Shown: positions 1 to 38,099 of the stretch, one piece after another
How the letters are laid out: each line of letters opens with the position of its first letter
Numbering within the stretch: position 1 is the stretch's first letter
Made by a program: the position numbers and the translations under genes
Notes under the pieces: model-generated
What the model saw: the letters and a program-made list of their open reading frames with translations, nothing else
The model's database searches: none
What the model was told of the DNA's origin: nothing
NCBI GenBank assembly: GCA_023667265.1
Contig: JAMPAJ010000008.1
Location: 1 to 38,099 of the forward strand
Reading direction: 5' to 3'
From: Alistipes sp.
Lineage (GTDB): Bacteria > Bacillota > Clostridia > Oscillospirales > Ruminococcaceae
Length of the DNA stretch: 38,099 nucleotides

Positions 1-53
1 AAACATAAATTCACCATAAGCAATGCTGTCGTTATCTTAGCAATTTTTTTCAT
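1..53 (-). CDS. 5' end of a secreted or lipoprotein gene (runs off the window)
   Basis: Only 17 codons are present. They read as a lysine-rich start (MKKIAK) followed by a hydrophobic stretch ending in Cys, which is the look of a signal peptide. An AAGGGG ribosome-binding site lies about 10 bases upstream of the ATG at 53, and a good promoter lies at 147-176. The product cannot be identified because the rest of the gene is outside the window. Confidence 0.5.
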   Translation of the reverse strand, partial: MKKIAKITTALLMVNLC

Positions 54-146
54 ACATGATATTCCCCTTCAACAACAAAAAGCTCAATTTATTTACGATT
101 AGTACTACGCATCATTGCGGTCTCAGACAAAATCAACAAAAAGATT

Positions 147-188
147 TGTCTTTTACTATATTATAACATAATTCATCCTCAAAAGTCA
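147..188 (-). promoter_or_regulatory. Sigma-A-type promoter for the gene leaving the left edge
   Basis: On the minus strand TTGACT is followed after 18 bases by TATAAT. The -35 box touches the outer end of the large inverted repeat at 188-247, so the terminator of hydE and this promoter sit back to back. Confidence 0.5.
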
Positions 189-247
189 AGGAAACACCGC
201 ACAAAGTTTTGCGCGGCAGAGGCGCAGTCTTCGTGCGGTGTTTCCTT
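188..247 (-). terminator. Long hairpin downstream of hydE
   Basis: Two perfect 15-base arms (188-202 and 233-247, AAGGAAACACCGCAC and its complement) enclose a 30-base loop with a further GCGC/GCGC pairing. It lies just after the hydE stop and before the next promoter on the same strand, which fits a transcription terminator, although the U-tract is weak. Confidence 0.5.
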
Positions 248-300
248 AATATTTTATAATTCAAACTCAAGACAAATTAATGATCCTTAGAACAAGTATA

Positions 301-1347
301 TCATTCATTCTCTTTTATCCTATTACCAATTGAAGTTACAATTTTATAACCTGCCGATTTTACACGCTGTTCCAGACAGCCACGGCATTGTGCTGCTTCT
401 TCTCCGGTACAAATCTTATTCTCATAAAGTGAATATAATTTTCTCACACCTACCGGTGAAAGATTTGGCATTATCACATTAGCACCGGCTTTTAAACCCA
501 ATTCACGTCCCTGTGGATGAATCGTACCAAGTGCCGTTGTAGCAGGTATCAGAGCGTATGGAAACATTAAACGCAAAACAGATATCAAACGTAATGTAAG
601 AAACATATTCCCATTTTCAAAAGAAGCAAATGGCGTATCTGTATGCGTGATATATGGTCCGATACCTATCATATCCGGTTTCAGCTCCTGCAAAAAACGC
701 AGATCTTCAATCAGAAATTTTGTTTTTTGATAGGGCGAACCAACCATAAAACCCGATCCGACCTGATATCCGATTTCTTTAAGAGTATAAAGACACCTTT
801 TTCTATTATCTAAACTCATGCTGTATGGATGGAGCTTCTGATAATGTCCTGCATCCGCCGTTTCGTGACGCAATAGATAACGTGATGCTCCTGCATCAAA
901 AAAGCTTTTATAGCTTTCTTTGGATTTTTCACCAACAGAAAGTGTAATCGCACAATCTGAAAAACGCTTATGAATTTCAGAAATTATATCACATAACAGA
1001 GTATCATTATAATAGAGATCCTCTCCGCCCTGCAAAACAAATGTGCGAAAACCCAAACGGTAACCCTCCTCGCAGCAGGCAAGTATTTCTTCTTTGTTAA
1101 GCCTATAACGCTCAATCTTTTTATTGTCTCTCCGAATCCCACAATAATAACAATTATTACGACAGTAATTTGTAAATTCGATCAGTCCTCGGATATAGAC
1201 TTCATCGCCATAAATGCTTCGACGTTTTTCATCTGCCGCTTTATAAAGCGGTTCGTCAAATGCATCGCTTTTCAGCAACACCTTGAACTCATCATCAGAA
1301 AGATCACGATCACATTTCAGCTTTTCTATCAACTCAGTATTTTTCAT
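301..1347 (-). CDS. hydE: [FeFe]-hydrogenase H-cluster maturase, radical SAM protein HydE
   Basis: The 348-residue product has the radical-SAM cysteine motif CX3CX2C (YCRNNCYYCGIRR, near residue 70). It is followed by the HydE-typical stretch RTFVLQGGED and a C-terminal segment rich in small and glycine residues. HydE acts in the cytoplasm with HydF and HydG to build the diiron subcluster of [FeFe]-hydrogenase. The ATG at 1347 is chosen over an upstream TTG because GAGGAG lies just before it. No hydrogenase or other Hyd gene is visible nearby, so hydE stands alone here. Related radical-SAM methylornithine or biotin synthases are the main alternative, but the motif context and length favour HydE. 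Confidence 0.88.
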   Translation of the reverse strand: MKNTELIEKLKCDRDLSDDEFKVLLKSDAFDEPLYKAADEKRRSIYGDEVYIRGLIEFTNYCRNNCYYCGIRRDNKKIERYRLNKEEILACCEEGYRLGFRTFVLQGGEDLYYNDTLLCDIISEIHKRFSDCAITLSVGEKSKESYKSFFDAGASRYLLRHETADAGHYQKLHPYSMSLDNRKRCLYTLKEIGYQVGSGFMVGSPYQKTKFLIEDLRFLQELKPDMIGIGPYITHTDTPFASFENGNMFLTLRLISVLRLMFPYALIPATTALGTIHPQGRELGLKAGANVIMPNLSPVGVRKLYSLYENKICTGEEAAQCRGCLEQRVKSAGYKIVTSIGNRIKENE

Positions 1348-1378
1348 AAATCTCCTCAAAGCTTTCTTGATTATATGA

Positions 1379-1418
1379 AATTGAGGTTTTAAACAGAAAA
1401 ACGTTTAAAACCTCAATT
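1379..1418. repeat. 16-bp perfect inverted repeat between hydE and the Rrf2 gene
   Basis: Arms at 1379-1394 and 1403-1418 (AATTGAGGTTTTAAAC and its complement) are separated by 8 bases. On the minus strand it follows the Rrf2 gene and lies just upstream of hydE. It may be a terminator of the Rrf2 transcript or an operator for hydE. A T-run on the plus-strand side (1425-1430) means it could also stop plus-strand transcription. Confidence 0.5.
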
Positions 1419-1479
1419 CTTCAGTTTTTTCACATCAAGAAATCGTCTGTTGCCTTAGAACCTGTATTCATAGGATATG

Positions 1480-1911
1480 CTATATACTGTAATCATCGCC
1501 GTTTCCGTCACGATCGGCAATATCCTGCACGGTAATACCGTCAAGATAATTCGTGATCTGCTTATAAAGTCCCTCCCAGACGTAAAGCGTGGCGCACTGC
1601 GCTTTTCGCGGACAATCATTTACCTCATATTCAAGGCAGGCAATAGGCGCGAGATTTCCCTCGGTTGCACGTAGAATATCCCCGACCGTTATCTCACATG
1701 CCTTTTTTGTCAGCAGATATCCGCCCCTATTTCCACGGGTAGTCCGGAGCAGACCGGCTCTGTTCAGCATGGGTACGATCTGCTCAAGATATTTCTTTGA
1801 TATACCCTCGCTTTCGGCGATCTCTTTCAGTGAAACATACTCGTCGCATTGGTGTTTCGCCAGATATACCGCCATTCGCAGTGCGTATCTGCCTTTTGTT
1901 GAAATTTTCAT
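1480..1911 (-). CDS. Rrf2-family transcriptional regulator (IscR/CymR-like)
   Basis: The 143-residue protein starts MKISTKGRYALRMAVYLA and carries the Rrf2 winged helix with the recognition segment ISKKYLEQIVPMLNRAGLL followed by the wing TRGNRGGYLL. Three cysteines in the region ACLEYEVNDCPRKAQC match the position of the Fe-S or thiol-sensing cysteines of IscR-type members, though the spacing (X7, X5) differs slightly from E. coli IscR. Its neighbour upstream is O-acetylhomoserine sulfhydrylase, so control of sulfur assimilation is a reasonable inference. It has its own promoter at 1945-1973 overlapped by a dyad, which suggests autoregulation. Confidence 0.85.
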   Translation of the reverse strand: MKISTKGRYALRMAVYLAKHQCDEYVSLKEIAESEGISKKYLEQIVPMLNRAGLLRTTRGNRGGYLLTKKACEITVGDILRATEGNLAPIACLEYEVNDCPRKAQCATLYVWEGLYKQITNYLDGITVQDIADRDGNGDDYSI

Positions 1912-1936
1912 ACCGACAACTCCTTGATAATATTAC

Positions 1937-1973
1937 CATACCTAATTATATCATAGATTTAGTATGGATTCAA
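1937..1973 (-). promoter_or_regulatory. Promoter of the Rrf2 gene with overlapping dyad
   Basis: TTGAAT (1968-1973) and TATAAT (1945-1950) are 17 bases apart on the minus strand. The imperfect dyad CCATACCTAA / TTAGTATGG at 1936-1945 and 1959-1967 covers the -10 box and the spacer, a typical place for a repressor. Autoregulation by the Rrf2 product is inferred from position only. Confidence 0.5.
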
Positions 1974-1987
1974 GTGCTTTCGGAAAA

Positions 1988-3274
1988 TTATTTCACAGCC
2001 TCAAAACCGGTTTCGAGGTCGGCTATAATATCGTCAATATGCTCTGTACCGATAGAAAGACGAACGGTATTCGGTCTGATACCTGCGGAAAGCAGCTCGT
2101 CTTCCGTCATCTGGGAATGTGTGGTGGACGCAGGATGAATCACCAGCGACTTCACATCGGCAACATTGGCAAGCAGCGAGAACAGCTCCAGACTTTCTGT
2201 GAACTTCTTTGCAGTCTCGGCGTCGCCCTTGATGTCGAAAGTAAAGATCGAAGCCGCACCGTTGGGGAAATATTTGTCGTAAAGCTCCCTTTCTCTGCCC
2301 TGTGCGAGCGACGGGTGATTGACGCGTTCAACCTGTGGATGATTTTTCAGAAAATCGACAACCTTCAAGGCATTCTCCACATGACGCTCCAGACGAAGCG
2401 ACAGCGTTTCCAGTCCCTGTAAAAGCAGGAAGGAATTGAACGGCGAGATCGTCGCGCCCTGATCTCTCATAAGGGTCGTGCGAAGCTTCATGATGTAAGC
2501 GATATTGCCGCAGGCCTCTGTGAATACAACGCCGTGATAGGACGGATTCGGCTTGGAAAGTCCGGGAAATTTGTCGTTCTGCGCCCAGTCGAATTTACCG
2601 CCGTCAATAACGACGCCGCCCATTACCGTGCCGTGACCGCCTATGAATTTCGTAGCGGAATGTACCACAATATCAGCTCCATGCTCGATCGGTCTTAGCA
2701 GATAAGGAGTAGCAAAGGTATTGTCCACAATAAGCGGAATACCGTGTTTATGGGCAATCTCAGAAATAGCTTCAAGGTCGATAACATCAGAATTGGGGTT
2801 GCCTAAGGTCTCGGCGTAGAGAAGCTTTGTGTTCGGCTGAATAGCTTTTTCAAAGTTTTCGGGATCTGACGGGTCAACGAAAGTAGTCGTAAGTCCCTGT
2901 TCTTTCAGAGTGTTGGCAAAAAGGTTATATGTACCGCCGTAAAGATTCACGGAGCTGACGATGTGGTCACCTGCCGTTGCGATATTCTGAACTGCGTACG
3001 AGATCGCCGCCGAACCAGAAGCTGTCGAAAGCGCTGCCGCACCGCCCTCAAGAGCTGCGATTCTCTGCTCAAAAACATCGGATGTCGGATTCATCAGACG
3101 TGTGTAGATGTTGCCGCCCTCGGTCAGTCCGAAGCGTCCTGCCGCCTGTGCGGAATCCTTGAAAACGTAGGAAGTTGTTGCGTAGATCGGCACAGCCCGT
3201 GCGTCTGTTGCCGGATCGGGAGATTCCTGTCCGACGTGAAGCTGCAGGGTCTCAAATTTATAATTCTTGCTCAT
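1988..3274 (-). CDS. O-acetylhomoserine aminocarboxypropyltransferase (sulfhydrylase), PLP enzyme
   Basis: The 428-residue length and motifs fit the Cys/Met-metabolism PLP family, OAH sulfhydrylase branch. The start has [10 protein letters not shown], the cofactor-binding Tyr region is [23 protein letters not shown], and the Schiff-base lysine lies in [13 protein letters not shown]. The reaction makes homocysteine from O-acetylhomoserine and sulfide, leading to methionine. A strong promoter (TTGACA-17-TATAAT, 3327-3355) overlapped by a CCTAT-N7-ATAGG palindrome drives it. The Rrf2 regulator follows on the same strand. A cystathionine gamma-lyase or synthase is a less likely alternative given the long insert typical of OAH sulfhydrylases. 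Confidence 0.9.
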
Positions 3275-3326
3275 AATGATTACCTCTAATCTTATTTATT
3301 ATACCTGATTGGTAGGCTATGTTTGT

Positions 3327-3359
3327 ATTATAGCACACTTTTCCTATCTTGTCAATAGG
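3327..3359 (-). promoter_or_regulatory. OAH sulfhydrylase promoter with CCTAT-N7-ATAGG operator
   Basis: TTGACA (3350-3355) and TATAAT (3327-3332) have 17-base spacing. The palindrome CCTAT-N7-ATAGG at 3343-3359 covers the -35 box, so a bound protein would block the polymerase. The same palindrome occurs in the cysK leader at 20432-20448. A second small dyad (TACC-N5-GGTA) lies at 3302-3314 in the leader. Confidence 0.6.
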
Positions 3360-3402
3360 CTTTGCGGATTTTTTTGAAAAATTTCAGAAGCTGTGCAGTA
3401 TC

Positions 3403-4155
3403 TCATATATTCATCGCATCGTAAACAGAAATACTTTGCATCACAGAAGTAAATATTTTACCGTGATTTGTACCTGAAAACAGCTTTTCACCGTTTTGGA
3501 AGGCAATCAGCTGTGCTGTCGGAAACTCTGTCCATACACCGCTTCCAAGAGGTCGGGTACAGAAATAATAGCCGTTATCAGTTTGCAGATAAAACAGCGT
3601 TCCCTCCATATTTTTGTGGACGTACAAAGTATCACCGTCCGAGATTATCAGATTAAGCTTGTTGTGCTCCGAAAGCTCCTTCACAGCTTCATCTACAACT
3701 ATAAAGCGTTCATTTTCATCTCTTGGACATACCCTGTTCAGCTTATCAAGCAAATACAGAAAAACACGCTCGGAATCCGTATTTCCATGCTGTGCCGAAC
3801 GATATGGAAAGGTCCTGTTTACCGCATAGATCGTGCCATTATGAATCAACGTCCAGCGGCGGCCTGACGTATCAAAGCCGCTGAACGGGTGGCAATTTTC
3901 CGTTTTGACCGCACCTGCTGTAGCAAGTCGGATATGTGCCATAAAATGCTTTTGCGGCTCAGTTGTCTGAGCGATTTCTTTTGCAAGCGCACTTTTTATC
4001 GAACTGACAGCCTCTTTCACGAGCTCAAAAGCTCCGTACTGCTCACGATATATCCCCCAGCCGTGAGGATGCTGTGCGCCGTGACTGAAAAACTCCGATA
4101 AATAGCCGTTTACATCTTCATTTTCTTTCAGACTTGCACCTAATAATTCGCACAC
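3403..4155 (-). CDS. Class II glutamine amidotransferase (YafJ/EgtC-like)
   Basis: A GTG start at 4155, preceded by AGAGGAG, makes the protein begin (M)CELLGAS. This places the catalytic nucleophile Cys at residue 2, as the Ntn-hydrolase class II amidotransferase fold requires. Other signatures are HGWGIY, the loop AHIRLATAGAV, the FSGFD/LIHNGTI region and NTDSERVFLYLL. The protein is about 250 residues, with no attached synthase domain, which matches stand-alone YafJ/EgtC-type proteins. It overlaps the 3' end of the glutamate-cysteine ligase gene by 16 bases, so the two are translationally coupled. A role on gamma-glutamyl compounds is inferred; the substrate is unknown. Confidence 0.82.
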   Translation of the reverse strand: MCELLGASLKENEDVNGYLSEFFSHGAQHPHGWGIYREQYGAFELVKEAVSSIKSALAKEIAQTTEPQKHFMAHIRLATAGAVKTENCHPFSGFDTSGRRWTLIHNGTIYAVNRTFPYRSAQHGNTDSERVFLYLLDKLNRVCPRDENERFIVVDEAVKELSEHNKLNLIISDGDTLYVHKNMEGTLFYLQTDNGYYFCTRPLGSGVWTEFPTAQLIAFQNGEKLFSGTNHGKIFTSVMQSISVYDAMNI

Positions 4156-5297
4156 GTCACCCCACTCCTCTCGTAAATTTTTACGCAATACCTTTGATTT
4201 TCCGTAAGCTTTCTTTCCTGATATTCAAGCGCTTTTTCAGCATATGCATATCCCTCAAAAAAGTGCTTCATTTCGGTAATTATCGCCTTTGCTTTATCAA
4301 AATAATGCTGATCGGGAATATATTTTGCGGCTTCCTTATGATCGTGAACGGCTTTTTCCTGTAGCTTTGCAGTAAAATCAAAATCAGGAAGATGCAACAG
4401 ATACAGCATCAGAAGATGTGCAAATTCAGCATCTTCGCTGAAAATCCCCACATCACTCAATGGATTCAAGTCAAACATTCGCAGCTCAATGTGGTCAATA
4501 CCATTTTTCAATGCATCGAGACTGTATGTTCCCTTGGGTTTTAAACGAACAGGTAAATACAGTTCCGCAGGTGACAGGAGAAGTCCGTCGTCAATATAAC
4601 CTTGTATGCTGTCGGTGAACGATTCAATATCGCTGTAGTCAAGAATCGGTATAAATTGATTCCAGTAGCCGTATCCGGAATTTCTCATCGAGCCGTGACC
4701 ACTGAACGCCTTGCCTGAGCTTCCAGTTTCAACAAACGAATGGTCATATATCGGACTTGCGGCGGTCAGCAGAACGATCAGCCAGCTATGCCGAAAAATC
4801 TGCTTCATAAGTCTGAAATAAACGCTGTCCTTGAATTGCACAAAATCCTGTTCTGTATCATTGATTTCACGGAGGTACTTTTCTGAAAGTGAAAAATTAA
4901 AGTGGATTCCCGAATAAAGCATCATAGATTTGCCGTACTTCTGTTCAAGCTGTTTGCGGTAATTGAATTTTGATAATTCCATACCAGTATAGGCAACGGG
5001 GATTTCCGATTCGTCTGAAAAGCAGGGTGGATTTGAATAAATATGAAGCTTCTCACAGCTTTCAGCAAGCTTTTTTCCTGCGATCATATCCCATTTCGCA
5101 AGCTCTGCAACAGCATTTTTGACAGAAGCATTCACACCAGTAATAATTTCAAGCTGATTTTCGCAGAAATCACGCTGCAAATGGGGATCGTCAAAAGGGT
5201 GCGGAGTCTGGGCAAGTCTGCCGTTTTTATCCAGTCTGAGCGTTTCACGTTCCAGACCAAATCCGCCCTCAAAAAAATATTTACTGAATATATTCAT
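4140..5297 (-). CDS. gshA: Glutamate-cysteine ligase
   Basis: The protein is about 385 residues and shows GLERETLR near the start, DFCENQLEIITG (Glu- and metal-binding region), YSGIHFNFSLS, GSMRNSGYGYWN and HIELRMFDLNPLS. These are features of the GshA/GshAB ligase domain. It would join glutamate and cysteine through the gamma-carboxyl using ATP. No ATP-grasp GshB domain is fused and none is seen nearby, so gamma-glutamylcysteine may be the end thiol or be converted elsewhere. Two adjacent ATGs (5300, 5297) follow GAGGTGAT; the second has the better spacing. The amidotransferase gene overlaps its end. Confidence 0.85.
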   Translation of the reverse strand: MNIFSKYFFEGGFGLERETLRLDKNGRLAQTPHPFDDPHLQRDFCENQLEIITGVNASVKNAVAELAKWDMIAGKKLAESCEKLHIYSNPPCFSDESEIPVAYTGMELSKFNYRKQLEQKYGKSMMLYSGIHFNFSLSEKYLREINDTEQDFVQFKDSVYFRLMKQIFRHSWLIVLLTAASPIYDHSFVETGSSGKAFSGHGSMRNSGYGYWNQFIPILDYSDIESFTDSIQGYIDDGLLLSPAELYLPVRLKPKGTYSLDALKNGIDHIELRMFDLNPLSDVGIFSEDAEFAHLLMLYLLHLPDFDFTAKLQEKAVHDHKEAAKYIPDQHYFDKAKAIITEMKHFFEGYAYAEKALEYQERKLTENQRYCVKIYERSGVTCANY

Positions 5298-5311
5298 CAT
5301 ATCACCTCAAA

Positions 5312-5341
5312 AGCGTCCGCCTGAAAAATCAAGCAGACGCT
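5312..5341 (-). terminator. Hairpin between paaK and gshA
   Basis: Arms AGCGTCCGC (5312-5320) and GCAGACGCT (5333-5341) pair with one mismatch. On the minus strand the stem is followed by TTTTGA. It lies downstream of paaK and upstream of gshA and is a plausible weak terminator. Confidence 0.4.
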
Positions 5342-5347
5342 GTTTTC

Positions 5348-5434
5348 AGAGCCTGTTCAGTATCTCAACGTTGTGCGGATTTTCGAGAAAATTTTGCCGA
5401 AAAGACGTGCGCGGGGAGATACTGAACAGGCTCT
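5348..5434. repeat. Palindromic repeat element, copy 1 (19-bp perfect arms)
   Basis: AGAGCCTGTTCAGTATCTC (5348-5366) is perfectly inverted at 5416-5434. The loop contains GCGGATTTT and AATTTTGCCGAAAAGACGTGCG. A related element sits at 9973-10061, again directly after a stop codon and in the matching orientation, so this is a dispersed palindromic repeat and not just a local hairpin. It probably folds in the 3' end of the paaK transcript. Confidence 0.6.
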
Positions 5435-5438
5435 TATA

Positions 5439-6782
5439 TTAAATTGTATAGTCCAGCTTTCTCTCGTCAATGATTCTCTTTGATTTATGCTCCGAACGCG
5501 TATCAAGACCGCCGTCGGGATGTACAACGACCTTGTAAGGCTTTACGCCGATTCTTGCCTTTAATGCCGCGGAAACCGTCTCCGCAACAGAATCATCAGA
5601 CGCGGGATTATCGGAATTTTTCTCGATCTCAACGGAATACTTGCAAGTGAAATCCTTTTCAAATACACGAATAAGATATTCGCCTGTCACACCGTCAAGC
5701 TCTCTGATAACAGCCTCAATATCGCTCGGGAACACATTAACAGCCGAAACGATAAACATATCGTCCTTTCTGCCGCTGATGTGGATTCTGCCGTGAGTAC
5801 GTCCGCATTTGCAGGGCGTGTTGTCTATGTAGCCGATGTCGCCTGTCTTGAAACGAATGAGCGGTCTTGCGTGCTTACGAAGTGTTGTGAACACCAGCTC
5901 GCCCACTTCACCGGGCGGCAGGATCTCTCCTGTATGAATGTCAACCGTTTCCACAAGAATATGATTTTCTGCAATGTGCAGACCGTCATGATACTCGCAT
6001 TGTGCGGCACAAGCACCAAAAATATCGGAAAGTCCGTAAAAATCATAAACCTCAGCGCCCCATAGCTCTTCAATCGCCTTTCGTGTTGCGTCAATAGAAC
6101 CGCCAAGCTCTCCTGCAACAATAATTTTCTTGATAGACAGATCTTTTTTCGGGTCGATGCCTGCTTTTTTTGCCTTTTCGCCGAGCTGCCATGCGTAGGA
6201 CGGACTTGTCCAGATGATTGTCGGCTGGTAGGTTTTCAGAATAAACAGCAGTCTTTCACTTGGGAGAGTGCCGCCCCAGATACACAATGCTCCGAGGTTC
6301 TGTGCGCCGATCACATCAGGGCCGCCGACATACAGGGAAAAATTCAGTGCGTGAACATAGCGGTCATTGGGTCTCATACCGATCTGCCAGAACCAGCGGC
6401 TTTCCGTATCCTGAAATTCGTCAAAGTCCTTTTTGGTAAACGGACTCATGGTAGGCACTCCGGTCGAGCCTGACGATGTTGAAATAAACACAACATCTTC
6501 TTCGGGAACGGCACATAATTCGCCAAGGAATGAGCCTACACCCTGCGTGTCGCGCTGCGTGGTCTTATTGATAAAGGGAAACCTCTGAATATCGGCGAGA
6601 GTGTGGATATCCTCGGGCTTCACACCTGCTTCATCGAATGAACGCTTATAATAGGGAGCGTTGTCATAGGCGAACTTCACGATCTCTTTCAAATCTTCAA
6701 GCTGCTTCTTTTCAAGCTCCTCACGAGGCATTGTTTCAAGCTGCTCATTCCAGAATTTATTGTTAACGTCTCTTGTACTCAT
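5439..6782 (-). CDS. paaK: Phenylacetate-CoA ligase family (AMP-forming acyl-CoA ligase)
   Basis: The 447-residue length fits PaaK. The P-loop-like AMP-binding motif is STSSGSTGVPT, followed by FYGLSDIFG, RFKTGDIGYID and the C-terminal hinge domain with GRKDDMFIVSAVNVFPSDIEAVI. It activates an aryl or related carboxylic acid to its CoA thioester at the cost of ATP. A good GGAGG ribosome site precedes the ATG. Its promoter carries the same palindrome seen before the ABC importer and before the 2-oxoacid oxidoreductase operon, which ties it to those genes. Phenylacetate is the family's namesake substrate; the actual acid here is not shown by sequence. Confidence 0.85.
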   Translation of the reverse strand: MSTRDVNNKFWNEQLETMPREELEKKQLEDLKEIVKFAYDNAPYYKRSFDEAGVKPEDIHTLADIQRFPFINKTTQRDTQGVGSFLGELCAVPEEDVVFISTSSGSTGVPTMSPFTKKDFDEFQDTESRWFWQIGMRPNDRYVHALNFSLYVGGPDVIGAQNLGALCIWGGTLPSERLLFILKTYQPTIIWTSPSYAWQLGEKAKKAGIDPKKDLSIKKIIVAGELGGSIDATRKAIEELWGAEVYDFYGLSDIFGACAAQCEYHDGLHIAENHILVETVDIHTGEILPPGEVGELVFTTLRKHARPLIRFKTGDIGYIDNTPCKCGRTHGRIHISGRKDDMFIVSAVNVFPSDIEAVIRELDGVTGEYLIRVFEKDFTCKYSVEIEKNSDNPASDDSVAETVSAALKARIGVKPYKVVVHPDGGLDTRSEHKSKRIIDERKLDYTI

Positions 6783-6988
6783 ATTGCATTACCTCCAATT
6801 ATTTAATACTAATTCATCATTAACCTGTAGACGATATTGACAGCTATAATTTTGTCGCTCTGTGTCAAAAAAGCTCACCATACGACAGTATACTTTCGTT
6901 TTCTTCCTTGATTGACAAAATTCTATCTGCCAATCTTATCTACAGAACAATAATGAATTAGTATCACAGGTTTTCCTGTTCTGCTATT

Positions 6989-7056
6989 ATTATACACCTA
7001 TTTAGCCTATTTGTCTAATATGTATTATCTATAACAAGCTATAGATTCAATCTATA
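6989..7056 (-). promoter_or_regulatory. paaK promoter with upstream LysR-type operator
   Basis: TTAGAC (7013-7018) and TATAAT (6989-6994) are spaced 18 bases. Upstream lies TATAGA (7028-7033) and then the 17-base palindrome TATAGATTSAATCTATA (7040-7056). The palindrome centre is about 66 bases before the expected start site and contains T-N11-A, the arrangement typical for a LysR-type activator recognition site. The layout is copied base for base at 9867-9934 and 15525-15591. Confidence 0.65.
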
Positions 7057-7060
7057 ATCA

Positions 7061-7981
7061 TTACCTTTTCCACCGCAAAAGATACTGCTGAAATCTGTTG
7101 AACAGAAATGTCACGGCAATAACGACAATTCCAATGACAAGCAGACCGGTAATCGTGCGCGTATAATCGCCAAAGTCAGAGTAGTACTTGACATAGTAGC
7201 CCATACCGTCCCTTGCTCCGATCATCTCGGCAGACGTCAGGAGAATAAATGACACGCTGAGTCCCTGATTGCAGCCGAGGAAAATCTGCGGAAGCGATGC
7301 CGGAAGAATAACCGATGTCAACATTGCAGGCTTTTTCACATTCAGAACCTTAGCAGAATCCACGATCTTCTTGTCAACGTTCAGTACGCCGCTCATTGTA
7401 CCTGCAAATATCGGCCAGAACGATGCCAGAAAGATCACGAATACCGAAACGGAGCGAAATGTAGGCAAAAGCGCAATTCCGTACGGAATATATACGATCG
7501 GCGGAATAGAGCTGAAAAACTTTGTCAGATACGACGCCGCATTTCCAATCCGTACATTCAATCCGATCAGAAGTCCTAAAGATATCGCTGCAATCACTGC
7601 CAGCAAGAAGCCTTGAATAATAATTCCTACAGAGCTTTTGATATTGGTTAAAATAACAAGTTTATCCTCCGCAAACTGAGCGATCACCTTTCCCGGAGCA
7701 GGAAAAAGCGAATCATTAAGTAAATCGAATTTTGCCGTTGCCAAAGTCCATGCTGTCAGAAACACATAAATAAATCCAAAAATATCAAGAGTCAGTGACA
7801 ATGATTCTTTTTTCTTTATGAAAATGGACAATATGATCACAACGGCTTCCGCTGCAACTGCAAAAACGATCAGACTTGACGTGCAGACTTCTTTTTGTGA
7901 TTTATCCGGCAAAAGCTGTATGAGCATAAGAATTGCGAAAAAAATATGCGTCACTCTTAAAAATCTTTCTTTTATCGTCAT
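7061..7981 (-). CDS. ABC transporter permease, SsuC/TauC-type
   Basis: The 306-residue protein has about six hydrophobic segments. The cytoplasmic EAA-type loop is seen around AKVLNVKKPAMLTSVILPASLPQIFLG, the usual contact with the ATPase. It belongs to the binding-protein-dependent importers for nitrate, sulfonate, taurine or related organic anions. Its ATG overlaps the ATPase stop by four bases (ATGA), so it is the last gene of a binding protein-ATPase-permease operon. The substrate cannot be read from the sequence. Shared regulation with paaK suggests an organic acid as an alternative to a sulfonate. Confidence 0.85.
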   Translation of the reverse strand: MTIKERFLRVTHIFFAILMLIQLLPDKSQKEVCTSSLIVFAVAAEAVVIILSIFIKKKESLSLTLDIFGFIYVFLTAWTLATAKFDLLNDSLFPAPGKVIAQFAEDKLVILTNIKSSVGIIIQGFLLAVIAAISLGLLIGLNVRIGNAASYLTKFFSSIPPIVYIPYGIALLPTFRSVSVFVIFLASFWPIFAGTMSGVLNVDKKIVDSAKVLNVKKPAMLTSVILPASLPQIFLGCNQGLSVSFILLTSAEMIGARDGMGYYVKYYSDFGDYTRTITGLLVIGIVVIAVTFLFNRFQQYLLRWKR

Positions 7982-8796
7982 AGTACCACCTCATTTCCGC
8001 CGATCCTGTCGGCAATATCGTGGTAGAACATGGACAGCAGCCTGCTGCGGAACGCGGCATAATCCTTGCGTTCAATCAACGCTTCACGATTTCTCGGACG
8101 CTCAAAGGGAACTTTTACAATATCGTAAACTGTCCCCGGATGAGATGTCAGGACGACAATTTTATCGGAAAGAAAAATCGCTTCGTCAATGTCGTGGGTA
8201 ACAAATACTACTGTTTTTTTATTTTCGGAGTTTTCTCCTTCCCATAATTTCAAAAGCAGCTCCTGCAATGCAATACGATTTTTTGCGTCAAGTGCGCTGA
8301 ACGGTTCGTCCATAAGAAGAATTTCAGTATCCATTGCTAATGCTCTTGCAATCGCTGCTCTTTGCTGCATACCGCCTGAAAGCTGGGAAGGATATTTATT
8401 TCTGAACTCGCTTAATCCCACTTTATCCAGAAATTCATCTGCGACTTGCAAACGCTGTGTTCGGGATAATTCTTTTCGTACCTGCTGAATACCAAAAGCA
8501 ACATTCTTTCGTGTTGTCATCCACGGAAAAAGGGAATAATGCTGAAACACAGCGCTGCGATTGCTGCCGGTGCCATTCACCTTTTCTCCGTCTATCAGCA
8601 CCTCGCCCTCCGAAGGCTTGCTGATGCCCTCCAAAACGCTGAGAAGTGTGGATTTTCCGCAGCCGCTTGCACCGATAATGCTGACAAATTCGCCGTCATT
8701 GATAGGAAAGCTGACATTTTTCAAAGCCGTGAAGCTCTTCTTTTTCTCGACATAATCTACGGTCAGATTTCTGATTTCTATTTTACTCGTACTCAT
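7978..8796 (-). CDS. ABC transporter ATP-binding protein, SsuB/TauB-type
   Basis: Walker A GASGCGKST, the Q-loop in FQHYSLFPWMTT, the signature LSGGMQQRAAIARAL, Walker B ILLMDEPFSALD and the switch histidine in VFVTHDIDEA are all intact. The ATG at 8796 is preferred because GCAGGAG lies eight bases before it; this leaves a 14-base overlap with the binding-protein gene. The protein (about 272 residues) energises import through the permease encoded next to it. Confidence 0.9.
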   Translation of the reverse strand: MSTSKIEIRNLTVDYVEKKKSFTALKNVSFPINDGEFVSIIGASGCGKSTLLSVLEGISKPSEGEVLIDGEKVNGTGSNRSAVFQHYSLFPWMTTRKNVAFGIQQVRKELSRTQRLQVADEFLDKVGLSEFRNKYPSQLSGGMQQRAAIARALAMDTEILLMDEPFSALDAKNRIALQELLLKLWEGENSENKKTVVFVTHDIDEAIFLSDKIVVLTSHPGTVYDIVKVPFERPRNREALIERKDYAAFRSRLLSMFYHDIADRIGGNEVVL

Positions 8797-9832
8797 TAAA
8801 ATGCTCCTGCAGCTGCTGGTATACGGCATTATCGGGATTTTCCTTTATCACTTCCGCCAATGCGTTTTTGTATATATCTGTATTGTAAAGAGGTTCGATG
8901 TCATAATCTTCCGTATAGCCAAGTTCCACTATCGTATCCTTCAAGGCAAGAGTACCTTGCTTGTCGGGATCGGGAATGCTGTAACCATAGCCGCCGTAAA
9001 CTTCAGTACGAATATACTCTTCGTCAATGTCAATGTATTTCTTAACATCTGAGACCGTGCCATCCTCATTGGTTTGGGTAAAATTATACGCACGAATTAA
9101 GGCACGCTCAAATGCCGTGAACTTCTCTGTGTTTTCTTTGAGGTTGGACGTTGCAGCGACCTGACGGCAGCATGGCTGATTCTGCAATGCAGGTTCTTCA
9201 GAGCATCTGTATACGATATCATAGCCTTGTCCCTCCGCAAGAGAGGCATAAGGAGAGTATACGGAAGCGGCATCAATGCTGTCATTCATCAGTGCGGCGT
9301 AGGCGTCCTTCTGACTGTCAAAATAAACGATGTTTACCTCATCACTGCCATCGCCGATAGAAATGCCTGCATCTTTCAGCAGAATTTGCAGCTCGGCGTC
9401 CTGAACGCTGTTTTTTACCGAAGCTACGTTTCTACCCTTTAAAATGCTGATATCCCAGTCGGTTTTACCCTCGGTAAATTCAGGCTTGATAACATAGCCG
9501 TGACCATTTGTCATAGCGCCGCCAAAGATAGTCAGATCGTGACCATTGCTTTGAAATGTCAGAGACGGAACAGAACCGATAAATGCAACGTCTAATTTGC
9601 CTGATTCCAGACCGTTTGAAAGTTCCGCAGCACTGGAAAACTGCGTCAATGTAACACTCAGTCCCTCGTCTTTAAAGTAGCCTTCTTCTTGCGCTACAAA
9701 TGCAAGCAGATGTGCCGTCGAATTAAGATAGCCAATAGAAACATCGCTGCTCTCCGACTTCTTTTCGCCGCAGCCTATAAGTGTACCGAGCAAGCTGAGT
9801 GCAGCTGTTCCTGCAATTATTGATTTTTTCAT
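8783..9832 (-). CDS. ABC transporter substrate-binding lipoprotein (NMT1/SsuA-like)
   Basis: A lipoprotein signal peptide ends in LLGTLIGCG, so the mature protein would be anchored through Cys on the outside of the membrane. The body has the NMT1/THI5-like fold pattern: IGYLNSTAHLLAFVAQEEGYFKDEGL, a hinge segment VAFIGSVPSL, and DAASVYSPYASLAEGQGYDIVY. It is the first gene of the importer operon and is preceded by a promoter with the LysR-type palindrome. Starts at 9844 or 9832 are both possible. Substrate unknown. Confidence 0.85.
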   Translation of the reverse strand: MKKSIIAGTAALSLLGTLIGCGEKKSESSDVSIGYLNSTAHLLAFVAQEEGYFKDEGLSVTLTQFSSAAELSNGLESGKLDVAFIGSVPSLTFQSNGHDLTIFGGAMTNGHGYVIKPEFTEGKTDWDISILKGRNVASVKNSVQDAELQILLKDAGISIGDGSDEVNIVYFDSQKDAYAALMNDSIDAASVYSPYASLAEGQGYDIVYRCSEEPALQNQPCCRQVAATSNLKENTEKFTAFERALIRAYNFTQTNEDGTVSDVKKYIDIDEEYIRTEVYGGYGYSIPDPDKQGTLALKDTIVELGYTEDYDIEPLYNTDIYKNALAEVIKENPDNAVYQQLQEHFNEYE

Positions 9833-9866
9833 GTGATTCACCATTTCCTTTTCCTATGATAATTCT

Positions 9867-9934
9867 ATTATACACCTACTTTGCACAGTTGTCCAATATG
9901 TATTATCTATAAAAAATAATAGAGCGAATCTATA
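9867..9934 (-). promoter_or_regulatory. Promoter of ABC importer operon with LysR-type operator
   Basis: TTGGAC (9891-9896) and TATAAT (9867-9872) with 18-base spacing. Upstream TATAGA (9906-9911) and the degenerate palindrome at 9918-9934 (TATAGATTCGCTCTATT on the minus strand) stand at exactly the same distances as in the paaK promoter. The LysR gene lies immediately upstream. Confidence 0.65.
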
Positions 9935-9936
9935 GG

Positions 9937-9965
9937 AAAAAAATGGGCGAGCATATTGCTCACCC
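9937..9965 (-). terminator. Rho-independent terminator after lysR
   Basis: On the minus strand GGGTGAGCA (9957-9965) pairs with TGCTCGCCC (9945-9953) with a single mismatch, around a 3-base loop, and is followed by ATTTTTTT. It ends the Rrf2-oxidoreductase-aminotransferase-LysR operon. Confidence 0.7.
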
Positions 9966-9972
9966 GATATTT

Positions 9973-10061
9973 AGAACCTGTCCACATAGAAAATTCCGCA
10001 CGTCTTTCCGGCAAAATTATACTTTAAAAATCCGCGCACAATTTCTATATGTACAGGTCCT
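9973..10061. repeat. Palindromic repeat element, copy 2
   Basis: This copy has imperfect arms (AGAACCTGTCCACATAGAAA and its partner ending at 10061). Its interior CCGCACGTCTTTCCGGCAAAATT closely matches the reverse complement of the loop at 5385-5410. It lies between the lysR stop codon and its terminator. Confidence 0.55.
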
Positions 10062-10960
10062 CAGACATTCAGATATTCTTTCAGTTTTCTGATATATACA
10101 TTTCCTACTTCGCTTAAAAGTGCATTTTTCCTCGTAATGTAGCCGATTTCCATAATACTGTCATCATCAATCGGTACAGCGACATAGTCGTCGCCGTTAA
10201 GACTTCCGCAAATAATTCCGGAACAAAATGTGTAGCCGTTCAGACCTTTCATCAGGTTCAGCATGGTAGAACGGTCAGAAGCTTTTATCACTCGGGCATA
10301 ATCTGATGTACTGTATATCTCCTCTGCAAAGTAAAACGAGCTTTTATCTCCCTGCTCAAATGTCAGGCAGGGATAGCTTTCAAGCTCCTCAAAGGTTATT
10401 TTTTTACTGCCCGCAAGTGGATGCTCTTTCCAGAGATATACATAAATTCCGCAGTCAATGAGATGATGAAACTCCAGATGATTTGTTTGCAGAATTTTTG
10501 TAATGACCTGCCTGTTGAATTCGCTGAGATACAGCAGACCAATCTCGCTTTTCATGGAAACTACGTTATTTATCACATCAGACGTTTTCGTTTCATAGAC
10601 TGCAAATTCATAATCAAAGGTGTCAAATTCTTTGACGGTGTTCACAAACGCCTTGACCGCAAAGGAGTAGTGCTGTGTGGAGACGCCAAACTTTTTCTTG
10701 ACCTTTCCGCCTAAATATTTCTCCTGCAAGGTTTCATACTGCTGATAGAGCTGCCTTGCGTAGGTCAGAAATTCCGCACCGTCAGCGGTCAGAGACACAC
10801 CCTTTCCGCTGCGGTAAAAAATCGTAATTCCAATTTCCTTTTCGATCTCATGCACGGCGCTGGTCAGGGACGGCTGCGCGATAAAAAGCTGCTCTGCCGC
10901 TTTATTCATTGAGCCTGTATCGGAAATTGTGATAATATAATTCAATTGCTGTAAAGTCAT
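10061..10960 (-). CDS. LysR-family transcriptional regulator
   Basis: The 299-residue length is standard. The N-terminal helix-turn-helix reads MTLQQLNYIITISDTGSMNKAAEQLFIAQPSLTSAVHEIEKEIGITIF, with the usual ALA-type wing. The rest fits an effector-binding domain with two lobes. It is the last gene of the operon that begins with the second Rrf2 regulator, and its stop lies five bases after the aminotransferase gene. It also lies just upstream of the ABC importer promoter. The shared palindrome near -65 in three nearby promoters makes it the leading candidate for their activator. The co-inducer is unknown. Confidence 0.9.
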   Translation of the reverse strand: MTLQQLNYIITISDTGSMNKAAEQLFIAQPSLTSAVHEIEKEIGITIFYRSGKGVSLTADGAEFLTYARQLYQQYETLQEKYLGGKVKKKFGVSTQHYSFAVKAFVNTVKEFDTFDYEFAVYETKTSDVINNVVSMKSEIGLLYLSEFNRQVITKILQTNHLEFHHLIDCGIYVYLWKEHPLAGSKKITFEELESYPCLTFEQGDKSSFYFAEEIYSTSDYARVIKASDRSTMLNLMKGLNGYTFCSGIICGSLNGDDYVAVPIDDDSIMEIGYITRKNALLSEVGNVYIRKLKEYLNV

Positions 10961-10964
10961 AATA

Positions 10965-12134
10965 TTATCCTCTTGGCTTTATCTTCTTTCGTATGTCCGA
11001 AAGTCGATTCAACGCTTCATTAAGGGTATCATTTTTCTTTGCAAAATGCAGGCGGATATAGCGGTTTTCAGACTCTTTGAAAAAGCTCGAACCCGGTACG
11101 GCTCCCACGCCTATATCTCTTGCAAGCGCCTCGCAAAATTCCAGATCGCTGTCATATCCGAACTCTGAAATATCAAGCAGAATATAATATGCTCCCTGCG
11201 GAACGGTATGACGGATATTCAGATCGTCCAGACCCTTCAGGAACAAATTACGCTTCTCAGTATATTTTTTCTGTAACCATTTGTAGTACTCATCACCGAA
11301 TTTCAGACCTGTTACAGCAGCCTCCTGCAAGGGTGCGGCAGCTCCGACTGTAAGAAAATCATGGACTTTTTTCACGGTGTCAATTACGTCAGGCGATGCA
11401 ATAACATACCCAAGCCGCCAGCCCGTAATGGAATATGTTTTCGACAGCGAGCTGCACTGAATGGTACGTTCCCACATTCCCGGCAATGCGGCAAAATAAG
11501 TATGCTGATTAGGTTCGTAGATGATATGCTCGTATACCTCGTCTGTAATAACAAAGGTATCGTATTTTTCTGCAAGATCGGCGATGATCTGCAATTCCTC
11601 ACGACTGAAAACCTTTCCGCACGGGTTGGACGGATTGCATAAAATGAGCGCTTTCGGACGCTGCTTAAACGCCGCTTCCAGTACGTCCGCATCAAAATTA
11701 AATTCAGGCGGATTCAACGGAACATATATCGGCTCGGCTCCTGAAAGTATAGTGTCTGCTCCATAATTTTCATAAAAGGGCGAAAATACAATGACTTTAT
11801 CTCCCGGGTTTGTCACACTCATCATAGCAGCCATCATTGCTTCCGTACTGCCGCAGGTCACAACTATCTCGCCGTTCGGGTCTATTTTTCTGCCCGAAAA
11901 ACGTGCGTACTTTTCAGCAAGGGCTTCACGAAAATTCTGTGCGCCCCATGTTATGGAATACTGGTGAAAATCCTCCTTTGTCACCTGTGCAAGACGGTCT
12001 AAAATTTCCCTCGGCGGTTCAAAATCAGGAAATCCCTGTGACAGATTCACAGCTCCGTACCTGTTGGAAATTCTCGTCATTCTGCGGATAACGGAGTCCG
12101 TGAAATCCGCTGTTCTGTTTGATAATGTGGGCAT
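10965..12134 (-). CDS. Class I/II PLP-dependent aminotransferase
   Basis: The roughly 389-residue protein shows INLSQGFPDF-like (VNLSQGFPDFEPP), CGSTEAMMAA, the NPSNPCGKV motif, DEVYEHIIY and the PLP lysine in SSLSKTYSITGWRLGY. This is the aspartate/aromatic aminotransferase subgroup I. The ATG at 12134 has GGAGG seven bases before it and follows the stop of the oxidoreductase beta subunit after one base, so the two are coupled. In this operon it would transfer an amino group to the 2-oxoacid made, or used, by the ferredoxin oxidoreductase. Aromatic or branched 2-oxoacids are plausible substrates. Confidence 0.88.
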   Translation of the reverse strand: MPTLSNRTADFTDSVIRRMTRISNRYGAVNLSQGFPDFEPPREILDRLAQVTKEDFHQYSITWGAQNFREALAEKYARFSGRKIDPNGEIVVTCGSTEAMMAAMMSVTNPGDKVIVFSPFYENYGADTILSGAEPIYVPLNPPEFNFDADVLEAAFKQRPKALILCNPSNPCGKVFSREELQIIADLAEKYDTFVITDEVYEHIIYEPNQHTYFAALPGMWERTIQCSSLSKTYSITGWRLGYVIASPDVIDTVKKVHDFLTVGAAAPLQEAAVTGLKFGDEYYKWLQKKYTEKRNLFLKGLDDLNIRHTVPQGAYYILLDISEFGYDSDLEFCEALARDIGVGAVPGSSFFKESENRYIRLHFAKKNDTLNEALNRLSDIRKKIKPRG

Positions 12135-12135
12135 A

Positions 12136-13026
12136 TTACTTCCTCCAATCTCTGCGTATCTTCTCCCATTTCGCATCACGTGACTGAATAATTATCTGAA
12201 TATCCTCGTCTGTCAGATGTCTGAATCGGCTTTGTTTTTTCAGATAATCCACAACGCTTGTAAATTCCTTCGGGTCATGATTCAATGTAAATTCGCCGTT
12301 TTCATACTCTGCAAGATACCACAGGCCGCAGTCTGCAATTTCTCTTGCAGCGTCAATAGTATCGCTGACAGGGATTCCCCAACCGGTCGGGCATGGCGCG
12401 ATAACGTGAATATATTTCGTACCCTTGATTTTCGACGCTTTCTCTACCTTGTTCAGAAAATCAGTCATATATCCAACAGTTGCCGTTGCCGCATAGGGAA
12501 TATCATGAGCCGCCACGATCTCAAACATATTCTTTTTCGGACGGATATTTCCATGTATATTTTTGCCTGCCGGCGTAGTTGTCGTCCTTGCACCGAACGG
12601 CGTAAGACCGCTTTTCTGGATTCCCGTATTCATATAAGCCTCGTTGTCATAGCAGATATAGATGATGTTGTCGTTACGGTCGATCGCTCCGGAAAGCGCC
12701 TGTATTCCGATGTCTGCCGTACCGCCGTCGCCTGCGAATCCAACCGCTGTAAAGTCCTTGATACCTCTTGCACGGAAACCTGCTTCAATACCTGTCAGCA
12801 TAGACGCCGTACCTGCGAATGTGGAAATTATGGCATTATTCGCAAAACAGAGCTGTGGAAAATTAAATCCCACCGCCGACATACAGCCTGCCGGGAGAAC
12901 GGCGACTGTGTTTTTTCCCAGGACTTTAAGGGCATTTCTCACTGCAAGACTTCCTCCGCATCCTGCACAAGCCTTATGTCCATAGAAAAATTCGTCCCTG
13001 CACAAATTTTTTGCTGTCACGCTCAC
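12136..13026 (-). CDS. 2-oxoacid:ferredoxin oxidoreductase, beta subunit (TPP-binding)
   Basis: The 296-residue subunit contains HKACAGCGGSLAVRNAL (conserved Cys pair), GFAGDGGTADIG and the downstream YDNEAYMNTGIQ that together bind thiamine diphosphate and Mg. It then has SGLTPFGARTTTTPAGK, a stretch common in four-subunit pyruvate and 2-ketoisovalerate oxidoreductases. It follows the alpha gene with no gap. The pyruvate-synthase-like look means the substrate could be pyruvate. The CoA-ligase and aminotransferase context favours another 2-oxoacid. Confidence 0.88.
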   Translation of the reverse strand: MSVTAKNLCRDEFFYGHKACAGCGGSLAVRNALKVLGKNTVAVLPAGCMSAVGFNFPQLCFANNAIISTFAGTASMLTGIEAGFRARGIKDFTAVGFAGDGGTADIGIQALSGAIDRNDNIIYICYDNEAYMNTGIQKSGLTPFGARTTTTPAGKNIHGNIRPKKNMFEIVAAHDIPYAATATVGYMTDFLNKVEKASKIKGTKYIHVIAPCPTGWGIPVSDTIDAAREIADCGLWYLAEYENGEFTLNHDPKEFTSVVDYLKKQSRFRHLTDEDIQIIIQSRDAKWEKIRRDWRK

Positions 13027-14178
13027 TTACTCCACCTCAATTCCGATAAAATTCACACGTTTTGCACCGTTTTCTATTGCAGAAAAAATATTTTCAATAT
13101 CCGACCGGGAGATATTTCGTCCGCCAAGTCCGCCTATAAAATTATATGACGGTATATCCGCTTTTTCAGTATATAAAGCTGAATTTACATCGGTGAAAAC
13201 TGTGCCTTCATTACCAAAAGAAATATCCTTTTCCAGCACTCCTACAGCCTTTGCATTTTTAACGGATTCCACAAGCTCGGCAGTCGGGAACGGTCTTAGA
13301 TAACGAAGTCTGACAACACCGACCTTTTTACCCTCCGCTCTCAGCTTATCCGCAGTTTCACGGCAAAGTCCGGCGATACTTCCGAGAGTTATCAAAATAA
13401 ATTCAGCATCCTCCGTTTTGTAATTTTCAATCAGACCGCTGTATTTTCTGCCGAATATTTCCGCGAATTTTTTTTCCGATTCAGCTATCACGGAAACGGA
13501 ATTCAGCATCTCCTGATGCTCCTTGAATTTGAAAATATAATTATAGTCAGGACCTGCCGAAAACGCCATATTTTTTGGATTTTCCAAATCGAGCTTATTA
13601 TCCGTTTCAAATTCCGGGAGAAATTTATCCGCCTGCTCCTCTTTCGGAATATCCACTTCCTCATAAGTATGCGTGAGAATAAATCCGTCCAGATTCACCA
13701 TAAAAGGCGTTGACGTTTTTTCGGCAATATAATAGCTCATCAGTGCAAGGTCAAGGCTTTCCTGCGCATTTTCCGCATACGCCTGAATCCAACCGCTGTC
13801 AAGCTGTGAAATGCTGTCGCGCTGGTCGCCGTAAATATTCCAGGGGAGAGCTGTCGAACGGTTGGCATTCATCATCACGATCGGAAAACGTCCGCCCGAC
13901 GCGTAATAAAGACACTCCGCCATATAGAGAAGTCCCTGAGATGAAGTCGCCGTAAACGCACGCACTCCCGCCGCACTTGCTCCCATAGCGCATGACAGTG
14001 CGGAATGCTCAGATTCAACATGAATAAATTCGGACTTCAAACTTCCGCTTTCAACCATTTCCGAAAGCCGTTCCACAACGATAGTCTGCGGAGTAATGGG
14101 GTATGCCGAGATCACGGCAGGCTTTGCCAGTCTGATGCCCTCCGCAAAGGCTTCGTCACCCGATAAAAATTTCTTCAT
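13027..14178 (-). CDS. 2-oxoacid:ferredoxin oxidoreductase, alpha subunit
   Basis: The 383-residue protein begins FLSGDEAFAEGIRLAKPAVISAYPITPQT, which is diagnostic for the PorA/VorB family. HVESEHSALSCAMGASAAGVRAFTATSSQGL and a C-terminal transketolase-like domain (VGVVRLRYLRPFPTAELV) follow. It forms the catalytic core with beta, gamma and delta, interconverting a 2-oxoacid plus CoA with acyl-CoA, CO2 and reduced ferredoxin. The start overlaps the delta gene by four bases. Confidence 0.9.
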   Translation of the reverse strand: MKKFLSGDEAFAEGIRLAKPAVISAYPITPQTIVVERLSEMVESGSLKSEFIHVESEHSALSCAMGASAAGVRAFTATSSQGLLYMAECLYYASGGRFPIVMMNANRSTALPWNIYGDQRDSISQLDSGWIQAYAENAQESLDLALMSYYIAEKTSTPFMVNLDGFILTHTYEEVDIPKEEQADKFLPEFETDNKLDLENPKNMAFSAGPDYNYIFKFKEHQEMLNSVSVIAESEKKFAEIFGRKYSGLIENYKTEDAEFILITLGSIAGLCRETADKLRAEGKKVGVVRLRYLRPFPTAELVESVKNAKAVGVLEKDISFGNEGTVFTDVNSALYTEKADIPSYNFIGGLGGRNISRSDIENIFSAIENGAKRVNFIGIEVE

Positions 14179-14468
14179 TTTCTCTCCGCCTCCATTTCTA
14201 TCGCATTTGGCTTGCAGATTTTTTTGCAGATACCGCAGCCCTTGCAGAAATCATAATCTATCACAGCCTTGTTGTTTTTAATAGATATCGCACCGTCAGG
14301 ACAGTATAAATAACACTGCATACAGCCCACGCATTTTTCCGCGTCAACTATCGGTCTGATACTTCGCCAACCGGCATTTTTGCTCACAAGATAGCCTGCT
14401 TCAAAGGAAGTATCCGATGGGACCTCTGCAAATGAGAAGCTTGTTTTTTCTCTCAGATATGGTTTCAT
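14175..14468 (-). CDS. 2-oxoacid:ferredoxin oxidoreductase, delta subunit (2x[4Fe-4S] ferredoxin)
   Basis: Ninety-seven residues carry two complete ferredoxin motifs, CVGCMQCYLYCP and CKGCGICKKICKP, each CX2CX2CX3C. The delta subunit passes electrons from the TPP site to external ferredoxin. It overlaps both neighbours by four bases, which fits a tightly coupled operon. Confidence 0.92.
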   Translation of the reverse strand: MKPYLREKTSFSFAEVPSDTSFEAGYLVSKNAGWRSIRPIVDAEKCVGCMQCYLYCPDGAISIKNNKAVIDYDFCKGCGICKKICKPNAIEMEAERK

Positions 14469-14983
14469 TTCAGTACCTCCTCTGCTGATTTTCTGACTGC
14501 CTGTTTATTTTTTTCACGAATTTTTTCCGGCATATATCCGTCAATAGCACGCTCAATATCCTCCACTGAAGCCGCTTCCGATACTGCTGAAAAAATACCA
14601 AGCAGAATTGTATTGACCGTTGGCAGATGCAGCTCCTCTGCAATGGAATCACAGTCAAAGGCAATCACGTTTTCATCAGCGATTTTTCTGCTGTTGACGA
14701 TGATTTTCCCATTTCTTTTAAGCAGATCGTTAAGTGAATCGCTGTACAGCGTATCGTCAAGAACTATGATATAATCCGCTTTTTCAGTTTCGCTGCGGTC
14801 AAGAACAGGCTTGCTGCTGAGCTTTGTAAACGCTCTCACCGGAGCGCCCCGTCTTTCAGGACCAAAGGACGGAAATGCAAGGGCATAGCTTTCGCTGTCT
14901 TTGTCGGCATACGCCGCTCCAAGCAGCTTTGCGGCTGTGAACGCTCCCTGTCCGCCTCTGCCGAGCCATATTATTTCAGTCAT
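14465..14983 (-). CDS. 2-oxoacid:ferredoxin oxidoreductase, gamma subunit
   Basis: The 172-residue subunit begins ITEIIWLGRGGQGAFTAAKLL-like (IIWLGRGGQGAFTAAKLLG), and has SFGPERRGAPVRAF and VLDRSETEKADYIIVLDD, the core of the gamma family. It is the first structural gene after the Rrf2 regulator. A separate frame in this region is only a shadow. Confidence 0.9.
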   Translation of the reverse strand: MTEIIWLGRGGQGAFTAAKLLGAAYADKDSESYALAFPSFGPERRGAPVRAFTKLSSKPVLDRSETEKADYIIVLDDTLYSDSLNDLLKRNGKIIVNSRKIADENVIAFDCDSIAEELHLPTVNTILLGIFSAVSEAASVEDIERAIDGYMPEKIREKNKQAVRKSAEEVLK

Positions 14984-15053
14984 ATAATTACACCTCTGTT
15001 TCTATATTTATAAATTTTATGAAATTATCATACAGGATCCCACAAAGCACCGC

Positions 15054-15494
15054 TCAAATACTGTAGCTGCCTGCAATAACCATCTCCTCCTGCCAGTCCA
15101 TCAAATCCGCAAGAGTAATACTCTCCAACGTATCGTGTATCGCTGTATCAAGCTGCTTCCACATTCGGTACGTCACGCACTGATTCTGATTTTTACATGG
15201 ATTTGCGCAGTTCTCCACACATTCTACAGGCGAAAGACTGCCCTCTGTAGCAGTAAGAATCTGAAACATTGTATACTGTTCGGGAGGATATTTCAGAATA
15301 TAACCGCCCTGATTTCCTTTTACACTCTGAAGCAGCGATGCCCTTTGCAGCAGCATCACAATTTGTTCCAGATATTTGACTGAAATATTCTGACGACCGG
15401 CAATATCTTTTAATCTTACCGGTGTTCCATCATTATGATTTGCTAAATCGAGCATCATTTTAACTGCGTTTTTTCCCCTTGTTGAAATCTGCAT
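15054..15494 (-). CDS. Rrf2-family transcriptional regulator, four-Cys type
   Basis: The ATG at 15494 is used because GGGAGG lies seven bases before it. The protein starts MQISTRGKNAVKMMLDLA, then has the helix-turn-helix ISVKYLEQIVMLLQRASLL and wing VKGNQGGYIL. Four cysteines in CVENCANPCKNQNQC suggest an Fe-S cluster or thiol switch. It is the promoter-proximal gene of the oxidoreductase-aminotransferase-LysR operon, and a CCTATAGG palindrome sits in its own promoter spacer. Redox or sulfur control of ferredoxin-dependent enzymes is inferred. Confidence 0.85.
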   Translation of the reverse strand: MQISTRGKNAVKMMLDLANHNDGTPVRLKDIAGRQNISVKYLEQIVMLLQRASLLQSVKGNQGGYILKYPPEQYTMFQILTATEGSLSPVECVENCANPCKNQNQCVTYRMWKQLDTAIHDTLESITLADLMDWQEEMVIAGSYSI

Positions 15495-15524
15495 CTCACA
15501 CCTCCCTATCAATGCTCTATGTAT

Positions 15525-15591
15525 ATTATATCATACCTATAGGAAAAGTCAATTAGTTTTTTTCTATAGCTTGTTATAGATTGAATCTATA
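15525..15591 (-). promoter_or_regulatory. Promoter of Rrf2-oxidoreductase operon with LysR-type operator
   Basis: TTGACT (15547-15552) and TATAAT (15525-15530) are 16 bases apart. TATAGA (15563-15568) and the perfect palindrome TATAGATTCAATCTATA (15575-15591, minus strand) repeat the paaK layout. CCTATAGG at 15536-15543 lies inside the spacer and could be a second, repressor-type site. Confidence 0.65.
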
Positions 15592-15594
15592 GCA

Positions 15595-15622
15595 AATAGG
15601 GCAGACGTATATCTGCCCTATT
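15595..15622 (-). terminator. Hairpin after the second ABC importer operon
   Basis: Perfect 11-base arms (AATAGGGCAGA and its complement) surround a 6-base loop. It follows the binding-protein stop at 15644 on the minus strand and directly precedes the operator of the next operon. The T-tract is weak. Confidence 0.55.
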
Positions 15623-15643
15623 GTTCTATTCCTTGTTAAAGCT

Positions 15644-16714
15644 TCATTCACAGCAATCTTGCGGAATCGAATTAACGGGAATAAAGTTTTCACCTTTAAT
15701 TTGATAGCTGTCAGGAACATCATCAAAGAACCTGTAGGAACGCTGTATCATAGCATCCACGTCTGTACTGTCTTTCAGCAGACCGATCGCCTTCATATCG
15801 CTGCAAACATTCACAAGTGCATCGTATCCGCCCTGTACGCTGGGAATATACTGATAGCTTGCCAGAATGGCGGCATTGGTTTCCACATCACCGCCGACAT
15901 ACTCTCCGTTGATCTGAATAGCTGCTGTTTCCTCGGGATGTTCTTCCACCCATGCGGAAGCTTTCAGAACTGCTCTGGTGTATGCGGCAGCAATTTTGGG
16001 GTGATTTTCTGCGAGCTCCTTAGAAACAAAGCTTACGCAGCAGTATTCAGAAGCATACGGTTCGGTTACAGCAGTATCAAGCAGGACAGTCAGACCGTAT
16101 TCCTTTTCGGCGGAAGCGGCAACGGGATCGGGCGTCGCAATTGCATCAACCGCATTGTTTATCAGTGCAACCGGCTGGTCAGTCGTATTGTATGTCACAA
16201 ATTCTACCTCTGAGCTTCCGGCGGAAACATCAATGCCGGCAGCCGCCAGCGCCCTCTTGGCTGTAACCGCTTCTGAACCTGCCAAAGAAGCAACTCCAAT
16301 TGTTTTTCCTTTTAAATCTTCAATGGATTCTATACCTGAATCGGCAGTAACGAGAATTTTTGTACATCCGGTATGCATACCGGCAGTTATAACCATATTC
16401 AGTCCGTTTTCAATAGGCTGTACAAATTTTCCTACAAGTCCGAAACCGCAATCAATAGTTCCTGCACCAAGTGCCGCCTGAATATCGCCGCTGCCAAAAT
16501 CAACTCGCTCCCACTTGATGCCCTCCTCGTCAAGGTAGCCTTTTTCCATAGCGACCTGCAAGGGTGCGTGGCAAAGTCCTCCGACGGGTTCGCCGATTTT
16601 CAGTACATATTCATCATCCGGTACATTGCTGCTTTGCTTGCCGCAGCCCACTGCCGAAATTATCATCAAGCCTGATATCAATACAGCAGCCATTTTTTTG
16701 ATAATCATTTTCAT
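15644..16714 (-). CDS. ABC transporter substrate-binding lipoprotein (NMT1/SsuA-like), second system
   Basis: The 356-residue protein has a lipobox (SAVGCG) after a short signal peptide, then LKIGEPVGGLCHAPLQVAMEKGYLDEEGI, and the hinge motif GLVGKFVQPIENGLNMVITAGMHTGC. This suits the NMT1-type solute-binding fold. It is the last gene of the DUF1847-permease-ATPase-binding protein operon. The start could also be six bases inside (16708). Six cysteines scattered through the chain include a terminal CCE. Substrate unknown; the cysteine neighbourhood suggests a sulfur compound. Confidence 0.85.
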   Translation of the reverse strand: MKMIIKKMAAVLISGLMIISAVGCGKQSSNVPDDEYVLKIGEPVGGLCHAPLQVAMEKGYLDEEGIKWERVDFGSGDIQAALGAGTIDCGFGLVGKFVQPIENGLNMVITAGMHTGCTKILVTADSGIESIEDLKGKTIGVASLAGSEAVTAKRALAAAGIDVSAGSSEVEFVTYNTTDQPVALINNAVDAIATPDPVAASAEKEYGLTVLLDTAVTEPYASEYCCVSFVSKELAENHPKIAAAYTRAVLKASAWVEEHPEETAAIQINGEYVGGDVETNAAILASYQYIPSVQGGYDALVNVCSDMKAIGLLKDSTDVDAMIQRSYRFFDDVPDSYQIKGENFIPVNSIPQDCCE

Positions 16715-16724
16715 TCTTCCTTTC

Positions 16725-17501
16725 TTAAATTATATATTCGGGTTCTTTTTCCTTGCCTGCAAAGTCGAGAATTTGCAGAATGTCATTTCGGATACGGATA
16801 AACTCCGGATTATTTCTGTCTCTTGGATATGCAAGGTCAACATCAATTATCTTTTCTATCCTTGCAGGACGAGGCGACATAACGCAGATATGGTTTGACA
16901 GATATACCGCTTCATCCACATCGTGAGTAACCATAATCATCGTCATATTTTGCTCTTTCTTGATTCGTAGAAGTTCATCCTGCATATTCATTCTTGTAAA
17001 GGCGTCCAACGCTCCAAGCGGCTCATCTAAAAGCAATGCTTTGGGATTTCCTATCAACGCCCGGGCAAGAGACGCTCTCTGACACATTCCGCCGGATAAC
17101 TGATGTGGATATGATTTTTCAAATCCTTTCAGTCCAACCAGTTCAATAAAATCATCCACCATTTTTTTATTGTTCTTGAAGATATGCCGAGCCTTCAAAC
17201 CAAATGCAATATTATCATAAATCGTCAGCCACGGGAAAAGATTGTGCTCCTGAAAGACAAGTCCTCTGTCGTGGGATGGTTTTTTAATCTCCGTATCATC
17301 AAGATATATCTTGCCGTCAGTTGGACGGTCAAACCCTGCAAGCAGACGGAGCATAGTGGATTTTCCGCATCCTGACGGACCTATCAGCGAAACAAAATCT
17401 CCGCTGTTAATGTCAAGATCTATTCCGTTCAGTGCATTGACGATCGTTCCGTCTTCAAGCTGAAAGGCTTTTTTTACATTTTCAAAGCGGATACCTACCA
17501 T
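16725..17501 (-). CDS. ABC transporter ATP-binding protein, SsuB/TauB-type, second system
   Basis: Intact Walker A GPSGCGKST, Q-loop in FQEHNLFPWLT, signature LSGGMCQRASLARAL, Walker B ALLLDEPLGALDA and the H-loop VTHDVDEAVYLS are present. The ATG at 17501 follows GAAAGGAG and overlaps the permease stop by seven bases, which marks translational coupling. About 258 residues. It pairs with the permease upstream and the binding protein downstream. Confidence 0.9.
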   Translation of the reverse strand: MVGIRFENVKKAFQLEDGTIVNALNGIDLDINSGDFVSLIGPSGCGKSTMLRLLAGFDRPTDGKIYLDDTEIKKPSHDRGLVFQEHNLFPWLTIYDNIAFGLKARHIFKNNKKMVDDFIELVGLKGFEKSYPHQLSGGMCQRASLARALIGNPKALLLDEPLGALDAFTRMNMQDELLRIKKEQNMTMIMVTHDVDEAVYLSNHICVMSPRPARIEKIIDVDLAYPRDRNNPEFIRIRNDILQILDFAGKEKEPEYII

Positions 17502-18448
17502 TTTATCACTCCTTTCTGCCATACAAGGAGTTTTTCACGTACCTTGAACAACAGGGTAATAACGATAAAAAACATCACTGCAATAACGATAAGTCCTGCG
17601 TATACATTGGCATAAGCCATCATTTCCTTCTGCCAATTGACATACCAGCCGATGCCATACTTTGCACCTATCATTTCCGCTGTCATCAGGGCGACAAAAG
17701 AAGAACAGATGCCGTTGAACAGACCTAAGAAAATATTCGGCATAGCAGACGGAACAGCAATTCTGAATATATTCCAGAATGTATTTGTTCCCAGTGCAGA
17801 ACCAACTTCAAAATATGATTTCTTGACATTTGAAATACCGCTTGATGTTAAAACAACTGTCGGAAACCAGACAGAAAGCCCTATAATAAACGCACTTGCA
17901 GCTCTCGCAGTCGGGAAAGCAATCAGCACGATCGGTATCCACGCAGTAGACGGTATTGGTCCGAGAACACGTATGATCGGATTTATCCAGTATTCCATAT
18001 GTTTGTTGTATCCAACTCCAATGCCCATAAAAAAACCAACGATCAAGCCTCCTGCCACACCTGAAAGCAGAATTTCCAGTGAGTACACGACACATTTGAT
18101 AATAAGTTCTCTATCCTCAATGATCGTACCGAATACTCTGTCAAGAGACGGGAAATACAAAACAGGAAGCAAAGCAGTTTTTACAGTTATCACATCAAGC
18201 AAAGTAAAAAATGCAATAACACCGCCCAGAAACGGTACTCTGTAGAAAGGTTTCACCGGTTTTTTTGCAGTGAACAATGCGATACCCGCATACAACAGAT
18301 ACACTACTGTAATCAAAGCAAGCACATAGGCATAATAGGGCTTGCTTGCAGACTGGTGCAGCGGTGAATCAGGAATAATGAAATGCACTGCTTCCGCAGC
18401 TGCTAATTCCAAAAGAAGCAATATCGGGTAAACTATTTTTTTATTCAT
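17495..18448 (-). CDS. ABC transporter permease, SsuC/TauC-type, second system
   Basis: The 317-residue membrane protein begins with a hydrophobic helix and contains the EAA-type loop ALGTNTFWNIFRIAVPSAMPNIFLG. Additional helices include GVAGGLIVGFFMGIGVG and AGLIVIAVMFFIVITLLF. It has two extra N-terminal helices compared with minimal permeases. It starts 11 bases after the DUF1847 stop with a weak ribosome site, so it is likely translated by coupling. Confidence 0.85.
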   Translation of the reverse strand: MNKKIVYPILLLLELAAAEAVHFIIPDSPLHQSASKPYYAYVLALITVVYLLYAGIALFTAKKPVKPFYRVPFLGGVIAFFTLLDVITVKTALLPVLYFPSLDRVFGTIIEDRELIIKCVVYSLEILLSGVAGGLIVGFFMGIGVGYNKHMEYWINPIIRVLGPIPSTAWIPIVLIAFPTARAASAFIIGLSVWFPTVVLTSSGISNVKKSYFEVGSALGTNTFWNIFRIAVPSAMPNIFLGLFNGICSSFVALMTAEMIGAKYGIGWYVNWQKEMMAYANVYAGLIVIAVMFFIVITLLFKVREKLLVWQKGVIKW

Positions 18449-18459
18449 GTATATTCATC

Positions 18460-19158
18460 TCATTTTTCGTCATTATTTGTCACAACGCTCAGATCTTTTC
18501 CACGCGCATCTCCTACAGGATATTGCAGCAGTTTTTTATAATAAGCTCTTGCCTGATATAATGCGCCGATAGGATTATGTGCAAGCACACGGTCTTTTGT
18601 GACCAGCGTTGTATTGATGCCATTGGCATATTTGTAAAACAAGCTGTCATGTCCGACACAAAGTCCGACTACAACATTCAGGTCGGTTTTCGCTTTGTTG
18701 AGCAGCTTTGCCTGCATAATCGGATTGCACATAACATTTCCTGTAACGCAGGTGTATTTTTCATCAATACCGATGTCAGTCTTGCTTACAGAAGCTACTT
18801 TGCAGCTGATACCATATACCTCAAAACCGTTCAGCCTCAGAATCCTTGCAAAGATCCTGCTTTCCTCCAATAACCCGATACAAGTCGCAATACCAATCTT
18901 CTTTGCACCTATTTTATGCGCAAACTCGATTATCTCCTCCACGCGGGTGTATCTTCCATAAAAACCACCCTCGACCTCCGCTGCTGCAACAGCGATCTTC
19001 TTATTCACACGGTTATTTGTATAGAGCTTGGTGATCTCGTCAATTTCTTCCTCTGTCAAGGCTGCCGTTGGACAAAATTCAGGGTAGGCTCCGTTTCGCA
19101 ATGCACAATTCATAACTCCGCAATCCGCACAGCTTAAACATTTCTTTTCATTATCCAT
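18460..19158 (-). CDS. DUF1847 cysteine-rich protein
   Basis: The ATG at 19158 is preferred over 19164 because AGAAGG stands six bases before it. The N-terminus CLSCADCGVMNCALRNGAYPEFCP holds six Cys residues and probably binds metal. A Rossmann-like body follows: GAKKIGIATCIGLLEESRIFARIL, FEVYGISCKVASVSK and VVVGLCVGHDSLFYKYA. The function of this family is not established. It heads the second importer operon and begins only 16 bases after the tRNA-like sequence, so it is probably on the cysK transcript. Confidence 0.75.
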   Translation of the reverse strand: MDNEKKCLSCADCGVMNCALRNGAYPEFCPTAALTEEEIDEITKLYTNNRVNKKIAVAAAEVEGGFYGRYTRVEEIIEFAHKIGAKKIGIATCIGLLEESRIFARILRLNGFEVYGISCKVASVSKTDIGIDEKYTCVTGNVMCNPIMQAKLLNKAKTDLNVVVGLCVGHDSLFYKYANGINTTLVTKDRVLAHNPIGALYQARAYYKKLLQYPVGDARGKDLSVVTNNDEK

Positions 19159-19181
19159 ATTCATCCTTCTTTCTCTTATAC

Positions 19182-19254
19182 TGGCGATGCCGAGTGGATT
19201 TGAACCACAAATTTCGGTTTTGCAGACCTATGCTGTTCCAACAGCGCCGGCATC
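19182..19254 (-). tRNA. Atypical tRNA-Cys (GCA)-like sequence in the cys operon
   Basis: A 73-base cloverleaf can be drawn on the minus strand. The acceptor is GATGCCG/CGGCATC (7 bp), the D-stem GCTG/CAGC with loop TTGGAA, and the anticodon stem TAGGT/ACCGA (one A-G mismatch) with loop CTGCAAA, giving anticodon GCA. The T-arm is TGTGG/CCACT (one T-T mismatch) with canonical loop TTCAAAT. Discriminator G and an encoded CCA end it. Unusual points are G at position 8, a six-base D-loop lacking A14, and two stem mismatches. It lies between yezD and DUF1847 on the cysK strand with almost no spacing. It may be a second, specialised tRNA-Cys or a tRNA-like regulator; a degenerate tRNA is the alternative. 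Confidence 0.6.
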
Positions 19255-19258
19255 AGAA

Positions 19259-19316
19259 AACCGGAGGTATGCCAGCCACAGCTTTTACACTGTATCTGTT
19301 TTGCAAACCTCCGGTT
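19259..19316 (-). ncRNA. Structured RNA/hairpin between yezD and the tRNA-like gene
   Basis: Perfect 10-base arms (AACCGGAGGT at 19259-19268 and its complement at 19307-19316) enclose 38 bases with a possible inner ACAG/CTGT stem. On the minus strand the stem is followed by TTTTCTG and then, five bases on, by the tRNA-like sequence. It could be an attenuator-like terminator of cysK-yezD or a processing signal. Confidence 0.5.
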
Positions 19317-19322
19317 GTCCGG

Positions 19323-19457
19323 TCAGTCCTTTACTCTTATTTTTTCCGTTTTCTCGATCTGAACCACTTTTCCGTCCTGAATCACAATATTGATATTTCC
19401 ATATTTTAGTGACCTAATGAGTTGCTCTATCAGCTCGATGGCCTGTTTATTGTTCAT
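19323..19457 (-). CDS. YezD-like small protein (DUF2292)
   Basis: Forty-four residues (MNNKQAIELIEQL, ending KIRVKD) match the pattern of the small DUF2292/YezD family, with an N-terminal helix and a C-terminal beta hairpin NINIVIQDGKVVQIEKTEK. The ATG lies one base after the cysK stop (TGATATG), so it is coupled to cysK. This family is often found beside sulfur-assimilation genes; its function is unknown. Confidence 0.75.
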   Translation of the reverse strand: MNNKQAIELIEQLIRSLKYGNINIVIQDGKVVQIEKTEKIRVKD

Positions 19458-19458
19458 A

Positions 19459-20397
19459 TCAGGTATTACTGAACAGCGGTGTAGACAAATATCTGTCGCC
19501 TGAATCAGGAAGAAGCGCAACAATAGTCTTTCCTGCATTTTCAGGACGCTGCGCAAGAATAGCAGCTGCCTTAAGTGCTGCACCGGATGAAATACCTACA
19601 AGGATCCCTTCGCTCTGCGCAAAACGTCTGCCCTCTGCAAATGCGTCTTCATTTTCAATTGTGATAACCTCATCGTAAACGGAGGTATTGAGCGTATCAG
19701 GAACAAATCCTGCGCCGATTCCCTGAATCTTATGAGGACCTGCCTTTCCTTCAGAAAGAACGGGACTTCCGGCAGGTTCAACTGCGACAACCTTTACATC
19801 GGGATTCTGCTCCTTCAAATACTCGCCGACGCCTGTGACAGTACCGCCTGTTCCTACACCTGCAACAAAGATGTCAACCTTACCGTCGGTCTGCTCCCAG
19901 ATTTCCGGACCTGTTGTCGCCTTATGAACTGCCGGATTTGCAGGATTGACAAACTGTCCAAGAATGACAGAACCCTCTATCTGCTGATTAAGCTCTTCTG
20001 CCTTTGCGATAGCGCCTTTCATTCCCTTAGCGCCCTCGGTAAGTACAAGCTCAGCGCCATATGCCTTGAGGAGATTTCTTCTTTCAACGCTCATAGTATC
20101 GGGAAGCGTGAGGATCGCCTTGTATCCCTTAGATGCCGCTACAGCCGCAAGTCCAATACCCGTGTTGCCCGAAGTCGGTTCAATTATTGTTGCACCCGGC
20201 TTCAAAATTCCCTTTGCTTCGGCATCTTCAATCATTGCAAGGGCGATTCTGTCCTTAACAGAGCCTGCCGGATTGAGATATTCCAGCTTTGCGAGAATGG
20301 TTGCATTGTTTATTCCAGCTTTCTTTGCATAGCCGTTAAGCTTAAGTATCGGTGTGCCGCCGATCAGTTCCAGTGCGCTTTCCTTAATGTTGCTCAT
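19459..20397 (-). CDS. cysK: Cysteine synthase A (O-acetylserine sulfhydrylase)
   Basis: The 312-residue length is standard. The PLP lysine lies in [14 protein letters not shown], the substrate loop is [12 protein letters not shown], and the phosphate loop [15 protein letters not shown]; the C-terminal [11 protein letters not shown] follows. It converts O-acetylserine plus sulfide to cysteine. The ATG at 20397 is used because GGAGG lies eight bases upstream; an in-frame upstream codon at 20445 lacks this. A consensus promoter (20468-20496) and a CCTAT-N7-ATAGG palindrome in the leader suggest sulfur-dependent repression. Confidence 0.93.
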
Positions 20398-20431
20398 AAT
20401 AATTACCTCCGTAAAATTATTTCTCAGTTTT

Positions 20432-20496
20432 CCTATTTTTTTCATAGGTTTTATCGGGTATGTACTTAGTATACACCATATTTCTCATTTTGTCAA
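20432..20496 (-). promoter_or_regulatory. cysK promoter and leader operator
   Basis: TTGACA (20491-20496) and TATACT (20468-20473) are 17 bases apart. The palindrome CCTAT-N7-ATAGG at 20432-20448 lies just after the expected start site, where a repressor would act as a roadblock. The same palindrome covers the -35 box of the OAH sulfhydrylase promoter. Confidence 0.6.
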
Positions 20497-20590
20497 GGTC
20501 TTTTTGAAAAAAATGTTATATACAAAATCTATTACAAACTATAGACTGATTCAATAACTAATATAAAGATTTTTTCTTGCCAGTATTACT

Positions 20591-20665
20591 CTATATTATA
20601 CTTTTGATACGGTTAAACGCCTCTTTCAGAATACTTCTCGGACAGGCGACATTAATTCGTTGGCA
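20591..20665 (-). pseudogene. 3' remnant of a MalY/PatB-like C-S lyase gene
   Basis: About 24 codons ending in a TAG at 20591 read QRINVACPRSILKEAFNRI plus KSII. The INVACPRS segment followed by a helix is the characteristic C-terminus of MalY/PatB cystathionine beta-lyases. Upstream of about 20665 the similarity stops. A C-S lyase would fit the cys neighbourhood, so the host gene was probably truncated by arrival of the adjoining mobile element. Confidence 0.5.
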
Positions 20666-20679
20666 ACGTAACCGCCAGT

Positions 20680-20862
20680 TTTGCGGATAATAGTAAAAGC
20701 AGGCTCATCAGGCATTTGAATCTTCTTCCTTGCTGACGTATCTTTTCCTTCGCAGGAGTTAAAACGGGTATTAGTTCATCCGAAATCACCAAAGCTCCCG
20801 AATGCTCGCCCTTGCGGTGCGTGATACCGTTATTCTGTCTTGTGGTTATACATCTTGCAAGT
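20680..20862 (-). pseudogene. Degraded fragment of a DNA cytosine-5 methyltransferase
   Basis: The minus-strand reading ARCITTRQNNGITHRKGEHS continues to IPVLTPAKEKIRQQGRRFK and then, after a one-base loss near 20711, PDEPAFTI. The combination CxTxR...G, VLTP...R..GRRFK and DEPAFTI resembles the target-recognition to C-terminal part of C5 methyltransferases on clostridial elements. It lacks the catalytic half and is interrupted, so it is non-functional. Identification is from memory of the family pattern only. Confidence 0.4.
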
Positions 20863-20895
20863 AGGAACGCCCGAATGGAGACGTGTCATTAAATA

Positions 20896-22531
20896 TTAAA
20901 CGAATGCGTTATGCTTGTTGGTAAGAGCCTTATCGAGAAACTTGTAGTAGATGTGGATAATCCTCGGCTCGTTGCGGTTTTCGTGTGCTTCTTCAATGGT
21001 GATATACTCCACAAGGTCAAGGAGCATTTCACGGGTGAGAACCTCAAAGTTTGTGTACTTTTTCAGACGGCGGATAAACTCGTCCACATCACGCTCGTCC
21101 TGATTTACTGTTTCAAGACGTTCCTGAATGGTGTCAAATTCCGTCTGCAACTGCGTGTTTTCTGCCTGATACTTTTCGATCAGTTTCAGGCATACATCTT
21201 CAGGAACTTTACCGATCACCATATTTTCATAAACGCTCTGTGTCAGGGTATCAAGCTCGTCGATACGATGCTCGATCTCACGCTTGCGTTTTTCATCGCT
21301 TGCTGTTTGAGAAGAACGTATACCCGACTTCTTTTCAAGAAACTGTTTTCTTGCTTTGTCCTCGTCAACAATTAGTCTTAGCTTAGATTGAATATCTGCG
21401 ATCACAAGTGCTTCAAGAACGCTCCCTTTGATCGTATGCGTGGAGCAGTAATCCTTACCGTAACGTGCGTGATAACCGCAAGTATAGCCTGTGCCGTGTT
21501 CCTTATTTCTGCGGTTCACCCAAATCTGCTTCATCTTGTAACCGCAATCGGCACAGTAGAGCATACCCGAAAATGTCGCAACAAATCCGTGGCTGTCTCT
21601 CTTTCCTCTGCTGAACGATGCTTCAAGCTCTCGTACTTTGTCCCATATTTCTTTTGAGATGATAGGCTCGTGATTATTTTCAATCACTATCCCAATCTTC
21701 CTCACTTGTGGAAATACGTTTGTGATTTTTGTAGCTGACGGTCGGTCTGCGGAGCTGTGCAAGTGTTCCGATATAAATAGGATTTTGGAGAATACGATAA
21801 ATGGTCTCCTTGCTCCAAAGATGTGTCATGGAAATCGGGTTTGTCTTGCCGAGCTTCTGATAAATATAGTCGGAGGGTGGCAGGATTTTTTCGGCATTGA
21901 GAATTTCGGAAATTCTCTTTGTTCCGATACCCTTTGCTCTCAGCTCAAAGATACGGCGGACAACATCGGCAGCTTCGGGGTCGATTGTCGGTGTGTACTT
22001 TCCGTCATCTGCCTTGACATAGCCGTAAGCTGCAAATGAGCATTTATACTTTCCTGCCTTTGCTCCTGCTTCGGTGACAGCACGGAGCTTTTTCGACGTG
22101 TTGTCACTATGCCACTCGTTAAAAACGTTCATGATCGGAAGCATATCCATTCCCGAACTGCGAGAATTGGCAGTGTCAACATTGTCATTCAGGGCAATGA
22201 AGCGGATATTATAACTCGGAAATATGTAATCCACATACTGACCCACTTGGATATAATTACGTCCGAAACGGCTTAAATCCTTGCAAATGATAAGGTTGAT
22301 CTTCCCCATTTTTGCATCGTCAAGCATACGCTGAACGCCCGGTCTCTCGAACGATACGCCCGAAATTCCGTCATCAACGTACTCGTCATAGATTGTCCAA
22401 CCCTGTTCGCTCACATAGTCGGTGAGCATTTTTCTTTGGTTTTCGATGGAGAGAGATTCACCGTTCCTCTCGTCATCTTTCGATAGGCGCATATAAACGC
22501 CTACGCTGTAATTCTGTTGCTTTGGTAACAT
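20896..22531 (-). pseudogene. Large serine recombinase, split by a one-base frameshift
   Basis: The N-terminal part (from ATG 22531, ribosome site AAAGGGG) has the resolvase domain: VGVYMRLSKDD with the catalytic Ser, ESLSIENQRKML, YVDDGISGVSFERPGVQRML and DLSRFGRNYIQVGQYVD. The recombinase domain follows to ISTSEEDW. It then hits a stop at 21680, while the continuation IVIENNHEPIISKEIWDKV, the zinc ribbon YCADCGYKMKQ...TCGYHARYGKDYCSTH and the coiled coil lie in another frame. One extra G in the GGG complement of 21691-21693 explains the break. TnpX/TndX-type enzymes excise and integrate mobile elements, so this element may be fixed unless the shift is a sequencing error or is recoded. Confidence 0.85.
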
Positions 22532-22573
22532 ATTTTCCCCTTTCTCCCAAAGCAACTATTTTCGATATATACT

Positions 22574-22602
22574 ATTATATCATAGTTTACCGAAAGAGTC
22601 CA
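22574..22602 (-). promoter_or_regulatory. Promoter of the recombinase gene
   Basis: TGGACT (22597-22602) and TATAAT (22574-22579) are spaced 17 bases, 43 bases before the recombinase start. Confidence 0.45.
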
Positions 22603-22641
22603 GCACTTCGGGAGCTATTTTTTCTTTTGTTCTCTATTTTT

Positions 22642-22827
22642 TCAGACGTGGAGAAGCTCGCTCATAGCCTGATCGTAAGCGTTCTTGTAAACCACTTCGT
22701 CAAGGTCTTTTTTGCCTGTAAAATGGCTGACAACGATGTACTTTCTGCCCTCGATCTCAATCTCTGTTTTCTGTGTCGGACAGTCCTTAAACTTCTCGTT
22801 AAGCTCCTTAGCGTTTGTTGTTTTCAT
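22642..22827 (-). CDS. TnpW-like small transposon protein
   Basis: Sixty-one residues contain the core EIEGRKYIVVSHFTGKKDLDE, resembling the short TnpW family named from Tn4451-type elements (KIGGTTY.V.SHF pattern). It lies 110 bases upstream of the recombinase. TnpW function is not known. AAAGGG precedes the ATG. Confidence 0.6.
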   Translation of the reverse strand: MKTTNAKELNEKFKDCPTQKTEIEIEGRKYIVVSHFTGKKDLDEVVYKNAYDQAMSELLHV

Positions 22828-22874
22828 GTCATAGTCGCCCTTTCTCTATCTATAGGATAACAACTGTAAAAATT

Positions 22875-23012
22875 GGCGTGCAGGCGTGCAAGTCCATATG
22901 TTCCGTGTTTTCAGACGTGCAGCGATTTGTGCAAAGCACGCCTTTTATCATTTTGCACAATCGCCTGCACGCCGTTTTTGCCGTTAATTCGCTGTTTGCA
23001 CGCCTGCACGTC
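22875..23012. repeat. Cluster of GTGCAGGCGTGCA-type repeats and large inverted repeat
   Basis: GGCGTGCAGGCGTGCAA (22875-22891) is inverted with one mismatch at 22996-23012. Between them are further GACGTGCA, GTGCAAAGCACGCC and CGCCTGCACGCC units. The cluster fills the gap between TnpW and the helicase stop. Iteron-like replication origin, repressor array or a very stable transcript end are all possible. Confidence 0.55.
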
Positions 23013-24467
23013 TTAAAATGCGGTTGTGCTATATTTAATAGCAATTCCGACAAATCCTCGCACTCGTTTACCGCCCGTCTGAATATGGTAGGAATATTTC
23101 ACATTCGTTATATCCTCATTCTGCTTTATCCAACTGATAAAGGTTTCTCTTTTCAGAGGTGTTAATGCATTATCGTCACACCAACGGCTATAACTGTCAT
23201 ACAGTGCCGATGAAGTCACGCATAAATTTTCCCCATACGTCACACGCTCCGTATCCGCAAGAAATTCGGGAATATTACAGCTATCCTGCATTGTTTCCTT
23301 AACGTTCAGCTTGGCTTTATCAGAAATTGAGAAGCGGTAATTGTTGGCGATCAGTCTCCGAAGCCCGTCATACATCCAGCAGAATATTTTATCCTTTTCT
23401 GCGATGAATTTGTCCGCAATATTCGGGTCAACAATTCTGTTTTCGGGTGGTGTGAGCGTGGTGAGGATGATCATTCTTCGTGAAAATCCCTTTGACTTGT
23501 CATATAATGCTTTAGGACTGCCGTTGCCGAAACATAAGAGCCTTGTGTAGAGTAACGATTGTTCGGACTGCTTGCCTTTGGCTTCAACGTCAATCGGAAT
23601 TTCAGCGGTCACAAGGTTTTTGATATACCCCGTGGACGGCAAAGCTGACATCTGCATATCATCATCGACCATGAGCAGTTTGTCTTTCAGATTGTAGCGG
23701 AAAAAGCGGTCGTTCTCGATTCGCTGAAAGTTGCCCGTAATCATGCTGTCTCCGAAAATCTCACGGAGAACGATCGCAATGCGTGACTTACCCTCTACGC
23801 CCTGACCGATAATGAACATCATTTTCTGCCCTTTGGTGGACGGTATCAGCAGATAGCCGAGATACTCTTGTATGGTGGTTACATCTTCCGGCGAAAGAAG
23901 CTCCAAAAGAAAGGTAAGAAACTGTTCGGGATAATAGGCAGGAGCGTCCCATATCTCAGGGGTGTACCATACGTTCAGCCTGTTCATACAAAACTCCTTG
24001 TGCGGATAAAAATTGCCGTTCAGATCGAGCTTGCCGTTGAGCAGATGGATGTAGCGTGTGTCGGGCAAAAGCGGTTTGCTGTAACAGTAATGCCGCAGGG
24101 TTTCCATGATAAGCGTTACCTTTTTTGGCAAACCGAACCACACACCTTGACGGAGCATACAGTAAATTTCGTTGCCGAGAGCGTTCTCGTCCACAAGACC
24201 GTCATAGTCGTAAAACCGTCCCATGATACATTTCAGAGGGTGCTTTTCTACAAACAGCTTGCAGAATTTCATCTCGTTGATCGTGAGCTTGTCCACCATC
24301 CATTCGGGCAACTCACGTTCCTTTTTCTTTTCGGGCGGCGGTTCGGGCAGTGGTGCTTCATCGGTCTCAAATTCGGGTGCAAGCTCGTCAAACATTTCGG
24401 AAACAGTTTCCTCGGTGACTTCCTGTACAGCTTCATTGTCTTTTAAGTCTTTCTGTTTCTTGCTCAA
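23013..24467 (-). CDS. D5/P4-type superfamily 3 helicase (element replication)
   Basis: The central region has Walker A FIIGQGVEGKSRI, Walker B KLLMVDDDM, and the sensor region LLCFGNGSPKALYDKSKGFSRRM, an arrangement of phage D5/P4 primase-helicases. The D5_N-like region with TFLLELLSPEDVTTIQEYLGYLL precedes it. A Glu/Pro-rich linker fills residues 20-55. No ATG is near the start. A TTG at 24467, ten bases after GAGGAG, or at 24476, would overlap the primase gene by about 40 bases. It likely works with the CHC2 protein in self-replication after excision. Confidence 0.75.
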   Translation of the reverse strand: MSKKQKDLKDNEAVQEVTEETVSEMFDELAPEFETDEAPLPEPPPEKKKERELPEWMVDKLTINEMKFCKLFVEKHPLKCIMGRFYDYDGLVDENALGNEIYCMLRQGVWFGLPKKVTLIMETLRHYCYSKPLLPDTRYIHLLNGKLDLNGNFYPHKEFCMNRLNVWYTPEIWDAPAYYPEQFLTFLLELLSPEDVTTIQEYLGYLLIPSTKGQKMMFIIGQGVEGKSRIAIVLREIFGDSMITGNFQRIENDRFFRYNLKDKLLMVDDDMQMSALPSTGYIKNLVTAEIPIDVEAKGKQSEQSLLYTRLLCFGNGSPKALYDKSKGFSRRMIILTTLTPPENRIVDPNIADKFIAEKDKIFCWMYDGLRRLIANNYRFSISDKAKLNVKETMQDSCNIPEFLADTERVTYGENLCVTSSALYDSYSRWCDDNALTPLKRETFISWIKQNEDITNVKYSYHIQTGGKRVRGFVGIAIKYSTTAF

Positions 24468-25017
24468 TATGGTCAATCTCCTCTCTCATCGCAAGTTTTT
24501 CTTCTTTGTCGGCAAGCAGAAATTCATCTGCAATGTACTCTGCATAACTCAGGTGGTGCTGACTGTACACGAAACGGCTGTCGGGTATGTCATCGGGACT
24601 TTGCGGAACGTACATCTCAGCATAATCTCGCATTAGCCACAAGTATTTATTCAACACATCAAATGCGTGATGCTTCCACTGTTCATATGCTTTGCGTTCG
24701 GCTCCCTGTTTTTCGATACGCTGAATGTCAGCTCGGTCGGGTGGCTTGTCAACATTCAGACAAAGCCCGAAATCGCTGTTCAACTGCCTGACAGCTTCAA
24801 TCGGTGAAAGCCCGAAAAGCTCCTGCACAAGCCCGATAACATCACCATGAACCTGACTGCCGAAGCAGTGATAATTCTTCTCATAGAGCTTGCAGGACGG
24901 TGTACGCTCGTTATGGAACGGACACAGACACATATTGTCCCGTCTGACTTCTATGCCGTAATAACGTGCTGCTGTCGGCACATCAACAAGCTCTTTTACT
25001 TTTTCAAAAATCGTCAT
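24433..25017 (-). CDS. CHC2 zinc-finger primase-like protein without TOPRIM domain
   Basis: The 194-residue protein begins with a DnaG-type zinc finger: CPFHNERTPSCKLYEKNYHCFGSQVHGDVIGLVQ. The usual final ligand (CFGC) is Ser here, so one canonical zinc ligand is missing. No TOPRIM catalytic domain follows; the rest is helical. It lies just upstream of the D5-type helicase and overlaps it, so the two probably form a split primase-helicase. The catalytic primase activity may come from the helicase partner or the host. Confidence 0.7.
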   Translation of the reverse strand: MTIFEKVKELVDVPTAARYYGIEVRRDNMCLCPFHNERTPSCKLYEKNYHCFGSQVHGDVIGLVQELFGLSPIEAVRQLNSDFGLCLNVDKPPDRADIQRIEKQGAERKAYEQWKHHAFDVLNKYLWLMRDYAEMYVPQSPDDIPDSRFVYSQHHLSYAEYIADEFLLADKEEKLAMREEIDHIEQETERLKRQ

Positions 25018-25036
25018 AAATTGACCTCCTGACTAC

Positions 25037-25065
25037 TTGCAAGATATATCTTTTTGTGCTATAAT
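25037..25065 (+). promoter_or_regulatory. Promoter of the STAND NTPase gene
   Basis: TTGCAA (25037-25042) and TATAAT (25060-25065) are 17 bases apart, with AGGAG nine bases before the ATG at 25102. The motif ATATATCTT is repeated at 25043-25052 and 25063-25071 over the -10 region and may be an operator. Confidence 0.55.
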
Positions 25066-25101
25066 ATATCTTGGAATTTTATGGGATAGGAGCGAAAAGA
25101 A

Positions 25102-27405
25102 ATGAAGTGTGATTTTCAGAATGTAACCGATATGCTGTTTCGGAATATGGCTTCATCGACTGCGATCTATTATAAAAATCTGTTGAATTTACTTTTCGGC
25201 TCTTATCTTGCTGAAACGCATTTATATGAATTTGATCGTCCTACTGTCACAAGACTGCATAATGGGGAAATTCGTATTTCTCCTAAAATGAGCGAATTTT
25301 ATCTGGACGCTGACCGCAAAATTCTTTGCGGAGATATAAAGGAAATTCTGCAATATATCTTTGATAAACCAAACACCTACAAGGAGCTTTATGAGCTGAT
25401 ACAGTTTGATGATACGCTGTCTGTTTCAATACGGAGAGATACTCTCGGTCGGCTTTCAAATGAATTTATTGACGATAACTCACTTGTAAATTTGATTTAT
25501 GAAGCGGTTTATATTGCTGTCACTCGCCAATATACAAAGAGCGATGACGGATATATTGCGGTGTACTATTCCAATCCGCTTGCACCTGTGAATGATGCCT
25601 TGTTTGCAAACAGTGAGTATGTTGCACCGTGTCGGCATTTCTGCGGTCGAGATGATGAACTGGACAAGCTGCACTCGCTCGTGCAGAATAATTCCACGGT
25701 TATCATTACGGGCGTTGCAGGTATCGGCAAGAGCGAGCTTGTCCGTGCGTATGTAAAAAAACATCAGAAAGAGTATCCGTATTTTGGTTACTATTTTTTT
25801 AACGACAGCTTAAAAGACATAATCGCTAATGTTATCCGTGACCCCATAGAATCAAATCTTAATATACGTTATCAGCAAAACCTCGAATTGTTATCCAATC
25901 TCGGAGAAAATGTTTTGCTTGTTATTGACAACTATAATACGTCTCCTGATGATGACGAATGCTTTGATGACCTTTGTGACCTGAAATGCAAAGTGATCTT
26001 TACATCGCATATGCGGTTTGAGGACTATGTAACCTATGAATTGCAGGCGTTTCGTCATGTTGATGATATAAAAACACTCACAAAATATTTCTATCAGTAT
26101 AAAGAAAGCGAATGGAAATATTTATTGCAGATTTACGGCAATTTTGGTTTTCACACATTCTGTATTGAATTGTGTGCAAAGGCATTTTCAAAGGGTGCTT
26201 TTACTCCAAAATCTCTATGCAAAAATCTTCGTTCTTTCAAAATAAAGGACTTTGCCGAAAAACTTTCTGCCAAAAAGGACAAGCATCCTAAGAAGAAAAC
26301 ATATTTCGATCATCTCAGAGACCTGTTTAGTCTGCTCGGCTTACCTGAACGGCATAAACAGGTTTTAAGAATCATGGTATTCGCCCCATATTTCGGATTC
26401 CGAAAAGAATTTTTTGCAAAAATCATGAATCTGAAAAATATGGTGATCGTTGAAAAGCTGATAGATGTCGGCTTGCTTTATGAAAACTATTGGGGAAGAA
26501 TCAACATTCAATCTGTTGTTGCAGAAGTTGTCCGCTCGGAACTGGAAACAAACAATGAAAACTGTTCCGATTTTCTCGAAATTATCCGTGCGCTGTGCCT
26601 GAACGAATCAAATGTGATAGAGGTGGATGACAGAACAATTTTTCATATGGTCTCTCTGGTATTTCGCCTTATGGATTTCAAAGATACTGATTTTCAATTT
26701 CGTTTTATTCATGATTGCTACAAGTTTACGGAGCGTTTCGGGGAAAGCAGTCTGAATGAAGACATGATTGCGTTTGAAAAGGATAATCATAGATGTGAAC
26801 CGCATTTTGAAACGCTCTATCTGTCCGATGCCGCTTCATATGAGATGATGAAAGGCAATCAGAATAAAGCACTTGAATTTCAGCAAAAGGCTGTAGATCG
26901 TTCAAAGGTCTGTGACGATATTATGCTACAAGCGAATACCCTGAGTACCTACGGCTACTATCTCAATCTCGCTGACCGAAAAGACGAAGCGTTAAAAGCT
27001 ATGCAGTTAGGACTTTCCCTTTTCAATCAGTTTAACGGTGACGGCAATTTCTATTTTGATAAGTACCGTGCAATCATCAATTATGCCGATCTATTATTCT
27101 CCCTCGGTCATACTGATGAAGCAATTTCACAAGTTTCAGCTACCGAAAAATCTCTGAAAGAAATGGATTTGCAGGACACTGAGGTCTATGCAAATTGTGT
27201 GTATTCCCTCGGTCTGTATCATCTCTGTCTGAATGACAAATCAGCAGGAAATGAGCTTGTGCAGGCATTCCGTATTTTTGTAAATCTGTATGGCAAACAA
27301 TCCGACTTTGTACAAACAAGAGCAACGGAGCTTCAAGGCTATCTCGAAAATACCCATAACGATATTACTGAAAATGAGCCGCTAAAGCAACTACTCGGAG
27401 AATAA
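25102..27405 (+). CDS. STAND-type NTPase with novel N-terminal domain and TPR-like C-terminus
   Basis: The 767-residue protein has a P-loop GVAGIGKSE at about 204-212, a Walker B VLLVIDN at 271-277 and an arginine-type sensor-like segment KVIFTSH at 297-303, in the order of NB-ARC/NACHT-like switches. A winged-helix-like region (400-470) and a C-terminal run of helical repeats (about 590-745, e.g. EFQQKAVDRSKVCDDIMLQANTL) resemble TPRs. Residues 1-175 match nothing I recognise. It is on the strand opposite to the element backbone, with its own promoter, and its tail overlaps the MobB-like gene by 41 bases. Anti-phage or regulatory sensing is inferred from family and location, not shown. Confidence 0.75.
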   Translation: MKCDFQNVTDMLFRNMASSTAIYYKNLLNLLFGSYLAETHLYEFDRPTVTRLHNGEIRISPKMSEFYLDADRKILCGDIKEILQYIFDKPNTYKELYELIQFDDTLSVSIRRDTLGRLSNEFIDDNSLVNLIYEAVYIAVTRQYTKSDDGYIAVYYSNPLAPVNDALFANSEYVAPCRHFCGRDDELDKLHSLVQNNSTVIITGVAGIGKSELVRAYVKKHQKEYPYFGYYFFNDSLKDIIANVIRDPIESNLNIRYQQNLELLSNLGENVLLVIDNYNTSPDDDECFDDLCDLKCKVIFTSHMRFEDYVTYELQAFRHVDDIKTLTKYFYQYKESEWKYLLQIYGNFGFHTFCIELCAKAFSKGAFTPKSLCKNLRSFKIKDFAEKLSAKKDKHPKKKTYFDHLRDLFSLLGLPERHKQVLRIMVFAPYFGFRKEFFAKIMNLKNMVIVEKLIDVGLLYENYWGRINIQSVVAEVVRSELETNNENCSDFLEIIRALCLNESNVIEVDDRTIFHMVSLVFRLMDFKDTDFQFRFIHDCYKFTERFGESSLNEDMIAFEKDNHRCEPHFETLYLSDAASYEMMKGNQNKALEFQQKAVDRSKVCDDIMLQANTLSTYGYYLNLADRKDEALKAMQLGLSLFNQFNGDGNFYFDKYRAIINYADLLFSLGHTDEAISQVSATEKSLKEMDLQDTEVYANCVYSLGLYHLCLNDKSAGNELVQAFRIFVNLYGKQSDFVQTRATELQGYLENTHNDITENEPLKQLLGE

Positions 27406-28057
27406 TGTCGATCAGCACAAGCAAGGGTGCTGCAAAATACAGCAGATCGCCTATCGTCTTTACCTTACGCAAGCGTTCAGCCGATCGGGCTGCGGCGTTA
27501 GTTGCCTTGCGTACCTCTTTGGTACACTCGTTAATGTACTTCTCCATTTCATCACTGGTGTCGCTGAGATACTTTGTTACCTTATCAAATGCCTTTTTCT
27601 GCTCGGCTTCAAACTGATAGTAAATATCTCTTGTAATCTCAACGGTCGATGCCTTTACGCTTTCTGCGTACTGTTTCTGTATGTTCAGGTTCTGGAGTTC
27701 TCTTTCGGCTATCTTCTCCATTTCGGCGTTGGTAGCTGCTGAATAATTCTTCAAGAGTTGGCACATTTGAAGTGTCGCTGCTGCGAGCAAGAGTACTCTC
27801 TCGTCCCTCTTGGCTTCCTCCGATGCTGCGCCCGATTGCTGTGCCAGATCCCGTATCATCAGATTGATCTGATCCAATTCGGGCAGCGGTATTTCCGCTT
27901 GTTCCTCCACTTCCTGTGGCTTTGATATAGATGCGTGATTCGACCGATTGTGAATCCGCTGTGCATCTCGTTTCAGCTTCTCCCGTGAGTAATATGCTCT
28001 CTGGTCGCTCTTCTGCTCTGTCGGTTTCTCGTCCTCTTTGTTTCTCTCTAAGCTCAT
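27365..28057 (-). CDS. MobB-like mobilization protein with C-terminal membrane anchor
   Basis: The 230-residue protein is highly charged at the start, coiled-coil-like through the middle (EMEKIAERELQNLNIQKQYAESV), and ends in a hydrophobic helix (LLYFAAPLLVLIDIILRVVALAA). Its first 140 codons overlap the relaxase gene in another frame. An internal ribosome site (GAAAGGA, eight bases before ATG 28057) supports real translation. MobB-type proteins of MOBP systems similarly overlap the relaxase gene and help anchor it at the membrane. Confidence 0.65.
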   Translation of the reverse strand: MSLERNKEDEKPTEQKSDQRAYYSREKLKRDAQRIHNRSNHASISKPQEVEEQAEIPLPELDQINLMIRDLAQQSGAASEEAKRDERVLLLAAATLQMCQLLKNYSAATNAEMEKIAERELQNLNIQKQYAESVKASTVEITRDIYYQFEAEQKKAFDKVTKYLSDTSDEMEKYINECTKEVRKATNAAARSAERLRKVKTIGDLLYFAAPLLVLIDIILRVVALAAHFQ

Positions 28058-28874
28058 GTTCGATTCCTTTCACGGTATATTTTTCACCGAGTTTACTGCC
28101 CCTGACCGAAGCTAAATTTCCGCTTTTGTCGGTGAAATTTGGGTGTCGGTAGGATATTGTATTTCCCTTAACTCTGCATTCCACATTGTAGTGCTTCATA
28201 AGGGCATTTACCACATCTTCCAAAGTATGATTATTCAGATCGGCAAGCTCTATCTGAATGACCTCACGAAGCTCGTCCTTGAAAGTCTCCTTACCCTTAG
28301 CTTTCATCTGACGTTCGGCAAAAGTTTCCTTGTCATAGTCGCTGTCATGATTATAGAAATCTTCTCTGACGGAGTGAAAAAGTCCACGCTTCATACATTG
28401 CTTCCCGAAAAACTCACACATATCATACAAATCTTTCTGATTACGGCGATATGCCCTGCCTGTCTCGGTATGACAGTTGCCAATCAGAAAGTGAACGTGC
28501 TTGTGTGGCTTGTCGGTATGCACGGCAAACAGCACTTCATAACCCTGAAAATATTTCTCTGCAAACTCCTTGGCGATACGGAACACCTCATCATAGGTGA
28601 GCTTGTCGTTGTCATCGGGAGAAAATGAAATTGACATTTTGAAAGAAAGGTTAGCATTTTTAGAATTACGCTTTCCGAAAAGCTCCCGTGTCATAAGCAC
28701 ATCTCGTGTGAAATTATCACGATCGCAATTTATCCCCCAATAGAGGTTGGGTGCAGTTTTTACAACTCCCTCTGAAATTTGTTCGGGTAACTTTCCCAAA
28801 ATGTAGTGCGCTGCCCGTTGCAGCTGCACCGATGATTTGCAAGACTTGTAGTCAACATTCACATTCCCGAACAT
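27639..28874 (-). CDS. MOBP-type relaxase (MobA/VirD2 family)
   Basis: The 411-residue protein has the histidine triad HTDKPHKHVHF at about residues 119-129, preceded by SISFSPDD and followed by the cleft motifs IGNCHTETGRAYR. The likely nicking Tyr is near the N-terminus (AAHYILGK). It would nick oriT and lead the strand into a recipient, relying on a helper conjugative system. The start overlaps the MobC stop by one base. The C-terminus is low-complexity (many Ser, Gly, Arg), partly because it overlaps the MobB-like frame. Confidence 0.85.
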   Translation of the reverse strand: MFGNVNVDYKSCKSSVQLQRAAHYILGKLPEQISEGVVKTAPNLYWGINCDRDNFTRDVLMTRELFGKRNSKNANLSFKMSISFSPDDNDKLTYDEVFRIAKEFAEKYFQGYEVLFAVHTDKPHKHVHFLIGNCHTETGRAYRRNQKDLYDMCEFFGKQCMKRGLFHSVREDFYNHDSDYDKETFAERQMKAKGKETFKDELREVIQIELADLNNHTLEDVVNALMKHYNVECRVKGNTISYRHPNFTDKSGNLASVRGSKLGEKYTVKGIEHELREKQRGRETDRAEERPESILLTGEAETRCTADSQSVESRIYIKATGSGGTSGNTAARIGSDQSDDTGSGTAIGRSIGGSQEGRESTLARSSDTSNVPTLEELFSSYQRRNGEDSRKRTPEPEHTETVRRKRKGIDR

Positions 28875-29227
28875 CAGCTCTTGTCCTTAACGGTAAATTT
28901 GGGATTTTTCAGAAAGTCGGAAAATTGCCCTATAACCGTATCATTGGTTCGGCGGATCGCTCCGATCACGGCTCGGACTTTCTCGTCCTGTCCGATGTTA
29001 GAGAAGTAAGCAAGCTGATTTAGGTTCGTGTCGATCTTTCGTATCTCGTGGATAAGCGGTGAAATGCTCTCCTCAATAGAGTATATCCGTACCTCTGAAT
29101 GGCGGAGCGCCTGTATCAGATAGTCAGTCTTGCTCAGTCCGCTTGCTTTATGCTTGGTATTCCAAAGCTGAAACTCCTCATCTGTGAGTTTCAGGCTGAT
29201 GGAATGATTGCGCTTGCGATTTGGCAT
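28874..29227 (-). CDS. mobC: MobC-like relaxosome accessory protein
   Basis: From the ATG at 29227, with a strong GAAAGGAG, the 117-residue protein starts MPNRKRNHSISLKLTDEEF, a ribbon-helix-helix DNA-binding pattern. It continues with IRKIDTNLNQLAYFSNIG, a hallmark of the bacterial mobilization protein MobC family. It helps the relaxase bind oriT. It lies directly upstream of and overlaps the relaxase gene. Confidence 0.82.
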   Translation of the reverse strand: MPNRKRNHSISLKLTDEEFQLWNTKHKASGLSKTDYLIQALRHSEVRIYSIEESISPLIHEIRKIDTNLNQLAYFSNIGQDEKVRAVIGAIRRTNDTVIGQFSDFLKNPKFTVKDKS

Positions 29228-29289
29228 TTTTGCTCCTTTCTCCACCTTTGGCGGTCTTTGGGAAGGTCTCGGAGGGGGAACGTCTCTGA

Positions 29290-29327
29290 GCAGGTAGCCG
29301 ATGTGTCATTACATCGGTACTACCTGC
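29290..29327. repeat. Hairpin upstream of mobC, candidate oriT structure
   Basis: GCAGGTAG + CCGATGT (29290-29104 region, 29290-29304) pairs with ACATCGG and CTACCTGC (29311-29327) around a 6-base loop. It lies about 60 bases upstream of mobC, where MOBP oriT sites commonly lie. The nic site is not identified. Confidence 0.4.
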
Positions 29328-29572
29328 CCGGCACAAATCAGTGACGGAAACTCGCCTTGTTCCTGCAAGGCTTTCGACTGCTGTCGAATTTTTGCCGCAA
29401 TCTTCAGAGTGTTCGGCAATTCTCCTGTGCCTGTCCTCTGTGATAGGTGCAGTATTGCTTTATCTGCATAAAATGATATCAGGCATTTTGGCGGTCTGTT
29501 CCCCGATTTTATAATGTATAGCACATTCTCTCCGAAGTGATTTCCCCCGATATATTTTCGTGAAAATTCCAA
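29309..29572 (-). CDS. Doubtful small ORF between parR-like gene and mobC
   Basis: An 87-codon frame opens with TTG two bases after the ParR-like stop. No clear ribosome site is seen apart from the GGCGG of the preceding codons, and the product (FSRKYIGGNHFGENVLYIIK...) is not recognised. Its end runs into the candidate oriT hairpin. It may simply be open by chance in the 346-base stretch between the two genes. Confidence 0.25.
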   Translation of the reverse strand: MEFSRKYIGGNHFGENVLYIIKSGNRPPKCLISFYADKAILHLSQRTGTGELPNTLKIAAKIRQQSKALQEQGEFPSLICAGQVVPM

Positions 29573-29574
29573 TA

Positions 29575-29982
29575 TTAACCGCCGATAAAATCAAGGTCAA
29601 TATCGGAATAGTCCGTATTATCGCCGTCATCGGCGTTGCTTCTGTTTTCCGTTCCCACGGAAACAGCCTGCTGTGGTGTCGGTATCGGGTATCCTGTGTT
29701 CAGACTAAGCATCAGGCTTGCAAGGAATTTCGGCATTTGAGCGATGAAAGCCTTGCCCACTTCGCTTACGATCTGCTCAACAAAACGCTCCTCACGCTGA
29801 CGGGTCTCGAAGTATGGGTCATCGGAGAGCTTCTGCATATGGTCGAAATACTCGTTGACTGCATTGACTACAGCTGTATTGCCCGACTTCACCCTATCCT
29901 TATCGAAGTTGTGCAGATAGTTCCAAGCCTTAGCGTGTTCGGGATTATTCAGATTAAAGCGGAAACAAGCCATCTTCACCAT
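29575..29982 (-). CDS. ParR-like DNA-binding partner of the actin-like protein
   Basis: The ATG at 29982 is chosen because AAGGAGGG is nine bases before it; the stop of the ParM-like gene is one base upstream. The 135-residue protein starts with a ribbon-helix-helix-like ACFRFNLNNPEHAKAW. It has a helical middle and ends in an acidic tail (DYSDIDLDF), which in ParR proteins binds ParM. Identification is by gene pairing and pattern. Confidence 0.6.
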   Translation of the reverse strand: MVKMACFRFNLNNPEHAKAWNYLHNFDKDRVKSGNTAVVNAVNEYFDHMQKLSDDPYFETRQREERFVEQIVSEVGKAFIAQMPKFLASLMLSLNTGYPIPTPQQAVSVGTENRSNADDGDNTDYSDIDLDFIGG

Positions 29983-29983
29983 A

Positions 29984-30904
29984 TCACTTGCCCTCCTTTT
30001 TAAGCTGCACCGTAGCGAACTCCTCATAGCCCTTAGCCGATGCACAAATATCCCCGATGATTGTCACACGGTCTTTCTCATAAGTGCCGAAATGCTCGAT
30101 CAGCTTACCACCGCCGCCTGTGATGTATAGCCTCATCATTTTCGGATCGTATTCATACTTGCGGAGCAGAGCAAAGATGCTGTTGGCATACTCGGCAATT
30201 GCCTGACGGAGAACCTCCGCATATTCGCTGTCAATATCTGCCTTGTCATAGCAAATCATATTCTGAATGATTGTTTCGTCAACGGTAACGCCGAGCTTGT
30301 TCATCATAGCATTAGACGCTGCCTTTACGCATTGATTTACACCCATTTTCTCGGTGTAACTTTGCGTGGTGATAGGCTTGCGGTTGTTGATTTTCATGAT
30401 GTTGACCGTTCCGTTGCCGATGTCTGCAAGCATATTCAATCCGATCATGTCCTTGAGGTTCGGAACAACAGCGGCATAACCTTGCGGAAAAACGGAACAG
30501 CCAACAATGCGGACGGAGTAGAGCTTGTCCTCATACTTGAAGTCCACGCTTTCCCTCTGGAGCATATACTTACGGAAGTCCTCACGCTGACGGTTTACCC
30601 ATGTAAGCGGAAGTCCGACAGCAAGATGCACATCGGCAGAGGTGATGCCTTCACGGTTCAGCTCACGGGCGATACCCATAAGCGTGAAGATGTAATTATC
30701 CTCGTCCTCCCACTTATCGGTAAGGTACTCCTTGTGTCCCTCGCCAATGAGATAGTAGCTGCCATCAAAGAAAAGCGTACTCTTAGTAAAGGTCGGGGCA
30801 GCATCAAGTTTGGTGATGCCCGTGGGAGTGACCGTGTTGGCGGTCTTGATGTTTCCGTAACCGTGGTCGATGCCTACGATCAGGAAATTCTTGTAGTGTT
30901 TCAT
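29984..30904 (-). CDS. parM: ParM/StbA-like actin-family segregation ATPase
   Basis: The 306-residue protein from ATG 30904 (GGAGG five bases upstream) has the actin-like phosphate-1 motif LIVGIDHGYGNIKT. Phosphate-2 is MLADIGNGTVNI and the adenosine motif is LYITGGGGKLIEHF. It would form filaments that push element copies apart. With ParR it suggests an element that replicates after excision, in line with the primase and helicase. Upstream in-frame codons are untranslated leader. Confidence 0.8.
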   Translation of the reverse strand: MKHYKNFLIVGIDHGYGNIKTANTVTPTGITKLDAAPTFTKSTLFFDGSYYLIGEGHKEYLTDKWEDEDNYIFTLMGIARELNREGITSADVHLAVGLPLTWVNRQREDFRKYMLQRESVDFKYEDKLYSVRIVGCSVFPQGYAAVVPNLKDMIGLNMLADIGNGTVNIMKINNRKPITTQSYTEKMGVNQCVKAASNAMMNKLGVTVDETIIQNMICYDKADIDSEYAEVLRQAIAEYANSIFALLRKYEYDPKMMRLYITGGGGKLIEHFGTYEKDRVTIIGDICASAKGYEEFATVQLKKEGK

Positions 30905-31049
30905 AAAAACCTCCATATATATTGTATTCGGCTCTGAGATATGGTCGCTATCCCTTGAACCTAAAACCATTATATATCTTTTCAGATGGCTTAGGGTTGC
31001 ATGAATGTTGCAAAAAATCGTGCAAAAAAATAAGGCTATGATTTTAGCA

Positions 31050-31078
31050 TTGAAAAAAATCATGTAATATGTTATAAT
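31050..31078 (+). promoter_or_regulatory. Promoter of the ECF sigma operon
   Basis: TTGAAA (31050-31055) and TATAAT (31073-31078) are 17 bases apart. The roughly 90-base leader contains the dyad ATCACAA ... TTGTGAT at 31105-31131. The promoter looks like a housekeeping one. Confidence 0.55.
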
Positions 31079-31178
31079 TATAACTGATACATAAGGCTGC
31101 CAAAATCACAATGAATATCGATATTTGTGATATTGAGCCGATATTTCTGTAAAAGAACTGTTTTAGGTAGGTGATAAT

Positions 31179-31718
31179 ATGCTTGCAATATATATGGCTT
31201 TAATTGATAATGAAGATGACAAGAAATCTTTTGAGAACTTGTTTAATCAAAACAAGTCAAAGGCTTTTGCTATTGCAATAAAAATCCTGAAAAACAGGTC
31301 GTTGGCAGAAGATGCTTGTTCGGAAGCTTTTTTTAGCATCGCAAAATGTTTTCAAAAAATTAAAAAATTAGAAGCTCACAAACTGGACTATTATATTGTC
31401 ATTACTGTTAAGAACGCAGCTCTTAATCTTCTGAAAAGAGAAAATGAGCATATTAAAACTGTACCGCTGAACGAAGAAATCCACGAATTATGTGACGATG
31501 CGCTCAGTAATAGGAATTATAATGAAATTGTTGACTGCATCAAACAGCTTTCGTATTCAGATCAGGAAATTCTGTATTTAAGAGTTGATCTCGGTCTTGA
31601 TTACAGCGCGATCTCCAAGGCATTACATATTTCAAATGCAGCGGCAAGACAGCGATTTAAGCACGCAAAAGACAATCTTGCAAAATTGCTTAAAAAGGAA
31701 GGTATTTATAATGGATGA
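31179..31718 (+). CDS. ECF-type RNA polymerase sigma factor
   Basis: The 179-residue protein has a sigma region 2 (FENLFNQNKSKAFAIAIKILKNRSLAEDACSEAFFSIAKCF) and region 4 (QLSYSDQEILYLRVDLGLDYSAISKALHISNAAARQRFKHAK). It has no region 3 and fits the ECF class. Its stop overlaps the anti-sigma start (ATGGATGA), a normal coupling. It probably controls the envelope proteins downstream. The ATG at 31179 with TAGGTGATAAT is used; 31194 is an alternative. Confidence 0.88.
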   Translation: MLAIYMALIDNEDDKKSFENLFNQNKSKAFAIAIKILKNRSLAEDACSEAFFSIAKCFQKIKKLEAHKLDYYIVITVKNAALNLLKRENEHIKTVPLNEEIHELCDDALSNRNYNEIVDCIKQLSYSDQEILYLRVDLGLDYSAISKALHISNAAARQRFKHAKDNLAKLLKKEGIYNG

Positions 31719-32388
31719 TTATTCAATATTATCAAGGGCTATTGGTGAAGCCTTTGAACCTCAGCTTGATGAATTTGTAAATTCTGTTGACTATGATTAT
31801 GAATTTGAATTTTCAGAAAAGTTTGAACGGAAAATGGATAAGTTGATCAAACGAAGGAATAAACCGTATTTTAATCTGATATGTACTACTGGTAGAAGAG
31901 CAGTTTGTATAGCAGTTACGATAATTATTTTATCGGCATCTTCTTTAAGTGTCAAAGCAGTGCGTGAAGCAATTCATGATTTTATTGTGAGTATTTTCGG
32001 AAATCATACTACAGTTTCGGTAAATAACAATTCTGGGATGGATTATCCGACAGTTATAGAAGAGGAATATGAAATTTTCAATTTGCCAAGCGGATTTGAA
32101 TTAGCAGATTATAACCGTGACAATGGAACACTATTTGCCGCTTATTTCAATGAAGATCAATATATATTTTTTGAGCAAATTGTTCATTATGTCTATACTG
32201 AAAATTTGGATAATGAACATTCTGAAATAGAATATTATACTGATGAATCAGGACAGGAATATCTTATTTAAAGTACTGACCATGATTATTGTATTGTATG
32301 GGATAACGGAAAATATATTTTGAAAATCACAAGCAATTTAGCCAAAAACGGTATGCTATCTTTGTGCAAATCTACAAAGCTGAAATAA
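31711..32388 (+). pseudogene. Putative membrane anti-sigma factor (DUF4367-like) with in-frame TAA
   Basis: The first 186 codons encode an N-terminal cytoplasmic part and a helix AVCIAVTIIILSASSLSV. The outer domain then has NLPSGFELADYNRD and ends at TAA 32269-32271. The same frame stays open past the stop for 38 codons (HDYCIVWDNGKYILKITSNL to LCKSTKLK), which is the natural DUF4367 C-terminal strand. A single substitution therefore cuts the last strands off the domain. Whether the shortened protein works is unknown. Confidence 0.65.
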
Positions 32389-32485
32389 ATTTTAAAAAAC
32401 AGCTCACAAAACAGAATATTTTATTGTCATTATGAGTGTAAGAGGAAGATTTCCCTTGCACTCATATTTTTTAGGAGGAGATATT

Positions 32486-32908
32486 ATGAAAAAAATCGTA
32501 TCTATTTTCATGGCTTGTCTGGTTTTCTGCTCAGTAGGAGGAGTTACGGCGTCGGCTGCTGTTCCGCCTGATAACGGCGGTATTGTTTCGCCTTGTTATT
32601 TGTACACTGATAGAGCTTCCAGTTATTTAACAATTTCTGGTGGTACAGCATCTTGCAAGAGTACAATTTACGGAATATCTGGTACGACCACAAAAATCGT
32701 TGTAACGCAAATTTTACAGAAGAAAGACGGAAATTCATGGACGGAAGTAACAAGCTGGAACAAGACTTTCAATAATTGGTATTGTAGTTACCCAAACTCA
32801 CACTCGCTGACTAATAAAGGAACATATAGAGTAAAAACGGTGGCAAAGGTCTACAAGGGTACAGCATACGAAACGGTAACAACTTACAGCACAGAAGTTA
32901 CGTATTAA
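32486..32908 (+). CDS. Small secreted protein of unknown function
   Basis: The ATG at 32486 follows AGGAGG. A signal peptide (MKKIVSIFMACLVFCSVGGVTASA) is followed by about 115 residues rich in Thr, Ser and Tyr with alternating beta-strand pattern (TKIVVTQILQKKDGNSWTEV, YRVKTVAKVYKGTAYETV). A single beta-sandwich is likely. It lies between the ECF sigma/anti-sigma pair and the large surface protein. I do not recognise a named family with certainty. Confidence 0.7.
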   Translation: MKKIVSIFMACLVFCSVGGVTASAAVPPDNGGIVSPCYLYTDRASSYLTISGGTASCKSTIYGISGTTTKIVVTQILQKKDGNSWTEVTSWNKTFNNWYCSYPNSHSLTNKGTYRVKTVAKVYKGTAYETVTTYSTEVTY

Positions 32909-33070
32909 AATTTTAGACGCTTAATACAGAAAGAATAGGTGATTACAATGGGTTAAAATAATCAATTGTTTAGGCAACTTACAACTAAAAGGCTTAAAAA
33001 ATGAAAAATGGTATACCGAATATATGAAGCTTCATTTTTACTCGGTATACTATTAGGAATGGAGGAAAAA

Positions 33071-36000
33071 ATGAATTTGAAATCTAAGTTCAAACGAGTG
33101 CTTTCGGGTGTGCTCAGTCTTGTTGTTACGGCTTCTATTCTGCCGTGTTCTGCATTCGCAGATGAACAGCCAGTGCCTGAGAAGTATCCGTATACGATGT
33201 TTGCAGCTTCAAGTGACGAGGGTGCTATTACAATTAATACTGATAATATCTGCATTAACGGCAGTATTGCATCAAACGGCACTATTGTGACAACGTCACC
33301 TAACTTCAATGTGAATGGCACAAAAACTGAAAACGCCAACGAGGAAATGATCTACATTCAGAAGAAACTGAATTACTCGTATTTCATCGGTGATAACGTT
33401 GATGTTTATGCTGATGATTACAGCTTTGAAGATTTAAACATAAACATCAATAACCCTATGGATGTTTATGGAAGTCTTGAATTGACCGGAAATATTAATC
33501 TGAATTCAGGTATCAAGGCTTACGAAGACGTTTCCCTTAATGGAGAAGTTAAGAATACAAATAATTCTGTTATTTTCTCTGAAACAGGAAATATTAATAT
33601 CAATACAAGCAACACGAATTTCAGCGGTCTGATTTATGCGCCTTATGGGGATATTGTCATTGATACCGATAACCTGAACCTTAACAACGTTGTGATTATC
33701 GGTCAGACTATTACTTTGGATTGTCCGAGTATTAACGCGAATTATAGCACCTATATGGCAGAATTGGTCGGAACCGAATCTGACATTGACGTTGAACTCT
33801 ATGCAATGGGTGAGTATAACAGCGGAACTAACAGCATAGATATTGAATGGTTCAGTAATTATGAAAACAGCAGTTACGAGATATGGATTTCCGATGATAA
33901 TGCGGACTATACTTCTGTAGGTGTTATTTCAGATGGAACTGCATATCAGTACCTGATTACCGAAAACTTTGAAAAAAGATATTTCAAGATTTCCCTCACA
34001 ACTAATTACGGAGAGTACATTGAGTCTGTTCCGTTTGTAGTAACCAAGGAATAAGAAGGTTATTCTGTAGATTTCCTTGATAGTGACGAGGATGGACTCC
34101 CTGATGTTTTTGAAATAATGCTCGGTACAGACATTAATGATATAGATTCCGATGATGACGGATTAACTGACTATCAGGAGGTCTATATCACCGGAACTGA
34201 TCCTAATAAATATGATTCAGTAACGGAAGATATTTCCGATGCGGATGCTGATTCTGACGGCGATGGATTATCCAATGCTCAGGAAACAGCACTTGGTACT
34301 GATCCGCAGCTATCTGATACAGATGATGATAATCTTTCGGATTATGATGAACTTTATGTTTACGGAACGGATCCTCTTAATCCCGATATGGACGGTGACG
34401 GATTAGACGACGGTGATGAACCGCACATTGGTCTTGACCCGACAAATCCTGAAACATTTGGTATTCCTGATGCTGAGTACAAGGTTGAACAGACAATATC
34501 GGCTGACAGCGATGTTCTGGCGGATATAAATACAACTGAAAACGCATATGAACTTTCTATCGACATAAAGACCAATGGTTATGCAGAAAAAGAAGTAACA
34601 GTATCAACAAGCAGTTATTCATATGCAATTGAAAATGATGCAATGATCGGATTAAGTGCAGATATTTTTATCTCTGACACTTGCAATCCGGAAGAAATTG
34701 TGTTAAAATATAATATAAAGGAAACGTACATTGGTAATACGTTAAATTTGTATTCAAGTCTTGAAGAATTTCAGGGAATAAAGCGTCTTAATATTTTCAA
34801 ATTCTATGAAGACACAAATATGCTTCTTCCTGTTGAAACAAAGTTTGATGTAGAAAACGGCGTGCTTTATACAGAGGTTGATGAATTAGGTACATACTGC
34901 ATAATGGATATGGAGATATGGCTGAATAATCTTGGTGTGAAAATGCCGGAAGAAATTCAGCCAGAAGAAAATGCAATGTATTTTAATTCGCCTTCCATAT
35001 TATCTGCATCTGAGGATTCAGGTTCAGTTTGGACACCTACATATGTAAACGCTCCTATTGATTTGGTATTCCTTCTTCAAACTGCCGGAACTTCACAGGC
35101 AAACTTCAATACAGAGAAAAACTTAATACAAAACTTTTCGGCATATGTATTTAATAAATATGAAAATGTTAATGTAACTATTATCACATTTGACAAATCA
35201 AATGCAAATATATTGAGGTCACCAACCAACAATATGTATTTGAGAAGCAGTATAGATGTATATAGCACATTAAATAGGATAAGTTACAAATATGAACCGG
35301 ACTATTGCGACAGAGAGCAGGCTTTTTCACAATTGTTAGATAACAACATAGTAAGAGAAGACGCTGATAAATTCGTTTATCAACTTGTTAATGGGAAAAG
35401 TAGCAGTTATGTCTATAACAATCATTTTAGTGTGATTAATGGTTTGGTTGGAAACTATTCTGAAATTTTTCCTAATGGTTGGCATTATGAAGATTCTTCT
35501 TATGGCGCAAGTGTAAAAAGGGCGATTGAAAAGAATGGGAATTTATATATCACGTTAGATGATGATACATATTCTAAGCTTACTGAGCATCTTGAGGGAA
35601 AACTTTCTCCTGCACGTCCTGTTTATGAAATACTGCTTCCCACTAAATGGAAGAAAATATCGCTTGATGGAGAACTCGGTCCTGACAATAATATTGATAC
35701 AGACGGCGATACACTTACTGACTGGGAAGAGGTTGATATAGATGAATTAATTGAATTAGGTGATGGCAATTATACTCTTCCAGAAACTAATTTAAAATCA
35801 CTGCTTGAAGCATTAAAGCGCTATAATAATGATAATTATTTATTCATAACAGGAAATACATTACCCATTTATTATCTTCCTATTCTTTCTGATCCTACTA
35901 CAAAAGATACTGATAATGATGGTCTACTCGATACCGAGGATCCTAAACTATTAAGTACATTTAACTACGGAATTTCATTAGGTGATTTACCATTAGGAGA

Positions 36001-36846
36001 AGATAAAGAATTAGCACAATTACAACATTGGTTAGTTGATTTAGGATATTTGGATATGAAAGATAACCCATATGGTAAGCTTTATGGACCAATTACTGAA
36101 ACAGCCGTTCATCTATACAGGTTAAATCATGGTTTGTCAGATACAACATTGGTTGATGGAAAAGAAGTTGTATTGAATAATGTTGACGATATTACTTATG
36201 CAACAATTGCCAATGAATATTCTATAAAATTCGGAAATGGAAAAAGCGATTATATAAATTATGTTGAAAACATCTCTGATAAGCCTTATTTCGATAAAAT
36301 CAGGATAGTAGAACCCAAATTGACTAAACATCAAATTGACTCTGGAATCAAAATTGTTAAAAAAGATAATTCATACATCAAATCTAATTCAGCAGAAAAA
36401 TTCGATATGTACTACTATGATTATACAGATCCATTAAATAAAAAAATGGCACAAAACATCTATTTTTGTATTTTGAAGATGCCTGTTTTTCTGATGATGA
36501 TAATGGATATCTTGCTTGGATTTTTGCTAACTATGTTAAGGTTGGCGGTGACTGGGATTATAAACTAATCGACAAATGGAATAAAGATATTAACAATGAG
36601 CCATTCAATATTCCGTATCGAACTATTTCTTATCCATTTATTTTCAGAGATGAATATTGCTCTGCGGAAAAGTTCGGTAATATTAACTATTCGTATATTG
36701 GTTCAGTTATTGGATTCTCAGAAGATACTTTAGTAAATATGGGTAAGGCTGTAGCATTATGTACATTTGATTATAGTGCTGATAGCGAAGATAAGCAGGA
36801 TATAAAAAATGGAGTAAAGTATTATTATGACGATATACAAGGGTAG
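33071..36846 (+). pseudogene. Large surface protein with calcium-type repeats, VWA-like and PGB-like domains; broken twice
   Basis: The ATG at 33071 follows GGAGG; the signal peptide ends SAFADE. The parts in order are a repetitive beta-rich region (INTDN, NINLNSG repeats), in-frame TAA at 34052-34054, and DSDEDGLPD / DSDDDGLTDYQE / DTDNDGLLDTEDP calcium-binding repeats of the thrombospondin-3 type. Next are a VWA-like segment (APIDLVFLLQTAGTSQANF), a peptidoglycan-binding-like helix region (LAQLQHWLVDLGYLD...YGPITETAVHLYRLNHG) and a C-terminal part in another frame. Restoring one T in the run at 36463-36467 gives continuity into YFEDACFSDDDNGYLAWIF. As read, three separate fragments would be made. 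Confidence 0.7.
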
Positions 36847-36850
36847 ATGT

Positions 36851-37378
36851 ATGTTGGCTTTAAAAAATATCTTATTAATAGTCTTAGTAATGATTTTTTT
36901 ATTTATAATTCTATCAGGTGTAACGATAATAGTTGGAAGTGGAAACATTCAGATAAAAATATTCAAGAACAATAAATCGTCATTTAGATCTGTTGCACTT
37001 TCGGCATTAGATAAAGTTAATTCTAATTCTACTTACAACACAGAATCTATATTGGATGAACTTCCCAAAAGTTGCAATGTTGATTCTGTACGGGTGTATA
37101 CAGGTGTTAACGGAGAAAAATATGTTTATTTTAGTTTTTACAACCGGGCTGGATACCCTTCAACAGAAAAAAAGTATCGAGTAATTGCATTTAATTCCAA
37201 CAATGTCGTTCCATCTGAACTCGAAGGAGAGCACATCAGAAAAATAGAAGATAATTGGTATTATATAGATAATGTTAAAAGACATACCTCAATTGCTGTA
37301 CTTTTTTCAATGATAATAATAGAAATAATGCTTGTGTTTGTTTATTTTCGACTTTTCAGAAAAAAGAAGAATAAATAA
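36851..37378 (+). CDS. Small membrane protein of unknown function
   Basis: From the ATG at 36851, four bases after the previous stop, the 175-residue protein has an N-terminal helix (NILLIVLVMIFLFIILSGVTIIVG). An outside or inside loop of about 110 residues with beta pattern and a C-terminal helix (IAVLFSMIIIEIMLVFVYF) ending in KKKNK follow. An AAGGG ribosome site is eight bases upstream. It may be coupled to the surface protein gene. Family not recognised. Confidence 0.65.
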   Translation: MLALKNILLIVLVMIFLFIILSGVTIIVGSGNIQIKIFKNNKSSFRSVALSALDKVNSNSTYNTESILDELPKSCNVDSVRVYTGVNGEKYVYFSFYNRAGYPSTEKKYRVIAFNSNNVVPSELEGEHIRKIEDNWYYIDNVKRHTSIAVLFSMIIIEIMLVFVYFRLFRKKKNK

Positions 37379-37490
37379 AACATATTACTAATTACAATAC
37401 TATAAATGTGCATTACCAGCAACCTACACATAAATTGCAGTAATTATCGTCAAAAGCAACTTATAAATGAATCATCTTTTAACATGATTT

Positions 37491-37521
37491 TAGGCAGTTC
37501 AATCTGAGCTGCCTATTTTTT
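37491..37521 (+). terminator. Rho-independent terminator of the plus-strand operon
   Basis: TAGGCAGTTC (37491-37500) pairs with GAGCTGCCTA (37506-37515) with one G-U pair, and is followed by TTTTTTATAT. It lies 110 bases after the membrane protein gene. The bases between hold nothing else I can support. Confidence 0.75.
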
Positions 37522-37665
37522 ATATAAATATTCTTGTACTCAACAGCGTCGATAACATATGAATGTTATCAATTTAATAATCACTATTTTATTGGTCTTT
37601 AACTGTTTGCATATAGCTTGTTTATATCGAAAAAATAGCTGTTTGGGCGGTGGTCTCCATAAGAA

Positions 37666-37950
37666 TTACCTAATAAGTTCGGTACTGTCGCCGGGCAATG
37701 CCGTCTGATAGCCTGATTTAGTCTTTACCTTTATGGGCAGACCAAGAATCTCATACAATCCTGTTTTCCCTCCGAACCCTCCTGCCGTCCCTGTCAGCGT
37801 TATGCTCAGTCCGTCTGCGAAGTAGACTCTGCACCCTTCCCGTCCGGGAAGGCGCTGTGCAAGAGTTTTTGGATTTGCGTCTGTGAAAGGCGGGGAGTCC
37901 CCGCTGGCAATATCGCGTTGTAATTTTTCAGTAACTAAAAAAATCTCCAC
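37666..37950 (-). CDS. Doubtful ORF in G+C-richer right end
   Basis: A 94-codon frame with a non-ATG (GTG) start contains GSPP, GGFGGKTGLYEILGLPIKVK and ends STELIR. I do not recognise it. Its base composition is clearly higher in G+C than the preceding 6 kb, so it may belong to a different, perhaps repetitive, segment that continues past the window. No ribosome site is convincing. Confidence 0.2.
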   Translation of the reverse strand: MEIFLVTEKLQRDIASGDSPPFTDANPKTLAQRLPGREGCRVYFADGLSITLTGTAGGFGGKTGLYEILGLPIKVKTKSGYQTALPGDSTELIR

Positions 37951-38099
37951 GCTCCAAGAATTTCTAAATGCGCGAAGACAAATTACAGTTACTTTATAAT
38001 TTGAACGCGATCACGCCTGCCCGGGCTCCGGGCTTAAGCACCTGCCATGCGAAACCGCTATCGCTTTTTCAACCACGCAGGATTTTGTTCGGAACTCTG

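Follow-up and report, generated by a model that had tools for sequence, protein, structure and literature searches.

An extra tRNA with a GCA anticodon in the sulfur and cysteine gene clusters of some gut bacteria may signal or regulate

Introduction

What is a tRNA gene with a cysteine anticodon doing inside a cluster of cysteine genes? The question arises from a 38,099-nucleotide stretch of an Alistipes sp. assembly (contig JAMPAJ010000008.1; the whole stretch is called the window below), in which a tRNA-Cys(GCA)-like gene lies on the minus strand at 19182-19254, the strand that also carries the cysteine synthase gene cysK. A first-pass annotation, made from the letters alone, took the gene for a sensor or a specialized tRNA rather than a housekeeping copy, with a decayed tRNA as the alternative. 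We followed up both readings by comparison with related genomes, and no description of this tRNA family was found in the open-licence literature that was searched.

The tRNA-like gene and its neighborhood

ARAGORN reports a single tRNA gene in the window (19182-19254, minus), a 73-base cloverleaf with anticodon GCA and an encoded CCA, and the Rfam model RF00005 matches it with 38.6 bits (E 8.1e-05; cut-off 29), so the cloverleaf drawn in the first-pass annotation is borne out. This Rfam score is the lowest among the genome's 39 tRNA matches. An independent covariance model of the family described below (R3), made from 47 copies without the window's and other Ruminococcus-labelled ones, gives the gene 77.5 bits versus 44.4 for the housekeeping tRNA-Cys of the same genome. 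Since the folding energy of the window copy alone is modest (z -1.85) and by itself unimpressive, it is on the comparative evidence that we judge the cloverleaf to lie beyond chance. The features said to set the gene apart from a normal tRNA-Cys, namely G8, a short D-loop without A14, and mismatches in the anticodon stem (A28-G42) and the T stem (U49-U65), are all present in the sequence, but the D-loop and the anticodon-stem mismatch recur throughout the family, whereas G8, C9 and the T-stem mismatch belong to the window copy alone. Two further traits went unmentioned in the first-pass annotation: a discriminator of G73, versus U73 for tRNA-Cys, and A-U and U-A at acceptor pairs 2-71 and 3-70. 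G8 could form an eighth pair with U65, and a bulge is absent.

Upstream of the gene on the same strand lie cysK, encoding cysteine synthase A (19459-20445, minus; TIGR01139 452.9 bits, cut-off 350.95), and yezD, encoding an OscA-like small protein of the DUF2292 family (19323-19457, minus; PF10055 E 4.5e-16; OscA model 30.4 bits, under its cut-off of 85). Judging from the sequence, the true start of yezD is probably the ATG at 19457, although the listed reading frame extends to 19583. Downstream is the gene for a DUF1847 protein (18460-19164, minus; PF08901 E 7e-63). The placement between yezD and DUF1847, on the strand of cysK, had thus been described correctly; the gaps, given as 4-16 bases, had not, as DUF1847 starts 17 nt downstream of the tRNA and the yezD stop lies 68 nt upstream. 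Next follow genes for a NitT/TauT-type ABC permease (17495-18448, minus; SaoP, ntrB and TauC models, all under cut-off), the ABC ATPase of the same transporter (16725-17522, minus; SaoA 260.8 bits, cut-off 360) and an SsuA-like substrate-binding protein (15644-16714, minus; TIGR01728 126.6 bits, cut-off 163.5; PF09084), whose C-terminus reads CCE. The SsuA-like protein and its ABC partners (15644-17522, minus) match Sao models below their cut-offs.

A promoter-like site, TTGACA-17-TATACT, lies upstream of cysK (20468-20496, minus; 11/12 consensus match), but 16 promoter-like sites were found versus 12.1 expected, so the consensus match says nothing of function. Farther upstream, recombinase-like and primase-like reading frames (20896-25017, minus; named from their translations) suggest a mobile element beside the cysK operon. 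The end of yezD and a strong terminator-like hairpin (ACCGGAGG...CCTCCGGTTTTC; predicted fold -31.2 kcal/mol) occupy 19255-19330 (minus), where the hairpin, followed by TTTTC, adjoins the 5' end of the tRNA. A terminator pattern scan, whose loop limit was 8 bases, did not list it. Similar hairpins are found in relatives both with and without the tRNA. A motif, CUGACYGGAMAACCRGAGG, overlaps the yezD stop codon (19255-19340, minus, in the window; upstream of marB in loci L116, L118, L306 and L354), and by eye its CCRG has two possible partners, the CYGG that precedes it and the CCUCYGG of the terminator, between which pairing could alternate. This pairing looks like an attenuator tied to yezD translation, at loci with and without the tRNA alike.

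Distribution of the family

The first-pass annotation had proposed a comparison with related genomes, and relatives of the same gene type were indeed found. BLAST across 297 genomes of the window's family gave matches in 24, with the same gene type in three genomes besides the window's (G206, G139 and G143); all but two of the remaining matched genomes showed housekeeping tRNA-Cys. Two further copies were met before marB genes (L086 in G714 and L120 in G234). A degenerate pattern built from the first copies and run over 84,980 species genomes returned 56 such stretches, of which 55 are whole and one (L191) is cut by a contig end; most are labelled Lachnospiraceae and some Ruminococcus. The pattern-found sequences that were printed are all of the same kind, the most divergent being L160; this copy (L086/L160, G714) has C33, is missed by ARAGORN and stands directly before marB. 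At least one carrier bears a strain name, [Clostridium] polysaccharolyticum DSM 1801.

The anticodon loop was fixed in the pattern, which gave 55 of the 62 sequences in hand, and covariance-model searches were therefore added. In the family of [Clostridium] polysaccharolyticum, 12 of 328 genomes carry the tRNA at 88-98 bits, one copy in each (15 candidates per genome scored, with strict filters), with three further scores following at about 61 bits. Housekeeping genes seem to account for two of them; the third, L239 (G937), is a GCA tRNA with acceptor GATGCTG, G73 and a different anticodon stem, possibly an intermediate between the odd-tRNA family and ordinary tRNAs. Six of the 12 carriers fall outside the pattern, yet keep GCA, and it is on these six copies and the score gap that the invariance of the anticodon rests. 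Of 125 genomes in the window's genus, 5 are carriers (93.5 to 55.8 bits; next 49.9), and in four of these five the tRNA is followed by marB, the window being the exception. An order-wide search of 394 genomes with model R1 can miss copies, as only 12 candidates per genome were scored; among the matches listed, all but the window's reached at most 62.4 bits, and the 29 loci opened from it (L057-L085) are housekeeping tRNA-Cys with U73.

The odd tRNA is rare and patchy in its occurrence. One high-scoring copy was found in 29 of 30 carrier genomes, with the next best at 58.8 bits or less, and a multi-copy riboswitch, which the varied downstream genes had suggested, was rejected on this count. The isolate HAN041 (G761) has two full copies (L145 and L151), one before an Rrf2 regulator and one before marB, as well as the copy broken by a contig end (L191). 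Neither a search of plasmid DNA with the tRNA-yezD stretch nor a scan of viral contigs with the family pattern gave a match.

Conservation of the tRNA body

Conservation was assessed on 62 sequences, 57 of them distinct, with one 71-nt sequence left out of most position counts. Compensatory changes were found in 10 of 21 stem pairs (75 cells), and the covariation score of 0.298 compares with 0.158 in shuffles, none of 500 of which scored as high, and at most 0.093 in slid controls. The set without Ruminococcus-labelled copies gave 10 pairs, 74 cells and a score of 0.321. Throughout, the family keeps a complete cloverleaf of 7/5 acceptor/T arrangement with no bulge, a short variable loop, an intact T-loop, and a short D-loop that lacks A14 and retains its GG. 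The anticodon is GCA in 61/61 scored copies, the A28-G42 mismatch is present in 60/61, and position 33 is U in 54 and C in seven. The discriminator is A in 34 copies, G in 27 and T in one, that is, a purine in 61/62. Pair 2-71 is A-U in 57 of 61 copies and G-C in four; pair 3-70 is U-A in 54 and C-G in four.

In the 40-nt flanks on either side, information content is for the most part close to 0, apart from modest conservation of T at -3 (40/61) and A at -2 (35/61). Copies without an encoded CCA have U after base 73, at +1 in 46/54 and at +2 in 48/54, and downstream U residues are said, in work by Pellegrini and colleagues from 2012, to help RNase Z in B. subtilis. The CCA is encoded in eight of the 62 copies, all Ruminococcus- or Clostridia-labelled or the window itself, and the Ruminococcus-labelled copies L173 and L177 lack it. 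A missing CCA is normal in carriers, since only 1 of 20 of their housekeeping tRNA-Cys genes encodes one.

These observations bear on the proposal that the gene is a decaying or mobile-element-derived tRNA without function. Its patchy presence would suit such an origin, as would the private changes of the window copy and its place at the bottom of the genome's tRNA scores. However, the stems covary, both ends and the anticodon arm are maintained, and at 25 tRNA-less marB/nifB loci, 16 of which are close relatives (at least 73% identity), no remnant was found, the best leftover scoring 10.2 bits. The plasmid and viral searches, which gave no match, also speak against the proposal. We hold it to be extremely improbable, and the first-pass annotation's decayed tRNA is contradicted for the family as a whole; the window copy alone may be relaxing, since U8, A9 and the uppermost pair of the T stem are gone from it.

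Alignments do not favor descent from tRNA-Cys. Against the 32 distinct tRNAs of the window genome, the family consensus is 0.71 identical to both tRNA-Thr(UGU) and tRNA-Arg(ACG) and 0.65 to tRNA-Cys, while the window copy is closest to a tRNA-Met (0.70; tRNA-Cys 0.59).

Charging identity

The window's gene is not the only tRNA-Cys of its genome, in which case the first-pass annotation would have taken it as simply the housekeeping copy: an ordinary tRNA-Cys with U73, G2-C71 and C3-G70 lies elsewhere, in a Val-Asp-Gly-Cys-Gln cluster. The housekeeping tRNA-Cys of 20 further carriers, read from the sequences, has U73 and U33 in 20/20. In the available part of PMC9976931, the bacterial cysteine identity set is given as U73, G2-C71, C3-G70 and G34, C35 and A36. 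From this set the window copy has GCA and lacks U73, G2-C71 and C3-G70. A single CysRS gene was found in each of 20 genomes (17 carriers and three without the odd tRNA), which also led us to reject a dedicated second CysRS of the sort present in some selC* systems. With the bacterial cysteine determinants lost from the acceptor end and one CysRS per genome in the 20 checked, the simplest reading is that the odd tRNA would be charged with cysteine weakly or not at all.

The same positions weigh on the idea that the gene is an auxiliary translational tRNA-Cys isoacceptor, charged less well by CysRS and helping to decode UGY codons upon induction of the sulfur genes. Decoding requires U33, and its presence in 54 of 61 copies leaves room for a translational role, as do the complete cloverleaf, GCA, the intact T-loop, the GG of the D-loop, processing signals resembling those of normal tRNAs, and the encoded CCA of the window copy, a feature of almost every one among the 32 distinct other tRNAs that were read in the same genome. 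Nevertheless, seven copies have C33, a purine stands at position 73 in 61/62, A-U and U-A occupy both acceptor pairs that count in E. coli, and carriers' housekeeping copies keep U73 without exception; we therefore consider an isoacceptor unlikely.

Another synthetase might instead load the GCA tRNA, as one that CysRS could not charge, with an amino acid free of sulfur, and cysteine codons would then be partly re-read under sulfur shortage. If true, the cysteine saved in this way would go to Fe-S clusters and thiols. The family bears no recognizable complete identity set for any other amino acid (G3-U70 and a long variable arm are lacking), A36 speaks against arginine, and C33 in seven copies also counts against such a code switch, which we regard as very improbable. 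Arginine identity (A20, C35 and purine 73) was rejected in its own right, as A20 is found in just 52/61 copies and A36 is wrong for ArgRS.

Genomic context

In 45 of the 57 loci the tRNA has a cysK, marB, metB/C, PatB or gshA relative no more than 1.5 kb away, a number that rises to 46 at 3.5 kb, whereas the same gene types turned up in 2 of 77 housekeeping tRNA-Cys loci spanning about 3 kb, although the two counts come from different methods (45/57 from clusters, 2/77 from tblastn). No core sulfur gene is found within 3.5 kb in the other 11 loci, some because the contig ends; these include L165 (gyrase-like and LacI-type genes), L146 (an M20 peptidase) and several contig-end cases. Neighbors were named by family models on a few representatives and otherwise by sequence clustering or reading of translations. 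Besides cysK, which is the nearest upstream frame (at least 100 aa) in 33/52 loci, and marB, they include cystathionine gamma-synthase/lyase types, PatB C-S lyase, glutamate-cysteine ligase, JAB and ThiF-type proteins, aminothiazoline-carboxylate hydrolase, SsuA-like transporters and Rrf2 regulators.

The nifB-like gene marB is downstream in 29 of 57 loci by clustering (a thirtieth, L184, is the record of L032). Its operon, in L147 and L197, codes for NifX-like, NifH-like, second CysK-like and NifD-like proteins, and in these and related loci the second CysK-like gene sits between the NifH-like and NifD-like genes. The NifD-like protein of L147 matches structure 9FMG with 310 bits and 9d9u ('nitrogenase') with 307, versus at most 119 for other nitrogenase chains; 9FMG is identified as a methylthio-alkane reductase structure in the accessible portion of PMC12552129.

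In the family of G763, 8 of 20 genomes with a close marB carry the tRNA versus 4 of 308 others (Fisher 1.8e-8), where the line for a close marB (73% identity) was drawn after the table had been seen and the test ignores kinship; at the search cut-off the figures are 8/29 versus 4/299 (5.5e-7, kinship likewise ignored). The tRNA is absent from 12 of the 20 close marB loci. A search of the window genome at E 1e-60 found no such nifB, and its tRNA stands beside cysK, so that a nifB- or mar-specific part was rejected and the link appears to be with sulfur rather than with mar alone. The first-pass claim of a specialized rather than a housekeeping tRNA is supported as far as "specialized", by the separate housekeeping tRNA-Cys, the conserved family and the sulfur-gene context, and no further.

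The nearest frame of at least 100 aa is on the strand of the tRNA in 50/52 loci upstream and 49/51 downstream, and the downstream same-strand gene lies at a median distance of 68 nt. This arrangement, like the mere 17 nt between the window tRNA and DUF1847, would suit a cis-acting leader, that is, a tRNA fold in a 5' UTR that is bound by CysRS or another protein and controls the next gene. In the thrS operator and other mRNA-leader tRNA mimics, a tRNA-like shape precedes a metabolism gene of the same amino acid. Here, however, the tRNA ends are exact, spacing to the start codon is anything from an overlap up to several hundred nt, and the downstream gene varies despite there being mostly one copy per genome. 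The flanks hold no conserved expression platform, and the UU that follows base 73 is in keeping with processing at the 3' end, by which the leader would be cut. As such, a cis-acting leader strikes us as quite unlikely.

T-box riboswitches

An unchargeable tRNA could also act in trans, as the partner of cysteine-specific T-box riboswitches, which it would keep switched on. Retention of the anticodon with loss of the charging marks fits this idea, and a precedent exists in tRNA-Other and trpS1 of Bacillus cereus, as described in the part of PMC3399842 available. We searched five genomes for T-boxes and obtained 44 hits, whose genes and specifiers were read from the sequences by eye; three of the 44 gave no motif (L330, L332) or an unconvincing one (L333). 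The eight T-boxes of the window genome, with genes read from translations, precede no cysteine gene, nor do the nine of its relatives G206 and G139. The one Cys T-box recognized, L256 in G763, has UGGA, a match for U73 but for neither A73 nor G73, and among the T-boxes resolved in the five genomes none has specifier UGC with a match to purine 73. L256 precedes a gene for serine acetyltransferase, and its genome is itself a carrier of the odd tRNA. Because the sole Cys T-box recognized is of the wrong discriminator type, we rejected this partner for the window genome, and in general we give it next to no credence.

Discussion

Conservation confined to the mature RNA, tRNA-like ends, mostly a single copy per genome and varied neighbors argue for a processed, trans-acting RNA, a dedicated tRNA-Cys mimic that would be encoded in sulfur and cysteine operons for expression along with them. 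The reading that we favor, with a probability of roughly 0.55, is that a processed tRNA body is kept by selection, is a poor CysRS substrate and retains GCA. Sulfur limitation would turn on the cysK-type promoter, and transcription would pass the terminator into the tRNA. RNase P would then cut at G1 and RNase Z after base 73, aided by the conserved UU, after which CCA would be added, a step that the CCA-encoding copies would skip. In the comparison, selection acts on the body of the mature tRNA to a far greater degree than on the flanks. Purine 73, A2-U71 and U3-A70 would make the RNA hard to charge for the one CysRS of the genome, whereas GCA, which is read by CysRS and by UGY codons, is retained.

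The kept anticodon loop implies a partner that reads GCA, whether CysRS, the ribosome or a pairing RNA. As T-boxes do not fit and C33 in some copies disfavors ordinary decoding, CysRS is the likeliest target on the sequences at hand. The uncharged or slowly charged RNA might then compete with tRNA-Cys, most likely at CysRS, and so lower the use of cysteine by translation, or signal its shortage, while the sulfur supply is rebuilt. This last step, the weakest, we put forward tentatively where CysRS is the target, with the odds well against it.

Nearest in kind among known systems, by its description in the accessible text of PMC3399842, is tRNA-Other, a pseudo-tRNA of Bacillus cereus with a Trp anticodon that is poorly charged, is not on polysomes, and is linked to T-box (trpS1) and CymR-homologue regulation. 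The likeness lies in an extra tRNA-like gene that keeps an anticodon, here beside a normal housekeeping tRNA. As far as that text goes, tRNA-Other belongs to the B. cereus group, lies beside an island and is part of a longer RNA, whereas the tRNA described here has a Cys anticodon, sits in sulfur operons of many genera and bears sequence signs of normal end processing. Nearest by anticodon are the selC* tRNA-Cys, additional tRNA-Cys species, GCA in part, of anaerobic Firmicutes and others; according to the sections of PMC7609411 available, these have an 8/4 acceptor/T arrangement, bulge 51a, Sec-like long arms and U73. In contrast, the present family has a 7/5 arrangement, no bulge, a short variable loop and purine 73. 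T-box riboswitches likewise tie tRNA charging to amino acid genes, but what we describe is the tRNA half of such a pair, and the window genome showed no Cys T-box to match it.

In some gut bacteria, then, an extra GCA tRNA in sulfur and cysteine clusters may signal or regulate instead of serving protein synthesis in the ordinary manner. A tRNA that travels with the genes of one amino acid, its anticodon kept and its loading marks shed, would amount to an RNA signal that acts in trans and derives from the translation machinery, and it would tie cysteine supply to nitrogenase-like, methylthio-alkane-reductase-type sulfur-scavenging clusters.
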